Source of the DNA: Candidatus Gastranaerophilales bacterium
GTDB taxonomy: Bacteria; Cyanobacteriota; Vampirovibrionia; Gastranaerophilales; Gastranaerophilaceae
Direction of reading: 5' to 3'
Length of the DNA stretch: 64,000 bases
Assembly: GCA_944323875.1 (NCBI GenBank)
Contig: CALUUH010000006.1
Location: forward strand, 1 to 64,000
Shown here: positions 1-64,000 of the stretch, in pieces
Layout: every line of letters begins with the position of its first letter
Position numbering within the stretch: position 1 is the stretch's first letter
Translations under genes and position numbers: made by a program
The notes under the pieces: generated by a model
Databases searched by the model: none
What the model was told of the DNA's origin: nothing
Seen by the model: the letters and a program-made list of their open reading frames with translations, nothing else

Positions 1-66
1 GTATCGCAAATTTATTATGTAATAATGTTACAGATTTTTCCATATTTGTATTTTTAACAGGTATAA

Positions 67-1392
67 TTATAGTTGTTTTATATCTTTATTTATTATCTTT
101 ATTTGTTTTATAACTTCATCCCTAATCTGGTAATATAAGGCATATGATGTCTTTGAATTCTTATAAAGCTCGGTAAGATAATTATATATAGTATAAGTAT
201 TTAATTTTATTTTTCTAAGAAAAACTTCGTCAACGTTTGTATTTTTCTGTAAAGATATGTCTTCTATTTTGATTATGGCTTTGTTTATTTCATTCAGGTC
301 ATTGCGTAAATCGTATTCATACTGGGAGTATACATTATGCCATGGTTCAATTTTTTGTCCACGGATCGGGCTTTTGGGGATATCCGTTAAGATTGAAAAT
401 TTATCTATGCCTCTGTTCTGCATTTCGTTATCAAGAAGATTAAACCAGACAAGTTTTACTTTTTTGTCTTTGTTTTTTACTGTTTGTTCAGCTGCTGCAA
501 GTGGTGTTTCTGAGAAAGATTCTGAACGTTCTACAAACGAAAACTTTTTGTATTTGCTAGAAAATAATTTATATTCCAGTAAGTTTTTAATGTGATGAGA
601 GTCCGATTTGTTAATTTCAACTTGCAATGTCCGAGAAAATTTTTGAGGCTGGAATGTTATATTATCAAATATTTTTAGAAAATCCACCGCAAAAATATTA
701 TTTTTACAGTTCCCCCAGACCAGATCGGATTTAAAAAGGGTTTCCGCACCTTCAAGTGATAATCCTGAGGTACAGTAGTCTGTTAATATATAATTTTTGC
801 CGCTGGTTTCAATATTATGCCTGCTTAAATTATGCTGCGATAAAAAATCGAGAAAAGTCTCCAAATCTTCATTTGATTTTATATTCTGTATAAGTTCTCT
901 GTATTGAATAGAGTATGGAGGGATTGCAAACCGTTTGGCGTTACTGAGCGGAATATTTATAACATTTTCTTCACCTATTTTATATCCGAGTACCTTTCCG
1001 ATAGTTGAAAGCGAACGTCCAATCGGAATTACGACGTATTTATTTTCTCCAAACCGTCTGTCAAAAACTTTTTTCATCGCCGTTGCTGCAAAATCGTGAA
1101 TTTCTGCCATGTTTTCGTAGAAAGAAGGTGGAGAGTCTGAAAGTTTTTTAAATTGAGAACGTAATAGTTTAATTTCATCCGCAGATAAAGATTGATATTC
1201 ACTTATTGAAAAATCATGCATTCGCTTTATCGGGTTAAAGCCCAGAATATTAAGCAGCAAATTTTTCCCGTATAGCCCGCTAAATTGCACATTATCACGA
1301 ATAGGCGGATTTTGTAATTTTACAGCAGGTGAAGTCGTATTTTTATAGTTTTGTTGATTGTAATTATTAGCTAATATCGGGGAAATTTTCAT
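67..1392 (-). CDS. Hypothetical protein, possible phosphoribosyltransferase-like fold
   Basis: I do not recognise this family. The first 40 residues look disordered (Asn/Gln-rich) and end in VQFSG; the remainder is mixed alpha/beta. Two stretches, VVIPIGRSLSTIGK near residue 120 and ILTDYCTSGLSLEGAE near 200, faintly recall the core of phosphoribosyltransferases (a strand followed by D-x-x-x-S/T-G), but this is weak. No signal peptide or membrane segment is seen. I start at ATG 1392 and not the GTG at 1440, because a TATACA -10 box lies exactly six bases before this ATG, matching the leaderless arrangement of several other genes here. The gene is on its own, downstream of a hairpin that closes the RHH operon. 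Confidence 0.6.
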   Translation of the reverse strand: MKISPILANNYNQQNYKNTTSPAVKLQNPPIRDNVQFSGLYGKNLLLNILGFNPIKRMHDFSISEYQSLSADEIKLLRSQFKKLSDSPPSFYENMAEIHDFAATAMKKVFDRRFGENKYVVIPIGRSLSTIGKVLGYKIGEENVINIPLSNAKRFAIPPYSIQYRELIQNIKSNEDLETFLDFLSQHNLSRHNIETSGKNYILTDYCTSGLSLEGAETLFKSDLVWGNCKNNIFAVDFLKIFDNITFQPQKFSRTLQVEINKSDSHHIKNLLEYKLFSSKYKKFSFVERSESFSETPLAAAEQTVKNKDKKVKLVWFNLLDNEMQNRGIDKFSILTDIPKSPIRGQKIEPWHNVYSQYEYDLRNDLNEINKAIIKIEDISLQKNTNVDEVFLRKIKLNTYTIYNYLTELYKNSKTSYALYYQIRDEVIKQIKIINKDIKQL

Positions 1393-1440
1393 GATATTTG
1401 TATAAAATACCGGCATAAAAAATTTTGCTATATAAACCAC

Positions 1441-1465
1441 AAAGGCTTACTAGATGTAAGCCTTT
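1441..1465. terminator. Bidirectional hairpin between minus-strand genes
   Basis: A perfect 10-bp stem, AAAGGCTTAC / GTAAGCCTTT, with a 5-nt loop. It lies downstream of the small RHH-linked gene on the minus strand. The U-tract is poor, so termination strength is uncertain. Confidence 0.5.
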
Positions 1466-1549
1466 AAAACGTTTTGATTTTCCCCAAATTTTGTACCTGT
1501 TTCCTGTATATTTTATTTTTTGTGTTTCCCCAAGATGTTTTTTAAATTC

Positions 1550-1708
1550 TTATTTTGCTGCCTGCAATGCTTCATATTTAGATTCAACTTTAGATTTCTT
1601 CAAGTATTTTACAAGTGATTTTGCGACCAATTTTGAACGTTTTTCGTTTTCTCTGTCTAATATTGCAAAATATTCGTCGATTGATGACATTAAATAATCT
1701 TTTTCCAT
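1550..1708 (-). CDS. Small charged protein downstream of RHH regulator
   Basis: A 52-residue, lysine- and glutamate-rich helical protein. The start is set by a strong SD (AAAGGAG, five bases before ATG 1708); a longer in-frame reading from 1795 would overlap the upstream gene and has no SD. It follows the RHH gene by 55 bases and is probably co-transcribed with it. The position suggests the second member of a toxin-antitoxin or regulator pair, but the sequence matches no toxin family I know, and it is small and hydrophilic. An accessory or regulatory role is equally possible. Confidence 0.6.
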   Translation of the reverse strand: MEKDYLMSSIDEYFAILDRENEKRSKLVAKSLVKYLKKSKVESKYEALQAAK

Positions 1709-1763
1709 AACTTTCTCCTTTTGTTTTTCCCCTGCTTTTTCCGTTTCCCTGTTCGGCTGTTTG

Positions 1764-1952
1764 TTATCCCAGAAGATCTTCCAGAATTTCTGCATTTTTG
1801 AGAGCTTTTTGAGTATTTCTTGCTTGATTTCTGTACATATAAGTCCTCAAGGCTTCTCTGATTAGTTCAGAACGTGTGCGATTTTCGTTTCCTGCAACTT
1901 CATCAATCTCGTTTAAAAATCTTTCCGGCATTGAAATAAGAACTCTTGCCAT
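1764..1952 (-). CDS. Ribbon-helix-helix (CopG/MazE-like) DNA-binding protein
   Basis: A 62-residue RHH protein. The N-terminal strand MARVLISMP would lie in the DNA major groove, followed by helix A (FLNEIDEVAGN) and helix B with the typical TRSELIREALRTYM. A short charged tail follows, as in antitoxins. SD AAAGGAG precedes the ATG. It heads a two-gene unit with the 52-residue protein at 1550-1708. A 5-5-5 palindrome 41 bases upstream is a plausible autoregulatory operator. RHH fold is clear; antitoxin function is inference. Confidence 0.8.
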   Translation of the reverse strand: MARVLISMPERFLNEIDEVAGNENRTRSELIREALRTYMYRNQARNTQKALKNAEILEDLLG

Positions 1953-1992
1953 TTTTTTCTCCTTTTTAATTTCCCTGATAATTTTTCCTCTG

Positions 1993-2007
1993 TACTTATA
2001 TAAAGTA
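1993..2007. promoter_or_regulatory. Candidate operator of the RHH operon
   Basis: Perfect palindrome TACTT-ATATA-AAGTA overlapping a TATATA -10-like box upstream of the RHH gene. RHH proteins commonly bind such short palindromes at their own promoter. Site identity is inferred from position and symmetry only. Confidence 0.35.
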
Positions 2008-2079
2008 TTTTAAGAACTAAAAATTGCGTAAAGCGTATATAATTTTTATAATATTCTTAACAAAACTTTATATATTCTT

Positions 2080-2829
2080 TTAAAAACGGCGTACATAATA
2101 GTTTTTGTCTTGTTTCAATTCTTGCTTAATTTGGGCTAATTCACTATCACACACGATTTTGGAGAGTATTTTGGCTGTTTTTTCTCTTATTGTGTATTCT
2201 CCAATGTTTTTAGTTTGTTTCAGAATTTCTTTTAATATATCAGGATTTATATAATTTGTAAACCTGCTGATAGTTTCAAGACACCAGTAGAGTTTAAAGA
2301 CTTCTTTGTTGACTTTGTATTTGCCGTCCTGAAAATCAAATTGTTCGACTTTAGAGATGAGATGGAGAGTTTGCGTTGTGAGTTTTTGGCCAAAATAGTC
2401 TGTGAATTCCGGATAAGGTCTGAGATTACAGATTGCGGAAATTGTATTGCGGCAGATGTTGCCGTTAATATCAATTATGGCTTCCAGAAAAATATCGGCA
2501 TAAGATTTTTGTAAAAAGAATTTATGTACAGATTGATTTTGCATGAATTCTTGCAGCTTAAAAGAGACAGCTTCTCTTATTTTGCCGTCCTGTCCGACAA
2601 GGTTTGATATAAGGATGCGTGTGTCTTGTTCAGAATTTATGGTATCAAGTTTCAGTGCCGCGATTTGTTTTTGCACGATATTCCCGTTTTCAAGCAGGCT
2701 GATAAGTTCTTCATGAGGGATAGAATTTTCATAAAGTTCAATAGCTTTGTTAAAATTTTCGTCTAAAGTTTGATAATAAGTATTGTTCAAATTATATTCC
2801 TTTAACGGCCTGTATAAATAATATAACAT
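2080..2829 (-). CDS. HEAT-like repeat protein
   Basis: A 249-residue, all-helical protein. From about residue 40 onward it shows paired amphipathic helices of the HEAT/armadillo type (for example NIVQKQIAALKLD, GKIREAVSFKLQEFM, TIREKTAKILSKIV). There is no signal peptide. HEAT proteins are scaffolds or lyase/partner-binding proteins; no catalytic motif is seen, so the role is unknown. It lies back to back with the small gene at 2915. No convincing SD precedes the ATG. Confidence 0.65.
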   Translation of the reverse strand: MLYYLYRPLKEYNLNNTYYQTLDENFNKAIELYENSIPHEELISLLENGNIVQKQIAALKLDTINSEQDTRILISNLVGQDGKIREAVSFKLQEFMQNQSVHKFFLQKSYADIFLEAIIDINGNICRNTISAICNLRPYPEFTDYFGQKLTTQTLHLISKVEQFDFQDGKYKVNKEVFKLYWCLETISRFTNYINPDILKEILKQTKNIGEYTIREKTAKILSKIVCDSELAQIKQELKQDKNYYVRRF

Positions 2830-2914
2830 AAAGTATAATGTAATTGCAGGCCAAAATCGTTTTAATGAATGATATAGAAAGATTTAATCGGGTTAAAATA
2901 AAATTGGAGGCAAC

Positions 2915-3088
2915 ATGCAGGAAATAATAGAATTTTTACAGGGAATATTTTTAGGCAAAAATAGTGATAAGATGAAAATCGGTTTAACACAGTTCAAGGC
3001 GGAAGCTGTGGCGGAAAAACCTAAGAAAGCCGCAGTAAAAGCATCAAGCGAAATAAAGCTTTCTGATTTGATGAGGCGAAGTTATTAG
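2915..3088 (+). CDS. Small conserved-looking protein, 57 residues
   Basis: A short gene reading MQEIIEFLQGIFLGKN at its start and LSDLMRRSY at its end. The SD is strong (TTGGAGG, four to five bases before ATG), which supports translation despite the size. It has a hydrophobic N-terminal helix, then a lysine/alanine-rich middle. It is monocistronic and divergent from the HEAT-like gene. No function can be assigned. Confidence 0.6.
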   Translation: MQEIIEFLQGIFLGKNSDKMKIGLTQFKAEAVAEKPKKAAVKASSEIKLSDLMRRSY

Positions 3089-3222
3089 TGCTCAGGTATT
3101 AAAATTTAGGAATAACCTTGTAAAAATACCCGAATTATTAATAATTAGATGGGGGCTTGTAATCAATTTGACAACAAAAGACCAGTCAGGCATGATAAGT
3201 TTGTTGTTCCATTTAAAAAATT

Positions 3223-3254
3223 AAAAAAAACGGACCTCCCGCTAAGAATGTCCG
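3223..3254 (-). terminator. Rho-independent terminator of cobO
   Basis: On the minus strand the stem CGGAC/GTCCG (14-nt loop) is followed directly by eight T residues, about 90 bases after the adenosyltransferase stop codon. A second hairpin (stem ATCAGAC/GTCTGAT, 3309-3329) sits between them without a U-tract. Confidence 0.6.
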
Positions 3255-3343
3255 GTATTTCATTTTCTGAAACAAAAAGGATTTACATTATTTTTAGTCT
3301 TTATTGTTATCAGACCTCCCCAGTCTGATATTCTCTCGCTTAA

Positions 3344-3916
3344 TTAATATTCGATGCCTTGTCTTGCCATAACACCCATGTCAAAGTAGTGTTTAATAGG
3401 TTTCATTTCTGTTACAAGGTGTGCCATAGCTTTTAATTCAGGGTGTGCATAACGTCCGGTTAATACAATTTCCAAATTTTCAGGTTTGTGAAGCAGAGTT
3501 TCTTTTACATCGCTCACTTTAATCATGTTCATTGCTGTACAGATATTTATTTCGTCCAGAATAATAAGCTGATATTTGCCGGAATTAATCGCTTTTTTGG
3601 CAAATTCCCAACCTCTTTTAGCTTCTTTGAAGTCATCCATACAAACATTGTGAGAGTAACAAACCCTGTCCATACCAAATTGCACTACGTCCAGATTTGG
3701 CAAAAATTTTGAAGAAGTAACAATTTCCCCGTAAGAAGTAGCGCTATCGCCTTTGGTAAACTGGATAATTAATACTTTCCAGCCATGTCCAAGAGCTCTG
3801 AGAGCCAATCCTAATGATGCTGTTGTTTTTCCTTTACCGTCTCCTGTGTAGATTTGTATGTAACCGTGCTCTAACACTTCATCATCCTCCAAATAACAAC
3901 TATTATCTCTATCCAT
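3344..3916 (-). CDS. cobO: Cob(I)yrinic acid a,c-diamide adenosyltransferase
   Basis: ATP:corrinoid adenosyltransferase of the CobA/BtuR/CobO family. It attaches the 5'-deoxyadenosyl ligand to cobalt in cobalamin synthesis or salvage, in the cytoplasm. The P-loop GDGKGKTT is at residues 23-30, followed by the family signature LGLALRALGHGWKV; IILDEIN is the Walker B-like strand. At 190 residues it is the usual family length. It stands alone, with no other cobalamin genes nearby and no recognisable cobalamin riboswitch upstream, which points to salvage. The MetE-like protein at 51358 is of the cobalamin-independent kind, so the B12-dependent client is not in this window. Confidence 0.93.
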   Translation of the reverse strand: MDRDNSCYLEDDEVLEHGYIQIYTGDGKGKTTASLGLALRALGHGWKVLIIQFTKGDSATSYGEIVTSSKFLPNLDVVQFGMDRVCYSHNVCMDDFKEAKRGWEFAKKAINSGKYQLIILDEINICTAMNMIKVSDVKETLLHKPENLEIVLTGRYAHPELKAMAHLVTEMKPIKHYFDMGVMARQGIEY

Positions 3917-4269
3917 ATTTTAAACGATTTTGTGAAGCTTTTAATCGTTCTCAGGATGGATTAATATATCGAGCTAAGGATTGATAGATATAGTCTCTTT
4001 ATCTAACAAATCCCCGACTCCCAAGATTTGTATATTTATCATAGTCCAAAACAAAAAAAATGAAATGCCTTTTTAACACTCCATGCCAATCTTTTTACAA
4101 TATGTTTTTTTGTAAAGTTAAAGACGGTTGTTTTGAGAAGCTTACAGCCGAAAAATATTTTAGAGAAAAAATTTACATAATTTTTGTAAAGTTAATGTTA
4201 AAAACTCTTGCAAATTCTGTAATACTGATAATGACGCTATTTGAGGGTATTTTGATTTGTAAATGTTGT

Positions 4270-4392
4270 TAATAAAGACGTTAAGACGTTAAGTTCATTT
4301 CATTTAATTAGGTTACACAAAAACTTCCTTGTTGTCTGATTTTATTAAACGACTTAACGACTTAGCGTCTTAAAGTCTTAACGTCTTTATTA
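4270..4392. repeat. 123-bp inverted-repeat element with octamer arrays (MITE-like)
   Basis: Ends are a perfect 18-bp inverted repeat (TAATAAAGACGTTAAGAC at 4270-4287 and its complement at 4375-4392). Both arms continue as short tandem octamers of form TAAG-N4. There is no ORF inside. The same 19-base arm sequence recurs at 47811-47829. The surrounding gene-free stretch 3917-4566 otherwise holds only the cobO leader, a TGTCA-type dyad at 4446-4461 (ATGTCA-GGTG-TGACAT) and the promoter region of the 4567 gene; no small gene is convincing there. Confidence 0.7.
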
Positions 4393-4566
4393 TGATTTAT
4401 TTTCTAAAAATATGGGTATAATAAGATTAAGGTCGAGTTACTAAAATGTCAGGTGTGACATGAGTTTTGAGGATGTAAACTTTTGTAACAATTAGGTGAA
4501 TTTATGAAATTACTTGATTTGAAAACTGTTTATATATGTAAGAAGTAAAAGCAAAGAGAGCGAGTT

Positions 4567-6000
4567 ATGACTGTACCAGGATTAGCATCTTGTACAACTA
4601 AATATCAAATCACTCGTGATTCGAAGGGTAACATTATCCACAATCGTAACACGAAGGAATTGTATGACACTGCCAAGGCAAATTTGTCAGGCGCTACTCG
4701 TTCTACGACTTTTGTATCCGCAACCAGATCAGGTACAAAAAATATGTATGGAGTCGGTGATAAACCGAATTTTGCAGCATTGCGCGCTGGAAATGGTTCC
4801 GGAACAGTTGTTAGACCTATTGTTATTAATACCGGCGGAGAGGAATGTTCTCATACAAATAAAACCAGTACAATGGATAAAATGGCGGGTATTGCAACGC
4901 TTCTGGCCGGCGGTATTGAACTGTATAATAAATTGGATGAATCTGGTGCTATAGATAAGGCAAAAGAAGGTATTAAAGATCTGTTCCAGAAATTACCTAC
5001 TTCAACCGGAGCATTGAGCAGTGCTCTTGAAGATGCATCTTCATTCGGTGATATTTCTAAACTTGAAGGTCAGGCTGATGCGAAGAAGGCAAATATGGCT
5101 TCTGATTATCAGAAAATAGATATTTCATCTAAGGCCGCAGAAGCATTACAGCAAGATGGTGTTCAAGACGGACTTAAGCTTGCGGGTGTAACATTAGATA
5201 CCAATGCTTTGAAATTAGAAACATTGAATCCTGATGATCTTGAAGCAAGTACTAAATCTGTTGAGAAAGATATGGGCGAAGTAGAAGACTTCCAGCAAAA
5301 AGATTTGACCGATGCAAAAGCAAAAATATCAGAAAGACGCGGAGCAATAGATCAAGGTCTTGAATCTTTGAACGGACAATTGGAACGTTTAGAGGCTCAA
5401 CAGGGCAAAGAAGGTGCTCCGGCTAATCTGGATCAGCAGATCGCAGATTGTAAGGCTAAGATAGAAAAACTTGAAAAGCAAAAAGAACAGGTTGATAAAG
5501 CAGAAGGTGCTGTTGACCAGTTAAATAAAGATTGTACTCAGCTTCTTACTGACTTGAAAGCTCAACAATCAACAATAAAAGATTTGCAAGAGTTTGAAGG
5601 TGAGATAAAAGATAAGAAATATGATCTTGCGAAAGAACAAGATGGACAACTTGGCAAGAATATGAAAGAAATAGACAAGTTGAACAAGAAATGGCAAGGT
5701 ATTAAAGGTACGGATGAAAAAGCGCTCAGTCAAAAGGCTGAAATAGAAAAAGAAATTTCAGGACTGAAGAGTGAAATGAAAACAACATTATCATCATTGC
5801 AGGATGCAGGTACAACTTCATTTGAAAACAGCAAAGGCAAGAAATATGAAGTCAAGAATATGAGCAATGCATCAGTGTACCTCTCTGCCGGTGGAGATAT
5901 AACAGCAGGTTTGGTCAAACAAATGGTAAACGACGGCACGCTGCCGGTTGATGATAAGGGCAACATTGATATGGAAAAAATAAAGAAGCAGCAGGCATAA
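4567..6000 (+). CDS. Large coiled-coil hypothetical protein
   Basis: A 477-residue protein of unknown function. Residues 1-90 are Thr/Ser/Gly-rich and probably disordered. A short hydrophobic stretch (MAGIATLLAGGIELY) lies near residue 107. From about residue 220 to 425 it is a long heptad-bearing coiled coil rich in Lys/Glu/Gln, and a small globular tail follows (VYLSAGGDITAGLVKQM). There is no signal peptide. Such architecture fits a structural or secretion-related protein, but no domain is recognised. The SD is weak (GAGAGCGAG before ATG). It is monocistronic, closed by a strong terminator at 6091. Confidence 0.7.
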   Translation: MTVPGLASCTTKYQITRDSKGNIIHNRNTKELYDTAKANLSGATRSTTFVSATRSGTKNMYGVGDKPNFAALRAGNGSGTVVRPIVINTGGEECSHTNKTSTMDKMAGIATLLAGGIELYNKLDESGAIDKAKEGIKDLFQKLPTSTGALSSALEDASSFGDISKLEGQADAKKANMASDYQKIDISSKAAEALQQDGVQDGLKLAGVTLDTNALKLETLNPDDLEASTKSVEKDMGEVEDFQQKDLTDAKAKISERRGAIDQGLESLNGQLERLEAQQGKEGAPANLDQQIADCKAKIEKLEKQKEQVDKAEGAVDQLNKDCTQLLTDLKAQQSTIKDLQEFEGEIKDKKYDLAKEQDGQLGKNMKEIDKLNKKWQGIKGTDEKALSQKAEIEKEISGLKSEMKTTLSSLQDAGTTSFENSKGKKYEVKNMSNASVYLSAGGDITAGLVKQMVNDGTLPVDDKGNIDMEKIKKQQA

Positions 6001-6090
6001 TAGTGAAACTTAACAATAAATTTACATAAGCTTTACTTTTACTTCCGGTTATTGTATAATAAAGGTATAGACAGTAGTGTCTTAGATAAA

Positions 6091-6116
6091 AAGAACGGGC
6101 GGCCCCGTTCTTTTTT
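6091..6116 (+). terminator. Rho-independent terminator before rimP
   Basis: Stem AAGAACGGG / CCCGTTCTT with loop CGGC followed by a run of six T. It ends the 4567 gene, and since it lies 20 bases before rimP it may also act as an attenuator of the rimP-nusA leader. Confidence 0.85.
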
Positions 6117-6137
6117 CACTAAGTCAGGAGGTTATTA

Positions 6138-6620
6138 ATGAAGCAGGACATAAACAGGCATGAAATATTAGAGAAGGTTACGCCTTTGATAGAGAACACA
6201 GCAATGCGTTTCGGGTTTATTCCTGTGGAGATAGAGTTTGTAAAGGAAAATCACCGCTGGTTTTTGAGAATATATTTGTATTCAAGAGAAAAGGACATTA
6301 CGCTTGATGATTGTGAGAATGTAACACGCAGTTTAAGTGATTTTCTTGATGAGCTTATTCCTGTCAAATATTATTTAGAGGTTTCCTCACCCGGTTTAGA
6401 GCGAAAGTTCAAGTCTGAGAAAGAGTTTATAATCTTTAAAGGGCGCAGGGTCAGTATTAAGTTAAAACAACCGCTTGAGGGTGAAACCGAAAAGATTTTC
6501 AAGGGTGAAATTCTTGATTATGATACAAACGAGGGGTTAAGGCTTTTCCGTTTTGACGACGGGCAGGAGCTATTGATCCCAAAAAGCAGCATTCAGTCCG
6601 CTAAGTTGTATATAGATTAA
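6138..6620 (+). CDS. rimP: Ribosome maturation factor RimP
   Basis: RimP assists maturation of the 30S subunit. The 160-residue length, the N-terminal alpha/beta domain, the SSPGLERKF motif near residue 85 and the C-terminal SH3-like barrel match the family. SD AGGAGG is seven bases before ATG. In most bacteria rimP is followed directly by nusA; here the two are separated by an inserted four-helix-bundle element (6634-7069), so they were presumably adjacent before that insertion. Confidence 0.95.
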   Translation: MKQDINRHEILEKVTPLIENTAMRFGFIPVEIEFVKENHRWFLRIYLYSREKDITLDDCENVTRSLSDFLDELIPVKYYLEVSSPGLERKFKSEKEFIIFKGRRVSIKLKQPLEGETEKIFKGEILDYDTNEGLRLFRFDDGQELLIPKSSIQSAKLYID

Positions 6621-6633
6621 AGACAGTAGTTAA

Positions 6634-6672
6634 AGTGAGTGAAGTGAGTGAAGTGAGTAAAGTGAGTAATGT
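6634..6672 (+). repeat. Left inverted-repeat arm of the IVS-like element
   Basis: 39 bases made of four near-identical 9-nt units of type GTGAGTGAA. It pairs with 7031-7069 at 34 of 39 positions plus one wobble. The ATG of the enclosed gene (6669) is inside this arm, so folding of the arms in RNA would bury the start codon. Confidence 0.9.
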
Positions 6673-7025
6673 ATCATAAAGATTTAGAAATTTATAAAAA
6701 ATCAATGGATTTAGTTATGATAATTTATGAAATAACTAAAGATTTTCCAAATAATGAAAGTTTTGGATTAATTAGTCAGTTAAGAAGATCTGCAGTTTCA
6801 ATACCTTCAAATATTGCAGAAGGATGTGCTCGCGGGTCTGATAAACAGATTTATCATTTTGTAAATATTGCATTGGGTTCCTTAGCTGAATTGGAAACAC
6901 AATTGGAAATTTCAAAACGATTAGGATATATAAAGGATTTTTCATATATAGACCAATCTTTTCAAAGTTTAAAATCATTATTATTAGGTTTTAAAAAGCA
7001 TATAATAAATAAGAGTGAATTATGA
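6669..7025 (+). CDS. Four-helix-bundle protein, S23/23S-rRNA intervening-sequence family
   Basis: A 118-residue protein of the family first known from intervening sequences (IVS) in 23S rRNA genes, related in fold to the Avd accessory protein of diversity-generating retroelements. The signatures SQLRRSAVSIPSNIAEG (about residue 36) and LGSLAELETQLEISKRLGY (about 75) are both present, and four amphipathic helices cover the chain. Its biochemical role is unknown even for the family; nucleic-acid binding is assumed. The start codon lies in the left inverted repeat, without a normal SD. The gene sits between rimP and nusA, outside rRNA, and appears to be the cargo of an inserted element. Confidence 0.92.
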   Translation: MYHKDLEIYKKSMDLVMIIYEITKDFPNNESFGLISQLRRSAVSIPSNIAEGCARGSDKQIYHFVNIALGSLAELETQLEISKRLGYIKDFSYIDQSFQSLKSLLLGFKKHIINKSEL

Positions 7026-7030
7026 TTAAT

Positions 7031-7069
7031 ACGTTACTCACCTTACTCACTTCACTCACAGTACTCACT
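7031..7069 (+). repeat. Right inverted-repeat arm of the IVS-like element
   Basis: 39 bases, reverse complement of 6634-6672 with five differences (34/39 identical). It begins five bases after the stop codon of the four-helix-bundle gene and ends 21 bases before the nusA start. No clear target-site duplication flanks the two arms. Confidence 0.9.
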
Positions 7070-7090
7070 TAAAAATAGAAAGGTAAAAAA

Positions 7091-8332
7091 ATGATCAAAA
7101 TTGGAACAGCATTATTTGAAGCATGCGAAGAACTGGAAAGAGAAAAAGGGATACCAAAAGAAGTTTTGGTAACGTCCCTGTGCGACGCAATGGTAACCGC
7201 ATATAAGAAAAATATGCGAGTAAAAGAAGCCGATAATATTGAGGCAATTCTGGATGAACAATCAGGTGAAATAGGCGTATTTAAAACCAAATTGGTTGTT
7301 GACTCTGTAGAAGATGAAGAAGAACAGATTTCACTTGCAGAAGCAAAAGAAATTGTCGAAGATGTTGAAGTCGGCGATGAAATTAAAATCGAAGTTACAC
7401 CGGAACAATTTGGCCGCATAGCTGCTCAAGCCGCTAAACAGGTCATTACACAAAGAATCAGAGAAGCTGAAAAAAATCTTGTAATGCAAGAGTTTTTGGA
7501 TAAAAAAGGCACTCTGACAACCGGTATTATCCAACGCGTTGAAAATAGAAACGTAATCGTTAATATCGGTAAATGCGACGCTATTATGCCTTATAAAGAA
7601 CAAATTCCGGGTGAATATTACAAACCGGGCAATAGAATCAGAGTTTTCGTACTTAATGTAAAAGAAACAACAAGATTGCCGCAGGTTATTGTATCCCACG
7701 CTCACGCTGAAATTGTTAAAGAATTGTTTGAACTTGAAGTACCGGAAATTGAAGACGGTATCGTTGAAATTAAATCAATTTCCCGCGAAGCAGGATATAG
7801 AACAAAAATCGCAGTTTGGTCAAATGATCCGGAAGTTGATTGCGTAGGAGCGTGTATCGGACCTCGCGGCTCAAGAATACAGACAATTGTTTCTGAGTTG
7901 AAAAACGAGAAGATAGATATCGTAAGATATTCAGAAGACCCTGTAGAATACATTGTTAACGCACTTTCCCCTTCCCGCGTTGTGTCAGTTGATATTCTGG
8001 CTGATGATGAATACGCTCACGAAGCAATGGTTGTTGTGCCAGATGACCAATTGTCACTCGCTATCGGACGTGACGGACAAAATGTCAGATTGGCTCATAA
8101 ATTGACCGGCTGGAGAATAGATATTAAGAGCGTTTCTCAGATGGAAAAAGCAGAAGCTCAACGTATTCAAAACTACCAGGAAGAAGAACCTCAAGATGAT
8201 TACGAAGAAGAAATTCAACAGGATGAGATCCAACAGGAAATAGAAGAAGAAATGAATCAACAAGCAATTGATGAAGAAGATTTTCCTCAAGAAGAAGCTG
8301 TTGAAGAATCTTCCGACGAAATAGAAGAATAG
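7091..8332 (+). CDS. nusA: Transcription termination/antitermination factor NusA
   Basis: NusA binds RNA polymerase and nascent RNA and modulates pausing, termination and antitermination. Domains in order: N-terminal RNAP-binding domain (1-125), S1 (about 133-200, beginning KGTLTTGIIQRV), KH1 (about 220-275, with GACIGPRGSRIQ) and KH2 (about 290-345, with LAIGRDGQNVRLA). The C-terminal 50 residues are a very acidic Glu/Gln tail instead of the acidic repeats of E. coli. The usual downstream partners ylxR and infB are absent; a terminator follows. The inserted four-helix-bundle element lies just upstream. Confidence 0.96.
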   Translation: MIKIGTALFEACEELEREKGIPKEVLVTSLCDAMVTAYKKNMRVKEADNIEAILDEQSGEIGVFKTKLVVDSVEDEEEQISLAEAKEIVEDVEVGDEIKIEVTPEQFGRIAAQAAKQVITQRIREAEKNLVMQEFLDKKGTLTTGIIQRVENRNVIVNIGKCDAIMPYKEQIPGEYYKPGNRIRVFVLNVKETTRLPQVIVSHAHAEIVKELFELEVPEIEDGIVEIKSISREAGYRTKIAVWSNDPEVDCVGACIGPRGSRIQTIVSELKNEKIDIVRYSEDPVEYIVNALSPSRVVSVDILADDEYAHEAMVVVPDDQLSLAIGRDGQNVRLAHKLTGWRIDIKSVSQMEKAEAQRIQNYQEEEPQDDYEEEIQQDEIQQEIEEEMNQQAIDEEDFPQEEAVEESSDEIEE

Positions 8333-8365
8333 ATGCAAAGTCTATAATATATATAATAAACCAAG

Positions 8366-8407
8366 ACGCGAGGCAATTATTTTTATAAACGCCCGCGTTT
8401 TGTTTTT
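8366..8407 (+). terminator. Terminator after nusA
   Basis: A 9-bp stem with one mismatch (ACGCGAGGC / GCCCGCGT) and a 16-nt AT-rich loop, followed by TTTTGTTTTT. Confidence 0.65.
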
Positions 8408-8427
8408 ATGTAATATTTTTTGTCATG

Positions 8428-8456
8428 TTGACAAAAAAAATTGAGCATATAATAAT
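8428..8456 (+). promoter_or_regulatory. Promoter of tuf
   Basis: Consensus -35 TTGACA at 8428-8433 and AATAAT at 8451-8456 with a 17-base spacer; an overlapping TATAAT at 8448 has a 14-base spacer. A strong promoter is expected for this highly expressed gene. Confidence 0.6.
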
Positions 8457-8525
8457 AACAATATGGCTTAAAATACCAAATTCGTATTATAGTTATAAGT
8501 AGAGAAAAAAAAGGAGATTAATCTC

Positions 8526-9734
8526 ATGGCACGTGAAAAGTATGAACGTACGAAACCACACGTTAACGTCGGTACAATAGGCCACGTTGACCACGGTAAA
8601 ACAACATTAACCGCAGCAATTACAGCTGTATTGGCTGCTGCAGGTCAAGCTGCATTGAAAAAATTTGATGAAATTGACGCAGCACCGGAAGAAAGAGCAA
8701 GAGGTATAACCATCTCTACTGCTCACGTAGAATATGAAACAGAAAAAAGACACTATGCACACGTTGACTGCCCGGGCCACGCTGACTATGTTAAAAACAT
8801 GATCACTGGTGCAGCACAAATGGACGGCGCAATCCTCGTTGTAGCAGCTACTGACGGTGCAATGCCTCAAACTCGTGAACACATCTTGTTGGCAAGACAA
8901 GTTGGTGTTCCTAACCTTGTTGTATTTTTGAACAAATGCGATATGGTTGATGATCCTGAATTGTTAGAATTGGTTGAAATGGAAGTTCGTGAACTTCTTT
9001 CTTCATACGAATTTGACGGTGACAACATCCCATTCATCCACGGTTCAGCATTAAAAGCATTGGAAGCTGCTCAAGCTAACCCTGCTATCAAACGTGGTGA
9101 AGATAAATGGGTTGACAAAATCTGGGAATTGATGGATGCAATCGACAGCTACTTCCCAACTCCAGAACGTGACTTAGACAAACCGTTCTTGATGCCTGTT
9201 GAAGACGTATTCTCTATCACAGGTCGTGGTACTGTTGCTACAGGCCGTGTAGAACGTGGTGTTGTTAAAGTTGGTGATGAAGTTGAATTAGTAGGTTTAG
9301 GCGAAACTAAGAAAACAACTGTTACCGGTGTTGAAATGTTCAGAAAATCACTTGACCAGGGTCAAGCTGGTGACAACATTGGTGCATTGCTTCGTGGTAT
9401 CGACAAAACTGAAATCCAACGTGGTCAAGTACTTGCAAAACCAGGTACAATTCATCCACACACTAAATTCACAGCAAACGTTTACGTTTTGACAAAAGAA
9501 GAAGGCGGACGTCATACTCCATTCTTCCCTGGTTACAGACCGCAGTTCTACATCAGAACAACTGACGTAACCGGTTCAATCAAATTTGATGGTCAAATGG
9601 TAATGCCTGGTGATAACGTAGTTATGGAAGTTGAACTTATCGCTCCAGTAGCTATCGAAGAAGGTATGAGATTTGCTATTCGTGAAGGCGGCCACACAGT
9701 TGGTGCCGGTGTTGTAGACAAAATTATTGAGTAA
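8526..9734 (+). CDS. tuf: Translation elongation factor Tu
   Basis: EF-Tu delivers aminoacyl-tRNA to the ribosome in a GTP-dependent way. G1 GHVDHGKT (residues 19-26), G3 DCPGHADY, G4 NKCD and the domain II/III sequence are all intact over 402 residues. The sequence is of cyanobacterial character (for example [11 protein letters not shown]). Codon use is more C-ending than in neighbouring genes, as expected for very high expression. SD AAGGAG. The gene is not in a str operon with rpsG/fusA; it has its own promoter and terminator. Confidence 0.98.
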
Positions 9735-9759
9735 TTGAGTTTACGATACTAATAAATTT

Positions 9760-9800
9760 AAAGAGTGAGGTTTTGAGTTCGTCAATACCTCACTCTTTTT
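9760..9800 (+). terminator. Rho-independent terminator of tuf
   Basis: An 11-bp stem AAGAGTGAGGT / ACCTCACTCTT, 15-nt loop, then a T-run. Confidence 0.9.
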
Positions 9801-9883
9801 ATTAATAAAAAAATCATTCGAAGTGATGTATGAATGTAAACCTGATTTTGTGTTATTATAAAAAGAAAGAAAGGATGAAATTT

Positions 9884-10633
9884 ATGATTAAAGTTGCAGT
9901 GTGCGGTGCATTAGGCAAAATGGGTAAAGAAGTAGTGGAGGCGGTTGAAACTTGTCCGCAGACCGAACTAGTAGCCAAAATTGATATTGCTGCAGAAAAT
10001 ATGTACCATTCTATAGAAGAAGCGCAAAGAGTTTGTGAAATTGATGTTTTGATTGATTTTACACAGCCAAAATCTATATATGCAAATGCCTTATACTGTC
10101 TTAATAACAATATTAAAATCGTAATTGGAACAACAGGACTGAAGGATAATGAAATTGAAGAATTGAAAACTCTTTCCGAAAAAAACGATACCGGATGTTT
10201 CATTGCGCCGAATTTTTCAACCGGTGCTGTTTTGATGATGATGTTTGCTAAGCAAGCAGCAAAATATTTTGATAATGCGGAAATTATAGAACTGCATCAT
10301 AATCAAAAAAAAGATGCGCCATCAGGAACGGCTATAAAAACAGCACTGATGATGTCAGAAGAAAAATCAACATTTGCAAGCGGCAATTGCACAGAGACAG
10401 AAACTATATCTGGAGCAAGAGGCGGAACATCTTATTCTGATATTCATATTCATTCTGTGAGAATGCCGGGATATATTGCCTCTCAAGAGGTGATTTTGGG
10501 AGCAAGCGGACAGATTATGACAATCAGGCACGACACTATGGACAGAAAGTGTTATATGCAGGGAATTTTACTGGCAGTAAGGCATGTTGCGGAAAATAAT
10601 GATTTTGTGTATGGATTAGATAATATTATGTGA
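9884..10633 (+). CDS. dapB: 4-Hydroxy-tetrahydrodipicolinate reductase
   Basis: DapB reduces the product of DapA in the diaminopimelate/lysine pathway, feeding peptidoglycan. The N-terminal Rossmann motif GALGKMG, the GTTGL loop, and the active-site segment ELHHNQKKDAPSGTA (about residues 138-152) are all present. I start at ATG 9884, where SD AAAGG lies nine bases upstream and the sequence begins MIKVAVCG; an in-frame upstream start at 9830 adds 18 unconserved residues. The gene is monocistronic, closed by a strong hairpin. Confidence 0.95.
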   Translation: MIKVAVCGALGKMGKEVVEAVETCPQTELVAKIDIAAENMYHSIEEAQRVCEIDVLIDFTQPKSIYANALYCLNNNIKIVIGTTGLKDNEIEELKTLSEKNDTGCFIAPNFSTGAVLMMMFAKQAAKYFDNAEIIELHHNQKKDAPSGTAIKTALMMSEEKSTFASGNCTETETISGARGGTSYSDIHIHSVRMPGYIASQEVILGASGQIMTIRHDTMDRKCYMQGILLAVRHVAENNDFVYGLDNIM

Positions 10634-10658
10634 TTGTAAATTATATCTTAATAAATAT

Positions 10659-10690
10659 AACCCCTTTGAAATAATATTTTCAAAGGGGTT
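10659..10690. terminator. Strong hairpin after dapB
   Basis: A 13-bp perfect stem (AACCCCTTTGAAA and its complement) with a short AT loop. No long U-tract follows, so it may be a terminator of moderate strength or an RNA-stabilising hairpin. Confidence 0.7.
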
Positions 10691-10710
10691 GAATGTTAAA
10701 GAGTAAAATA

Positions 10711-10739
10711 TTGACAAGTTTTGAAGTTTTATGTTACCA
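10711..10739 (+). promoter_or_regulatory. Candidate promoter of the RND efflux operon
   Basis: TTGACA at 10711-10716, a 17-base spacer, and a weak -10 (TTACCA, 10734-10739). It lies 35 bases before the adaptor-protein start. No regulator gene is adjacent. Confidence 0.4.
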
Positions 10740-10773
10740 TTGTTGTAAAAACAACAGACATAAGGGAGAGAAA

Positions 10774-11964
10774 ATGAAAAAAAATATTATAATTTTGGTT
10801 GCAATAGTTATCGCAGCTGTCGTATTACGTTTTAGTTATTCAAATATTGCACAGTTTATCTCCGGAAATGCAGCAAGTCGGCAAAAAGCGCCGCAGGTTC
10901 AAGCAGAAACTATTACAGAGGAAAGTATAATAAGAAGTTATGAGGAGCCAGGTCGTGTTACTTCTAAATATAGAGTTGATGTACTTGCTCGTATATCTGG
11001 ATATTTACAACAAAGTTATTTTAAAGAAGGCGATTATGTGAAAAAAGGGCAAACATTGTTTTTAATAGAACCGGCTGAGTTTTCAAATGCCGCAAAAGTA
11101 GCAAAAGCGAATGTGGCAAATTTAAACGCTCAATTGATTTATGCAGAAAAGCAATTAGCCCGTGCAGATGAACTTGTTAAAAAAGATTATATTGCAAAAT
11201 CTCAATATGATAGTATGTTATCACAGCGAGATTCATTAAAGGCTCAGTTGGCCTCTGCTCAGGCCGCATATAGTGATGCGGAAAGAAGTCTTGGTTATAC
11301 GAATGTAAAATCGCCTGTGGATGGTCGTGTTGGGGTTATTAATGTTACAATTGGTAACTATGTTTCCCCAACATCCGGTGCATTAACAACGATCAATAGT
11401 ACAAATCCTATTTATGTAACTTTTCCTCTTGAATCTACAGAGTTCGCAGCAATTTCTGCTTCAGACCGGAATAATCATAAAAACAGACGTGTAGAATTAA
11501 TTTTGCCAAATGGACAAAAATATGAATTAGATGGAGTTCAGGATTTTCAGGATAACAAGGTTGATCAGTCTACCGGTACGATTACGATGAGAGCGACTTT
11601 CCAAAACCCTGATAATCAACTTATCCATGGTGAATTCGTAACGGTGAAATTATACGCAAACAATCCTTCTCTTGTTCCTGTTGTATCTCAAACAGCAGTT
11701 CAGGAAAATCAGGCCGGTAAGTATGTCTACAAACTGGATGAAAATGAATTACCTCAGTTGACATATATTAAGACATCAGGACAAAAAGATGATAAATGGA
11801 TTATCAGTGAAGGTCTTGTAAAAGGTGATAGAGTTATTGTTGACGGTTTGCAAAAAGTTTCTCCGGGAAAACCTGTAACGCTTGTAACAGCAGAAGAAAT
11901 GGCTAAAATTAAAAAAGCAGAAACAGATGCAGTAGATAAGAAATTAAACAAAGAAGAAAAATAA
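10774..11964 (+). CDS. RND efflux periplasmic adaptor (membrane fusion protein)
   Basis: The HlyD/AcrA-type adaptor that links the inner-membrane RND pump to the outer-membrane channel. One N-terminal membrane segment (residues 4-22) is followed by the biotinyl-lipoyl-like half-motifs (YLQQSYFKEGDYVKKGQTLF near 80 and SPVDGRVGVINV near 185), an alpha-hairpin between them, and beta-barrel domains. It is about 396 residues long. Start chosen at ATG 10774 with SD AAGGGAG. It heads a three-gene operon with 18 bases to the pump gene. No lipobox is seen, so it is anchored by the membrane helix. Confidence 0.93.
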   Translation: MKKNIIILVAIVIAAVVLRFSYSNIAQFISGNAASRQKAPQVQAETITEESIIRSYEEPGRVTSKYRVDVLARISGYLQQSYFKEGDYVKKGQTLFLIEPAEFSNAAKVAKANVANLNAQLIYAEKQLARADELVKKDYIAKSQYDSMLSQRDSLKAQLASAQAAYSDAERSLGYTNVKSPVDGRVGVINVTIGNYVSPTSGALTTINSTNPIYVTFPLESTEFAAISASDRNNHKNRRVELILPNGQKYELDGVQDFQDNKVDQSTGTITMRATFQNPDNQLIHGEFVTVKLYANNPSLVPVVSQTAVQENQAGKYVYKLDENELPQLTYIKTSGQKDDKWIISEGLVKGDRVIVDGLQKVSPGKPVTLVTAEEMAKIKKAETDAVDKKLNKEEK

Positions 11965-11982
11965 AATTTAAAGGAAAAATAC

Positions 11983-14900
11983 ATGTCAGAACAACCAAAA
12001 CAGAATTTGTTTATACAGCGCCCTAAGCTTGCAATTGTAATTTCACTGGTTATTGTACTGGCCGGTTTATTAATGATAAAAATGCTTCCACTGGAAGAAT
12101 ATCCATCAATTACACCGCCTCAGGTTGTTGTAACCGCAACTTATGCAGGAGCTAGTTCTGATGTTATAGAATCAACAATTGCCGCACCTGTTGAGGCACA
12201 ACTTAACGGTGTTGAAGATATGATTTATATGTCCTCAACATCTCAAAACGGTCAATATCAGCTAACTTTGTATTTTAATATCGGGTCAGACCCTGACATG
12301 GCGGTTGTAAATGTACAAAACCAATTACAGCTAGTAACTCCTCGTTTACCGGAAGATGTAAGAAGATATGGTCTTTCTGTAAAGAAATCTACCGGAGGAC
12401 CGGGACTTTTGATGATTTCAGTTAATTCTCCGACAGGGACTTATGACAACTTATATATTGCAAACTATGCATCAATTTATATTAAGGATGAATTAGCCCG
12501 TATTAAAGGGGTTGGTAAGGTATCAGTATTTGGATCTTCAGATTATTCAATGCGTGTATGGCTTGATGCTGCAAAAATGGCTAATTTAGGCATTTCTGTG
12601 AGTGAAGTAAATTCAGCAATAACACAGCAAAATACGCAGGCTCCGGCCGGTGATTTAGGTGTAGAACCTATGGTTAATAAACAGATGATTAAACTTACTC
12701 TGAGGACCCCCGGGCGTTTGGAAGATGTAAAAGATTTTGAGAATATAATTATACGCTCTAATTCAAATGGTGCACAGGTAAGATTAAAAGATATAGCCCG
12801 AGTTGAATTGGGGGCAGAAAGTTATTCTTATTTTTCTCGAATAAACGGAAAAAATTCTGCAATTATTTCAATCCAACAATTGCCTGAAGCTAATGCAATA
12901 GATTTATCAAATAAAATTCAGGCCAAAATGGCTGAATTAAGTAAAGGTTTTCCTCAAGGTATAGAATACAAAGTTCAGCATGATGAAACTGAATTCGTAC
13001 GAGAATCTATTAATGAAGTTGTAAATGCTATTGCTTTAGCTATTGTATTGGTGGGAATTGTAACATATTTATTTCTTGGCAGCGCCAGAGCTGCATTTAT
13101 TCCTTTCTGTGCGATACCGGTTTCATTGATCGGTGTATTTATTTTTATGAATATTTTGGGTTTTTCTATAAACCTGTTAATTTTGTTTGGTTTGGTACTG
13201 GCCGTCGGACTTGTAGTAGATGACGCTATCGTTGTACTTGAAAACACGCAAAGACATATTCAGGAAGGTAAACTCCCTAAAGAAGCCACTGAAGTCACAA
13301 TGGAAGAAGTATTCGGGGCAGTTCTTGCAACATCACTTGTATTGATGGCCGTATTTGTACCGGTTTCATTTATGGCCGGTATAACAGGACAAATGTTCAG
13401 ACAGTTTGCATTGTGTATCGCGACTTCCATCGGTTTGTCAACACTGGTTGCGTTAACTCTTGCTCCTGCCCTGTGTTCTATGATTTTAAAGACTAACGAT
13501 CAGCAGAATGAAATAGCATTTATTAAAAAATTTGATGAATGGTTCAACCGTGTTAGAGATAAATATTTGCTTGGTGCGCAGGTGTTTGTTAATTCACCTA
13601 AAATAACTTTAATAACATTTTTCTCAATAATTGCATTTATCCTGTTGATGTTTAAAATAATCCCGACAGGCTTTTTACCGACCGAGGATAAAGGTGCTAT
13701 TTTTGCGCAAATCCAGCTGCCGGAAGGTTCGTCTGCGTCAAGAACAGACATTGTTGCAACAGAAATTGAACAAAGAATACTTGCTATGGATGGTGTCCAC
13801 AGTACAATTACTCTGGTAGGATTTTCCGGTGAAAATACCGCTCTGATAGTAGCGGATCTGGATGAGTACAAGCATCGTAAGAAAAAATCACTTTCAATGC
13901 AAAGTATTTTGAGCAAAATGCAAAAGGAATTTGCAAATTACCCTTCAGCTACCATAGCAACATTTTCACCTCCTGCGATTTCCGGTTTGGGGATGTTTGG
14001 CGGTTTTGAATACCAGCTCCTCGATAAAGGCAACAGATCCCCTCAAGAACTTTATGAAGAAGCTATGAAATTAATAGGTGAGGCAAATAAAGATTCTGCA
14101 TTTTCGCTTGTGTATACTTCATTTACAGCTAATTTGCCGCAAATGCTGATTGACATTGATGAAGCAAAAGCATTAGCTCAAAATGTTTCTATTTCTGAAA
14201 TATACAGTGCGCTTGCTGCTTATTTCGGTAAATCATATGTAAATGACTTTAATAAGTATGGTAGAGTATATCGTGTTTACTTACAGGCGGATGCTCCGTT
14301 CAGAGAAAAACCTTCTGATATAGACAAAATTTACATTAAAAACAATGCAGGCGGCATGGTTCCATTATCCTCTGTTGTAAAAGTGAGTGATATTGTCGGT
14401 CCTTACAGTTTGACACGTTTTAATATGTATCCTGCGATTACAATCAACGGTATGGCAAAACAAGGGGTTAGTTCCGGTCAGGCAATGGCAACAATGGAAG
14501 AAATTTCGGACAATGTATTGCCTAAGGATATGGGTTATGCATGGTCAGGAAGTTCTTTGCAGGAACAAGAATCTCAGGGACAAATCGGGCCGATTTTGGC
14601 TATGTCATTAGTGTTTGTATATTTGTTCCTTGTTGCACTTTATGAAAGCTGGATGTTACCTGTTGCAGTACTATTAATCTCGCCTGTCGCGTTGGTTGGA
14701 GCATTATTCTTCCAGTATGTAGCCGGATATTCTCTTGACTTGTATTCACAAATCGGTCTTGTTATGTTGATTGGTTTGAGTACAAAACAAGCAATTTTGA
14801 TTATTGAGTTTGCAAAAGACGCCCACGAAGCAGGTATGGGAATAAAAGAAGCAGCACTTCAGGCTGCAAAATTAAGGTTCAGAGCTGTAATGATGACGAA

Positions 14901-15099
14901 CATTGCATTTATTTTAGGATTGCTTCCGTTAGTATTTGCTTCAGGAGCAGGGGCGGCCAGTCGTCATTCTGTTGGTATGACTGTATTTGGAGGTATGATG
15001 GCTGTTGCATTTATCGGAACATTCTTAGTTCCGGCCTTCTATGTAATGGTAGAGGAAATGAAGTTGAATTTGGCAAAAGGACTAAAACATAAAAAATAA
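11983..15099 (+). CDS. RND efflux transporter, HAE1/AcrB family
   Basis: A proton-driven multidrug exporter of 1038 residues, the usual length. It shows the first transmembrane helix (residues 14-32), a large periplasmic porter loop, the TM4 motif with two adjacent Asp (GLVVDDAIVV, about residue 410) that carry the proton relay, a second porter domain, and TM8-12 with GLSTKQAILIIEFAKD containing the relay Lys. SD AAAGGA. It lies between its adaptor and a TolC-like channel, so the full tripartite pump is encoded together. The substrate cannot be told from sequence. Confidence 0.96.
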   Translation: MSEQPKQNLFIQRPKLAIVISLVIVLAGLLMIKMLPLEEYPSITPPQVVVTATYAGASSDVIESTIAAPVEAQLNGVEDMIYMSSTSQNGQYQLTLYFNIGSDPDMAVVNVQNQLQLVTPRLPEDVRRYGLSVKKSTGGPGLLMISVNSPTGTYDNLYIANYASIYIKDELARIKGVGKVSVFGSSDYSMRVWLDAAKMANLGISVSEVNSAITQQNTQAPAGDLGVEPMVNKQMIKLTLRTPGRLEDVKDFENIIIRSNSNGAQVRLKDIARVELGAESYSYFSRINGKNSAIISIQQLPEANAIDLSNKIQAKMAELSKGFPQGIEYKVQHDETEFVRESINEVVNAIALAIVLVGIVTYLFLGSARAAFIPFCAIPVSLIGVFIFMNILGFSINLLILFGLVLAVGLVVDDAIVVLENTQRHIQEGKLPKEATEVTMEEVFGAVLATSLVLMAVFVPVSFMAGITGQMFRQFALCIATSIGLSTLVALTLAPALCSMILKTNDQQNEIAFIKKFDEWFNRVRDKYLLGAQVFVNSPKITLITFFSIIAFILLMFKIIPTGFLPTEDKGAIFAQIQLPEGSSASRTDIVATEIEQRILAMDGVHSTITLVGFSGENTALIVADLDEYKHRKKKSLSMQSILSKMQKEFANYPSATIATFSPPAISGLGMFGGFEYQLLDKGNRSPQELYEEAMKLIGEANKDSAFSLVYTSFTANLPQMLIDIDEAKALAQNVSISEIYSALAAYFGKSYVNDFNKYGRVYRVYLQADAPFREKPSDIDKIYIKNNAGGMVPLSSVVKVSDIVGPYSLTRFNMYPAITINGMAKQGVSSGQAMATMEEISDNVLPKDMGYAWSGSSLQEQESQGQIGPILAMSLVFVYLFLVALYESWMLPVAVLLISPVALVGALFFQYVAGYSLDLYSQIGLVMLIGLSTKQAILIIEFAKDAHEAGMGIKEAALQAAKLRFRAVMMTNIAFILGLLPLVFASGAGAASRHSVGMTVFGGMMAVAFIGTFLVPAFYVMVEEMKLNLAKGLKHKK

Positions 15100-15111
15100 T
15101 AAAGGAAAAAG

Positions 15112-16521
15112 ATGTATAAAAATATACTATTATTAAGTTTAATAATTTCATTGGGTATGCCAGTATTGGCGGAAAAGATAGGTAATGAAATAGTAGAAGA
15201 CGAATATCCGCATGCTGATGCTGTTTTACCTAAAAAACCTGACGGAACTTTTATTATTGAAGGCGGTGTAGAAAAAAATATTGATATGACGCTTGATAGA
15301 TGTCTTGAACTTGCACTCGGCAACAATCCGCAGATAAATTCGGCTTTTCATGATATTCTGGCATCTGATACACGAATAAAACAGGTTTGGTCGAATTATT
15401 TTCCTAAAGTAAGCTGGCAGACAGGTTATACAAGAATTAAACAATTGCAATTGTCAGATGCTTTGGGGCGAAATCTGACATTTAACTACTATGTTTTAGG
15501 GCAATTAACTTTACAGCAGATGTTATATGACTTTGGTGTAACTCAGAATCAAGCAACCATAAGACGTCTGGATTATGAAGGCTATAAATCTACACTTGCA
15601 GCAACTATTAATGATGTTGTTTATCAGACAAAAGATGCGTATTTTAATCTTTTATATGCCTTTGAAAACAGAAAAGTAGCGCAGGATACAGTAGATAAAT
15701 TTGAACTGTTTTACAATCAGGCAAAAGCTTTTTATGAAATAGGTATGAATCCTAAGGTTGATGTTACAATTGCCGAGGCAAATCTCAGTGATGCAAAATT
15801 GAAGTATATTCAGGCGGATAATGCAGTCAACCTCGCTGTAGCGAGACTGAATAATGTTATGGGGGTGCCATTCATAGACAGATATAATGTAAAAGATAAA
15901 TTACGTTATCAGCCTGTGGATATGACATTTGAAGAAGCTGTTGACATAGCACGAGATGCGCGGCCTGAGTTGAAGCTTGCTGAGTTAAAAGTTGAAACGG
16001 CTAATCAGACATTGAAATTAGTTAAAAAATCTTATTTCCCGACATTAACTGTGGAAGGGCAAGTACAAATAGGTGGTAAAAGCTGGACAAGTAATCACGG
16101 TTATAATATAGGCGGCTATTTAAACTTTCCGACAATCAACGGTATGTTGATTAAAAATGAAATAAGTGAAGCAAGATATTTGTATGATAAAGAAATAGCC
16201 AATGCAAAAAATACACAAAACACTATTTATCTGGAAATACAGAACGCTTATTTGACATTACAGGAAAAGAAAAATCAAATGCCGGTTGCACTTTTGCAGG
16301 TTAAACAGGCAAAAGAAAATTATGAACTTTCCTATGGCCGCTACAGGGTTGGTGAAGCTAGCCCGACTGAATTAAAAGATGCACAAATTTTATACCAAAA
16401 TGCTCAACTTAACTATTATAGTGCATTATATCAGTATAATTCGGCCAAGGCGCAACTTGAAAAGTCTATTGGTAAGAATATAAATCCTGAAGATGAAGAA
16501 ATTATAGATTTGAACTCATAG
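15112..16521 (+). CDS. TolC-family outer-membrane efflux protein
   Basis: The outer-membrane channel of the tripartite pump. It has a signal peptide (residues 1-19, ending PVLA), and two OEP repeats: the first starting near residue 55 (MTLDRCLELALGNNPQI), the second near 262 (MTFEEAVDIARDARPEL). Long coiled helices follow each. Length 469 is typical. SD AAAGGA; 12 bases separate it from the pump gene. The last residues are acidic. Its presence shows that the organism has an outer membrane. Confidence 0.94.
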   Translation: MYKNILLLSLIISLGMPVLAEKIGNEIVEDEYPHADAVLPKKPDGTFIIEGGVEKNIDMTLDRCLELALGNNPQINSAFHDILASDTRIKQVWSNYFPKVSWQTGYTRIKQLQLSDALGRNLTFNYYVLGQLTLQQMLYDFGVTQNQATIRRLDYEGYKSTLAATINDVVYQTKDAYFNLLYAFENRKVAQDTVDKFELFYNQAKAFYEIGMNPKVDVTIAEANLSDAKLKYIQADNAVNLAVARLNNVMGVPFIDRYNVKDKLRYQPVDMTFEEAVDIARDARPELKLAELKVETANQTLKLVKKSYFPTLTVEGQVQIGGKSWTSNHGYNIGGYLNFPTINGMLIKNEISEARYLYDKEIANAKNTQNTIYLEIQNAYLTLQEKKNQMPVALLQVKQAKENYELSYGRYRVGEASPTELKDAQILYQNAQLNYYSALYQYNSAKAQLEKSIGKNINPEDEEIIDLNS

Positions 16522-16611
16522 AGTTTTTGTGAAATGTTTTTCGCAATTTTTGCAAAGATGAATTTTCATAAATAACATATAATTTTTTATTAAAGGTAAT
16601 AATTTTTGTCA

Positions 16612-16617
16612 TATAAT
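16612..16617 (+). promoter_or_regulatory. -10 box placing the SpoIID-like mRNA start at its ATG
   Basis: TATAAT followed by exactly six bases and the ATG at 16624, with no SD. The transcription start should fall at or next to the A of ATG, giving a leaderless mRNA. Confidence 0.5.
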
Positions 16618-16623
16618 AAACTT

Positions 16624-18357
16624 ATGAAAAAACATATTTGTCTTTTATCAGTGATTATACTTTTCGGAGTGACTTTTAATCAGCATGCATTTTCATTCGG
16701 CGAAATTCCTGCTGCGACTTTACAGGTTGCCTCTAACGCCGGTTATAATACTGCTATTACCAGTGTGCCGCGCTCTCCTGTTGTGCGGGTAGGGATTGGC
16801 AATGCTAATTTCGGAACTTATGTTTATTCTAATATCGGAATTTACGGGACATCTGATGTTCAAATATACGATAATAACAGGTTGGTTAAATCAGTTCCGG
16901 CTTATGCTGATGTATTAATCAAACGCAGCAGCGGCCTGTATGAAATAACATTTGAGGATGGAGAAAAAGTATCTGTTTTCGGGCCTGTTAGATTTACATG
17001 CAATAGCGGGCTTTTAGGAGTAAAGGATTTGAAACGTGCAGGCAAACCTGCTTTGTATCACGGGGCTTTTGAACTTGCAAAATACGATAATAACAGATTT
17101 AACCTTGTAAATATGATAGAGGTTGAGGAATATTTAAAAGGTGTTGTACCTAATGAAATGCCTGTTGATTTTGGCTTAAATGCGCTTAAGGCTCAGACGG
17201 TTGCGGCCAGAAACTATGTGTTGTCGCCGAGGGTAAAATCCTCTCCGAATTATGATGTTGTGGATTCCGTTGCAAGTCAGGTATATTACGGAGCAAATAC
17301 TGAAAAACCGCTGGCGACTCAGGCCGTGGAAGAAACGGAAGGTGTGGTTGCGCTTTATAATTGGGATTTGATTTTGGCACAGTACAGTTCGACAGCCGGA
17401 GGGTATACGGAAGATTTTTCACTGGCGTTTTCTGACCCGAATACAAAAGAATTTCCGTCAAAAGAAAGGCCTTATCTGAAAGCAAAAGCCGATATATTAA
17501 CACAGAAACCGTTGAATAATGACGATGATGCCGCTGAATTTTATAAGTCACGGCCGGATTCTTTTGATATTCGTTCACCGTATTACCGCTGGGAAAAGGA
17601 TTGGACAGGTCAGGAATTGCATGATGTTTTGCAAAACACACTTGTTGCACAATCTGCAACAGGGTTTGTAAAACCGGCCTTTAATAAAGGCGATAAATTG
17701 GATAATCTTGTTGCAATAAATGTAAAACGCCGCGGAGAGTCAGGTAAAATCGTTGAACTGGAAATTGTGACAGAGTCACAAAACTTTATTGTGCAAAAGG
17801 AACTTGTAATCAGACGGCTTTTTGTAAATAAAGGTAAGGCATTGCCGAGTGCAAATGTTGTTTTTGAATGTGCGCAGGATGATTACGGAAATATAGTTTC
17901 TGTCAAGGCATACGGCGGAGGTTACGGGCATGGGGTCGGTTTAAGCCAGTTCGGGGCCGGATTTATGGGCTCAGAACTTAATATTCCTTATGAAAAAATT
18001 CTCCAGCATTATTACACTGATATTGTTCTTGGCACAAAACCGGTTATGCTTTCACAGCCTAATCAAAATGTGACTCAGAATTTTTATACAACCGGAAAAG
18101 AAACTAATCTGGTAATAGACAATCATTCTGCCGACAAAACTCTGGAATGTGTGATTAACGGGAAAGATGTAACTCTGGATATTGCTGGGGCGCTTTTTGC
18201 TGATAAAGAATCAAAATTAGATATCTCAAAATATATTAAAAAGGGCCGAAATACAATTACATTTATTGCGCCTGAGGCCTTGAGACATGGAAAGGATAAA
18301 TATATAAAACTATACGTGGAATTGGTGAAAAAAGATGACTTCAAATACAATTGGTGA
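16624..18357 (+). CDS. SpoIID/LytB-domain protein
   Basis: A secreted protein of the SpoIID/LytB family. SpoIID is a lytic transglycosylase acting on denuded glycan strands; LytB family members modify amidase action. Signal peptide at residues 1-24. The catalytic-domain core EEYLKGVVPNEMP with its Glu residues is near 175, followed by LKAQTVAARNY and the late YGGGYGHGVGLSQFGA motif near 430. A C-terminal 100 residues look like a beta-rich add-on. I start at 16624 because of the -10/leaderless arrangement; a start at 16606 is possible. It overlaps murJ by 23 bases, linking it to cell-wall synthesis. Confidence 0.88.
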   Translation: MKKHICLLSVIILFGVTFNQHAFSFGEIPAATLQVASNAGYNTAITSVPRSPVVRVGIGNANFGTYVYSNIGIYGTSDVQIYDNNRLVKSVPAYADVLIKRSSGLYEITFEDGEKVSVFGPVRFTCNSGLLGVKDLKRAGKPALYHGAFELAKYDNNRFNLVNMIEVEEYLKGVVPNEMPVDFGLNALKAQTVAARNYVLSPRVKSSPNYDVVDSVASQVYYGANTEKPLATQAVEETEGVVALYNWDLILAQYSSTAGGYTEDFSLAFSDPNTKEFPSKERPYLKAKADILTQKPLNNDDDAAEFYKSRPDSFDIRSPYYRWEKDWTGQELHDVLQNTLVAQSATGFVKPAFNKGDKLDNLVAINVKRRGESGKIVELEIVTESQNFIVQKELVIRRLFVNKGKALPSANVVFECAQDDYGNIVSVKAYGGGYGHGVGLSQFGAGFMGSELNIPYEKILQHYYTDIVLGTKPVMLSQPNQNVTQNFYTTGKETNLVIDNHSADKTLECVINGKDVTLDIAGALFADKESKLDISKYIKKGRNTITFIAPEALRHGKDKYIKLYVELVKKDDFKYNW

Positions 18358-19942
18358 TGACGGGAAAACAACAAGTGTTCTAAGAGCCGCGTGGATGATT
18401 GCGGTAGTGACGATTTTTAGTAAATTAATAGGTTTTGTAAGAGATGTTGTAATTGCCAATTATTACGGGGCAAATACTGTTTCAGATGCATATTTTTATG
18501 CATACCAGATACCTTCACTGGCAATTATATTACTCGGCGGTGTCGGCGGCCCTTTTCACAGTGCAACTGTTGCGGTGTTTACCAAACTGATACCTGATTT
18601 AAAGGCAAAACCCACGGAGTTTGTAAATAAATTATACAATACGTTTTTAACGGCCAGTGTAATGTTTTTTACGCTGTTGGGTCTGATATTTTTTATTTTT
18701 TCGGACAAAATAATGCAGATAATCATATCGGATTCCAATCCGGAATTGTTAACTCTTGCTGCACAGCATTTACAGATAATGACACCGGTATTCATTGTCG
18801 GCGGAATTGTCGGAATTTATTACGGGCTTTTGATTACATACAGAGAATTTATGCTGCCGAATTTCTCGCCTATTGTAATGAGTATTGTCATTATTCTGAT
18901 GGTAATGCTGACAAAACATGATCCGCACGGATATGTTCTGGCTGTTGCAACGACAATAGGTGCGATTTGTCAGTTCCTTTTACAGTTTCCGAAAATCAGA
19001 CAGATAGGTTTTCGGTTCAAACCGAATTTTGATTTTACCAATAATCCGGAATTTAAAAATATTTGTGAACTGCTTTTCCCTGCGATATTGAGTTCAACAG
19101 TCGGACAAATACATATTTATGTAGATATGTTTTTTGCATCTTCATTAAAAGAGGGAGCGTGGACTGCTGTGGGCTACGCAAACAGAATTTTCCAGTTTCC
19201 GGTCGGAATTCTTGTGACGGCATTTCTCGTACCGCTGTTTCCTATTTTTTCCAGACTTGTTGCGGAAAATGATATGAACGGGATACGAAGATATTTTAAT
19301 AAAGGTGTCGGGGTATTATTTTTCGGTGCAATACCTATTATTATCGGGATACTTGTTGTCGGGTATGACGGTGTAAGTTTGATTTTTGAACGCGGGGCAT
19401 TTGATGCAAGAGCTACGTTTATGGTAACTGAAGCATTATGGTTTTTGTCTGTTTCAATTCTGCCTTATGTGTTCAGGGACTCGATAACAAGGGTTTATTA
19501 TTCGTTTAATGATTCCAAAACCCCATTTTTAGTTGCTTTTTCATCAATTATTTTGAAGTATTTGTTGAATGTAATCTTTTTAAGAGTTCTGGGTATGGGA
19601 ATTGGCGGCATTACACTTTCTACGTCACTTGTGACCCTGTTTAATGCGATTGTTCTCGGAGTTTTAATTCAGAAAAAACTTGATATGAATTATAAAGAGT
19701 TATTTATCAATTTAGGCAAAATGATTTTTGCGGGGATTGTATCTTTTGTATTGTGTATTGCAACGGCATACGTACTTGTACATTATCTGAGTATGCCAAA
19801 AGCATTGCTTGAGATAACCAAAATTATAGTTGTCGGTATTGTCTGCCTCGCCACTTATACAAGCCTTAATATATCTTTCGGTATGGATTACGCGGTCGAA
19901 CTCGCAGAAAGATTGATTGGCAAAATCAAAAGGAGTAAATAA
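18335..19942 (+). CDS. murJ: Lipid II flippase MurJ (MviN)
   Basis: The polytopic membrane flippase that moves lipid II across the inner membrane for peptidoglycan synthesis. The sequence has about 14 hydrophobic segments over 535 residues, with the family-typical N-terminal stretch FSKLIGFVRDVVIANYYG (residues 28-45) and the PFHSATVAVF region. It overlaps the SpoIID-like gene and is followed by tsaC with stop and start overlapping (TAATG), so the three form one operon. Confidence 0.95.
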   Translation: MTSNTIGDDGKTTSVLRAAWMIAVVTIFSKLIGFVRDVVIANYYGANTVSDAYFYAYQIPSLAIILLGGVGGPFHSATVAVFTKLIPDLKAKPTEFVNKLYNTFLTASVMFFTLLGLIFFIFSDKIMQIIISDSNPELLTLAAQHLQIMTPVFIVGGIVGIYYGLLITYREFMLPNFSPIVMSIVIILMVMLTKHDPHGYVLAVATTIGAICQFLLQFPKIRQIGFRFKPNFDFTNNPEFKNICELLFPAILSSTVGQIHIYVDMFFASSLKEGAWTAVGYANRIFQFPVGILVTAFLVPLFPIFSRLVAENDMNGIRRYFNKGVGVLFFGAIPIIIGILVVGYDGVSLIFERGAFDARATFMVTEALWFLSVSILPYVFRDSITRVYYSFNDSKTPFLVAFSSIILKYLLNVIFLRVLGMGIGGITLSTSLVTLFNAIVLGVLIQKKLDMNYKELFINLGKMIFAGIVSFVLCIATAYVLVHYLSMPKALLEITKIIVVGIVCLATYTSLNISFGMDYAVELAERLIGKIKRSK

Positions 19943-20526
19943 TGATAAAAAACAGAGAAGAAATAAAAAATATTTTAGAGAATGACGGTGTAATCGCCTT
20001 TGTAACAGATACTGTCTGGGGGCTTGGCTGTCTGCCGACATCAGAAAAAGCTGTAAAAAAAATCTACGAAATAAAAAAACGTGAAGCGCAAAAACCGCTT
20101 ATTCTTATGTCAAACGAAGTTTATCACCTGTTGAATTATGTTAAGATAATTCCGAAAACAGGTCAGAAATTAGTAAAAAAATATTTCCCCGGGGCTCTGA
20201 CACTTGTCACGGAAAAGTCAGATGCTACACCTTATTATATAACTTCAAATATGGAAACAGTGGGCATTCGCGTACCTGATAACGAGGTTTTCAAGGAAAT
20301 TTGCGAGATAGCCTCCGGACATGTGCTGGCAACAACAAGCGCAAATCTTTCTCATCAACCTTCTGCAAAAACGTATGAACAGGCACTGGAAAATATGAGC
20401 GGCCTTGCCGATCTTGTTATAGAGGATTACGGGCATTGCTGCAAAGGTCTGGAATCAACGGTAGTTGGTGTTTTCGGGGATGAAATGAGGATTTTTCGTC
20501 AGGGAGCTATAACCATTGAATTGTAA
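19942..20526 (+). CDS. tsaC: L-threonylcarbamoyladenylate synthase
   Basis: A YrdC/Sua5-fold enzyme that makes threonylcarbamoyl-AMP from Thr, bicarbonate and ATP for the t6A37 modification of ANN-decoding tRNAs. Family motifs: FVTDTVWGLGC (residues 18-28), KKREAQKPLILM (about 48-59), and TTSANLSHQPSAKT near 131. It is the short TsaC form of 194 residues. SD AAAAGGAG. It is the last gene of the SpoIID-murJ-tsaC operon. Confidence 0.94.
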   Translation: MIKNREEIKNILENDGVIAFVTDTVWGLGCLPTSEKAVKKIYEIKKREAQKPLILMSNEVYHLLNYVKIIPKTGQKLVKKYFPGALTLVTEKSDATPYYITSNMETVGIRVPDNEVFKEICEIASGHVLATTSANLSHQPSAKTYEQALENMSGLADLVIEDYGHCCKGLESTVVGVFGDEMRIFRQGAITIEL

Positions 20527-20544
20527 ATCTTCCTGTTTTAGGGG

Positions 20545-20573
20545 TTGAAAAATGTTTTAATATAGGTTATAAT
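20545..20573 (+). promoter_or_regulatory. Promoter of candidate small RNA
   Basis: TTGAAA (20545-20550), a 17-base spacer and consensus TATAAT (20568-20573), predicting a start near 20580, right before a hairpin and with no protein gene on this strand downstream. Confidence 0.65.
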
Positions 20574-20579
20574 ATAGAA

Positions 20580-20673
20580 AAGGGCGTGCGGATTGCTGGT
20601 CCGCACATAAAAAGCCCCTTGTTATTTAGTGAAGAACTAGCAGTATTAAAAGAATTATTGCTAGTTCTTTTTC
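20580..20673 (+). ncRNA. Candidate small RNA, possible antitoxin of a type I-like locus
   Basis: About 94 nt with its own promoter. The 5' half forms a GTGCGGA/TCCGCAC hairpin nested in AAGGGC/GCCCCTT. The 3' half is a terminator: GAACTAGCA / TGCTAGTTC followed by TTTTT. Its last 48 nt are complementary to the coding region of the 21-residue peptide on the opposite strand (20626-20691). The alternative reading is a double terminator of the tsaC operon, but the consensus promoter argues for an independent transcript. Confidence 0.55.
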
Positions 20674-20691
20674 AGAAATACTGAAAATCAC
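20626..20691 (-). CDS. Tiny hydrophobic peptide, 21 residues, toxin-like
   Basis: A GTG-initiated frame reading MIFSISEKELAIILLILLVLH: a short charged N-terminus then an uninterrupted hydrophobic segment of about 11 residues. Upstream is one of the longest SD matches possible, AAAGGAGGTGAT, ending six bases before GTG. The mRNA has two mutually exclusive hairpins around the SD and start (TTCAGAAA with TTTCTGAA; CTGAAAATC with GATTTTCAG). An extended -10 (TGATAATAT, near 20785-20792) could drive it, giving a leader of nearly 90 nt. These are traits of type I toxins, but no named family matches. Confidence 0.45.
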   Translation of the reverse strand: MIFSISEKELAIILLILLVLH

Positions 20692-20734
20692 ACTATATCA
20701 CCTCCTTTCTGAAGCAGTTGCTACCGATTTTCAG
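20681..20734 (-). promoter_or_regulatory. Alternative RNA structures around the peptide SD
   Basis: Bases 20681-20689 pair with 20726-20734, and 20671-20678 pair with 20706-20713. The two helices cross, so they must be alternatives or a pseudoknot; the SD (20701-20710) lies between them. The gene-free stretch 20527-20842 is otherwise filled by the small-RNA and peptide features listed here. Confidence 0.45.
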
Positions 20735-20842
20735 TCTGTGCTGCTCAGATATGAAGTGAAAAGAGGCTTTGCCCTTTCAAATCTATATTATCAAAGATTT
20801 ATTAGACAAAAACCGTCTGATTAATGGAAATATTATCAAAAA

Positions 20843-21685
20843 TTACACAAGCTCAGCTGCACGATAAGAACTTCTGACAAGCGGCCCTATTTGATAGTGC
20901 TTAAAGCCTATATTTTGCGCCATGGATTTTAAAATCTCGTATTCTTCAAGCCGGTAATATTTTGCAACCGGAAGATGTTCTTTGGAAGGCTGTATATACT
21001 GGCCAATAGTTAAGATATCACATCCCACATTTTTTAAATCTATGAGTGTTGTTTCAATTTGTCCAAAAGTCTCGCCTAGACCGATCATTAATCCCGATTT
21101 TGTCAAAATATTGCTGTTATTTTTAATATATTTTAAAACATCAAGCGAACGCTCATAAATAGCTTGCGGTCGAGCGGTTTTAAAAAGTTCTCTAACTGTT
21201 TCAATATTGTGGTTAAAAACATCCGGATGAGCTGTTATAATGGTGTCCAAGGCTTGTGTGTCCCCTTTAAAATCCGGCGTTAAAATTTCAATCTTCACAT
21301 AAGGTGAAAGCTTCCTTATTGAATAAATGCAATTTGCAAAATGCTGCGCGCCGCCGTCCGGCAAATCGTCACGTGTAACAGAGGTTATGACAGAATATTT
21401 AAGTCTTAATTCTTTGACGGCTTTTGCAATATGTTCGGGCTCATTGATGTCAAGCGGTTCAGGTTTTGCACAGCCAATATTGCAATAACGGCAGTTTCTT
21501 GTACAAACATTCCCCATTATTAGAAATGTTGTTGTATTTTTTGCATAACACTCGTTTTTATTAGGGCAACGCGCATTTTCGCATACAGTATTGAGACAAT
21601 TTGTCTTTAAAATACGGCGTACAGTGCGTGTTTTATCAGTATCAATTATTGGACGTTTTAAGTATTCAGGCAGCCTTTCTCTCAT
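20843..21685 (-). CDS. lipA: Lipoyl synthase
   Basis: A radical-SAM enzyme that inserts two sulfurs into protein-bound octanoyl groups. It carries the auxiliary-cluster cysteines (CLNTVCENARCPNKNEC, about residues 34-50) and the radical-SAM CTRNCRYC motif (about 63-70). Start set at ATG 21685 by the SD GAGAGG; an in-frame upstream start at 21718 adds 11 residues. The 280-residue length is normal. Its client complexes are presumably served by the dihydrolipoyl dehydrogenase encoded just downstream at 22111. Confidence 0.95.
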   Translation of the reverse strand: MRERLPEYLKRPIIDTDKTRTVRRILKTNCLNTVCENARCPNKNECYAKNTTTFLIMGNVCTRNCRYCNIGCAKPEPLDINEPEHIAKAVKELRLKYSVITSVTRDDLPDGGAQHFANCIYSIRKLSPYVKIEILTPDFKGDTQALDTIITAHPDVFNHNIETVRELFKTARPQAIYERSLDVLKYIKNNSNILTKSGLMIGLGETFGQIETTLIDLKNVGCDILTIGQYIQPSKEHLPVAKYYRLEEYEILKSMAQNIGFKHYQIGPLVRSSYRAAELV

Positions 21686-21780
21686 GTTTTTCCTCTCTTT
21701 AAGAAAATTATACTTCAATTAAGAAAAAATGTTGCATTTTTCTAAAAAAAAGGGTAAAATATAATTAAAAGGAATATGTT

Positions 21781-22077
21781 ATGAAAAAATTATTAGTTAT
21801 TTTATGTTTGTTATGTTTAGCACCGTCAAGTTATGCTGTACTTGACAGAAATTATTTTGAATACGATCTTACTCCATCAGGAGCATACACAGAAGACGAC
21901 ACAAAATCTGAAGTCACTACAACAACAGAAAGTGTTACAACAAAAGATACCAAAAAACAGAAAAAACAAAAAGTTAAATACAAACGTAAGGGTTTTTCCG
22001 GTCAAGGCTCAGGACAGGCAAACACTTATTGGGATTTTGGTCGTCCAAACTACGGATTTACAGGTGATATTCAATAA
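21781..22077 (+). CDS. Small secreted protein
   Basis: A 98-residue protein with a clean signal peptide (residues 1-19, ending SSYA). The mature part is Thr/Lys-rich and low-complexity, with a run of basic residues (KKQKKQKVKYKRK) and a Gly/Tyr-rich end. SD AAAGGA. It has its own terminator. Function unknown; the basic, disordered mature part suggests envelope or surface association. Confidence 0.7.
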   Translation: MKKLLVILCLLCLAPSSYAVLDRNYFEYDLTPSGAYTEDDTKSEVTTTTESVTTKDTKKQKKQKVKYKRKGFSGQGSGQANTYWDFGRPNYGFTGDIQ

Positions 22078-22084
22078 AAATTTG

Positions 22085-22112
22085 AAACGGACTTTTTTAA
22101 AGTCCGTTTTTT
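22085..22112 (+). terminator. Rho-independent terminator
   Basis: An 11-bp stem AAACGGACTTT / AAAGTCCGTTT, 3-nt loop and T-run. It ends the small secreted-protein gene and abuts the convergent lpd stop codon. Confidence 0.9.
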
Positions 22113-23349
22113 AAATCTTAAACAAACACTCAAATATACCCTCTGAATATGTCGGGTGTGCAAAACATATTTCTTTTAATTTGTTAATGGAAATTTCATT
22201 CTGTATCGCGAGCGTTATTTGTTGTATTAGCGCAGATGCTTCTTTGGATACAATATGCGCGCCGATAATTTTATTGTTTTGTGTAAGAATTTTTATTAAG
22301 CCGTCACTGCAGTTGTCACAATGTGATTTGCCAAGTGAAGAAATAAGCAGAGTCGCTTTTTGATAACTTCCAGCCTCTAAATCCTGTTCGCGGAGTCCAA
22401 CCCAGGCGATTTCAGGACAGCCGTATACGACTGACGGAACAAGAGATTTATCAAAAGGTATTCCGCTGACTTCTGATATCGCTTGTTTTATGGCGTAATG
22501 CGCGAGTTGTATTTCTCCGCATACATCACCTATATATGAAACGCCTTCAATTTTTTCATCTAAACAAGGTTTGCGGCCAACTGCAACAAGGATTTTTTCT
22601 GCTGAAACTGTTTCGCCGTTAGATAGGTGTATTTTTGTGTTGTCAATCTTTTCAACAGTTGTTGATGTGTAAAATTTTATCTTTTTAGATTTAAAAATAC
22701 GCTCTAAACGTTTGGAAATGTCAGTATCTGCAAGCGGCAAAAGGTGTTCGGCCGCCTCGATAACCGTAACTTCAACATCAAACGCCGCTAAAATTCTTGC
22801 CCACTCTGTACCTATTGCGCCGGAGCCTATTATTAGAATGCTTTCAGGCAAACCGGTTAAATTCAAAATATCATCAGAATTTAAAATGTAGTTGTGGTCA
22901 AACTCCATACCTTTTAAACTTTTAGGTTCTGATCCTGTTGCGACGATTATTTTTGAGCATTTATATGTTACATCATCAGCCAAAATCGTGTTTTTATCAA
23001 TAAGTTTTGCCGCTGCGTTTATTAGGGTAACTTTTGCATTTTTTAGCGCTAGTTCAATACCTTTTCGAAGTTTTTCAACGGTTTTATCTTTGTGCTCAAT
23101 TATTTTTGAAAAGTCGAAATCAAGTTTTTCTGCATAAATGCCGAGCTCTTGTGCACATTTCATTTCTTCGTATAATTCAGCGGAATGCAGAATTGTTTTT
23201 GTCGGAATACATCCTCTGTTAAGACAAACTCCGCCGATTTTGTCCTTTTCAAACAAAATTACTTTGAGTCCTGTGCTTGCAGCGTGAAGTGCGGCGGTGT
23301 ATCCTGCCGGGCCTGCTCCGATTATTCCTAAATCAAAATTTTCAGCCAT
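22111..23349 (-). CDS. lpd: Dihydrolipoyl dehydrogenase
   Basis: The FAD flavoprotein (E3) that reoxidises dihydrolipoyl groups of 2-oxoacid dehydrogenase or glycine-cleavage complexes. FAD motif GIIGAGPAGY (residues 8-17), redox-active CLNRGC (about 42-47), NAD motif IIGSGAIGTE (about 172), and C-terminal catalytic HPTYSE are present. At 412 residues it is some 50 shorter than typical enzymes, with compact NAD and interface domains. It is followed at 18 bases by alr on the same strand. Confidence 0.92.
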   Translation of the reverse strand: MAENFDLGIIGAGPAGYTAALHAASTGLKVILFEKDKIGGVCLNRGCIPTKTILHSAELYEEMKCAQELGIYAEKLDFDFSKIIEHKDKTVEKLRKGIELALKNAKVTLINAAAKLIDKNTILADDVTYKCSKIIVATGSEPKSLKGMEFDHNYILNSDDILNLTGLPESILIIGSGAIGTEWARILAAFDVEVTVIEAAEHLLPLADTDISKRLERIFKSKKIKFYTSTTVEKIDNTKIHLSNGETVSAEKILVAVGRKPCLDEKIEGVSYIGDVCGEIQLAHYAIKQAISEVSGIPFDKSLVPSVVYGCPEIAWVGLREQDLEAGSYQKATLLISSLGKSHCDNCSDGLIKILTQNNKIIGAHIVSKEASALIQQITLAIQNEISINKLKEICFAHPTYSEGIFECLFKI

Positions 23350-23366
23350 TAAATCTGCTCCATTGT

Positions 23367-24491
23367 TTAGCGGGTGTATATACGCGGCAGCCGGACTTTT
23401 AATCCGCAGGTCAATTCATAACTTATTGTATTGGCTAGCTTAGCCCAATCATCAATAGAATGTTCTTCATCCAGAAGCGTTATGACATCACCTAATTTTG
23501 CCTCCACACCTGTTATATCAAACATCATTTGATCCATTGTGATATTACCGACCTGAGGTACTGAATGTCCGTTTAATACCCCGTAAATTTTGTTTGATAA
23601 AATACGCGGGACACCGTCAGCATAACCAATCGGGATTGTTGCGATTGTACGGTCGCCTTTTGCACGGTAGGTATGCCCATAACTTACACCTTCACCGTCT
23701 TTTGCAGTATGAATATTTACAATACGGCCTTTGAGAGACAAAATTTGTTTTAAATTAGGTCTTTTGACTTCACCGTCAGGCGGAAGATCCGGATATAAGC
23801 CGTAAAGCGCAATACCTGCACGGCGCATATTGGAGTTTGGAACATTATAACTCATACCGCCTGCTGTGTTTAGAATGTGCAAAAGCAGACCGTCTGTATT
23901 TATTTGAGAAATTACCCTGTTCCATTTATCAATTTGTAATTGTGTTTCGTCACGTTCTTCTGCTGAGGCAAGGTGTGTGAAAATACCTTGAAGATTGATA
24001 AAATCCAATTTCTGTGCATCTTTAATAAATGCTACAGCGTCGTCAACAGACACGCCGATTCTGTTCATGCCTGTGTCAAGCTTGATGTGGACTTTCGGTT
24101 TTATACCTGTTCTGTCATAAGCTTGCCGGCAGGCATCCAAATGCTCTCTTGAAAAAATTGATATAGAAAGGTTTGCTTTAACAGCACTTTCTACAGCCCA
24201 AACAGGAACAGCGCCGAGAACAAGAATTTCGGCATTTATTTTTGCTTCTCTTAAATCAACACCTTCATCAATAGATGCCACTCCAAGCATATCCGCTCCA
24301 GAGGCCAGAAGCGTCGGGGCTAACATAACTGCCCCATGCCCGTAAGCGTCTGCTTTTACAACTGCAAGCAATTTGTCACCTTGCGGAACATTTTTTTTGA
24401 TTTCTTTAATATTGTTTGTTAAGTTTTCCAGATTAATCTCAACCCAGGCATCTCTGTGCGTGTTGATATTTGTTTGTCGCATATTTTTCAT
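23367..24491 (-). CDS. alr: Alanine racemase
   Basis: A PLP enzyme interconverting L- and D-alanine for peptidoglycan. The PLP lysine is in AVVKADAYGHGA (about residue 43), and the C-terminal domain shows SYGHTYRAKG with the second catalytic Tyr, followed by IPIGYADGVPR. Length is standard. The start ATG 24491 is preceded by TATAAT at six bases and no SD, which suggests a leaderless transcript. lpd lies downstream and may be co-transcribed. Confidence 0.95.
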   Translation of the reverse strand: MKNMRQTNINTHRDAWVEINLENLTNNIKEIKKNVPQGDKLLAVVKADAYGHGAVMLAPTLLASGADMLGVASIDEGVDLREAKINAEILVLGAVPVWAVESAVKANLSISIFSREHLDACRQAYDRTGIKPKVHIKLDTGMNRIGVSVDDAVAFIKDAQKLDFINLQGIFTHLASAEERDETQLQIDKWNRVISQINTDGLLLHILNTAGGMSYNVPNSNMRRAGIALYGLYPDLPPDGEVKRPNLKQILSLKGRIVNIHTAKDGEGVSYGHTYRAKGDRTIATIPIGYADGVPRILSNKIYGVLNGHSVPQVGNITMDQMMFDITGVEAKLGDVITLLDEEHSIDDWAKLANTISYELTCGLKVRLPRIYTR

Positions 24492-24571
24492 AAGTCCATT
24501 ATACGACAAAATAAATTTATTGCATATAAACAACAGTGTGCGGTATGTAAGAATGGTTAGCTCTTTTATCC

Positions 24572-25000
24572 TTAATTTCCAAGAGCAAATGCACTTATTC
24601 CCAGTTTGTAACTATCAATTCCAAAACCTGAAATTTGTCCGATACAAACAGGGGCGATTAATGAGTTATGTCTAAAATCCTCACGTGCATGAATATTGGT
24701 CATGTGTACTTCTACCACTTTAGCTTTAGCTGCACTGATCGCATCCCGTATTGCTATACTGGTATGTGTATAAGCTCCCGCATTAAGCACAACACCATCA
24801 TACAACGCTATACTTGCCTGTATTTTTTCTACAATCTCGCCTTCTATATTACTATGCCAGCAATCCAGTTCCACATTCAATGCCGCAGCAAAGTTTTTCA
24901 GCATTTCTTCTAACTCACCAAGAGTCATGCTCCCGTACTTTTCAGGTTCCCGTATCCCGAGCATATTCATATTTACGCCGTTAATTACTAATATTTTCAT
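24572..25000 (-). CDS. aroQ: 3-Dehydroquinate dehydratase, type II
   Basis: A dodecameric dehydratase of the shikimate pathway. Active-site features: NGVNMNMLGIREPEKYG with the catalytic Tyr near residue 22, NAGAYTHTSIAIRDA near 73, and the HMTNIHARE segment near 100 with catalytic His. 142 residues, normal. SD GAGG. It is monocistronic with a TATACT -10-like box upstream. Confidence 0.95.
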   Translation of the reverse strand: MKILVINGVNMNMLGIREPEKYGSMTLGELEEMLKNFAAALNVELDCWHSNIEGEIVEKIQASIALYDGVVLNAGAYTHTSIAIRDAISAAKAKVVEVHMTNIHAREDFRHNSLIAPVCIGQISGFGIDSYKLGISAFALGN

Positions 25001-25089
25001 GTCTATACCTCAGTTACGAGTATAACATAAAATCAAGTAATTGTAAATTTTTATTAATTTTTTGACAATTAATGTAACAAAATTGTCAT

Positions 25090-25178
25090 GCTTCGTTTAT
25101 CATGCATGTACAACTATCCCCAAATCTCCTCCCAAGATTATTGTTCAAAGTCATACTTAACGGTATGGCTTTTTTTTA
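25090..25178 (+). ncRNA. Candidate small RNA with C-rich loop
   Basis: There is no plus-strand gene here, yet a good plus-strand terminator exists (AGTCATAC / GTATGGCT, loop TTAACG, then eight T, 25149-25177). Upstream is a small hairpin AATCT / AGATT whose loop is CCTCCCA; together with flanking bases it exposes CTCCTCC, complementary to SD sequences. C-rich loops of this sort are used by several bacterial small RNAs. TTGACA at 25062 lacks a good -10 at 17 bases, so the 5' end is uncertain. Confidence 0.4.
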
Positions 25179-25251
25179 TGAGTAAATTACCATATCAAAA
25201 AATAAGACTGCTTTTTCGCAAAGCGCTGTTGTATTAAAATCTGACAACAGT

Positions 25252-25503
25252 TTACTCAAATGTAATCTTAGAAGAAACCTCTGCAACAATACGGGCGATA
25301 TCTGCTCCGCCTATTGCCACTTCAAGTATTAGCGGGGCATGTATTAATACGGTTTCTCTGTATTCCATCGTGTCTATATCTATTATGTTAAATTCAATAA
25401 AGTCTTCGCCGGCATATATAAGTTTCCCATACTCTCCCCCGGTCGCCCAACGAATAAACATGTATTGATTTTCATGTTCTTTTAGTTTTTCTACTAATCT
25501 CAT
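25252..25503 (-). CDS. Small hypothetical protein, possible Sm-like barrel
   Basis: An 83-residue beta-rich protein. Its pattern (YMFIRWATGGEYGKLIYAG followed by DFIEFNIID and a final strand before a short helix) resembles the small beta-barrel of Sm/SH3-like proteins, but no signature is decisive. SD TAGG near the start is modest. It precedes the 215-residue hypothetical gene's downstream end; both are minus-strand and 73 bases apart, possibly one unit. Confidence 0.6.
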   Translation of the reverse strand: MRLVEKLKEHENQYMFIRWATGGEYGKLIYAGEDFIEFNIIDIDTMEYRETVLIHAPLILEVAIGGADIARIVAEVSSKITFE

Positions 25504-25576
25504 CTACTAAATACCTACATCCTATATAATAATATATTTTATTTATTTTTTGGTTAAAGTCAACTTTTTAGAATAA

Positions 25577-26224
25577 TTAAATATTAAAGCTTTTTCTTGC
25601 GCCTTCCTCGTGGTAAAATCCGCCGCCGCAAATGGTTTCAACGACTTTTAACACAAATTCGCGCGGGGCGTCAAGCTGATTAAGGTAAAATTCACGATTG
25701 GTAAGATGGCGGATTTTCATTATGGAATTCTGATTAGTTTCGGCCGGAATAAATAAAGAGGCTACCTCATTATCCAAAAGTCTTACCATTTCTTCATCGT
25801 GTTCTGTCACGCCTTTCATCAACTCGTTGTAATTGCCTTTAATTGCCATAATTCTTCCGGAGAAAAGGTGCTGGCCGTTTTCACGGTAAAGGGCTTGCGG
25901 CTGGAAGTTGCAGCGTGTTGTAAAACTCATCTTATGCCATAAAATGTTTATAATAACAACAGATTTTTGTGCATCTGTATCAACGTATATATTTTGTGTT
26001 GTGACGCCGCGAGATGAAAACGCTTCTTTCAGGGTTTCTGAAACAGCTTGAAGATTATCAATCATGCGCAAAAATATTTCGTTGGTATTAACCGTAGCGC
26101 GCTGGTAGTCTAAAAATTGTTTATACATATGTGCAGAAACAAGCCCTACTCTCTCTTGGAGCAATGCTGATTTTCTTGCCGATGTTTCAGAATTATCAAA
26201 ACTTTCAAAGTTGTTATTTAACAA
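25577..26224 (-). CDS. Hypothetical protein, 215 residues
   Basis: Starts at TTG 26224, supported by SD AAAGGA eight bases upstream. The N-terminal 90 residues are helical and the middle is beta-rich (VVIINILWHKMSFTTRC). No signal peptide or membrane segment. The sequence contains QHLFSGRIMAIKGNYNELM and ends in a Gly-rich ICGGGFYHEEGARKS. I do not recognise the family. It may be co-transcribed with the 83-residue gene downstream. Confidence 0.65.
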   Translation of the reverse strand: MLNNNFESFDNSETSARKSALLQERVGLVSAHMYKQFLDYQRATVNTNEIFLRMIDNLQAVSETLKEAFSSRGVTTQNIYVDTDAQKSVVIINILWHKMSFTTRCNFQPQALYRENGQHLFSGRIMAIKGNYNELMKGVTEHDEEMVRLLDNEVASLFIPAETNQNSIMKIRHLTNREFYLNQLDAPREFVLKVVETICGGGFYHEEGARKSFNI

Positions 26225-26365
26225 TTTATGAATCCTTTTATATATATCATATTCTAATAATAAACATGAAATTATGTAAAGATTATAAAACTTTTTTTTA
26301 CAAATTTGAATAGATGTAAGGGTGTATTTTTTTCTAGATTGATTTGTAATATGAATACTTCTATG

Positions 26366-26395
26366 TAAAAGAGCGGTCTTAAGACCGCTCTTTTA
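26366..26395. terminator. Perfect 30-bp palindromic terminator
   Basis: TAAAAGAGCGGTCTT followed by its exact complement. It has T- and A-runs at both ends, so it can terminate in either direction. On the minus strand it directly follows the gene ending at 26400. Confidence 0.85.
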
Positions 26396-26399
26396 CCGC

Positions 26400-27437
26400 T
26401 TATTGCTTGTTAATGCCTTTGACGTCACCAACCTTCATTGCAAAATACGGTGCATTCATATTCTCTTGTAAAAACAGATAGAAATTATCATCAAAATTAA
26501 ATTCCCTTGTTTCTTCTTTTTCCGGTATCACCATTGACATACGCATTATCATTGCAGCTTCACTTTTCAACTTAACTCCCTTTTTGTCAAGATTGAAATC
26601 AACGGTCTGCATTGCTGTACCTATTGTAAAATCTGTTCCTTTAATCTTTTTGTTGGTTAAGTTTTTATAAGTGTAATCATTTTTGAATTTGATAAACGGA
26701 ACTTTTAATTTATCACTTTTTTTGAATGTTTTGTCACCTTCATATTCAAATGATGATTCAAGCATTTGTTTATATGCTTCTGCAAGTGTAAGTTTATCGT
26801 TTGTGCGATATAACAGCACCAAATCTTTCTTATCTTTTGTATTAAGAATTACTGCATAATCATTTTTTGAGTTGTAGAAAAGTACGTCAACTGTTCCTCT
26901 CAAACCTTCATCACTTTTCTCATCTATACCGAAATATTTAACATTTTCTTTTGAGTTAGCGAATTTTGCGGGAGTCAATTCATCATATACATACGGGAAT
27001 TGAAAATCCTTTTTCAGCATCGCATATAAAAGATAATCACGGCCATTCCAATCTACCATTGACAACAGATTGCTTGTTTCATTGAATTTCTGCAGTAATG
27101 CAGCGTTAATAGTATCACGCAGTGTTGTTGTGGTAACCCCGTGAATTTTATAATATGAATCCTCACTTATCATTGTAGATCGGAAATTCTGTTGGTTTAA
27201 ACCATCTACAACATCGTCATTACCGCCTTCAAGAAAGACTTCGCCGCGGACAATATCGTTCATCAAATCATTCCATACAAGCTGGAATGTTCCTACCCAT
27301 ACAGTATTTTCCGCCTTTGTTTTTGTTGAAAGCAACGGTACTGTTGTAAGAGTCGTGTCTTTCTTAAAAAATGGGAATGCAAATACCGCTGAATTAACCA
27401 TTAACAGAGTTAATATTGCGAGTAATACCTTTTTCAT
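26400..27437 (-). CDS. Secreted hypothetical protein
   Basis: A 345-residue exported protein with a signal peptide at residues 1-20 (ending VFAF). The mature region resembles the serpin-like or DUF-type periplasmic proteins with alternating beta strands, but the family is not recognised with certainty (for example the segment FLFLQENMNAPYFAMKVGDV near the end is the style of a serpin strand 5A-hinge or a substrate-binding fold). SD AAAAAGGAG. It follows a BlaI-like repressor and a 130-residue protein in what looks like one operon. Confidence 0.6.
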   Translation of the reverse strand: MKKVLLAILTLLMVNSAVFAFPFFKKDTTLTTVPLLSTKTKAENTVWVGTFQLVWNDLMNDIVRGEVFLEGGNDDVVDGLNQQNFRSTMISEDSYYKIHGVTTTTLRDTINAALLQKFNETSNLLSMVDWNGRDYLLYAMLKKDFQFPYVYDELTPAKFANSKENVKYFGIDEKSDEGLRGTVDVLFYNSKNDYAVILNTKDKKDLVLLYRTNDKLTLAEAYKQMLESSFEYEGDKTFKKSDKLKVPFIKFKNDYTYKNLTNKKIKGTDFTIGTAMQTVDFNLDKKGVKLKSEAAMIMRMSMVIPEKEETREFNFDDNFYLFLQENMNAPYFAMKVGDVKGINKQ

Positions 27438-27452
27438 GTTCGTTTCTCCTTT

Positions 27453-27845
27453 TTAACTAATATTCAAAAAGCGCAAAAAGCTTTTTATCAATCCTGTTGT
27501 ATCATCCCCGTTCGGGATGTTTGCAGACTTATAATATTTTTTATAATTCTTGATAACATTATCCGGCAAATCTTCTCCGTTTTCAAGTATGTGCGCAAGA
27601 AGTTCCAAATAGTCGTCCTGTTCCTCTTTATACAAAGCATCACGTGCTCGTAAATCTTCATCTGCTTCGTAATGAATAAGCGCATGGTAAGCAGCCACGA
27701 GGCTTGCGTCATTACCTGTACGGCGCGGATAGTTAAGCAGTGCATCTTTAACCGTTATATTGCCGATTAAAACATAACGGATAAGTTCGGCAACATATTT
27801 CCGCTCCTCTAATTTTAACTGCTTTTTAGATTTTTTATCAACCAT
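27453..27845 (-). CDS. Hypothetical cytoplasmic protein
   Basis: A 130-residue, charged, helical protein with no signal peptide. It begins with a basic KKSKKQLKLEERKY and continues with acidic helices (EADEDLRARDALYKEEQDDYLELLAHILENG). Unknown function. It starts two bases after the stop codon of the BlaI-like repressor gene and ends 15 bases before the secreted protein at 26400, so the three are one operon. Confidence 0.65.
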   Translation of the reverse strand: MVDKKSKKQLKLEERKYVAELIRYVLIGNITVKDALLNYPRRTGNDASLVAAYHALIHYEADEDLRARDALYKEEQDDYLELLAHILENGEDLPDNVIKNYKKYYKSANIPNGDDTTGLIKSFLRFLNIS

Positions 27846-27847
27846 TA

Positions 27848-28192
27848 TTATTTTACTAACAATGCATCACATTCTTTTTCAACAAAATGCAGCAATTTGA
27901 TATAATTACCTTCAAAAAACTGTTCGGTAATTTCTTTAACAGATTCTTTTGCCATTTCATTTTTATTCATTGCTGCTTTGTAAAAGAATTTTTTACCAAC
28001 CTTGTAACGCACAAGAACACTTTTCACGGTCAATCTGTCCATAACCGTTTTGATTGTTGTGTAAGCTCTTTCTATACCGTTTGCAGACAAATCATCTACA
28101 ATATTCTGGATAGAAATATCTCTGTCTTCGCTTTCTTCTGTCATTCTCCAAATTGAGTTTAAAATATCAATTTCAAGACTGCCACATGCCAT
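27848..28192 (-). CDS. BlaI/MecI/CopY-family repressor
   Basis: A 114-residue winged-helix repressor. The family pattern is clear: LEIDILNSIWRMTEES at the start, IERAYTTIKTVMDRLTVKSVL as the recognition helix and wing, and a C-terminal dimerisation helix (KEITEQFFEGNYIKLLHFVEK). BlaI-type proteins bind TACA/TGTA-like dyads and in other bacteria are inactivated by a membrane protease BlaR. No BlaR, beta-lactamase or copper gene is adjacent; instead it heads an operon with two uncharacterised genes, which it presumably controls together with itself. Confidence 0.85.
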   Translation of the reverse strand: MACGSLEIDILNSIWRMTEESEDRDISIQNIVDDLSANGIERAYTTIKTVMDRLTVKSVLVRYKVGKKFFYKAAMNKNEMAKESVKEITEQFFEGNYIKLLHFVEKECDALLVK

Positions 28193-28225
28193 ATAAATTC
28201 CTCTACTTTCTTTTTAATCTGCCAT

Positions 28226-28240
28226 TTACTATAAATGTAA
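28226..28240. promoter_or_regulatory. Candidate operator of the BlaI-like repressor
   Basis: Dyad TTAC-N7-GTAA, 34 bases upstream of the repressor start, in the promoter region. Position and symmetry fit autoregulation by a BlaI-like protein. Confidence 0.4.
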
Positions 28241-28288
28241 CATAAAAAATATTTTTTTCAACCCTGTATCGTCAAAATTTACATAAAT

Positions 28289-29443
28289 TTAATCTATATT
28301 GAACAAATCAGGTTCTTTTTGGTAATTACGTTTTATTTTTCGTGCTTTTTCATTTTTCTTTTTAGATCTTTTAGGGATGTTGCGGTATGCGTTATCAACA
28401 GAAATTTTGGATAATGCCGTACCGTTGCGTCTGTCGTAGAATGTAAGCCAGAAACTTCTATCTATGTTATCTACTGAAAAAGAAACTCTGCCGGCAATTT
28501 TTTCTCCGGGTTTTATTTGTTTAAACATGATTTTTGTATCACCGAAAATTGACGGGCGGAAAACCGAATTGTAATCATTTACCAGTGCCATATCAAGGCC
28601 TGAGAAGGTTTTATCAGACATATTAGATATCATAACGGTCAGCGTTATGGTATTAAGTTCACCGAACGGATCTTCTTCATGGGTAACATTGCTTATTAAG
28701 ATATCCAATCCCGGATAAAATAACTCATGCTGCTGCAGAGCTTCTTCCCGATAAACAGGGAGCGGCACACTTGTGTTAATTTTTACTCTTATTTCATCCC
28801 CCGGAGCAATTAAAACATCGTGCCCTTTCCTAAGCAGCGCCATTCCTAATCCGACAGCACTTCCGATAGCTGCCCCGCCGGCAAGCGTATACCCCTGTGA
28901 TGCAATTGCAGCTTCAAGTCCGAGCCAGTTAAGTGCCATCAGACCGCCAACTGCACCGCCTGCAACAGTATATCCCACATCCTGTGCAATAATCTTTGTT
29001 GCTTCTGCTACAGGGTGCAATTTAGTGGACATTTTACCTTCAATTGGAATTTCACGGCCATCAGGTGTTATCAGATAGTCAAAATCCAGAGCAATCCAGC
29101 CGGAGCGTCCCAGACTTTTCGGGTCTACACTCTGGGTAATTTTGCCGTGCGCAATTGTTCCTTTAGGGATAATTACACCTTTATCACCGGTAACCTCGCT
29201 TGTTACCTCGGCAAAAAATTCATCCCCCTCCATACTGACATTTGCATCTAATACCTGAGAAACAGTCATTTTTATTACGTCTTTTTTCTCAAGTGTTTCA
29301 ACTTCACCTGTAAAAAGTTCTTTTTGCAGCTGTTGTTCATAGGTATCAGTTTTTTCTACACCGCCTTGCAGTGTTTCGGCACTTACCAGCAGTGTATTCA
29401 GATTAAAAACCAGTATTAACAGTATCGCGATTAACTTCTTCAT
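28289..29443 (-). CDS. Secreted hypothetical protein with Gly/Ala-rich hydrophobic core
   Basis: 384 residues. Signal peptide at 1-23. Residues 60-140 are beta-rich and include GVIIPKGTIAHGKITQ, a motif echoed by the secreted protein at 59590 (IVIPAGTKVKARV). Residues about 155-205 form a long Gly/Ala-rich hydrophobic stretch (GGAVGGLMALNWLGLEAA) that could insert in a membrane. The tail is basic (KRSKKKNEKARKIKR). Envelope location is likely; function unknown. ATG is preceded by TATAAT at six bases with no SD. Confidence 0.65.
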   Translation of the reverse strand: MKKLIAILLILVFNLNTLLVSAETLQGGVEKTDTYEQQLQKELFTGEVETLEKKDVIKMTVSQVLDANVSMEGDEFFAEVTSEVTGDKGVIIPKGTIAHGKITQSVDPKSLGRSGWIALDFDYLITPDGREIPIEGKMSTKLHPVAEATKIIAQDVGYTVAGGAVGGLMALNWLGLEAAIASQGYTLAGGAAIGSAVGLGMALLRKGHDVLIAPGDEIRVKINTSVPLPVYREEALQQHELFYPGLDILISNVTHEEDPFGELNTITLTVMISNMSDKTFSGLDMALVNDYNSVFRPSIFGDTKIMFKQIKPGEKIAGRVSFSVDNIDRSFWLTFYDRRNGTALSKISVDNAYRNIPKRSKKKNEKARKIKRNYQKEPDLFNID

Positions 29444-29514
29444 AACAAAATTATAGCATTAAAAGTTAAATGCAACAAATTTTAGGATTATTGTGTACAC
29501 GCATCGGGATAATC

Positions 29515-29760
29515 TTATTCAGACATTAACATTCTAACAGCAGTTTCAGCATCCAGCACATTTTCATCTTTAACTTCATTTTCATCTTGTTCCAGTTCTG
29601 CAAGAAGTGCATCCATTTGTTCCTGCTGAGCGGCCTTGCTTTTTACTAAAAGAGTCATAGCCTCATTCACAATATCATTTACCGAGTTATATAAACCGGT
29701 TGCCATCTGCTCATTTATAAATTTTTCAAAATCACTGCTTAATGATATAGATATATCCAT
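29515..29760 (-). CDS. ParD-like RHH antitoxin, orphan
   Basis: An 81-residue protein with an N-terminal ribbon-helix-helix of ParD type (MDISISLSSDFEKFINEQMATGLYNSVNDIVNEAM style) and an acidic C-terminal tail that in ParD wraps the ParE toxin. No ParE or RelE-like gene is present on either side, so it is either an orphan antitoxin or a plain regulator. SD AGGGG. Confidence 0.7.
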   Translation of the reverse strand: MDISISLSSDFEKFINEQMATGLYNSVNDIVNEAMTLLVKSKAAQQEQMDALLAELEQDENEVKDENVLDAETAVRMLMSE

Positions 29761-29932
29761 TGATTTAACCCCTATTTATAATGCTTATATTTTATATTAT
29801 AACCGGCAATTATTCAAGCTACTAACTTACAGAGCGGCAAATCTCGTTAATAATTCTTTACATATCTGGCAATTTTTTATAACACAAAAACTTTATATAA
29901 ATACAGGGGAAAATTTAAGGGGATAAAAAGTT

Positions 29933-30829
29933 ATGTCAGTCTTTTACAGAAGCATTAATCTATCATATATGCCTTCATGTAGACCACATCATTTTCACCA
30001 TTGCAGACCGATGATGCCGATGTGTATGCCTTATTATAATTCCGTATTCTATGGAATGGGAATGTTCTCATTAGGCTATGCAACAGGAAATGCATTGTTA
30101 TCAATGATGGGACTGGGCAATAACAATAATATTTTCTATCAACAGCCGGCTTATGTTCAGCCAATGCAGATGATGCCTTATTATCAGCAGCCGGTTTATC
30201 AGGCACCTGTTATGACTTATCCGCAATTCGGTGTTGTGACCAATCCAGTAGTAACCAATCCCGTAGCAACAGCTCCGGTTACAACAACAGCTACTACAAC
30301 AACATCTTCTTCAACCAGTCTTAATACCGGATATCACAGAACAGAAGCCAAGGTTAAACAGATAGATTGGAGTAAATTAAACCCGTTCAAAAAGAAAAAA
30401 GTTAAAGTAAGCGATAAAAATAAATTACCTGAATTAAATCAGGTAGGCTATGACCAGCAAAAAGGTATGGCGCTTGCACAAGACGCATTAAGCCATGCAG
30501 GTTCCAAATCAACAGGCTATTGTGCAAAATCAGTTAAAGAATCAATAGCAAGAAGCGGTTTAGGTGCATACGAAAGCGGTCATGCTTATCAATGTGCAGA
30601 CATATTGAGCCGCAACCCGAACTTCAAAGAAGTTAAGGTTGCCGCAAAAGATGTTGATAAATTACCGGCAGGATGTGTAATCGTATATCCGCAGGGTGAT
30701 GCAGGTTACAGTAATGATTACGGACATATTGAAATATCTCTCGGTAATGGTAAAGCAGCCAGTGATTACGTAAACAGAAATGTTAAGGATTCAGCAAATG
30801 CAAGAGTATTCGTTCCTGTAGCAGCCTAA
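29933..30829 (+). CDS. Putative CHAP/NlpC-like amidase with Met/Tyr/Pro-rich N-terminus
   Basis: 298 residues. The N-terminal 100 residues are low-complexity, rich in Met, Tyr, Gln and Pro (for example QQPVYQAPVMTYPQ), followed by a Thr/Ser linker. The C-terminal 130 residues look like a papain-fold amidase: a Cys in STGYCAKSVKES near residue 200, a His in NDYGHIEISLGNG near 263, and DVDKLPAGCVIVYP between. This is consistent with cell-wall hydrolysis but the catalytic assignment is by pattern only. There is no classical signal peptide. SD AGGGG. It converges on coaE with a four-base overlap. Confidence 0.6.
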   Translation: MSVFYRSINLSYMPSCRPHHFHHCRPMMPMCMPYYNSVFYGMGMFSLGYATGNALLSMMGLGNNNNIFYQQPAYVQPMQMMPYYQQPVYQAPVMTYPQFGVVTNPVVTNPVATAPVTTTATTTTSSSTSLNTGYHRTEAKVKQIDWSKLNPFKKKKVKVSDKNKLPELNQVGYDQQKGMALAQDALSHAGSKSTGYCAKSVKESIARSGLGAYESGHAYQCADILSRNPNFKEVKVAAKDVDKLPAGCVIVYPQGDAGYSNDYGHIEISLGNGKAASDYVNRNVKDSANARVFVPVAA

Positions 30830-31392
30830 TTTAATTTTGAAATAAAATCTGTAACAAGAGTTTTCAACTCCTCAACAGAACCATTATTGTCAATAACATA
30901 GTCGCAGCATGCAAGTTTTTTTTCTTGCGGAAGTTGTGAATTAATTCTCAATAAAGCATATTCCTCGGTAAAATTATTACGTTTTACGAGTCTTTGCAAA
31001 CGGGTTTTATCATCTGCAAAGACAAAGACTATTTTATCAAACAAATTTTCCATTTTCGCTTCAAAGACCAGCGGAATACCGACAAATAAGAATTTGTCGG
31101 TTTTATTTTGCTCAAAAAAGTTTTGAATATCCTGTTTTATAATCGGATGAACAAGACTTTCTAACTGTTGTTTTATTTGCGGATTATTAAAGACAAGTTC
31201 TCCTAATTTATGTCTGGAAATTTCTCCGTTTTCAAATATATCAAGATAAGAAAACGCTTTTTTTACCTCAGGATTTTTCAATGCCTCATGCCCGCATTTA
31301 TCAGTATCCAGAATTTTAAATCCTGCATCTTCCAAAATCTTTTGGACGGTTGATTTTCCGGAAGCAATATTTCCTGCTATCGCTATTTTCAT
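30826..31392 (-). CDS. coaE: Dephospho-CoA kinase
   Basis: Catalyses the last step of coenzyme A synthesis, phosphorylating the 3'-OH of dephospho-CoA. P-loop GNIASGKST (residues 7-15), the LVHPIIKQ segment near 80, and the LID region with RLVKRN near 130. 188 residues is normal. Its start overlaps the stop of the upstream pseudouridine synthase (ATGA), indicating translational coupling. panD, also of the CoA pathway, is at 36680. Confidence 0.94.
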   Translation of the reverse strand: MKIAIAGNIASGKSTVQKILEDAGFKILDTDKCGHEALKNPEVKKAFSYLDIFENGEISRHKLGELVFNNPQIKQQLESLVHPIIKQDIQNFFEQNKTDKFLFVGIPLVFEAKMENLFDKIVFVFADDKTRLQRLVKRNNFTEEYALLRINSQLPQEKKLACCDYVIDNNGSVEELKTLVTDFISKLN

Positions 31393-32120
31393 TGGTTGGA
31401 AATCCTATTTAAAAAATTACGCAATTCCTTAATTTGCTGCGGCTTTATCGGTTTAAATTCTCCACGTCTCAAACCGTCAAGTGAAATATTTGCGTGTTGA
31501 ACACGCTTGAGAGATTTAACCTCATAACCAAAATGTTCAAACATTTTTCTTATTTGTCTGTTCAACCCCTGATAGAGAGTGATCTGCATCATAGTGTGTT
31601 TATTATCTGCCTCCAGCACCATAACATCAGCGTAAGCAATTTTACCCTTTTCTATTTCAATACCTGCAGCCATCTCCTGCAGTTGATGAGGATGAACACG
31701 CGCCTCCACTGTCACTATGTAAACCTTAGGAACTTTTATTGACGGGTGTGTTAACTCGTTTATCAAATCGCCGTCGTTAGTAAGGATTAACAGGCCGGTC
31801 GAATCTTTATCAAGGCGGCCTACCGGTTTTAGCCCGAGCATATTATCAGGGAGAAGATCATATATTGTTTTGCGGCCTTTTTCGTCATCACAGGTTGTTA
31901 TATAACCGGCCGGTTTGTAGAATTTATAATATTCATGCCGTGACGGTCTTACAAGTTTCTGATTAACAAAAACCTTATCTTTTTCCTGAACAATAAACCC
32001 TAATTCTTTAACGATTTTACCGTTAACATTTACCACACCGCTTTCAATCAATTCATCTGCTTTTCTTCTTGAACAGAGACCTGATGAAGCAATGTATTTA
32101 TTTAAGCGAGTACCGGACAT
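31389..32120 (-). CDS. Pseudouridine synthase, RsuA/RluB family
   Basis: 243 residues with an N-terminal S4 RNA-binding domain (MSGTRLNKYIASSGLCSRRKAD...) and the catalytic domain with GRLDKDSTGLLILTNDG near residue 100, carrying the catalytic Asp. RluB modifies U2605 of 23S rRNA; RsuA U516 of 16S; sequence alone does not separate them, though the RluB-like start is favoured. It overlaps the upstream thioesterase gene by 19 bases and coaE by four. Confidence 0.92.
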   Translation of the reverse strand: MSGTRLNKYIASSGLCSRRKADELIESGVVNVNGKIVKELGFIVQEKDKVFVNQKLVRPSRHEYYKFYKPAGYITTCDDEKGRKTIYDLLPDNMLGLKPVGRLDKDSTGLLILTNDGDLINELTHPSIKVPKVYIVTVEARVHPHQLQEMAAGIEIEKGKIAYADVMVLEADNKHTMMQITLYQGLNRQIRKMFEHFGYEVKSLKRVQHANISLDGLRRGEFKPIKPQQIKELRNFLNRISNQ

Positions 32121-32524
32121 TTAATCTCCTTTTCAAAGGTTTGAGCAAGTGCGGCCGGCATTCTGCGATACAACTTGCCGTCATTGGATATTGCGACGAC
32201 ATCAACATCCGCTTCAACAAAAGTTTTTCCGGTTTCTTTTGATTTAATAACCTGTCTGAATGTAACCGAAAGGTTATTGAACTTTGCGATAAAAGTTTCA
32301 ATAATAATCTCGTCATTAAGTCTTGCTGATTTTTTATAGCGCACATTCAAATTCGTAACAGGAAGAACAATATCCTGATTTTTTAAATCAACCAGATTAT
32401 GTCCTGCCTGTTCACACCAGAAAACGCGGCCCATCTCAAGCCAACGCAGATAAGCACCATGCCAGACAACGCCATAAGCGTCGGTATCAGAATAAAAGAC
32501 TTTTTGTTCAAATATATGTTTCAT
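32102..32524 (-). CDS. Acyl-CoA thioesterase, YbgC/4HBT family
   Basis: A 140-residue hot-dog-fold thioesterase. The signature YSDTDAYGVVWHGAYLRWLE (residues 9-28) carries the catalytic Asp and His. YbgC-type enzymes hydrolyse short acyl-CoAs and often associate with tol-pal; here the partners are a pseudouridine synthase and coaE. The start is ATG 32524, with TATAAT six bases upstream and no SD, so leaderless initiation is likely; an in-frame reading from 32566 is longer by 14 residues. Confidence 0.88.
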   Translation of the reverse strand: MKHIFEQKVFYSDTDAYGVVWHGAYLRWLEMGRVFWCEQAGHNLVDLKNQDIVLPVTNLNVRYKKSARLNDEIIIETFIAKFNNLSVTFRQVIKSKETGKTFVEADVDVVAISNDGKLYRRMPAALAQTFEKEIKCPVLA

Positions 32525-32583
32525 AACCTGATTATAACACAAAAGACCATAATAAGTAAAGTTCAATAAAAAGGAGGAAAAAA

Positions 32584-32739
32584 ATGAAATTCAGATGTTT
32601 AGTATGCGGATGGATATATGACGAGAAAGAAGAAGGTACAAAATTTGACGACTTGCCAAAAGACTGGAAATGTCCCGTGTGTTATGCAGGACATGACAGC
32701 TTTGAACTTATAGACGAGGGATGCTACGGTGAAGAATAG
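32584..32739 (+). CDS. Rubredoxin-like protein
   Basis: A 51-residue iron-binding protein with two CxxC knuckles: CLVCGWIYD at the N-terminus (residues 5-13) and WKCPVC near residue 33-38, with LPKDW between, as in rubredoxins. It carries one Fe(Cys)4 and acts as an electron carrier, often in oxygen or peroxide defence of anaerobes. SD AGGAGG is strong. It is divergent from the thioesterase gene and has its own terminator. It is a little shorter than the usual 52-54 residues, and its acidic tail has an additional Cys. Confidence 0.88.
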
Positions 32740-32760
32740 AGGCTTTTGAGCCTCTATTTT
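32738..32760 (+). terminator. Terminator of the rubredoxin gene
   Basis: Stem AGAGGCT / AGCCTCT, loop TTTG, followed by ATTTT; it overlaps the stop codon. Confidence 0.75.
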
Positions 32761-32875
32761 CGTGATGTATAAAAATTTTCACTAAAAGCTATTGACGAAA
32801 AAACATGTTTGGGTTAAATTAAAAAGTGCCGGTAAAAAGCGGCTTATCTGATTAAGATATGAAAATTTAATATTT

Positions 32876-32952
32876 CGGGATGTGGCGCAGCTTGGTAGCG
32901 CACCTCGCTTGGGACGAGGGGGTCGCACGTTCAAATCGTGTCATCCCGACCA
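32876..32952 (+). tRNA. tRNA-Pro (UGG)
   Basis: A full cloverleaf: acceptor stem CGGGATG/CATCCCG with discriminator A and encoded CCA, anticodon stem CCTCG/CGAGG, loop CTTGGGA giving anticodon UGG, and T-arm with GTTCAAATC. The first base pair is C-G as typical of bacterial proline tRNAs. A terminator follows directly. It is the only tRNA gene in the window. Confidence 0.95.
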
Positions 32953-32955
32953 TTT

Positions 32956-32984
32956 AAAAAGATTGACGTCAGTCAATCTTTTTT
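32956..32984 (+). terminator. Terminator of tRNA-Pro
   Basis: Stem AAAGATTGAC / GTCAATCTTT with loop GTCA, then T-run. Confidence 0.9.
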
Positions 32985-33170
32985 GTTGTGAGTCAAAATT
33001 TCCCGATTACATCGCGGCACCGTGCGCACCATTCTAAACCCCTAAGAATTGCGGCAAGTTATGCCAACACCTGTAAGGCTCAACAAAGCTTCGCCAATTG
33101 AATTATATCACTTTCAACTTGACATTCCGGTAAAAATGTGGCAAAATAATGGCAATAATGTGGCAAATTT

Positions 33171-34253
33171 ATGGCAAAATTTAATCCAAAGTATTCAATC
33201 ACCAATTCCATTGCAAATAACCTTCTTGAAATTGAACGAGTTAAAGAAGGGATTAAGGCTCTGCCGATTAATCCTAAACTTTTAAGTTCCTTAAGAGAAA
33301 CGGCTAAAGTTGCAACTATTCACTATTCAACCCAGATTGAAGGAAACAGGCTTTCAAAAGAAGAAGTTTTTGAAGTTATTAAGAAAAATAAGATTATTTC
33401 AAACACCGGAAGAATACGTGATGAGAAGGAAATTAGAGGTTACTATATAGCTCTTGACTATATTGAAAAACTTGCTAAAAGTAAATCGCCTATAACAGAG
33501 GATAATATTAAACTTATCCATTCCTATGTAACAGGAGGCGGAAGTACAAAAGTAAAACCTGATGAATATAGAGAAGGGCAAAATGTGATTACGGACTCCT
33601 TAACCGGTAATATTGTCTATATGCCTCCAGAAGCAAATGACGTACCGGAATTAATGAAAGAGTTTGTTAAATGGATTAATAATACTAATGATGTTCCTAT
33701 ACCGATAAAAGCAGGGATTATTCATTACCAGTTTGTAACAATACACCCATATTTTGACGGTAACGGAAGAACGGCAAGACTTTTAACAACCCTTGCTCTG
33801 CATAAAGAAGGGTATGATCTTAAAGGTATTTACTCTCTGGAAGAGTATTATGCAAAGGATTTGCAGGGATATTATGATGCAATAACTATCGGCAAATCCC
33901 ATAACTACTATATGGGACGTGCGGAAGCGGATATTACAAAGTGGGTAGAATACTTTGTTGAGGGAATGGCAGTTGCATTTAAATCAGTCTATAAAAAGGC
34001 TAAGGATAATGAAAGTTCTAAGGATGAAGTTAAAATATTAAGAGAACTTGACGCTAAGCAGCGTCAAATACTTAATCTGTTTGAAACTCAAAAGTATGTT
34101 ACAGCAAAAGAAATTGCCGATTTCTTCAAATTTGCACCTCGTACAGCAAGACTGCTTGCTTTAGAGTGGATTGAAGCAGGATTTATTATTGCAGAAGGTG
34201 AAGGGAAAAAGCGGAAATACAAATTGAATGACAAATATGAAGCTATCTTATAA
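33171..34253 (+). CDS. Fic-family AMP-transferase with C-terminal winged helix
   Basis: 360 residues. Fic proteins transfer AMP (or other nucleotide parts) to Ser/Thr/Tyr hydroxyls. An N-terminal inhibitory helix with S53-x-x-x-E57-G-N identifies a class II, self-inhibited Fic. The active-site loop HPYFDGNGRTAR starts at His192. The flap region and a C-terminal winged-helix (about 290-350, KEIADFFKFAPRTARLL) follow, so it may also bind DNA. Upstream are tandem TGTGGCAAA-type repeats (33138-33182) but no SD. It lies 218 bases past tRNA-Pro; no integrase is seen. Confidence 0.92.
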   Translation: MAKFNPKYSITNSIANNLLEIERVKEGIKALPINPKLLSSLRETAKVATIHYSTQIEGNRLSKEEVFEVIKKNKIISNTGRIRDEKEIRGYYIALDYIEKLAKSKSPITEDNIKLIHSYVTGGGSTKVKPDEYREGQNVITDSLTGNIVYMPPEANDVPELMKEFVKWINNTNDVPIPIKAGIIHYQFVTIHPYFDGNGRTARLLTTLALHKEGYDLKGIYSLEEYYAKDLQGYYDAITIGKSHNYYMGRAEADITKWVEYFVEGMAVAFKSVYKKAKDNESSKDEVKILRELDAKQRQILNLFETQKYVTAKEIADFFKFAPRTARLLALEWIEAGFIIAEGEGKKRKYKLNDKYEAIL

Positions 34254-34422
34254 GTGTAAAAAGTATATGTAGCCCCTTGCAATTTTGTAAACACATAAGC
34301 AAAACTTGTTTATATATAAATTTAGCGGATTTCTTTACCACAACTTGCTTATAAACTTTGCTTGTGTTACTCTTTAAATTATTGATAATACTAGCATGAC
34401 TTATAAATGAGGATTAGGGAAA

Positions 34423-35508
34423 TTGGATTTTACAACATTAACTATTGAATTATTAAGAGGGTTAGCTCACTTTGTAGGCAACTACGGTATTGCGATTATA
34501 GTTTTGACCGTAATTGTCAGAATCGCTTTATGGCCGCTGAATGTTTCTCAGCAGCGCTCAATGAGAACTATGCAGACTCTCCAGCCTAAAATGAAAGCGA
34601 TTCAAGACAGATATAAAAATGACCCGCAAAAAATGCAGCAAAAAATGATGGAATTTTATAAAGAACATAAATTCAATCCAATGGGCGGCTGTTTGCCCTT
34701 GTTAATTCAGATGCCTATTTTTATTCTGTTGTATTCAGCGTTAATGAGCCCGCAATTTATCCAGATGGCCGGTGATACTTCATTCCTGTTTATTCACAGG
34801 CTTGATACAACTTTGCGTGCAACTGCCGGCATTTCTAACGACGGTGTTATGGGCGCTTCTCAGTATGACAATTTTGTTCTCGGCAAAACCGCTAAAGTAA
34901 TTCTCAAAAATAACGAAGTCCTGGACAATGTTAAAATCGATAAACCTAATAAAGCTCTGGAAATTCAAGGCCAGCTTGTTCCGGGTGAAAATATTGAATT
35001 TAAAATGAGTCTGGATCATCTTGATCTGAAATTCAGCCAGCTTGATAATATTGCTACTGCTGAAATGAGTATCACTGATTTGAATACAAAAGAAACGGAA
35101 AAGGTTAACTTTGAACGCAAAGAAGGATTGCTCATTGCATCAGTTCCGTCAATTGCTGTTCAGCGTTCCTTCCACTGGGATATTCTTGTTTTAATCGCTC
35201 TGTTCGGTTTGACAATGTATCTTTCTCAAAAAATTATGATGTCAACGCAAAACAATGCGGCACAGGATCCAACCCAGCAAGCTATTCAAAAATCAATGGG
35301 AACATTTATGCCTATTATGATTATCGGTACATTTATCATAATCCCGATTCCGGCAGGTGTGTTCCTCTATCTGATTACAAGTAATTTAATCCAGATTTTG
35401 CAAACAGTTATGGTTAACAAGCAAATGGATATGGAAGAAGCGCACAAAAAAGCAGCCGTTGCAGATGATGATTTAAAGGGCGCAAGAAAAATCGAAAATA
35501 AAGAATAA
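34423..35508 (+). CDS. yidC: Membrane protein insertase YidC/Oxa1
   Basis: 361 residues, starting at TTG with SD GAGGATTAGGG. It inserts and folds inner-membrane proteins. The first hydrophobic segment (IAIIVLTVIVRIALWPL, with the conserved Arg) is followed by the coiled cytoplasmic hairpin (MRTMQTLQPKMKAIQDRYKN) and NPMGGCLPLLIQMPIFILLY. Between this and the next membrane segment is a hydrophilic beta-rich insertion of about 110 residues (roughly 135-245), where typical Oxa1/YidC have a short periplasmic loop. The last two segments and a charged tail are normal. Confidence 0.93.
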   Translation: MDFTTLTIELLRGLAHFVGNYGIAIIVLTVIVRIALWPLNVSQQRSMRTMQTLQPKMKAIQDRYKNDPQKMQQKMMEFYKEHKFNPMGGCLPLLIQMPIFILLYSALMSPQFIQMAGDTSFLFIHRLDTTLRATAGISNDGVMGASQYDNFVLGKTAKVILKNNEVLDNVKIDKPNKALEIQGQLVPGENIEFKMSLDHLDLKFSQLDNIATAEMSITDLNTKETEKVNFERKEGLLIASVPSIAVQRSFHWDILVLIALFGLTMYLSQKIMMSTQNNAAQDPTQQAIQKSMGTFMPIMIIGTFIIIPIPAGVFLYLITSNLIQILQTVMVNKQMDMEEAHKKAAVADDDLKGARKIENKE

Positions 35509-35520
35509 GAAATAAAAATA

Positions 35521-35555
35521 TTTTACCCTCGTAAAATCAACGAGGGTAAAATTTT
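35521..35555 (+). terminator. Terminator between yidC and queA
   Basis: An 11-bp stem TTTTACCCTCG / CGAGGGTAAAA and TTTT. Confidence 0.85.
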
Positions 35556-35568
35556 CTAAGAGGAAAGT

Positions 35569-36615
35569 ATGTTACTATCAGAATTTGATTACAATTTACC
35601 CGAAGAACTAATCGCACAGCTTCCGGCTGATAAACGCGAAAATTCAAAAATGCTTGTTCTCAACCGGTATAATAAAACAATAGAACATAAACATTTTTAC
35701 GATATTGTTGATATTATAGATGCAAACAGCCTGCTTGTTCTTAACAACACAAAAGTACTGCCTGCGCGCCTGTATGGAACTAAAGAAGAAACCGGCGCAA
35801 AGATAGAAATTTTTCTCTTAAAACAGCTTGAAGGTAAAAACTGGGAGACCCTTATTAAGCCGTCAAAACGTGTGAAAGAAGGTACAATAATAAAAGTCAG
35901 CGATGAATTATCTGTTAAAGCTATTAACAAAACAGAAGAGGACGGCGGCTGGATTGTTGAATTGATATATGAAGGCAATGTTCTTGACGTTCTGCACCGC
36001 AACGGCAATATTCCGCTCCCGCCTTATATTGAGCGAAAAATGCAGAGTGAAGAAATTAAAAAATTGGATTTTGAGCGCTATCAAACTGTTTATGCAAAAG
36101 ACGAAGGTTCAGTTGCAGCCCCGACAGCAGGTCTGCATTTCACAGAAGAAATTCTTGAAAAATTAAAAAATAAAGGCGTCGAAATTGCTTATGTTACCTT
36201 AAACGTAGGGCTTGGCACTTTCCGCCCGGTGAAGTGCGAAAATATTCTTGACCATAAAATGCATTCCGAAACCTTTGAAATATCTCAGGAAACAGCAGAT
36301 ATAATCAACCGCGCAAAAAAATCCGGCAAAAAAATTATTGCAGTCGGCACGACAACAGTAAGAACACTTGAAACTGCATATCAAAAATTCGGACAAATAA
36401 AAGCGTGTCATGAAGAATCCAGATTATTTATCTATCCGCCTTATGAATTTAAAGTTATTGATAATCTGATTACGAATTTCCATCTGCCTAAATCAACCCT
36501 TTTGATGCTTGTTAGTGCTCTGGCCGGCAAAGACTTGATATTCAAGGCCTACGAAGAAGCGATTAAAAACAAATACCGCTTTTTCAGCTACGGTGACTGC
36601 ATGTACATCTGTTAA
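35569..36615 (+). CDS. queA: S-adenosylmethionine:tRNA ribosyltransferase-isomerase
   Basis: Converts preQ1 in tRNA to epoxyqueuosine in queuosine synthesis. The N-terminal FDYNLPEELIAQLPADKRENSKML pattern (trimmed: FDYNLPEELIAQ, PADKRENSKM), the SVAAPTAGLHFT motif near residue 182 and NLITNFHLPKSTLLMLVSA near 302 are diagnostic. 348 residues, normal. SD AAGAGG. Other queuosine genes are not in the window. Confidence 0.96.
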   Translation: MLLSEFDYNLPEELIAQLPADKRENSKMLVLNRYNKTIEHKHFYDIVDIIDANSLLVLNNTKVLPARLYGTKEETGAKIEIFLLKQLEGKNWETLIKPSKRVKEGTIIKVSDELSVKAINKTEEDGGWIVELIYEGNVLDVLHRNGNIPLPPYIERKMQSEEIKKLDFERYQTVYAKDEGSVAAPTAGLHFTEEILEKLKNKGVEIAYVTLNVGLGTFRPVKCENILDHKMHSETFEISQETADIINRAKKSGKKIIAVGTTTVRTLETAYQKFGQIKACHEESRLFIYPPYEFKVIDNLITNFHLPKSTLLMLVSALAGKDLIFKAYEEAIKNKYRFFSYGDCMYIC

Positions 36616-36679
36616 AAAAAATAATAAAAATGTAATTTTTATCTTGTTTGTTATATCATTTGAATGAGGTTTATAAATT

Positions 36680-37033
36680 ATGTTCACAGAATTTTTAAAT
36701 TCAAAAATACACAGAGCAACAGTAACAGACGCAAATCTGAATTACGTAGGCTCCATCACTATAGACGAAGATTTACTTGTAGCAGCCAAAATGCAGGAAT
36801 GGCAAAAGGTTGAAATTCTTGATGTAAACAACGGCGAAAGATTTCAAACATATATAATCAAAGGTAAACCGGGCTCAGGCGAAATTTGTCTGAATGGCGC
36901 AGCCGCAAGAAAAGTTCAGCCGGGCGACAAAGTTATTATTGTAACTTACAGCTATCTTACCCCTGAAGAAGTTAAAAATCATAAACCAACTATTGTCATA
37001 GTTGATGATAATAATAAAATAATTAATCATTAG
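36680..37033 (+). CDS. panD: Aspartate 1-decarboxylase
   Basis: A pyruvoyl enzyme making beta-alanine for pantothenate/CoA. The precursor self-cleaves between Gly24 and Ser25 in YVGSITID. Lys9 and Tyr58-region residues are conserved ([33 protein letters not shown]). 117 residues. SD GAGG. It pairs functionally with coaE at 30826. Its end overlaps the convergent HTH gene by 11 bases. Confidence 0.96.
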
Positions 37034-37349
37034 TTGTGTACAACAGTGATTTGTAAAAGTTGTACACAATGTGTGTAAGTTGTTTATTATTTTTCAATGC
37101 GCCTGTAAGTTCATTGAGCATATCCTCTTGTGTAAGAGTTTCAAAATAGTAAAATTCCCATGGTTTTACCTCGAGAACCTCGGATAATTTTTGTAAAGTT
37201 TCAACAGATGGGGCGAATTTACCTGTTTCAATATAACTCATACTGGGCACTTCTATATTAATAAGCTCAGCAAGTTTTTCCTGCGTCAGATTTTTTGATT
37301 TTCTGATTTGCTTGATGCGTTTTCCGATTAATTTTTTAAAATCAGACAT
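37023..37349 (-). CDS. XRE-family HTH regulator
   Basis: A 108-residue protein with an N-terminal Cro/CI-type helix-turn-helix ([21 protein letters not shown], then [18 protein letters not shown]) at residues 8-62 and a short helical C-terminal part. It may regulate neighbouring genes, but no operator can be named. SD AGGAAC is modest. It overlaps panD tail to tail. Confidence 0.88.
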
Positions 37350-37433
37350 TGTAAAAGTTCCTGAAAATAACTACATTTATAATTATTTACCTAACCCATA
37401 ACAATTAAAATAAATCAGAAGATTATATAATCA

Positions 37434-37462
37434 TTGACAATTAAACTAAAACAATATAATAT
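37434..37462 (+). promoter_or_regulatory. Orphan plus-strand promoter
   Basis: TTGACA (37434-37439) with TAATAT at a 17-base spacer (a TATAAT overlaps at 15). No plus-strand protein gene follows before the convergent yajQ; a hairpin AATACG/CGTATT plus T-run at about 37510-37549 might end a short transcript of about 80 nt. Confidence 0.35.
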
Positions 37463-37555
37463 ATAATTAACAACTTTAAAAATTCGGCAAAATTTAGTAT
37501 ATTAAATTAATACGTAAGGATATGCCCATAGGGAAAGGGGGCGTATTTTTACAAG

Positions 37556-37580
37556 CGGGCGCCGGCTTAGCCGGCGCCCG
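37556..37580. terminator. GC-rich palindrome after yajQ
   Basis: An 11-bp perfect stem CGGGCGCCGGC with loop TTA in otherwise AT-rich DNA, 21 bases past the yajQ stop. It has no U-tract on either strand. It may be a terminator, or a REP-like repeat. Confidence 0.5.
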
Positions 37581-37601
37581 TGCCACTTTATAATCTATTA
37601 A

Positions 37602-38102
37602 TTACCTGTAATTGGTAAATTGCAGCGGATAATCGTATTTATCCTCATTTTTTCTTAAGGCCTGGATAACATTTTGCAATTCATCTTTGTCTTTTCCTGA
37701 TACACGAACCTGATCGCCTTGAATAGAGGCTTGAACTTTTTTCTTCATATCTTTAATATCAGCGACGATTTTTTTAGCAAGGTCTTGAGTAAGTCCTTTT
37801 TTTAATTTATATACTTGCCTTACGTTGCCGCCAAGCGCATTTTCAATCGGCTGCGGGTCAAGGACTTTGATGCTGATATTACGTTTTACAAGTTTTGATT
37901 GAAGAATATCGTAGATATTTTTCAATTTCATTTCATCAGCGGTTGTGACAGTAATAGCTTTATCGGCCTCAAGTTCTACTGATGAATTAGAATCTTTAAG
38001 GTCAAATCGGGAAGCAACATCTCTTTTAACCTGATCAACTGCGTTTACAAGCTCTTGCCTGTCAAATTCGGATACAATATCGAAACTACAATCTTTTGCC
38101 AT
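37602..38102 (-). CDS. yajQ: YajQ-family nucleotide-binding protein
   Basis: 166 residues with two ferredoxin-like domains. YajQ proteins bind nucleotides (c-di-GMP in some proteobacteria) and RNA/tRNA. Pattern: MAKDCSFDIVSEFDRQELVNA at the start, FDLKDSNSSVE, and the final NEDKYDYPLQFTNYR. Start is ATG 38102 with SD AGGAGG; an in-frame upstream Met adds seven residues. Its role in this lineage is not known. Confidence 0.93.
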   Translation of the reverse strand: MAKDCSFDIVSEFDRQELVNAVDQVKRDVASRFDLKDSNSSVELEADKAITVTTADEMKLKNIYDILQSKLVKRNISIKVLDPQPIENALGGNVRQVYKLKKGLTQDLAKKIVADIKDMKKKVQASIQGDQVRVSGKDKDELQNVIQALRKNEDKYDYPLQFTNYR

Positions 38103-38228
38103 AAACAACCTCCTTTTTTTCAATCATACCATGAAAAAATGAAGTTGTTTAACCTCTAAAGGCGTATACTTTTGCAACCCCTACTTCTGCAGCCGTTTCA
38201 AAAAGTATACGCTTTTACTGCTATAAAT

Positions 38229-38579
38229 TTATTTAAAAATATTTTTTATCCAATTTCCTGCTGCATTAAACCCATTAGTCAGCGCTGCACGTAATCCGCC
38301 GGAGTTTTTAATATATTTTCTTGCAGGAGGAATAAAGCCGCCGAGAGCCATCCAGAAAAGTGCTTTAGCAACGGATTTAAAGGTACTTTTGGTTTCTTTA
38401 TCTTTTTGGGCAATAGTTTCATACTTATCCTGCATTTCCTGCGGTTTCATTTTTACTCCGCCCAACAAAGTCGGAACAGGGTACATTCCCATACCATACA
38501 TAGGATACATTCCCATTGCCATTGACCCGATATCCTGATGTATTGCAGGATTAAACATACCGTCGCTAACTGAATACAT
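38229..38579 (-). CDS. Hypothetical protein with Met/Tyr/Pro-rich N-terminus
   Basis: 116 residues. Residues 15-40 are a Met/Gly/Tyr/Pro-rich stretch (MAMGMYPMYGMGMYPVP), similar in flavour to the N-terminus of the amidase-like protein at 29933. The middle is charged and helical, and residues 70-85 are a hydrophobic segment (ALFWMALGGFIPP). SD GGAG. No known family. Confidence 0.6.
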   Translation of the reverse strand: MYSVSDGMFNPAIHQDIGSMAMGMYPMYGMGMYPVPTLLGGVKMKPQEMQDKYETIAQKDKETKSTFKSVAKALFWMALGGFIPPARKYIKNSGGLRAALTNGFNAAGNWIKNIFK

Positions 38580-38773
38580 AGACGTTCTCCAAGATTTAAA
38601 ATAACTAACCTACATATATAAAATATATTTATAGTGAATTATTGCAGAAAATCGAAAAAATATAAAGAATTGTAAAGTTGCATTTGTTAATAAATTATAC
38701 AATTAACAGGATTTATATGTCGGCCGCCTGTGAGAAAGAGTGCAGGTCTGTAATTAAATAGAATTGTTAAGTC

Positions 38774-38806
38774 AAAAAAATCGGCGGATTTTCCGCCGAT
38801 TTTTTA
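38774..38806. terminator. Bidirectional terminator after lysS
   Basis: Stem AAAAATCGGCGGA / TCCGCCGATTTTT, loop TTT; perfect and flanked by A- and T-runs. Confidence 0.9.
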
Positions 38807-40300
38807 TTCTTTATTTCTCATTGTAGGGAAGGCGATTACATCTCTAATTGACGGTGAATCCGTCAGGAGCATGACAAGTCTGTCTATACCCATTCCCATT
38901 CCGCCTGTCGGAGGCATGCCGTATTCCAATGCATTGATAAAATCTTCATCAATATCCATTGCTTCTTCATCACCTTCGGCTTTTGCCTTAGCTTGAGCTT
39001 CAAATCTCATTCTTTGATCTATCGGATCTGTTAGTTCAGAAAATGCATTTGCAATTTCCCAGCCATTTACGCGTGTTTCAAAACGCTCGGTCAATCTGTC
39101 ATTATTTCTATGGACTTTAGCAAGCGGAGAAATTTCACGCGGATAGTCGATAATGTGACAAGGCTGAATTAGACTCGGCTCGATTTTTTCTTCAAACACA
39201 GCTTCTACAACCTGACCCCAGTTCATGCCGTCCTCTACCGGAACATGAAGGCGTCTTGCTGTTTCAATTGCCTGCTGTGCACTGTATATTTCCATAAAAT
39301 CAACGCCTGTAGCTTCTTTGATAGAACCAAGCATTGTTTTTCTGTCCCATGGAGGTGTTAAATCAATTTCGTGTTCTCCATATTTAATTTTCATTGTGCC
39401 GAGAACTTCTTGTGCAACGTATGCAACCATGTTTTCTGTCAGTGTCATCATATCGTTGTAATCTGCGTATGCCTGATACAATTCAATCATTGTAAATTCA
39501 GGGTTGTGGCGGGTATCAATACCTTCGTTTCTGAAACATTTACCTATTTCATAAACTCTTTCGGAGATACCGCCGACTATTAATCTTTTCAGATATAATT
39601 CAAGCGCAATTCTCAAGGTTAAATCCATTTCAAGCGCATTGTGGTGAGTTGTGAACGGTCTTGCGTTAGCACCGGAAGCCATTGTCTGCAAGATTGGTGT
39701 TTCAACTTCCAGATAACCTTCTTTTGCTAAAAATTCTCTGATTTTCTGGATTATTAAACTTCTTTTACGGAAAGTATCGCGGACATCTTCATTTACGATC
39801 AAATCAACGTATCTTTGACGGTAACGGATTTCCACATCTGTTAAACCGTGGTGTTTTTCCGGCAAAGGTAACAATGCTTTTGAAAGGAGTTTTAAATCAG
39901 TTGATTTAACAGATAATTCGCCGCGCGGTGTTCTTCTGATTGTGCCAGTGAAGCCGACAATATCGCCGATATCAACAAGTTTAAGAATTTTTAATTGTTC
40001 TTCCGGCAGATTTTCTTTATGTGAAAATATTTGTATTTTACCTGTATCGTCCATTAAATCAATGAACATGCCGGTATTTCTGATAGCCATGACACGTCCG
40101 GCTACAGAATAAATATCCGTTGTTTCTTCTCCGGCAGGCAGGTCTATATATCTTTCTTGTAATTCTTTGGCAGAAGCGGTTTTGTCAAATTTGTACGGAT
40201 AAGGATTAACTCCTTTATCCGCGAGATCCGCAAGTTTTTGTATTCTTGTTTGACGGATTTGTTCAATAGCCGATCCTGCTTCACGGGTTTGTAGTGTCAT
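38804..40300 (-). CDS. lysS: Lysyl-tRNA synthetase, class II
   Basis: 498 residues. N-terminal OB-fold anticodon-binding domain (about 60-170, with VAGRVMAIRNTGMFIDL) and class II catalytic domain: motif 1 near 190-215 (FLAKEGYLEVETPIL), motif 2 (FRNEGIDTRHNPEFTMIELYQAYADY), motif 3 near the C-terminus (PPTGGMGMGIDRLVMLL). SD AAGGAAG. It is monocistronic. Confidence 0.97.
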   Translation of the reverse strand: MTLQTREAGSAIEQIRQTRIQKLADLADKGVNPYPYKFDKTASAKELQERYIDLPAGEETTDIYSVAGRVMAIRNTGMFIDLMDDTGKIQIFSHKENLPEEQLKILKLVDIGDIVGFTGTIRRTPRGELSVKSTDLKLLSKALLPLPEKHHGLTDVEIRYRQRYVDLIVNEDVRDTFRKRSLIIQKIREFLAKEGYLEVETPILQTMASGANARPFTTHHNALEMDLTLRIALELYLKRLIVGGISERVYEIGKCFRNEGIDTRHNPEFTMIELYQAYADYNDMMTLTENMVAYVAQEVLGTMKIKYGEHEIDLTPPWDRKTMLGSIKEATGVDFMEIYSAQQAIETARRLHVPVEDGMNWGQVVEAVFEEKIEPSLIQPCHIIDYPREISPLAKVHRNNDRLTERFETRVNGWEIANAFSELTDPIDQRMRFEAQAKAKAEGDEEAMDIDEDFINALEYGMPPTGGMGMGIDRLVMLLTDSPSIRDVIAFPTMRNKE

Positions 40301-40435
40301 TTTTTACTTCCTTATGTTAGTGTAATCCTTCATGTATATAGTAGCACAAATAAGAAAAAAGAATATAGTGAAGATACAAATTCCTGAATATATTGACAGT
40401 AGGGTCTTTCTGGTATAGGTCCATTTTTATAAAAA

Positions 40436-41317
40436 TTAAAATATATATGATCTGATTACATAAGAAATTAGTTTTAATGTATTTCTGTAGCCATTAATGT
40501 TACGTTGCTGCCATAAAAATTTTATTACCTCAGGTCGGATTTTAAGGTTGTTTTGAATATTAATTGCTGTTGTTTTATCAGAAATCAGTTTTTTGTTGCC
40601 TGTCACAAGCGAACAGTTGCCGGCATTGCCGTTATGGCGGCGATACCCGAGTAGAGGAGTAAAAATCACTGCGCTTCCGCCAATCAGATGCGCATAATTC
40701 ATTACAAATTTGTCGGGACAAATCCGCCATTTGTCTATATTTTTATACTCCAAAAGTCCTTCTATAGCTGCTTTTCTGTACATAGCAGAAGAATTTGGCG
40801 ACCAGTACCATCCGCCAAAGCGTTTATGTTTAAGAATTTTAAATTCTGCATTTTCTGTTTCAAACAAATCTTTCAATTTTTCACATTTAGGAGATGATAT
40901 GGAGTTTAAGGTATGAACTTCATCATTTTCACCTATTTCTACAATTCTGCATGAAGTAAAGGCTACAGATGTTTGTAAATGAGTCTGGATATGCACTTTT
41001 GCATAATCTTCAAGCAGCATATCGTCACTGTCTATAAAACTTACGAATTGGCCGTTTGCATATCTCAAACCGTGCAGCATTGAACCTAATTGGCCGAGAT
41101 TTTGCTCATTTGTCAAAAGAATTACACGTAAATCCTGATTTTGCGCAATAAAATCTTCGGCAACTTTTACTGAATTATCACCGGAATTATCGTCAACAAT
41201 TATTATTTCGAGATTTTTATAACTTTGATTTTTTATACTTTCAAGTGTTCTGTATAAAAACTTTTCATAATTGTATGAGGTAACTATAAAACTAACAAGC
41301 GGTAGTTTAAGCATCAT
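40436..41317 (-). CDS. Glycosyltransferase, family 2
   Basis: About 293 residues. GT-A fold with the start LPLVSFIVTSYNYEKFL, the nucleotide-binding VDDNSGDNS near residue 40 and the metal-binding DSDDM (DxD) near 95. The last 100 residues are family-specific and lack membrane helices. It probably transfers a sugar to a surface polysaccharide or protein. The start is inside the end of the TerC gene; SD AAAGGCGG lies just before ATG 41317 or 41314. It has an 11-base overlap with terC, so it is coupled. Confidence 0.88.
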   Translation of the reverse strand: MMLKLPLVSFIVTSYNYEKFLYRTLESIKNQSYKNLEIIIVDDNSGDNSVKVAEDFIAQNQDLRVILLTNEQNLGQLGSMLHGLRYANGQFVSFIDSDDMLLEDYAKVHIQTHLQTSVAFTSCRIVEIGENDEVHTLNSISSPKCEKLKDLFETENAEFKILKHKRFGGWYWSPNSSAMYRKAAIEGLLEYKNIDKWRICPDKFVMNYAHLIGGSAVIFTPLLGYRRHNGNAGNCSLVTGNKKLISDKTTAINIQNNLKIRPEVIKFLWQQRNINGYRNTLKLISYVIRSYIF

Positions 41318-42374
41318 TACCGCCTTTATCAGCAATACTATTTTCCAATTTTTTGTTATGTATTATTGATGATATAAATGCACACACAATAAACGCCAGA
41401 CCGACCAAACCTGTGAGCACTTCAGGCACTTCTCTTACAGTAGAGACCAGCATTAAGGCAGCTAATGCGCCTATTGCCCAGTGTGCACCGTGTTCAAGAT
41501 ATCTGAATTGCGCCAGTGTTTTTTTTTCCACAAGCATTATTGTGAGTGATCTTACAAACATTGCACCAATGGCAAGCCCGATAGTTATTATTATAATATC
41601 TTTACTCAGAGCAAAGGCACCTAAAACACCGTCCAGTGAAAACGATGCATCTATTAATTCAAGATAAATAAAACTCATTAATCCCGCGCATTTCGCACCT
41701 TCTGTGCATTGTGCCAGTCGCATTTGTTCATGTCTTTCCAGATAATGCGTAAATCCGTCTATTAAAAGATATGTTAATATTCCGCAAATGCCTGCGATTG
41801 TAACATGTAGTTTTTGTTCCGGAACAACGAAATTTTGTGTAATAAGTACTGCAAACAATGAAATTACAATCTCTATTCCTCTGATGTGATCCAGATGTGA
41901 AAGCGGTTCTTCTATTTGCTTAATCCAGTGTATTTCTTTTGTGTGATCAAAGAAGTAGTGTAAAAAGAGCATAAGCAGAAATAATCCGCCGAAAGTTACA
42001 ATCGGAGCATGTGTTTGATGCAGGTAATATGCGTATTTATCGACATTATGCAACGCAATATCAACAACATTCATCATGCTTATTTTGGCAAAAATTGAAA
42101 CGACCAGTATCGGGAACAGGAAACGCATCCCGAAAACCGCAATTACAATACCCCAGGTTAAAAATCTATGCCGCCATTTGTGAGACATTTTTTCTAACTT
42201 CATTGCGTTGACAACAGCATTATCAAAGGATAAGCTTACCTCGAGAACAGAAAGCACAATTGCGATAAAAACACAGGTTAAACCTGAGCCTGCATGTGCA
42301 TGTTCGCCCCATAAATAAGCCATGACAAGACCAAATGCCGTTATAAGATATGAACCAAGAAAATATTCAAGCAT
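41307..42374 (-). CDS. TerC/DUF475-family integral membrane protein
   Basis: 355 residues with about nine membrane segments. The family hallmark acidic residues appear twice: SLSFDNAVVNAM near residue 48 and IDASFSLDGVLGAFAL near 240. TerC proteins export metal ions, in several bacteria manganese, to metallate secreted enzymes; some are linked to tellurite resistance. SD GGAGG. The glycosyltransferase gene overlaps its end. Confidence 0.9.
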   Translation of the reverse strand: MLEYFLGSYLITAFGLVMAYLWGEHAHAGSGLTCVFIAIVLSVLEVSLSFDNAVVNAMKLEKMSHKWRHRFLTWGIVIAVFGMRFLFPILVVSIFAKISMMNVVDIALHNVDKYAYYLHQTHAPIVTFGGLFLLMLFLHYFFDHTKEIHWIKQIEEPLSHLDHIRGIEIVISLFAVLITQNFVVPEQKLHVTIAGICGILTYLLIDGFTHYLERHEQMRLAQCTEGAKCAGLMSFIYLELIDASFSLDGVLGAFALSKDIIIITIGLAIGAMFVRSLTIMLVEKKTLAQFRYLEHGAHWAIGALAALMLVSTVREVPEVLTGLVGLAFIVCAFISSIIHNKKLENSIADKGGNDA

Positions 42375-42496
42375 AACTACCTCCGATTTATATTATAGCA
42401 TGAATTTGTTAGTTTTTTGTTAACATTATGTTGACTTTAATCTGTTTTGATAGTTAAATATTTTAGTATAATCTTTAGGAATTGGGAAGGGTTAAA

Positions 42497-43111
42497 ATGA
42501 AAGATTTTATTTCAGCACATATAAATTTTAAATTTTACAGTGTGCTCTGGGTGCCTATAATAATATTTCTACTAATGTGGCCGTTGTCTGTATTCTTACC
42601 GGTGTCGCTTTCATACGAAACAGGCCCTCTGGAGACATTACAACTGGTTTTTCTGACTATTGCATTTGCTCTGGCCCTAAAAGCTAAGGTAAACAAAACC
42701 TTTTTCAATTCAATGGCAATGGTTATAATGATTTTATTTTTGCGTGAAATAAACTGCGGCAGAACAATATTTTTCCCTGTGCCCGGTGAGCCAAACGGAT
42801 TTTATTCCTGGCATGATATAAAATACGGCTGGCTGGCTCATCCTTTATACGGATTGTACATGGCAATTACGGCTATTTATTTTTTAAAACATAAATTATT
42901 TATAACTTTATGGAATTATGTTAAGCAGATTAAATTTCCATACTGGCACATGCTTTTTATATTTATAGGTATGATTGTTGGAATATTATCAGAACACTCA
43001 ATAAAAAATCCGATACTGGAAGAAATGGGTGAATTGTTATTTTATACGTCTTTAACCGGGATAATATATTTATATGGTTATCATAAAGATTTTGAAATGA
43101 ACAGTAATTAA
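42497..43111 (+). CDS. Hypothetical integral membrane protein
   Basis: 204 residues with five to six hydrophobic segments (for example FYSVLWVPIIIFLLMW, LQLVFLTIAFALAL, MAMVIMILFL, FIFIGMIVGIL). Conserved-looking polar motifs REINCGRTIF and the acidic ILEEMGELLFY lie in loops. The start is ATG 42497 with SD GAAGGG; a TATAAT sits about 25 bases upstream. The family is not recognised. Confidence 0.65.
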   Translation: MKDFISAHINFKFYSVLWVPIIIFLLMWPLSVFLPVSLSYETGPLETLQLVFLTIAFALALKAKVNKTFFNSMAMVIMILFLREINCGRTIFFPVPGEPNGFYSWHDIKYGWLAHPLYGLYMAITAIYFLKHKLFITLWNYVKQIKFPYWHMLFIFIGMIVGILSEHSIKNPILEEMGELLFYTSLTGIIYLYGYHKDFEMNSN

Positions 43112-43257
43112 GCGCAAAACAATCCATACAGTATCGTATAAGAATATTTTATTGTTTCAAAAAATACAAATTTAGTATCTGATAAAAAGTTTTATATTTT
43201 TTATACCATATATATATTACTTTTATCCTTTAGCAATATGTAATTAATTTTTTATGT

Positions 43258-43263
43258 TATAAT
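43258..43263 (+). promoter_or_regulatory. Extended -10 promoter of tyrS
   Basis: TGTTATAAT, an extended -10 element with no clear -35, 52 bases before the tyrS start. The rest of 43112-43302 is AT-rich and shows nothing else; no T-box elements are seen. Confidence 0.45.
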
Positions 43264-43314
43264 ACGTTAGCAGGGCAGATTTTGTTAGCAAATGCCGGAT
43301 AGATGGAGAAAATT

Positions 43315-44538
43315 ATGGTAGATATAAGACAAGAGTTTATTGATCAGGCTGTAAAGCTTTCCCGCGGAGCAGAGGTTTTGCCGGGCGGGATAGAAGAATT
43401 GGCTGTAAAATTGCAGCACGCGCACGATACTAACACACCGTTACGTGTTAAATTGGGCATGGATCCTACAAGACCGGATTTGCACCTCGGGCATACGGTT
43501 GTTATGAGAAAGTTAAAAGAGTTTCAAAAACTCGGACACAAAATTGTTTTAATCGTTGGCGGCGCAACCGCGATGATTGGCGACCCATCCGGAAAGTCTG
43601 AAACACGCCCTTCACTTACAAAAGAACAGGTGGAAGAAAATGCAAAATCTTATTTTGAACAGATGTCCATGGTTCTTGATGTATCAAAAGCAGAAGTTGT
43701 AAATAATGCTGATTGGCTGCACAAAATGAATTTTACGGAACTATTAAAGTTAGCCGCTCAAATTACTGTTGCACAAATGATGACGCGTGATGATTTTGCA
43801 AAGCGCTATGCAGAAGGCAGACCTATTTCTATCCATGAATTTTTCTATCCGCTTATGCAGGCTTATGATTCATACGTAATTGATGCTGATATAGAACTTG
43901 GCGGAACTGACCAGAGATTTAACACGCTTCTCGGACGCGATATTCAGGCGGCTTACGGCAAAAAATATCCGCAAATGGTTATGTTATTGCCTTTAATCGA
44001 GGGTACTGACGGACTTGTAAAAATGTCCAAAACTTATCCTGAACATTGCATTTCGCTTACTGACAGTGCAAAAGATATGTTTGGAAAACTTATGAGTATT
44101 CCTGATACTCTGATTGTAAAATATTATACGCTTTTGACAGACATATCTGACGAGGATTTAAAAACTATTGAAACGCAATTGAAAGACAATTCCGTAAACC
44201 CTCGCGATATTAAATTAAAACTTGCGTATACAATTACAGAAGAATACCACGGAAAAGAAGGGGCCGACAAAGCTCAGGAAGAATTTATAAATGTTGTGTC
44301 TCACAAAGGTATTCCGGAAGATATCCCTGAAGTTAAAGTCGAGAGCGGAAAAGGAATTATTGATTTGCTTGTAGAATTGAATTTTGTACAAAGTAAAGGT
44401 GAGGCCAAACGTCTTATACAGGGCGGCGGTGTAAAGATTGACGGTGAAAAAATTGCCGATATGAACTATACCTTAAACTTTGACGAAAGTGTAGTATTAC
44501 AAGCGGGAAAACGCAAATTTGCAAAACTGGTAAAATAA
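43315..44538 (+). CDS. tyrS: Tyrosyl-tRNA synthetase
   Basis: 407 residues from ATG 43315, chosen because SD GGAG lies six bases upstream; a start at 43303 adds four residues. Class I catalytic core with LHLGHTV (HIGH-like, about 45-51) and KMSKT (KMSKS-like, about 230), the Tyr-binding YDSYVIDADIELGGTDQRFN segment (trimmed: DADIELGGTDQRFN), and a C-terminal S4 domain (FVQSKGEAKRLIQGGGVKI). It is coupled to cysE (stop and start overlap by one base). Confidence 0.96.
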   Translation: MVDIRQEFIDQAVKLSRGAEVLPGGIEELAVKLQHAHDTNTPLRVKLGMDPTRPDLHLGHTVVMRKLKEFQKLGHKIVLIVGGATAMIGDPSGKSETRPSLTKEQVEENAKSYFEQMSMVLDVSKAEVVNNADWLHKMNFTELLKLAAQITVAQMMTRDDFAKRYAEGRPISIHEFFYPLMQAYDSYVIDADIELGGTDQRFNTLLGRDIQAAYGKKYPQMVMLLPLIEGTDGLVKMSKTYPEHCISLTDSAKDMFGKLMSIPDTLIVKYYTLLTDISDEDLKTIETQLKDNSVNPRDIKLKLAYTITEEYHGKEGADKAQEEFINVVSHKGIPEDIPEVKVESGKGIIDLLVELNFVQSKGEAKRLIQGGGVKIDGEKIADMNYTLNFDESVVLQAGKRKFAKLVK

Positions 44539-45197
44539 TGTTTAAAGTCTTAAAACGCGGAATAACGAAAGTAAAAGAGGATATTCAGGTCATTTATGAC
44601 AAAGATCCGGCGGCGAATAATTTGCTGGAAGTCATATTGTGCTATCCGGGACTTCATGCACTTGTGGCGTACAGGTTTGCACACAGACTGTATAAATGGC
44701 ATATCCCGTTAATTCCGCGGGTTATCTCTTATATAACAAGGATTATAACCGGCATTGAGATACATCCGGCGGCCAAAATCGGCCGGAGATTTTTTATAGA
44801 TCATGGCGAAGGTGTTGTAATAGGGGCGACAACTGTTATCGGGGATGATGTACTTATTTATCAGCAGGTAACACTGGGCGGTACGGGAAAAGAGCATGGC
44901 AAACGCCATCCGACACTCGGGCACGGTGTAATTGTCGGGGCCGGAGCAAAGGTACTCGGCAATATTACATTAGGTGATTATGTACGTGTGGGGGCCGGCT
45001 CTGTTGTTATAGAAGATGTGCCGGAATACTCAACGGTTGTGGGTGTTCCGGGGAGAATTGTCCACCGCAAAATCCGTGATAAAAACGGTGTGTTGATGCA
45101 CAACCGTATTCCTGACCCTGTAAAATGCGAATTGAACAGGCTTAAATATGAAGTTCAGGAATTGAAAGAAAAAGTCGGACTACAAAAAGAAAATTAA
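44538..45197 (+). CDS. cysE: Serine O-acetyltransferase
   Basis: Makes O-acetylserine, the precursor for cysteine. 219 residues with left-handed beta-helix hexapeptide repeats (GVVIGATTVIGDDVLIYQQVT onward), catalytic His in HGEGVVIG and HPTLGHG, and the GGTGKEHGKRHPT signature. It is the short form, lacking most of the E. coli N-terminal helical extension. It follows tyrS with a one-base overlap, and a bidirectional terminator closes the unit. Confidence 0.95.
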   Translation: MFKVLKRGITKVKEDIQVIYDKDPAANNLLEVILCYPGLHALVAYRFAHRLYKWHIPLIPRVISYITRIITGIEIHPAAKIGRRFFIDHGEGVVIGATTVIGDDVLIYQQVTLGGTGKEHGKRHPTLGHGVIVGAGAKVLGNITLGDYVRVGAGSVVIEDVPEYSTVVGVPGRIVHRKIRDKNGVLMHNRIPDPVKCELNRLKYEVQELKEKVGLQKEN

Positions 45198-45221
45198 CCT
45201 TTAGATAAATTTTTTAAGTTT

Positions 45222-45249
45222 ACAAAAGGCGGTTTTAACCGCCTTTTGT
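45222..45249. terminator. Bidirectional terminator between cysE and upp
   Basis: Stem ACAAAAGGCGGTT / AACCGCCTTTTGT, perfect over 13 bp with a very small loop; it serves both convergent genes. Confidence 0.9.
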
Positions 45250-45899
45250 TATGTGTTGAAAATTCTGTCGCCTGCATCACCCATGCCAGGAACAATATAT
45301 CCTTTTTCGTTCAAATAATCATCTACTGCGGCCGTGATTATTTCTATATCCGGATAGTGTTTCTGAATATTTTCTATACCTTGAGGCGCTGCGATTATAC
45401 AGATAACTTTGATATTGTCAATCGGAATACCTTTGTCTGCATACAGTTTTATGGCTTCTATCAAAGAGTTTCCTGTTGCAAGCATCGGGTCTGTAATATA
45501 GATATAAAATTTTTCCGGATTTGGGGCTTCCATAGGTACTTTGTTGTAGTACCAGACAGGCTTCAAAGTCTTTTCGTCTCTGTACATCCCTATATGTCTT
45601 ATGCAGGCCTGCGGCAAAATATCTATTGCTTCGTCAGTAAAAATTAATCCTGCACGTAAAATTGGGGAAATAATCAAATTTATGTCAGGATCAATAGTTT
45701 TTGTAGTGAATGTTGTTAAAGGTGTTGTTACCTCGGTATCGACCATTGGTAGATTTTTTGATGCTTCATAGAGCAAACATCTCGTAATCTTTCTTGTTGC
45801 AATTCTTACCCCCTGACTGTCTGTATCTTTGTCACGCATTGTACAAAGATTTTGACAAACAACCGGAGCTGTGATTACACGTACTTTTTCGCTATTCAT
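45249..45899 (-). CDS. upp: Uracil phosphoribosyltransferase
   Basis: Salvage enzyme converting uracil and PRPP to UMP. 216 residues with the PRPP loop region FYIYITDPMLATGNSLIEA (about 138-156), the N-terminal RDKDT...R contact and the C-terminal PGMGDAGDRIFNT uracil-binding end. Overlaps the end of the mlaD-like gene by eight bases, which suggests coupling though no functional link is known. Confidence 0.96.
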   Translation of the reverse strand: MNSEKVRVITAPVVCQNLCTMRDKDTDSQGVRIATRKITRCLLYEASKNLPMVDTEVTTPLTTFTTKTIDPDINLIISPILRAGLIFTDEAIDILPQACIRHIGMYRDEKTLKPVWYYNKVPMEAPNPEKFYIYITDPMLATGNSLIEAIKLYADKGIPIDNIKVICIIAAPQGIENIQKHYPDIEIITAAVDDYLNEKGYIVPGMGDAGDRIFNT

Positions 45900-46527
45900 G
45901 TTTCCACTCCTTCATTTTATTATTTATTTTTGCTTTTTCTGCGGCTAAATCATCTACATATTTATCAGCAGTTTGAACATTTTTTCTTATATCTTCCACA
46001 TTAATAACCGGCACAGGACTCGAATTTTGTCCCAGACCTGCTTCACGCGCAAAATATGAAAGACGTGATGTTATTGAACCTATTTTATCAAACATATCAT
46101 TTAAGAGTCCCAGTGAATCGTGCAGGCGTTTCGGACTGTTGACAACTATTAATTTATCCGTTGCAAGGCTTTCTTCATCAGGCGGATAAATTTCCAGAGA
46201 TTTTGAACCTCCAAGGCCGCTGAATTCTACTGTCGCAATAGAACCTTTAGGAAGCTGCATACCTTCTTCCGTTACAATAAATTTTACATAAACTTCATTC
46301 GCTACAATGTTAATTTTGCTTATATACCCAATCTGTACACCCATATATTTGACAGGAGAGCCTACAATTAAGCCGTCTACATCCGACATAAATATTTGAT
46401 ATGTACTGAGTTGTTTCGCCTGATTATATCTGTAAATCCTGATCCCTGCGACCACAATACTCAAAAGAATAAACCAAATCGCAAATTCTATCCAAACATA
46501 CGCATGAATTTCACTGATTTTCTTCAT
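45892..46527 (-). CDS. MlaD-family (MCE domain) lipid-transport protein
   Basis: 211 residues: one N-terminal membrane helix (about 10-31, IEFAIWFILLSIVVAG), then one MCE domain (about 40-130: VDGLIVGSPVKYMGVQIGYISKI, VTEEGMQLPKGSIATVEFSGLGGSKSLEIYPP), then a helical tail. MCE proteins form hexamers that carry phospholipids between membranes; ATPase and permease partners are not nearby. Start ATG 46527, where a TATAAT is seven bases upstream; a reading from 46572 adds 15 residues. Confidence 0.9.
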   Translation of the reverse strand: MKKISEIHAYVWIEFAIWFILLSIVVAGIRIYRYNQAKQLSTYQIFMSDVDGLIVGSPVKYMGVQIGYISKINIVANEVYVKFIVTEEGMQLPKGSIATVEFSGLGGSKSLEIYPPDEESLATDKLIVVNSPKRLHDSLGLLNDMFDKIGSITSRLSYFAREAGLGQNSSPVPVINVEDIRKNVQTADKYVDDLAAEKAKINNKMKEWKHE

Positions 46528-46622
46528 AGTTCCTATTATATCATGGAATAAATAATTTTTACTACTTGCCAAAAATTTTTTTGTATATTATTATATATTT
46601 GCACTAGAAAAGAGGAACAAAA

Positions 46623-46862
46623 ATGGATCAAATTATACGAGTTGCGTGGGACTTGAATGAGAACACAGACAACAGATACCAGTTGGTTTACGAAATTGCT
46701 GAACTCGCAAAAAAATTAGTAGATGAAACTCAGGCTAAAAAAGCGCGTGATGATTTTAATTTTGAAGAAAATTATGATGGAGCGTACAAAAAAGAAAATC
46801 CTGTAGAACACGCAATCATGGTTAAAGCTTCAGAAGCAGACGACAACAGACTTGTCGGTTAA
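46623..46862 (+). CDS. rpoZ: Probable RNA polymerase omega subunit
   Basis: 79 residues. The segment NTDNRYQLVYEIAELAKKL (14-32) and the later NPVEHAIMVKASEAD match the spacing of omega (NRY...A..AK..., then KPV..AI.E...), particularly the short cyanobacterial form. Omega stabilises the beta' subunit. Confidence is moderate because the protein is small and divergent. SD AGAGGA and its own terminator. It precedes punA by 75 bases. Confidence 0.6.
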   Translation: MDQIIRVAWDLNENTDNRYQLVYEIAELAKKLVDETQAKKARDDFNFEENYDGAYKKENPVEHAIMVKASEADDNRLVG

Positions 46863-46873
46863 TAAGTTTATAT

Positions 46874-46907
46874 AAGAAAACCCGTGTAAAGCAGCATGGG
46901 TTTTCTT
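46874..46907 (+). terminator. Terminator after rpoZ-like gene
   Basis: Stem AAGAAAACCC / GGGTTTTCTT with a 14-nt loop. Confidence 0.7.
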
Positions 46908-46937
46908 GTGTTTAAACAGGGGTAAGAAGGGGTTTAT

Positions 46938-47756
46938 ATGGAAAATACCATTAAGTTTTTGAAAGAAAAATTAGGGAATTTTGTGCCGGAAACCAGTGTA
47001 ATTTTAGGCTCCGGACTCGGAGAACTCGCGGATGAATATTGTGATATTGCAATCCCTTATTCCGAAATACCGAATTTTATAAAATCTACGGTTAAAGGTC
47101 ATAAAGGCAGACTTGTTTTTGCGGATATCAACGGGAAAAAAGTTGTTATGATGCAAGGACGCAATCACTTTTATGAAGGCCACACAATGGCCGAGATTAC
47201 TTATCCTGTAAAAGTTATGAAAGCCCTCGGAGTTAAAACATTAATTCTTACAAATGCAGCGGGTGCGGTAAATGAAACTTTTAAACCGTCAGACTTAATG
47301 ATTATAACCGACCATATAAATATGATGGGGACCAATCCGCTGATTGGCCGCAATGATGACACGCTGGGCGAACGTTTTCCTGATATGACCGAGATTTATA
47401 AAAAATCACTTGTCAATCTGGCAGAAAACTGTGCCAAAGATTTAGGTATAGATATAAAAAAAGGCGTTTATCTGGCAAATACCGGCCCGAGTTATGAAAC
47501 TCCGGCCGAGATAAGAATGGCAAGACTTTTGGGGGCTGATGCAATAGGAATGTCAACCGTGCCTGAGGCAATTGTCGCAAACTACTGCAAAATGGATGTG
47601 CTTGGCATAAGCTGTATCTCCAATACCGCAAGTTCCACTGACGGAAGCAAGCTTTCGCACGAAGAAGTAATTCAAACAACCAATCAGGCAAAGGCCGGGT
47701 TTAAGAAATTGATTTTGGAGATAATCGCGCAAAATCATCACATTCAGAGAGCTTGA
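46938..47756 (+). CDS. punA: Purine nucleoside phosphorylase
   Basis: A trimeric PNP (272 residues) that phosphorolyses inosine and guanosine. Phosphate-binding VILGSGLGELAD near residue 21, MMQGRNHFYEGHTM near 72, TNAAGAVNETFKPSDLM near 113, GPSYETPAEIRM near 187 and the late ISNTASS with base-contacting Asn. SD AGAAGGGG-like. It ends immediately before the repeat-rich region. Confidence 0.95.
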   Translation: MENTIKFLKEKLGNFVPETSVILGSGLGELADEYCDIAIPYSEIPNFIKSTVKGHKGRLVFADINGKKVVMMQGRNHFYEGHTMAEITYPVKVMKALGVKTLILTNAAGAVNETFKPSDLMIITDHINMMGTNPLIGRNDDTLGERFPDMTEIYKKSLVNLAENCAKDLGIDIKKGVYLANTGPSYETPAEIRMARLLGADAIGMSTVPEAIVANYCKMDVLGISCISNTASSTDGSKLSHEEVIQTTNQAKAGFKKLILEIIAQNHHIQRA

Positions 47757-47810
47757 CAACAAAGTGAGTAGACGATGCGACAGGCAAATCTAAGACAGGG
47801 CAGTAAGGAG

Positions 47811-47905
47811 TTAATAAAGACGTTAAGACTATAAGACGCTAAGACGATAAGTTCGTTAATGAGTGACAAGGTGATTAAGTGATTAAGTGACTAAGTGGTT
47901 ACAGG
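47811..47905. repeat. TAAG-N4 octamer array
   Basis: Consecutive units AAGACGTT, AAGACTAT, AAGACGCT, AAGACGAT, AAGTTCGT, then AAGTGATT, AAGTGACT. The first 19 bases are identical to the end of the 4270-4392 element. It is followed by further repeats to 48315; the whole gene-free stretch 47757-48334 is repeats with no gene seen. Confidence 0.8.
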
Positions 47906-47912
47906 AATAAGT

Positions 47913-48048
47913 CAACGTGAGAAAAGTCCCACATTGCCTAAAAAAGTTACTAAGGCACTAAGGTACTAAGGAGTTACAAAAATAGGGCAATGTGAGAATA
48001 TTCTCGCATTACCCTATTTTGTAATAACAGTACACTGTTTACTGTTCA
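47913..48048. repeat. Composite repeat, copy A
   Basis: Order: a CAACGTGAG/CCCACATTG hairpin, an octamer array (ACTAAGGC, ACTAAGGT, ACTAAGGA), an imperfect palindrome (TAGGGCAATGTGAGA-N4-TCTCGCATTACCCTA) and a GTTTACTGTTCA tail. Copies B (48163) and C (50431) share this order. Confidence 0.8.
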
Positions 48049-48084
48049 TAGGTCACAGATGTAGGTTGGAGCATTCTTGCCCAA

Positions 48085-48153
48085 CAGAAAATTTGAGATC
48101 CCGCAAGGCAACGACTGTGGCAAGACGCCGTGAAACCGCTGCGGGATGACGGA
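48085..48153. repeat. GC-rich palindromic repeat
   Basis: GATCCCGCA near 48089 and TGCGGGATGAC near 48139 form inverted ends around a GC-rich centre. It resembles the dispersed GATCC...GGATGACGG palindromes found in many bacterial genomes. It lies between composite copies A and B. Confidence 0.5.
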
Positions 48154-48162
48154 ATAAAAAGG

Positions 48163-48313
48163 CAACGTGAGAAAAGTCCCACATTGTCTTGAAAAGTTAC
48201 TAAGGCACTAAGTTACTAAGGCAGTAAGTATTTACAAAAATAGGGCAACGTGAGAATATTTTCGCATTACCCTATTTTGAAATAACAGTTCACGGTTCAC
48301 TGTTCACAGTTCA
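48163..48313. repeat. Composite repeat, copy B
   Basis: Same order as copy A with a few differences (for example AACGTGAG in the palindrome and a longer GTTCACGGTTCACTGTTCACAG tail, trimmed here to GTTCACTGTTCAC). It ends at the hairpin beyond the prepilin stop codon. Confidence 0.8.
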
Positions 48314-48315
48314 CA

Positions 48316-48342
48316 CCAACTAAGGGCTTTGTCCTTAGTTGG
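48316..48342. promoter_or_regulatory. Hairpin/cruciform over prepilin stop, IMH-like context
   Basis: Perfect 10-bp stem CCAACTAAGG / CCTTAGTTGG with a 7-nt loop. It includes the last codons and the stop of the prepilin, and no U-tract follows. In diversity-generating retroelements such an inverted repeat just past the variable region's GC-rich end is part of the target-recognition signal. A terminator is the simpler alternative. Confidence 0.6.
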
Positions 48343-50119
48343 AAATGCACACAGCGCGGCCGTTGCTGTAGTTCTTGAAGTTCCAGTTACCGTCAATGCC
48401 GTACGTGCTGGAAGTGCCGAAGTACCGTACGTACGCGCGATCCGCACCGTACTCCTCACTGGACCAGTAGTAGTAGTAGTAGCCATTGTATTTGATTGGA
48501 GGATTTTGTTGGTATTCGTCCTTTACTTTTAGTCCGCTTTTGTCTTCTTTTGCTCCTATAGTTACTGCGCTTCCGTCGCTTGCATTTACGTATAATTCAC
48601 TCGCTAGCTGGGCCAATTGTGCTCTCGTTGGTAATTCCATACCTTTCTCTTGACAGCTTAGTTTAGCCCCTGCCCAATAGTTTGTATCGCAGGATGGGTT
48701 ACTTGAGCCATAGCTATCTAAATCTTCATATTCACTTCCGTCACAGGTATCTATTGCTCTGGTTGCGGCAAAGTCTGTTGACCAGCACATGTCACCAATC
48801 GGGTTATCGCAAGTTGAAAATGCAACGCCAGAGCTTAGTTGAATATCTTTACCAACTCTATTCGGCCCTTTCTTTCCGTTTACATCTACCATATATGCCA
48901 TACAGCTTACCTGTGAACCTGTATCTTCAATCGGGTCTGCGTAAGGACATTCCGGCTGGTATGCCATAATCACTGTTGTTCCGTCTGCTACTACAAATGA
49001 CATTGTATTGGTATTACTCTGCCATTCCTTAAGTCCCATGCTTGATGCAGATGTTAAAGAATCAGTTTCGACTTCCAAAGGTTCTTCGTTGCTGCCAGTT
49101 GTAACGACTTTAGGAGAATAACATTTATTAATGTCTGTATGGTCACAGGTTTTAATGACTTTCATATATTGTTTGAAAGTGTTCATAAAATCTTCCGTAG
49201 TTTCATGGCCTGTCATGACGCCGTCGGTGTTCATTCTGCGGACGGTTTCCGTAAGTTTCTTTTCCCAGAGGTCTTTAGCCGTAGACCATGCCTTCTCGTT
49301 ATGATTTTGAATTAGCCCCGGAAGTGTCAGGGCGGCAACGATGCCGATTACGGCGAGGGTGATTAATACTTCAGCCAAAGTGAAAGCGGCCTTGCGGAAA
49401 GGCACTAAGTTACTAAGGCACTGAGGCACTAAGGATTTACATGAGGCTGGCTCTGCGGCTTCGTGACGAGCCCTGTCATGAAATTCCTCGCCCTTTGGGG
49501 AGAGGATAGTTGGACTTAACGAGCGTTTAGCGAGTTTAGTCCTAACTTGGTGAGGGGTCATGTCCTCAAGACTTGCAGCCTGGCTAGATCCTGAAACAAG
49601 TTCAGGATGACGGAAAGAGTCATGTGTGTCTTTAGCGGTCGCCCCCTGTGCAAGAGCAGACTTGTCTGCCCCCTCATCCTGACCTTCTCCCCAAGGGGCG
49701 AAGGAACAGCTTGACGTTGACCGTACTTCTTTAGCGGTTTCCAAATTAGTGGTGCAGGCTGGCCTGCCTTGGTGAGGGGTCAAGAGTTCGCTTCGCTCAC
49801 TACCCCTCCTCGAAATCAAAGATTCCGGTTTCCTCTCACAAAAACAATCCACCGGATTGTTTTTGTTCGGCAGAGTCTCAAGGGGAGGACATTGAGATTG
49901 TGCGTCTTTAGCCAATCCCTTTCCGTCATGCTGAACTTGTTTCAGCATCTCATCGCTGTTGCATCGTACGGTTTCCTTTAAACCCTCATCCGGCCTGTGG
50001 CCACCTTCTCCCAAAGGGGAGAAGGAATGTAACAGTTTTTGTTCATCATTAACATTGTTTTGTTTCATGGTTACATCTCCTTTGTTAGTACTATCAAGTT
50101 TTATTAAATTATCTTTCAT
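48335..50119 (-). CDS. Large-leader type IV prepilin-like protein with DGR-type variable C-terminus
   Basis: 594 residues. At 243-255 is a prepilin signature, KAAFTLAEVLITL, followed by the hydrophobic pilin helix and PGLIQNHNEKAW; cleavage before Phe246 (or nearby Ala) is expected. The 245 residues before it are translated genomic repeats (for example SFRHPELVSGSSQ, MLKQVQHDG, SFAPWGEGQDEG) and are unlike any pilin leader. SDs precede both ATG 50119 and ATG 50068; an in-frame GTG at 49405 would give a normal six-residue leader but lacks an SD. The mature protein is about 349 residues, Cys-rich, ending in a C-type-lectin-like domain (LPTRAQLAQLAS...YYYYYWSSEEYG...GRAVCIS). No pilus assembly genes are nearby. 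Confidence 0.75.
   Translation of the reverse strand: MKDNLIKLDSTNKGDVTMKQNNVNDEQKLLHSFSPLGEGGHRPDEGLKETVRCNSDEMLKQVQHDGKGLAKDAQSQCPPLETLPNKNNPVDCFCERKPESLISRRGSERSELLTPHQGRPACTTNLETAKEVRSTSSCSFAPWGEGQDEGADKSALAQGATAKDTHDSFRHPELVSGSSQAASLEDMTPHQVRTKLAKRSLSPTILSPKGEEFHDRARHEAAEPASCKSLVPQCLSNLVPFRKAAFTLAEVLITLAVIGIVAALTLPGLIQNHNEKAWSTAKDLWEKKLTETVRRMNTDGVMTGHETTEDFMNTFKQYMKVIKTCDHTDINKCYSPKVVTTGSNEEPLEVETDSLTSASSMGLKEWQSNTNTMSFVVADGTTVIMAYQPECPYADPIEDTGSQVSCMAYMVDVNGKKGPNRVGKDIQLSSGVAFSTCDNPIGDMCWSTDFAATRAIDTCDGSEYEDLDSYGSSNPSCDTNYWAGAKLSCQEKGMELPTRAQLAQLASELYVNASDGSAVTIGAKEDKSGLKVKDEYQQNPPIKYNGYYYYYWSSEEYGADRAYVRYFGTSSTYGIDGNWNFKNYSNGRAVCISN
48345..48485 (-). other. Candidate DGR variable region
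   Basis: The last ~47 codons of the prepilin. Tyr is always TAC, Asn nearly always AAC, and many other codons end in C (TTC, AGC, GGC, GAC), with five TAC in a row, while upstream codon use is mixed and AT-rich. Substituting A in AAC template codons gives exactly such NNC codons. GC content is visibly higher than in surroundings and the end (GGCCGCGCTGTGTGC) is GC-rich, as in initiation-of-mutagenic-homing sites. No template repeat or reverse transcriptase is in this window. Confidence 0.6.
49401..49440. repeat. Octamer array inside the prepilin reading frame
   Basis: On the coding strand units TTAGTGCC, TCAGTGCC, TTAGTAAC, TTAGTGCC are translated as SLVPQCLSNLVP just upstream of the prepilin signature. 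The same array type occurs at 63104-63125. Confidence 0.8.
49588..49608. repeat. Dispersed palindrome ATCCTGAA-N5-TTCAGGAT
   Basis: Translated in frame as HPELVSGSS. A sister palindrome ATGCTGAA-N5-TTCAGCAT lies at 49928-49948, translated as DEMLKQVQH. Both are of the widely dispersed type comparable with Rickettsia palindromic elements. Confidence 0.75.
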
Positions 50120-50194
50120 GCAATTCTCCTTATTAATTTATAATATACAATAATTCTATTCATTGAGCCACTTTTGCTAAGTTTATACACTTTG

Positions 50195-50216
50195 ACACAA
50201 GGAATATGCCTTGTGT
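50195..50216. promoter_or_regulatory. Perfect dyad upstream of prepilin
   Basis: ACACAAGG-N6-CCTTGTGT, 76 bases before the prepilin start. It could be an operator or an RNA hairpin. Confidence 0.4.
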
Positions 50217-50245
50217 TGAATGAAAATATTGCGAAAAGTTTACAA

Positions 50246-50380
50246 TTAGAGTAAGTGAGCCCCCCCCCCGACGTCTGAAAGCCTTGCAGCACAACGATTT
50301 ACGGTCTTGTCAAGTTTTAGGTTAAACCCCACTAAATCCTCAATATCCATAACTATACTCATTCCTGATAATTTCTTCAT
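50246..50380 (-). CDS. Small ORF with in-frame G10 tract
   Basis: 44 residues beginning MKKLSGMSIVMDIEDLVGF. A TATAAT lies exactly six bases before the ATG, as in the leaderless genes of this window. Near its end is a run of ten G (50260-50269 on the plus strand as C). With 10 G it stops at once; with nine (or twelve) it stays open for 87 codons and ends at TGA overlapping the prepilin ATG as ATGA. No homology recognised. It is either a phase-variable leader gene coupled to the prepilin or a chance ORF. Confidence 0.35.
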   Translation of the reverse strand: MKKLSGMSIVMDIEDLVGFNLKLDKTVNRCAARLSDVGGGAHLL

Positions 50381-50430
50381 ACAAGTATTATACCGTATCT
50401 CTCGTAAAATTGCAAGTCCCCTTTTAAAAA

Positions 50431-50550
50431 AGGCAGTAAGTTACTAAGGCACTATGGCACTAAGTATTTACAAAAATCAGGCAATGTGGGAATTTTCTCA
50501 TTGCCTGATTTGTAACAACAGTTCACTGTTTACTGTTCACAGGTCACAAT
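50431..50550. repeat. Composite repeat, copy C
   Basis: Octamer array (AGTAAGTT, ACTAAGGC), palindrome TCAGGCAATG / CATTGCCTGA (50477-50486 with 50499-50508) and GTTCACTGTTTACTGTTCAC tail. The gene-free stretch 50120-50846 otherwise holds the small ORF, the dyad and the GC-rich repeat listed here. Confidence 0.8.
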
Positions 50551-50588
50551 TTTGTAACCACTTAATCACTTAGTCACCTAGTCACTTG

Positions 50589-50706
50589 TCTTGGATTTGC
50601 TTCACGCTCGCAGAGTTTCGCCTGTAGTGCTAGCGCACAAGCCGGCTCAATCTGCTCGCTACCCGGATTTGCTCACTTCGTTCGCGCCATCCGTCCGCAA
50701 ATCCGC
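50589..50706. repeat. GC-rich 118-bp repeat, copy 1
   Basis: Ends GGATTTGC / GCAAATCC form an inverted repeat; inside are GCTCGCAGAGTTTCGCC and GCTAGCGCAC. It is flanked on both sides by TTAGTCAC-type octamers, as if inserted into an octamer array. A second copy is at 62993-63102. Confidence 0.8.
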
Positions 50707-50846
50707 TAATCACTTAGTCACAATTACAGTGCCTTTTGATAACAACAGTTCACTGTTCACATTTTTTAATAGATACTCGACACAATATTATGTTTGTACT
50801 ATGATTTTTATACACGCTGATTTATAATTAGTAAAGGAGAATTGTT

Positions 50847-51344
50847 ATGCAAGTTATATTAAAAAAAGATGTTCAAAACCTCGGTGAAGCAGGTGACATC
50901 GTTAACGTTAAAGACGGTTACGCAAGAAATTACCTTCTTCCGCAATCCGTCGCAGAAGTCGCTACTGAAGGCGCTATGAAAAACCGCGAAAATAATCTCG
51001 CAAGAATTAAAGCTAAACAGGAAAAATTACACCAGGAAGCTCTCGCTACTGCTGAAAAAATTGAAAAATTTGCTAAATTGGAACTCTCTGCTAAAGCAGG
51101 TGAATCAGGCAAATTATTCGGTACTATTACTACTAAAAAATTGACCGAAGAATTACTTGCTCAAGCAGGTATTGAAGTTGATAGAAAAAATGTTTCTCTC
51201 AACGCTCCAATCAACAAAATCGGTGAATACACTATGCTTATCAAATTGACTTCTAAAGTTAAATGTGAACTGGCTGTTGTTGTTACAGCATCAGAAATTC
51301 TTAAAGAATCTGTTGAAGAAGTCGAAACATCTGAAGAAGCATAA
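50847..51344 (+). CDS. rplI: 50S ribosomal protein bL9
   Basis: 165 residues. N-terminal domain with the L9 signature (MQVILKKDVQNLGEAGDIVNVKDG trimmed: GEAGDIVNVKDGYARNYLLP), a long connecting helix rich in Lys/Ala, and the C-terminal domain. An acidic 15-residue tail is additional. SD AAAGGAG. The next gene begins 13 bases later. Confidence 0.97.
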   Translation: MQVILKKDVQNLGEAGDIVNVKDGYARNYLLPQSVAEVATEGAMKNRENNLARIKAKQEKLHQEALATAEKIEKFAKLELSAKAGESGKLFGTITTKKLTEELLAQAGIEVDRKNVSLNAPINKIGEYTMLIKLTSKVKCELAVVVTASEILKESVEEVETSEEA

Positions 51345-51357
51345 GAGTAAGCCTTTG

Positions 51358-52449
51358 ATGAATAACACGGATAAATTAACTTTAGAATGTATGGCAATTG
51401 GCTCGCTTCCTCATCATGACATAGACAAAGCTATGCAGATTGTAAAACTTAATTTCCGTAATATTCCGTTTTGGCCTCAGCTTACCAAGCTTAACAAAAA
51501 CGAAGACATGATTTTACAATTTTTGGAAAACATGCCTTCGTTTTTTGTTGATAAAAATACTGAAAAAACTTATCTGGAAACAGAAAGTGACAAGTTTTTT
51601 GAAGATATAGAGCAGTTTTATGCTGACTATGAAGAAATTCTGGCGGATATAAATTGTGAAGCAACGGAAAAATACGCCATTAGTATTGAAAACTCAAAGG
51701 CTTTTCCGGAACTATTGAAAATCATAAAAGATACAAAACCGGATTTTGCAAAAGGGCAGATTGTCGGGCCTTTTACTCTTGCAACAACACTTGTAGACAA
51801 AAACGGCCGCTGTGCTTTTTATGATGAAACCCTGCGCGAAATTATCGTAAAAACACTGACATTGAAAGCTCTCTGGCAGATAAAGCAAATAAGAACGGCA
51901 AATCCTGAAACAACACCGATTATTTTTATTGATGAACCGTCAATATCCCAGCTTGGTACATCGGCTTATCTGACAATTTCACAGAGTGAAGTTTTGGAAA
52001 TGCTAAAAGATATTTCCGATGCAATAAAAAGTAACGGAGCATTGAGTGCAATACACTGTTGCGGCAAATGTGACTGGACAGTGCCGTTAAAAGCTGAAGT
52101 TAGTATTATTAACCTTGATGCGTACGCTTATGCTCAAAATTTAAGTGTTTTTGACAAACATGTTGAAAAATTTCTTAAAAACAACGGGAAAATTGCCTGG
52201 GGGGTTGTACCGACGCTTGATAAAAAAGCGCTGGATAAAGCGGATTTGCAGACGCTTATGGAGATTTTTGAAAAAGCTGTTAAATATTTGACTAAAAAAG
52301 GAATTGATGAGAAACTTGTAATAACAAATTCAATGATAACACCGTCCTGCGGCGCCGGCGGATTAGACGAGGCAATGGCTGAAAAAGCCATGACTTTGAC
52401 AAAACGATTATCAGATAAATTAAAGGAGAAATACCATATTGACAACTAA
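51358..52449 (+). CDS. MetE/UROD-like methyltransferase-family protein
   Basis: 363 residues with a TIM-barrel of the uroporphyrinogen decarboxylase / cobalamin-independent methionine synthase superfamily. The zinc-ligand-like HCCGKCDW motif is near residue 225 and a second Cys near 335 (TPSCGAGGL); KGQIVGPFTLATTL near 128 is a family strand. It lacks the N-terminal half of true MetE. It probably transfers a methyl group to or from a thiol or corrinoid. The next gene overlaps by 11 bases and encodes a CooC-like ATPase. Confidence 0.8.
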   Translation: MNNTDKLTLECMAIGSLPHHDIDKAMQIVKLNFRNIPFWPQLTKLNKNEDMILQFLENMPSFFVDKNTEKTYLETESDKFFEDIEQFYADYEEILADINCEATEKYAISIENSKAFPELLKIIKDTKPDFAKGQIVGPFTLATTLVDKNGRCAFYDETLREIIVKTLTLKALWQIKQIRTANPETTPIIFIDEPSISQLGTSAYLTISQSEVLEMLKDISDAIKSNGALSAIHCCGKCDWTVPLKAEVSIINLDAYAYAQNLSVFDKHVEKFLKNNGKIAWGVVPTLDKKALDKADLQTLMEIFEKAVKYLTKKGIDEKLVITNSMITPSCGAGGLDEAMAEKAMTLTKRLSDKLKEKYHIDN

Positions 52450-53185
52450 GTTAGCTATTACGGGAAAAAGCGGAAGCGGCAAAACAACTATAACTAAAGC
52501 ATTTCTGGCAATATTTCAGGAATTATTTCCTGACAAATCCATTCTTTTATTTGATAATGATTTGAGCGCTGAACTTTCTCACAGCTTCGGACTTGATATC
52601 AGAAATACTATTTACGGTATCAGGAGCGGTAAACACGAATACAAAACCGGTATTCCGGAAGGGATGACTAAACAGGAATTTGTAGAGTGGGCAATGGAGG
52701 ACATTGTTGTTTCATTGAGTGACAATGTTGATATAATTGTTTCTTGGTTTGTCGGGTCAAAAGACTGCCGCTGCCCGATTACAGGCCAGATTAACGATGC
52801 AGTGCTTAAACTTATTGACCGGTATGATGTTGTAATTTTTGACTGTGAATTTGATTTGAAATATCTTAACCAGCTTGTTGATACAGATATAGACACCACG
52901 ATTATTGTGGCAAATCCTACAGATGAAAGCGCTCATCTTGCCAAACGTATAGAGGAATTTAGCGCAAAATATGCAGCGGGCGGACAGCTCGGCGTAGTTA
53001 TAAATAAAGTTGAAAGTTATGACTTGACTTCTGTTTATGATTTGTTAAAAAAATACGAGCTTGATGTGCTCGGTATAATTCCGTTTGATAAAGAGTTAGA
53101 GAAAAACGGTGTTGAAAAAAATTCTAAAGCTGTGCAGGATGCGATAAAACAGTTTTATTTTAGACTAAATCTGCCGCAGGAATAA
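52439..53185 (+). CDS. CooC-like metal-chaperone ATPase
   Basis: 248 residues, TTG start with SD GGAG ten bases upstream, overlapping the MetE-like gene. A MinD/ParA-type P-loop ATPase: Walker A GKSGSGKTT (residues 9-17), Walker B-like VVIFDCEFD near 133, and IVVANPTDES. Cys110-x-Cys112 (KDCRC) sits where CooC, the nickel-insertion ATPase for carbon monoxide dehydrogenase, has its metal-binding pair. No CODH is encoded here, so the client is unknown; the coupled MetE-like protein is the obvious candidate. Confidence 0.75.
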   Translation: MTTKLAITGKSGSGKTTITKAFLAIFQELFPDKSILLFDNDLSAELSHSFGLDIRNTIYGIRSGKHEYKTGIPEGMTKQEFVEWAMEDIVVSLSDNVDIIVSWFVGSKDCRCPITGQINDAVLKLIDRYDVVIFDCEFDLKYLNQLVDTDIDTTIIVANPTDESAHLAKRIEEFSAKYAAGGQLGVVINKVESYDLTSVYDLLKKYELDVLGIIPFDKELEKNGVEKNSKAVQDAIKQFYFRLNLPQE

Positions 53186-53208
53186 TATTTTTTAGTTATA
53201 ATAATTGT

Positions 53209-54051
53209 ATGAAAGATTACAAAGAAATATACACTCTTGTTAAATCAGACATAGATATAATTATAGAAAACCTGACATCTAAACTTTGTTTGCAGGAACC
53301 TTTGCTGACTCATTTGAAAAAGTTTTTAAATTCACCGGCAAAACGTATCCGTCCGCTTGTCGCAATACTTTATTTGAAAGCTTGTGGTGTACGGTTACAA
53401 AAAGAACACTATAAACTTTTGACGGCCGTTGAACTTGTGCATAATGCTTCTTTGATACATGATGACGTGATTGACGAGGCGGACGTAAGACGTGGCAATA
53501 GCACGCTGAATAAGATTTTTAATTCCAAGCTTGCTGTTGTATCCGGCGATTATCTGCTGGCTTGCGCTGTAGATTATATAAGTAAAATTGGTGATAACAG
53601 GATATTGAATGTTTTTATTCAATCTCTGGCACAGATGTGCAAGGGTGAAATTTCACAATATTTTTGTGTAAACAAGATACCTTCAATGGAGGAATATTTA
53701 CTCAAAACAAAGCAGAAAACTGCGCAGCTTTTTATGGCCGCTCTTGAATGCAGTGCTATGCTGTCACCTGAAATTGACAGGGATAAAGCCGTCAGCTTTG
53801 CGCAAAATTTCGGTATAGCTTTTCAGATAAAAGATGATTTGAATAATATATTAACAACAAATTCAGATGTTGAGAATGGGATTTATACCGCACCGATAAT
53901 CCTTTCGGGTAGTGTTGATAATCCGGCTATTGAAAAAACATACCATTTGTTGAATAATTATGTTGACCTTGCCCGAAAAGATTTGGACAATCTTGAGGAT
54001 AATTTATACAAAAGAACTTTACTTGAATTAACGGAACTGTACAGACAATGA
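53209..54051 (+). CDS. Polyprenyl diphosphate synthase
   Basis: 280 residues of the trans-isoprenyl diphosphate synthase family. First Asp-rich motif LIHDDVIDEADVRRG near residue 84, second FQIKDDLNNI near 205 (DDxxN in place of DDxxD). Chain length product is not predictable; quinone side chain or undecaprenyl precursors are options. The ATG has TATAAT six bases upstream and no SD, although it lies only 23 bases past the CooC-like gene, so it may have its own leaderless promoter. Overlaps lepB by four bases. Confidence 0.9.
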   Translation: MKDYKEIYTLVKSDIDIIIENLTSKLCLQEPLLTHLKKFLNSPAKRIRPLVAILYLKACGVRLQKEHYKLLTAVELVHNASLIHDDVIDEADVRRGNSTLNKIFNSKLAVVSGDYLLACAVDYISKIGDNRILNVFIQSLAQMCKGEISQYFCVNKIPSMEEYLLKTKQKTAQLFMAALECSAMLSPEIDRDKAVSFAQNFGIAFQIKDDLNNILTTNSDVENGIYTAPIILSGSVDNPAIEKTYHLLNNYVDLARKDLDNLEDNLYKRTLLELTELYRQ

Positions 54052-54680
54052 ACAAAGAAGATTTAAAAAGACTATACGAAAAGTATAAACCAGCCATAAA
54101 AGAAACTGTAGACACTGTTGTCTTTGTTGTGGCTGCCATAATTATAATCAAATTTTTTATCGGAGAAATACGCTGGATACCGTCAGGGTCAATGCGTCCG
54201 ACAATTGTTGAAGGCGACAGGATTTTTGTGGAACGTTATTCAAGATTTTATTCTACCCCGAAACGTGGCGATATAATGGTTTTTTACCCGCCGTTTGAGG
54301 AATTAAAAAATACACCATGGAAAGTTTTTGCAAGACTGACCGGATTTTTCTGTAAAGATATTGCGTATATTAAAAGGGTTATAGGACTTCCTGGGGAAAA
54401 AATAGAGATTAAAACAGATGCAAACGGCAAAACATTTGTTTATATAAACGATAAACCGCTTAATGAACCATATATAAGCAGCGTATACGACTACTCATAT
54501 TGCGCTGAAGAAATGTATTGCGGCCCTTTTGTTATACCGGAGGGTGAATATTTTATGATGGGCGACAACCGCGGGAATTCAAAAGACAGCCGTTATTGGG
54601 GCACGCTTCCTGTAAACAGATTTATCGGCCGCGCAACATTTTTGTTCTGGCCGTTTACACACGCAAAAAAGTTTGACTAA
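54048..54680 (+). CDS. lepB: Signal peptidase I
   Basis: 210 residues. One N-terminal membrane helix (about 22-39), catalytic Ser in RWIPSGSMRPT (box B, Ser46), catalytic Lys in YIKRVIGLPGEKI (box D), and box E MGDNRGNSKDSRYWG. It cleaves exported preproteins in the inner membrane. Overlaps the polyprenyl synthase gene by four bases (ATGA). Confidence 0.96.
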   Translation: MNKEDLKRLYEKYKPAIKETVDTVVFVVAAIIIIKFFIGEIRWIPSGSMRPTIVEGDRIFVERYSRFYSTPKRGDIMVFYPPFEELKNTPWKVFARLTGFFCKDIAYIKRVIGLPGEKIEIKTDANGKTFVYINDKPLNEPYISSVYDYSYCAEEMYCGPFVIPEGEYFMMGDNRGNSKDSRYWGTLPVNRFIGRATFLFWPFTHAKKFD

Positions 54681-54683
54681 AAC

Positions 54684-55061
54684 TTAGAATAACAGGTGGT
54701 AGTATTTCATGTAATCAGCCATAATGGTTGAACTTGTTGCGTTAGCCATGTTTGCTTTGACTGTTTGTTCACTGTCGGTTTCTGATATACTTTTAACTTT
54801 TTGATTTTGTTCTTTTTGCTGATCTTGCGACTGTTCTGTTTTAAGTTTTTCAACATATTCCTGAACAGTTGCCTTAATTTCTTCTACCTTGGCTTTGTCG
54901 CTGTTAAAATCTCCTGTGGATTTAACACCGGCTTCTTCAAGATCTTTTAATATCTGATTCCATTCATTATAATTAACAACAGTAGTGCCTTGAGCCTGCG
55001 CGGCCGCCTGTGCCCGTTCAAGTTCTTCAAGTGATTTAATATCTTCTACTTTATAAGCCAT
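54684..55061 (-). CDS. Hypothetical coiled protein, 125 residues
   Basis: A soluble, charged, helical protein rich in Gln, Lys, Glu and Ala, with a Ser/Thr-rich part near 90-115 and an aromatic end (MADYMKYYHLLF). SD AGGAG. Its composition is like the coiled part of the 4567 protein, but no similarity can be shown. Unknown function. Convergent with lepB, three bases apart. Confidence 0.65.
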   Translation of the reverse strand: MAYKVEDIKSLEELERAQAAAQAQGTTVVNYNEWNQILKDLEEAGVKSTGDFNSDKAKVEEIKATVQEYVEKLKTEQSQDQQKEQNQKVKSISETDSEQTVKANMANATSSTIMADYMKYYHLLF

Positions 55062-55251
55062 ATTAGCACTCCTGATTTTATACTCTATATATACTAAGTA
55101 TATTATTCCCGTTAAAATTCAAGGAAACGCATTTTTGTAACAATGTTTAACATTTTGAGCTTACTTTAACTGTTAATAATTAGCCCAATAGTTATTTTTG
55201 TGCTATATTAATGGTATAGGATACTTATGGACTTGGATAAAGGAGAAGATT

Positions 55252-57813
55252 TTGGCTCAGCAAAATATGTTTGAAGACGGAAAAATTATTCCGGTTAATA
55301 TAAGAGAAGAAATGAAACGCTCATATATAGATTATGCAATGAGCGTAATTGTCGGCCGTGCATTGCCGGATGTCCGTGACGGCTTAAAACCTGTTCACAG
55401 ACGTATTCTTTACGCAATGAATGAACTCGGCATGACACCGGATAAACCGTTTAAGAAATGTGCCCGTATTGTAGGTGAAGTTCTTGGTAAATATCACCCG
55501 CACGGTGATACAGCAGTATATGAAGCTCTTGTTCGTATGGCACAGGACTTTTCTACAAGATACTTAACTGTTGACGGGCATGGTAACTTTGGATCTGTAG
55601 ACGGTGACGGCGCTGCCGCAATGCGTTATACAGAAGCAAGAATGAATAAAATAACTCCGTCTATGCTTGCTGATATAGATTGTGAAACAGTCGAATTTGT
55701 TCCGAACTTTGACGGGTCATTGCAGGAACCGTCCGTTCTTCCGGTAAGGCTTCCTATGCTGTTATTAAACGGTGTTTCAGGTATTGCGGTCGGTATGGCA
55801 ACAAATATTCCGCCGCACAATCTCGGCGAAATTGTTGACGGTACAATAGCTTTAATTGATAATCCGAACATTACTGTTGCAGAATTAATGGAATATATTA
55901 AAGGTCCAGATTTTCCGACAGCCGCAACAATTATAGGATTAAGTGATATCAAGCAGGCTTATGAAACAGGCCGCGGGTCTATAAAAATGCAGGCCGTTGC
56001 AGGTTTTGAAGAAATAGCAGGCGGCGGCGGACGTCAGGCTAGAACTGCAATTGTTGTAACTGAAATTCCTTATCAGGTTAACAAAGCCATGCTTATTGAA
56101 AAAATTGCAGAACTTGTTAAAGACCAGAGAATTACGGGAATTTCTGACATCCGTGATGAATCTGACCGTGAAGGCATGCGTATCGTAATTGAACTTAAAC
56201 GTGACGCAAAACCTGATGTCGTTAAAAATAATTTATTCAAATACACGCAGCTTTCAACAACTTTCGGTGTAAACATGCTGGCACTTTGCGGTAAGCAGCC
56301 AAGACTGTTAAACTTGCATCAGGTATTGAGCGAGTTTGTTGAACACAGGGTTGAAATTGTTACAAGAAGAACAATCTTCTTCCTCAAAAAAGCCAAAATC
56401 CGCGCTCATATTTTGGCCGGCTTAATCATCGCTCTGGCATCTATTGACGAAGTTATCGAGCTTATTAAAAATTCGAAAACAACTGATGATGCAAGAAACG
56501 GTTTGATGTCAAAATTCGGACTTGATGTTGACCAGTCCAATGCAATTCTCGAAATGCAATTGAGAAGATTAACAGGATTGGAACAAGATAAAGTTAAGGC
56601 TGAATATGACGAGTTAATCAAGAAAATTGCAGAATACGAAGCAATTCTTGCAAGCCGTCAAAAAATCCTTGACATAATCAAAAAAGAATTGTTAGAAGAT
56701 AAAGCAAAATTCGGGGATGACAGAAAAACCCAAATCCTGCCGGATCAGGGAGAAGTTACTATTGAGGACTTAACTCCGAATACACCGATGGCTGTGTTTA
56801 TCACACATCAAGGCTATCTGAAACGTATTTCACTCGATACTTTTGAACGCCAGAACCGTGCAACACGCGGCAAATCAGGTATTAAGACAAAAGAGGATGA
56901 CGATATTCAACACTTCTTTACTGCAATGATGCATGATAAAGTTCTGTTCTTCTCCTCAAAAGGAACAGTCTACAGTCTGAGCGTTTACGACTTCCCTGAA
57001 GGCGGACGTCAGGCAAAAGGTTTACCGATAATTAATGTCCTTCCGATAGAGCAGGATGAAAGAATTACAGCAGTTGTTCCGGTCAGCACATTCTCTAAAG
57101 AGTTGAACTTAATTATGCTGACTAAAAAAGGCAACATCAAACGTATTGAATTAGATAATTTCTCTAACATCAGACGCAGCGGAATTATTGCAATAGGTTT
57201 GGAAGAAGGCGATGAACTCAACTGGGTAAAACTTGCAACCGGCCGTGATGAAATTATTATCGGTACATCCTGTGGTATGGCAATAAGATTCCCGATTGAA
57301 GATTTGAGACCGCTCGGCAGAAGTGCAAAAGGCGTCACATCAATGAAATTACGCACAGGTGATGAAATTGTGGGATGCGATATTGTTCCGCGCGATTATG
57401 ATGCAGATCTGTTAGTCGTAACCTCTGACGGTTTTGGAAAACGAACAAAACTCTCTGAGTTCAGAACTCAAAACAGAGGCGGAATCGGATTAATCGCGAC
57501 TAAATTCAAATCCTCCTCATCAAGACTTGTTGCACTGACTATTGTAAAAGAATCCGATGATATAATGATGGTTACAGCAAACGGTGTTGTAACAAGATTG
57601 AATGCAGGCTCAATTTCCCGTCAGGGCCGGCCGGCAACAGGTGTTAGAGCACAAAATCTTATGGAAAATGATACTGTTGTTTCAGTCAACAAAATCATTA
57701 ATCCGGATGAAGATGAACAGATTGTGAAAGATGTTCAGGCAATGGAGGCGCAGGAAAATACGCCTAATGTATCACAGACAAGTCTGCTTGATACACCGGA
57801 TGAACAAGCTTAA
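55252..57813 (+). CDS. gyrA: DNA gyrase subunit A
   Basis: 853 residues from TTG 55252, chosen because SD AAAGGAG lies six bases upstream; the reading from 55198 adds 18 unconserved residues. Breakage-reunion domain with catalytic Tyr in [10 protein letters not shown] (near 122) and quinolone-region [12 protein letters not shown]; coiled tower; C-terminal beta-pinwheel with the GyrA box near residue 742 (TQNRGGIG), which marks gyrase and not topoisomerase IV. gyrB is not in the window. Confidence 0.95.
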
Positions 57814-57835
57814 AGATAATTATTTTTTATATTTC

Positions 57836-57869
57836 AACAGACAACGTGATTAAAGGCGTTGTCTGTTTT
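57836..57869 (+). terminator. Terminator of gyrA
   Basis: An 11-bp stem AACAGACAACG / CGTTGTCTGTT with a 10-nt loop and T-rich tail. Confidence 0.85.
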
Positions 57870-58023
57870 GATTTAATAATACTTAAATACATAAACCTAA
57901 TTTTTGACATGTAAAAAATAAACCTTAAATACATGTTGTAGAATTTCATACAAAAGTATGACCAAAGTCAGTGTAACTTAATGTATAGTAGTATTACCAT
58001 AATTGGGTAGAATAGAGGGCATT

Positions 58024-59556
58024 TTGTTAAACGGAGTTTTTCAAAGACCATATTTAGTTAAAGACGGACGCGGCGGTGTTAAGAAAAAACAGGATGAGGA
58101 CACCTCTAAATCTGCTGCCCAAACCCAACGCGAAGAACAGGCGAATTCTAATTCCAGAAGTAAAGGACTCCAATATACAGAACAAAGATTACCGGATAGA
58201 GCTTATAACAGAGCCGTACAAAAAGAAGTTCAGGTAGACTGGCAGGCGATGCGAAGCCAAATTCAGGGACAGGTTGCCCAGAAAAAAAGTAATACCAGAA
58301 CAACTTCAAATTCGACAACAACCACCCCGCAAATAAACTCCTCTGCAAGCCAATTACAGCGCAGTTCTACTATTAATATTGCCCAAATTCTAAAAGACTT
58401 CAACAACACCGCTGTTGCAATTGGCACACCGGCCGATTTGAAAGAAGAAGTTGACGGCTATCTTGCGCTTGTTGAAAAACAAGTTCAAAAAGAAAATCCT
58501 AATACAAAATTAATTAAATCTAACCTCAAAAATGCCTCCTCTATTCTTGACGGTTACATTTCCAAAACCCTTAATAAGGATTCCAAAGTCGTTGAAAATT
58601 GGGTTGACGCCCTGTTTTTACAGCAAATCGATTTTAAATACGATGAAAATAATATCAATAAACAGTTTCTTGTAAAATTTCCGGAAGGGTCAACAAATAA
58701 AGCCGAAAAAACAGATGAAAAGGCAACTGTTGAGCAAACAGTGACCGAACCTGTAGAACAGGAAATTGCAACTGATGCAAAAGTTCAATCTCTTATTCCT
58801 CAGGACAAGGAGTTGAAATCACTGTTCATTCAATCAAAAAAATTAACTTACGCAAACGAACCTAAAAAGGCACTGGCAAAATTTCAGGAAGCCTTGCAGC
58901 GTGCCGATGAAGTAGGGGATACTGAAACTAAATCAAAGATATTTTATGAAGTCGGCAAAATCTATGATGACCACGATTTTTATGCACAGGCACTAAAAAG
59001 TTACAACAAATCCCTTGAACACACAACCGATAACAATATAAAAACAAAAGTTCACTACTCAATGGCTCAGATTTATGATGACGTAAACCAGATTACACCT
59101 GCTCTTGATCATTACTTTAATTCAATTTCTTTTGCCGGAGAAACAGAAAATCTGGTTGCACAATCCGCATCACTTACAAGAATGGGTAACATATACACCG
59201 ATATGTACGAACAGGAATCCTTTGATTATTATGCAGTGGCCGGAGATTTAGCGGAACAGACAGATAATTCAAAGGTAAAAGGCTTTATTTCATCAAGTAT
59301 GGCAAACGCATACGAAAAATTTGGCGAGCCTCAAGAGGCATTACGCTCTTATTCTAAAGCCGTACAGCATTATGCAGATGCGGACTCTCCGCTGAAAGTT
59401 GCTCAGAATTACAAAGATGCAGCCGAGATTATGCTGGAATACAATAATCCGTCCAAGGCGCGCGGTTTGCTGCAAAAAGCACAGAATTACGCACGCCAGA
59501 CAGATGACGTCAATCTGATGAATGAAATAGAAGCAAAATTGAAAAATATTGTATAA
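58024..59556 (+). CDS. TPR-repeat protein
   Basis: 510 residues starting at TTG 58024 (GAGGG lies four to five bases upstream); another TTG at 58003 is in frame without an SD. The first 120 residues are Gln/Ser/Thr-rich and disordered. Residues about 125-200 are helical. From about 265 to the end there are at least six tetratricopeptide repeats (for example EPKKALAKFQEALQRADEV, DFYAQALKSYNKSLEHT, EPQEALRSYSKAVQHY). No signal peptide. A scaffold function is likely; partners unknown. The N-terminus NGVFQRPYLVKDGR resembles a short conserved tag. Confidence 0.8.
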   Translation: MLNGVFQRPYLVKDGRGGVKKKQDEDTSKSAAQTQREEQANSNSRSKGLQYTEQRLPDRAYNRAVQKEVQVDWQAMRSQIQGQVAQKKSNTRTTSNSTTTTPQINSSASQLQRSSTINIAQILKDFNNTAVAIGTPADLKEEVDGYLALVEKQVQKENPNTKLIKSNLKNASSILDGYISKTLNKDSKVVENWVDALFLQQIDFKYDENNINKQFLVKFPEGSTNKAEKTDEKATVEQTVTEPVEQEIATDAKVQSLIPQDKELKSLFIQSKKLTYANEPKKALAKFQEALQRADEVGDTETKSKIFYEVGKIYDDHDFYAQALKSYNKSLEHTTDNNIKTKVHYSMAQIYDDVNQITPALDHYFNSISFAGETENLVAQSASLTRMGNIYTDMYEQESFDYYAVAGDLAEQTDNSKVKGFISSSMANAYEKFGEPQEALRSYSKAVQHYADADSPLKVAQNYKDAAEIMLEYNNPSKARGLLQKAQNYARQTDDVNLMNEIEAKLKNIV

Positions 59557-59589
59557 AATAAAATTTGTGTATATAGAGCTTTTACACGA

Positions 59590-60171
59590 TTAAATCCAAT
59601 TCGGATAGTAATATAACTTTAGTGTGTGAGTTGGCTTGATTACAGCATCACCGCCAAAAATAATATTTGTAAATGATCCGAGAGGCGGCAATGGTGTCAG
59701 TGCCCATTTTAGCGGTAATATCCACAATGTTCTGTTCTGCCCGCGTTTTGAAATCGGCTCCATTATTTGATATCCCGGAACGTTTGGTATTTCAAAGTCT
59801 GTAATAAACAACTCGCCCGGAATACCGGAAATTCCTTTGCCTGTAATTATATCAACACGTGCTTTTACTTTTGTTCCGGCTGGAATTACTATTTTGTGGT
59901 TATAAATAACGTTTTCTTTGACCGTAAATTCAAGCGGCATGCCCTCGTAAGCAGCATATTTGCCGGCAGATGAAATTTTCTGTGTTATCTGTATCGGTAT
60001 CATTACCTTGTCTGTATCCTGATAATTATAATCAAGATTAGCCTCCGGCTTTACAAACTCTTTTCCGGCAAGTGTTTGATCGACTAAATCATCTTTAACC
60101 TGAATATGTGCATAAGCAGAATTAAAAGACATAATAGCGGTTAATATAAACAATGTGATATATCTAATCAT
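59590..60171 (-). CDS. Secreted hypothetical protein
   Basis: 193 residues with a signal peptide (1-21, ending SAYA). The mature part is beta-rich, containing KIVIPAGTKVKARVD, like the IPKGT motif of the protein at 28289, so both may share a fold. The end is WALTPLPPLGSFTNIIFGG and LKLYYYPNW. It overlaps the M48-like gene upstream by eight bases and is likely coupled to it. Confidence 0.65.
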   Translation of the reverse strand: MIRYITLFILTAIMSFNSAYAHIQVKDDLVDQTLAGKEFVKPEANLDYNYQDTDKVMIPIQITQKISSAGKYAAYEGMPLEFTVKENVIYNHKIVIPAGTKVKARVDIITGKGISGIPGELFITDFEIPNVPGYQIMEPISKRGQNRTLWILPLKWALTPLPPLGSFTNIIFGGDAVIKPTHTLKLYYYPNWI

Positions 60172-60853
60172 ATTTAATCCTCTTGGTTGAACCTGTTTTA
60201 ATTTTTTCTTTTAATTTTGCTCTGTTTTCAACAGAATTCAGAAGAAAATTTTGATAATTTATGTTATCAAAATAAACATTGTTCGCCAGATAATACGGGT
60301 AATTGTTATAAATATATTCGTACACAATAGCCATTCTTCTTGTCGGCGGGTTATGGAAAACCAATTTGTCCAATACATTTTGCGGACGGCTTTTGTTTAA
60401 TAAAGTAATCAAACCTATAGGATTGTAGCCTGCATTAACCATGTAATCAACTGCGCGTTTATCTGCAAAAATCTCATATTTTTTCGGCGCAAATTTGATT
60501 TGTGCGGAACTTACAAAACCGCCCCATTCGCCGCTGAAAGATTTTGCGGCACGAGAAATTTGATGAGCAAGGAATGCGGCCATTTCATCATCATTGTCGA
60601 TATATTTAAAATATTCGTTGTAAAAAATGATTTGACGTTTAGTTATTGTCGGATCATTCATTGTCTTTTTATATTCGCCCTTATCATAAGTGAATATAAT
60701 ATGCTTATCGATTTTATTTGCATTCAGAATTGTTGTGCCTATTTCGTTTATGTATTGCTGGCATGATTTTTCTTTCAACAGTGCAGCATCATCAACTGCC
60801 AGCACCATAGAGCCTGCAATAAATATTGCTAAAAATAATATAAATCTTTTCAT
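60164..60853 (-). CDS. Degenerate M48-family metallopeptidase homologue, secreted
   Basis: 229 residues with a signal peptide (about 1-18). The layout follows M48 peptidases: a helix that should carry HExxH reads AFLAHQISRAAK (Glu replaced by Gln, second His by Arg), and the later EIFADKRAVDYMVNAGYNP matches the third-ligand helix and its sequel. The zinc site should thus be lost, giving a pseudoenzyme, perhaps a chaperone or regulatory partner. Start ATG 60853 with SD AGGGG. Confidence 0.8.
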   Translation of the reverse strand: MKRFILFLAIFIAGSMVLAVDDAALLKEKSCQQYINEIGTTILNANKIDKHIIFTYDKGEYKKTMNDPTITKRQIIFYNEYFKYIDNDDEMAAFLAHQISRAAKSFSGEWGGFVSSAQIKFAPKKYEIFADKRAVDYMVNAGYNPIGLITLLNKSRPQNVLDKLVFHNPPTRRMAIVYEYIYNNYPYYLANNVYFDNINYQNFLLNSVENRAKLKEKIKTGSTKRIKYD

Positions 60854-60917
60854 AAATCCCCTTTTCAACTTCTATAATTTCAGAGTAGAGTAAAATTATT
60901 TTTTTGTCAACGAACTA

Positions 60918-62252
60918 TTATTTCTGAATGTAAATTGTGCGGAATGTAAAGGCTTCCAGCGTTTCTGAGAAATAATTATGAGGCATGCCGGCTTTTTGTT
61001 TCAAAGCATTTAAAAACTCTTTTTTATCAGGAAGCTGTTCCCACACAACCGGTAAAAATACGGCCTGATAGTTTTTGTCGCGTATAATGAGTCCGTCAAC
61101 ATTAGGGATTAATTTATCAAGAAGTTCTTGTTCTGTTTTAAAATCAACGCGCTTAGGAGTAGATAAAAGTGAAATACTTATTTTTATATTTGCAAATTCT
61201 TCTTGCGAAAGCGGGCGGAAGCGAGGATCTGAAAATGCAGAGGCGTGTGCATTTTTGTATAAATCGGTAATTAGCGGCCTGTGCGCAATAATAGAGCCGA
61301 TGCAGCCGCGCAAATTGTTGTTAATTTCCAGAGTGACAAAACATGCTCCGTTTTCTTCCAGAACGCAAGGGCCTTTTGCCGGCGGGTAGCTGCCTAATTG
61401 CAAACCGGATTGAATACTTTCGTGTGCTGTTTTTATCAAAAGTTCAGAATAATTTTCTTTGATATATTCGTTTTTCTCACCTTCGTACAAAAACCAGCCG
61501 CCGTAACCGACAACGCGTGAGGTGTCACCAGTTGTTGCAGAGGAATTTGTAAGCCCTGTTCTGATAAACGAATAATCCTTTTGAGCGGCAAAGTTTACAG
61601 CCCCGCAAATTCCGACGGCTCCGCAGGCTTGCTCGTATTCAAAGTTTTTTACGTCATTACTTTCTATCATGCCGGCCGTGTAATTGTCCAGTTTAATAGC
61701 TTCTTTGGCCGGATAATAGTGGCTCAAATCACTTGATATAATAAAGGCGTTTTCTTTGTTTTGATAAAAATGATCTATAACTTCTGTGAGATTTTTAAAA
61801 TTTTCACATCCGTATACAACCGGAATAATTTGTACATCCGGCAAAAAATATTTAATAAAAGGAAGCTGAACTTCGATACTGTGTTCTTTTTCAAATGCAG
61901 CATCGTTTATGTCGCAGCCGCAAAATTGTGCAAACTCTTTAGTTAATTCGGAGTTGACATTTAGTGCACCAAGAGGTGTTTTAAAAGAATCGTAGCTGCT
62001 TATCACGCAGCCGTAAAGCCTTTCATAATGCGAAGGAGAGAATACAAAGACATTTTTAACGGATTTATCCAGAAATTTGTAAGTATTGTAAGCAGTTTGA
62101 CCTGAATAAATGTATCCGGCATGGGGCACGATTATTAGACGGGAATTGTAGTTTGCCGGTAGTCCGTTATCAAATTTCTTAAATAGATTTTCTAAATCTT
62201 CTCTGCTGTCAGGATAAAAAGTCCCGGCCTGCGCTGTCTCTTTTGTGTTCAT
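60918..62252 (-). CDS. Memo-AMMECR1 fusion (AmmeMemoRadiSam system B and A)
   Basis: 444 residues. The N-terminal ~265 residues are a Memo/extradiol-dioxygenase-like domain (IIVPHAGYIYSGQTAY, FSPSHYERLYG, SSDLSHYYP, with metal-ligand His residues), and the C-terminal ~175 an AMMECR1 domain (GACFVTLEINNNLRGCIGSI, HASAFSDPRFRPLS). The third member, a radical SAM protein, is not adjacent. Its biochemical role is unsettled. ATG 62252 has TATAAT six bases upstream and no SD; an in-frame reading to 62330 adds 26 residues. Confidence 0.92.
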   Translation of the reverse strand: MNTKETAQAGTFYPDSREDLENLFKKFDNGLPANYNSRLIIVPHAGYIYSGQTAYNTYKFLDKSVKNVFVFSPSHYERLYGCVISSYDSFKTPLGALNVNSELTKEFAQFCGCDINDAAFEKEHSIEVQLPFIKYFLPDVQIIPVVYGCENFKNLTEVIDHFYQNKENAFIISSDLSHYYPAKEAIKLDNYTAGMIESNDVKNFEYEQACGAVGICGAVNFAAQKDYSFIRTGLTNSSATTGDTSRVVGYGGWFLYEGEKNEYIKENYSELLIKTAHESIQSGLQLGSYPPAKGPCVLEENGACFVTLEINNNLRGCIGSIIAHRPLITDLYKNAHASAFSDPRFRPLSQEEFANIKISISLLSTPKRVDFKTEQELLDKLIPNVDGLIIRDKNYQAVFLPVVWEQLPDKKEFLNALKQKAGMPHNYFSETLEAFTFRTIYIQK

Positions 62253-62298
62253 ATATTCATTATACCCCAAAATAAAGTTATACGAATTACCATGGTGA

Positions 62299-62508
62299 TT
62301 ATTTTTGCACGATTTTAAGTTCGTAACCAAGATAGTCTAAAATTTCCTGTACAGTTTCAAAACGAATACGTTTTTTAAGAAGCCTGTCAGAAAGTCCGCT
62401 TTGCACAGGAATATCATACCCCTGTTCATGCATTAATTGAGCGAGTTTGCGGAACGATAATCCTCTGCGAAATAATAACAAATGTATTTCTTCTCTTATA
62501 TCTAACAT
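62299..62508 (-). CDS. Small helix-turn-helix-like protein
   Basis: 69 residues from ATG 62508 (another reading from 62544 adds 12). MLDIREEIHLLLFRRGLSFRKLAQLMHEQG-type sequence (quoted in part: RRGLSFRKLAQLMHE) followed by SGLSDRLLKKRIRFETVQEIL has the spacing of an XRE-like helix-turn-helix. It is minus-strand, upstream of the Memo gene. No clear SD. It may act as a regulator. Confidence 0.65.
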   Translation of the reverse strand: MLDIREEIHLLLFRRGLSFRKLAQLMHEQGYDIPVQSGLSDRLLKKRIRFETVQEILDYLGYELKIVQK

Positions 62509-62537
62509 ACTAACAATTGTAATGTCAGTTATTTCAC

Positions 62538-62566
62538 TTGACAAAAATATGAATAATTGATATATA
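62538..62566 (+). promoter_or_regulatory. Promoter of the repeat-derived ORF
   Basis: TTGACA (62538-62543), 17-base spacer, TATATA (62561-62566), followed by SD AGGAG and ATG 62617. Confidence 0.6.
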
Positions 62567-62616
62567 TTACATGCTAATGATATGTATTATATATTAAATA
62601 TGAATAGGAGAATTAT

Positions 62617-63105
62617 ATGAGCAAAAGAAATACTCAATTAAGACAGGCATTTACACCAGCAGGAGGCAGGTTCACCTGGCAGACTGAGTCTGGCGGGCAG
62701 ATCCGCTCTTACACTCAGGAGACTGCTAAAGACGAACAACAATCGCTACAAATTCCTCGCCCCTTGCGGGAGAGGACGAATTTGTTAGCGAACGAATGTG
62801 AGCTTAGAAATTCGGGTGAGGGGTCAGACAAAAGCGATAAGACCGAAGTAACCCCTCACCAAGCAAGGCTAAACTCACGTTGTTCGTCAAGCCTTGCTAT
62901 CCTCTCCCCAGAGGGCGAGGAAATTCATGACACACCCCGTCACAAAGCAGCAAAGCCAGCCTCATGTAAATCTATAGTGCCTCAGTGCCCTGTCTTGGAT
63001 TTGCTTCACGCTCGCAGAGTTTCGCCTATAGTGCTAGCGCACAAGTCGGCTCAATCTGCTCGCTACCCGGACTCGCTTTGCTCCGTCCGTCCGCAAATCC
63101 GCTAG
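62617..63105 (+). pseudogene. Prepilin-leader remnant or repeat-derived ORF
   Basis: 162 residues of in-frame repeats with a promoter and strong SD (AGGAG). Residues about 80-130 (SPEGEEIHDTPRHKAAKPAS) closely match the leader of the prepilin at 48335 (SPKGEEFHDRARHEAAEPAS) in order and frame. Where that gene continues through an octamer array into the pilin, this one runs into the GC-rich repeat and stops. It probably derives from a prepilin gene that lost its body. An expressed leader-only peptide is possible but unlikely. Confidence 0.6.
62993..63102. repeat. GC-rich repeat, copy 2
   Basis: About 110 bp, clearly homologous to 50589-50706 including the GGATTTGC/GCAAATCC ends, with a short internal deletion. 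It too is bordered by octamers (TCAGTGCC before; TAGTGCCTTAGTAAC after). Confidence 0.8.
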
Positions 63106-63117
63106 TGCCTTAGTAAC

Positions 63118-64000
63118 TTAGTGCCTTTTAGGTCTGTAGGTGAGCAATATATCCGGCGGGAACATCTGTATTTCCTCAAATTCAAAATTTTTGCACTGTG
63201 CTATATCTGAAATTCGCTGAAAATCAAAGCAGGATAAAGAAGAATTGTCGCCTGTTATTTTCGGCGCTATAAAGTGATAAATTTTATCCGCAAACGTTAG
63301 TACCGACCCATTTAAGTGCCCGCCGCTTTCTACAAATATACTTTTTATACCGAGTTCAAATGCCTTTTCAAACACAAAATTCAGGTCAAGTTTTTCGTTT
63401 ACAACAGGTGTTTTGATAAAATTAACCCCGCCTTCAAACATATCAAGTGTGGCGTTAAAAAGATAAATCTCGCCTTCTTTATATATCGGCGTTTCAAGAT
63501 TGGTTTTGAGTTCTCTATCAAGTATGATTTTTTTTCTGTGCGCCATTGTCGGATTGTCTGCAATAATTGTTGCGGAGGATGTCATAATCGCATCATAACG
63601 GCTGCGGATTTTTCTGGCCTCCATACGGGCTGCATCTGAAGTTATCCATTTTGATGAGCCGTTTGAAGCAGCTATTTTCCCGTCAAGAGTTGTCGCTGTT
63701 TTTATTGCTATGAATGTTTTATTCTCCGTCATATTTTTTATAAATACTTCGTTGAGTTTTTTGCATTCATCTTCCAGCACACCTGTTATAACTTCAATTC
63801 CTGCATTTTTAAGTTTTTCAATACCGCGGCCTGCAACAAGCGGATTAGGGTCAACCATTCCCACAACTACACGCTTTATTCTTTTTTCAATGATAAAATC
63901 AGCACAAGGAGGGGTTTTGCCGTAATGCGAACATGGCTCAAGATTAACGATTAAGGTTTCGCCTTCTCCTGCTTTAATTTTGAGAAGCGCATCGCGTTCG
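63118..64000 (-). CDS. ribD: Riboflavin biosynthesis deaminase/reductase RibD, 5' end outside window
   Basis: A partial gene read from the window end. The deaminase zinc motif EPCSHYGKTPPC is visible at about 63899-63934 region, followed by VVVGMVDPNPLVAGRGI and then the reductase domain (FIAIKTATTLDGKIA, WITSDAARMEARKIRSRYDAIM, FVESGGHLNGSVL). It converts diaminohydroxyribosylaminopyrimidine phosphate toward riboflavin. The first part of the deaminase domain lies beyond base 64000. Its stop codon is next to the octamer array that ends the repeat-derived ORF. Confidence 0.93.
   Translation of the reverse strand, partial: ERDALLKIKAGEGETLIVNLEPCSHYGKTPPCADFIIEKRIKRVVVGMVDPNPLVAGRGIEKLKNAGIEVITGVLEDECKKLNEVFIKNMTENKTFIAIKTATTLDGKIAASNGSSKWITSDAARMEARKIRSRYDAIMTSSATIIADNPTMAHRKKIILDRELKTNLETPIYKEGEIYLFNATLDMFEGGVNFIKTPVVNEKLDLNFVFEKAFELGIKSIFVESGGHLNGSVLTFADKIYHFIAPKITGDNSSLSCFDFQRISDIAQCKNFEFEEIQMFPPDILLTYRPKRH

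What the first reader, a model, noticed from the sequence alone, without database searches (positions are those of the whole stretch)
6634..7069. IVS-like mobile element splitting rimP and nusA
Seen: an S23/IVS-type four-helix-bundle gene exactly bounded by 39-bp inverted repeats (34/39 identical), each of 9-nt iterons, between two genes that are usually adjacent. The start codon lies in the left arm. Known: the family was defined from intervening sequences in 23S rRNA, whose terminal stems are cut by RNase III. Inference: this is the same kind of element living in an mRNA operon. Its stem would loop out the ORF, occlude its own start codon and perhaps be cleaved, uncoupling rimP and nusA mRNAs. 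How such elements move is not known to me.
Basis: partly seen in the sequence, partly recalled or inferred. Interest (0 to 1): 0.85.

Follow-up and report, generated by a model that had tools for sequence, protein, structure and literature searches.

The report
Selfish S23 element in rimP-nusA operon
A small selfish gene, known mainly from insertions in ribosomal RNA, sits in an essential operon between two inverted arrays of a nine-base repeat that is scattered over the same genome; its relatives across bacteria have the same layout with other repeats, which may link this orphan gene family to the unexplained short tandem repeats of many bacterial genomes.

Summary
An S23/IVP gene (PF05635, 2e-36) lies between inverted iteron arrays (34/39 identical; 45-nt arms 87%) in the rimP-nusA gap of a Gastranaerophilales genome, start codon in the left arm. 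The gap is occupied in 5 of 6 genomes of the genus and empty (33 nt) in the sixth and in 23 of 24 other relatives read; three other genera also have both states.

New here: (1) the layout is general: 60% of 124 S23 loci have matching inverted arms, against 2% of mismatched flank pairs, built of 7-9-nt iterons whose motif differs between elements; (2) the genes lie in sense between co-directional genes (90 of 112; 6 antisense); (3) groES-groEL and rimP-nusA are recurrent sites, and S23 lineages sort by site; (4) arm iterons match arrays dispersed in the host genome. GTGAGT arrays: 125 and 135 in two genomes with GTGAGT arms, 0-2 in two with GGGAATA arms; the reverse for GGGAATA; neither in the S23-free congener.

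Likely a selfish IVS relative tolerated because its RNA stem loops the gene out (RNase III cleavage inferred). Whether S23 spreads the iterons is open.

The parts
6138..6620 (+). rimP, upstream host gene; stop codon 6618-6620
   Evidence: RimP_N 2.8e-19
6630..6674 (+). left arm: four 9-nt iterons GTGAGTNNN, inner end GTGAGTAATGTAT
   Evidence: inverted-repeat pair, 45 nt, 87%
6669..7025 (+). S23/IVP ORF, 118 aa, four-helix bundle; ATG inside the left arm
   Evidence: PF05635 2.4e-36; AF2 pLDDT 96; 2gsc TM 0.91, Avd 4dwl TM 0.77
7029..7073 (+). right arm: the same iterons inverted
   Evidence: paired with the left arm in the RNA fold
7077..7083 (+). AGAAAGG before nusA, likely its Shine-Dalgarno; outside the stem; also present in the empty site of G005
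7091..8332 (+). nusA, downstream host gene
   Evidence: TIGR01953 3e-125
4272..4389 (.). gene-less inverted pair of another iteron type (GACGTTAA), inner end AAGTTCATTT: a possible internal-deletion relative

Best explanation
This is a compact selfish element of the 23S-rRNA intervening-sequence (IVS/S23) kind that lives in an mRNA operon. It is one small gene between two inverted iteron arrays. No promoter of its own was looked for or shown; it would be read from the rimP-nusA transcript. In the RNA the arms pair into a stem of about 40 bp that loops the gene out, sequesters its start codon and leaves the rimP stop and nusA ribosome site outside, so the cost to the host is low; the stem is an expected RNase III substrate (inferred). 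Lineages of the element keep to particular operon gaps and come and go there. The arm iterons are of the same kind as arrays dispersed over the host genome, so element and dispersed arrays share ends; the S23 protein, a relative of the DGR accessory protein Avd, probably recognises the iterons or the stem (inferred). Shown: anatomy, occupied/empty sites, sense bias, site fidelity, arm/genome iteron match. Inferred: cleavage, recognition, how it moves.
For: Occupied gap in G000-G004; empty in G005 and nearly all other relatives read; both states also within g7, g8 and g14. G002 and G003 share an S23 gene 99.2% identical in DNA while nusA and rimP are 88.8 and 84.2%: transfer or conversion. Arms in 60% of 124 loci vs 2.3% of mismatched pairs. 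Sense between co-directional genes 90/112 vs a 45% baseline (p 3e-14), antisense 6. Tree sorted by site: 9 changes vs 30.7 shuffled, 0 of 200 as low. Iteron type of arms vs genome; ten-genome cross-table 40 on the diagonal vs 22 off, p 2.5e-5. In 170 genomes of the family, GTGANTNA arrays in 13/46 S23+ and 6/124 S23- (p 7e-5); ten or more matches only in S23+ (6/46 vs 0/124). Dispersed arrays share the inner end of the arms (GGGAATAAGTTCGTTA in G003; GTGAGTAA-GTATTTA in G001). Arms within a groESL element are 97% alike; L072 against L110/L113 74-86%.
Against: No target-site duplication was defined. Roughly a fifth of S23 loci show no clear arms. Some S23+ genomes have few dispersed arrays in about 50-80 kb (G011, G018, G303), and G000 holds iteron types (GACGTTAA, GGCACTAA, GTGATTAA) with no matching S23 gene found. 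Many dispersed arrays sit in paralogous prepilin genes, so gene duplication explains part of their number. A single old insertion at rimP-nusA is not rejected by the AU test (p 0.36). Site fidelity and the 99% block fit homologous recombination of flanks as well as active movement.
Confidence: 0.62

Rival explanations
1. S23 drives the iterons: the protein acts in trans on iteron ends, so the dispersed arrays and gene-less palindromes are non-autonomous offspring of the element, as REPINs are of RAYTs.
For: Iteron type of arms predicts the dispersed type within one genus and across ten genomes; shared inner ends; gene-less inverted pairs of about 115 nt and a 74-nt gap with one at rimP-nusA in G016; no match in the S23-free congener by three patterns.
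Against: Solved relatives are four-helix bundles; no nuclease or RT activity is known to me. Dispersed types without a cognate S23 exist. Correlation only.
Confidence: 0.3
2. S23 is a passenger: iteron arrays spread by other means (replication slippage, template switching, another enzyme) and S23 genes became trapped between inverted copies.
For: Iteron types without S23 in G000; single arrays at groES-groEL in G000, G002, G004; likeness of the two arms fits quasipalindrome correction (own knowledge).
Against: Inverted arms around S23 recur across phyla, hard to get by repeated trapping. RVT_1 not found in G000 or G001. Y1 transposase not found in G000 or G002; of seven Y1 genes read, none is flanked by inverted iteron arrays.
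Confidence: 0.25
3. A domesticated cis-regulator: the stem is kept because it tunes rimP/nusA (or groES/groEL) stoichiometry.
For: Recurrence in two essential operons and strong sense bias.
Against: Patchy presence, empty sites in closest relatives, unrelated iterons at the same site.
Confidence: 0.1

Closest known systems
23S rRNA intervening sequences with an S23/IVP ORF (Coxiella, Leptospira)
   Same: One S23 ORF between inverted ends, stem-forming; in Coxiella tandem heptamers lie just before the start codon (PMC4990558); patchy distribution
   Different: Here in an mRNA operon gap; arms are iterons shared with dispersed genomic arrays; RNase III excision untested
REPIN-RAYT systems
   Same: A gene flanked by inverted copies of a repeat that is scattered over its genome; genome-specific repeat type
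   Different: Repeat is a 7-9-nt tandem array, not a REP hairpin; the protein is a helical bundle, not an HUH transposase
Cyanobacterial STRRs and other dispersed heptamer arrays (GGGAATC in Xanthomonas/Nostoc, PMC4692102; TAACTGA in Beggiatoaceae, PMC4679880)
   Same: Short tandem heptamer-type arrays, mostly intergenic, genome-specific
   Different: Text searches of those two papers found no mention of S23; here arms of the same kind flank S23 genes, e.g. in Nostocales plasmids
DGR accessory protein Avd
   Same: Homologous protein (PHROG Avd 2.6e-9; fold TM 0.77)
   Different: No RVT_1 match in G000

Membership tests
S23/IVP protein family (PF05635) | Sequence above the curated cut-off | tested here: met
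   124.6 bits vs cut-off 33.8
S23/IVP protein family (PF05635) | Four-helix bundle fold | tested here: met
   2gsc TM 0.91; pentamer not tested
23S rRNA IVS element | Located in a 23S rRNA gene | tested here: not met
   Between rimP and nusA; no Rfam match in 5800-8600
23S rRNA IVS element | Terminal complementary stem | tested here: met
   45-nt arms, fold z -9.45
23S rRNA IVS element | Excision by RNase III | not testable with these tools
   Needs RNA end mapping or an in vitro assay
RAYT-REP system | Y1 (HUH) transposase | tested here: not met
   No PF01797 match in G000; S23 is a different fold
RAYT-REP system | Gene flanked by inverted copies of a repeat dispersed in the genome | tested here: met
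DGR | Reverse transcriptase present in the genome | tested here: not met
   No PF00078 match in G000 (97% complete); template repeat not tested
Insertion sequence / MITE | Target-site duplication | tested here: inconclusive
   None seen by eye; iterons and divergence of the empty sites blur the junctions

The most novel reading that the evidence does not exclude
S23/IVP genes are the trans-acting partners of the short tandem repeat arrays (STRR-type) dispersed in many bacterial genomes: a REPIN-RAYT-like symbiosis built on iteron ends and a transposase-free, Avd-related protein.
Probability: 0.3. Interest if true: 0.92.

Novelty: new variant of a known kind. Interest (0 to 1): 0.8.

Why it matters
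It moves the S23 family out of its rRNA niche: most loci read here look like operon-gap elements with iteron stems. It ties an orphan gene family to dispersed short tandem repeats whose origin is unexplained, and gives a direct test. It may also explain IVP genes reported inside cas loci (PMC3936711): one sits between cas6 and cas4 on an Anabaena plasmid, with iteron arms.

Tried and rejected
RT-driven retromobility: RVT_1 not found in G000, G001, G016, G028, all S23+. RAYT origin of the iterons: Y1 transposase not found in G000 or G002, but present in G005, which showed no iteron match by three patterns; L356 is flanked by an inverted REP-like palindrome, not iterons. Phage carriage: no match in 50,697 phage records; 36 plasmids match. 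PADLOC defence: no hit. rRNA location of 20 further S23 loci: no rRNA match. A conserved inner-end motif after the iterons was only weakly enriched. One ancestral insertion at rimP-nusA: not rejected.

Full report
What is there. The window is from a Gastranaerophilales genome: an S23 gene 81% identical in protein lies in a record named Candidatus Gastranaerophilales. Between rimP (6138-6620) and nusA (7091-8332) lies a 118-aa S23/IVP ORF (6669-7025) between inverted arrays of four 9-nt units GTGAGTNNN. The arms are 34/39 complementary, 45 nt at 87% when extended; the flank score of 27 compares with a maximum of 15 in 1000 shuffles. The RNA folds with z -9.45 and the AUG lies in the stem.

Occupied and empty sites. 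The rimP-nusA gap is 470-567 nt in G000-G004, 33 nt in their congener G005, and 0-122 nt in 24 other relatives. One of these (G016) holds a gene-less iteron palindrome, and G006 another palindromic repeat. G000 and G001 carry one S23 type, G002 and G003 a second (54% identical to G000 in protein, GGGAATA arms), G004 a third (GGCACTAA arms). G002 and G003 share a 99.2% identical S23 gene inside 84-89% flanks, and the identity block ends near the left arm and about 70 nt beyond the right one. At groES-groEL, G001 and G003 carry an S23 element with GTGATTAA arms, G000, G002 and G004 a single array of about 35 nt, and G005 a clean gap.

A general layout. Of 124 S23 loci from several phyla, 60% have an inverted repeat scoring 16 or more across the gene, against 2.3% when flanks of different loci are paired. 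The arms are nearly all 7-9-nt iterons, different from element to element. The sample is biased towards relatives of this gene and towards strong PF05635 hits. Ninety of 112 genes lie in sense between co-directional neighbours (baseline for three genes in a row 45%), 6 antisense to two co-directional ones: this suits an element that lives in transcripts. groES-groEL (17 in the tree set) and rimP-nusA (12) recur, and the S23 tree is sorted by site (9 changes; shuffled 30.7). The window's S23 is an exception: it groups weakly (87) with Bacteroidales S23s, away from the other rimP-nusA S23s, so it may have arrived on its own; the AU test does not exclude one clade.

Arms and the rest of the genome. 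GTGAGTNNNGTGAGT occurs 125 times in G000, 135 in G001, 0, 2, 7 and 0 in G002-G005, and 0 in six other genera. GGGAATANGGGAATA (one mismatch) occurs 1, 11, 92, 158, 6 and 0 times in G000-G005 and 0 in the six other genera. So the dispersed type follows the arms of the resident element. In ten genomes with about 50-100 kb sampled each, arrays match the arms of their own genome 40 times and of others 22 times (permutation p 2.5e-5). Across 170 genomes of the family an 8-nt type is linked to S23 presence; these counts are not corrected for phylogeny. Dispersed arrays share the sequence just inside the arms. In G000 most of those read lie in translated leaders of prepilin-like genes; some of these are paralogues, so not every array is an independent insertion.

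Mechanism. Best supported is an IVS-type selfish element at the RNA level: read from the host operon, looped out by its stem, with the host stop codon and ribosome site outside. RNase III cleavage is inferred from the known rRNA IVS case (PMC4990558), where tandem heptamers also precede the S23 start. How the element moves is open. The protein is a four-helix bundle nearest to XCC0516 (2gsc) and related to DGR Avd. RVT_1 and Y1 transposase were not found in G000, though the assembly is only 97% complete.

Known or new. IVS elements and S23 genes are known, as are dispersed heptamer arrays. In the library searched I found no paper that joins them or describes iteron-armed S23 elements in operons (subscription journals are mostly not held). 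I call it a new variant of a known kind; the stronger reading, S23 as the driver of dispersed iterons, has about 0.3 probability.

Noticed in passing
window 47811-50587: Cluster of iteron arrays of several types (GACGATAA ending AAGTTCGTTA, GTGATTAA, GGCACTAA); no S23 gene there.
   Followed up: partly
L047, L053, L056, L057, L058 (own genome): Iteron arrays translated in frame (VSEVSRVSEVSK) in the leader of prepilin-like proteins before AAFTLAEVLIT, often with other palindromic repeats.
   Followed up: partly
L245, L248, L239, L228, L047, L048: Prepilin-type families with DGR-like variable C-termini (LAVCLxN, RAICVSN) followed by a hairpin and then iterons; G000 and G001 have such genes but no RVT_1 match.
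   Followed up: partly
L276 (Anabaena sp. 90 plasmid pANA02): S23 element with GGTGACAGGGAACAG arms between cas6 and cas4 of a type I-D CRISPR locus.
   Followed up: partly
L356: Y1 transposase in G001 flanked by inverted REP-like GGTGCGTCGTTTCGACGCACC: a probable RAYT-REP pair.
   Followed up: no
L167: Record named Brachyspira (RUG745) carries rimP-S23-nusA of Gastranaerophilales type; probably a misbinned contig.
   Followed up: no
L110, L113, L072: The two arms of one element share iteron variants in the same order (97%), more than L072 shares with the other two (74-86%): suggests concerted evolution of the arms.
   Followed up: partly
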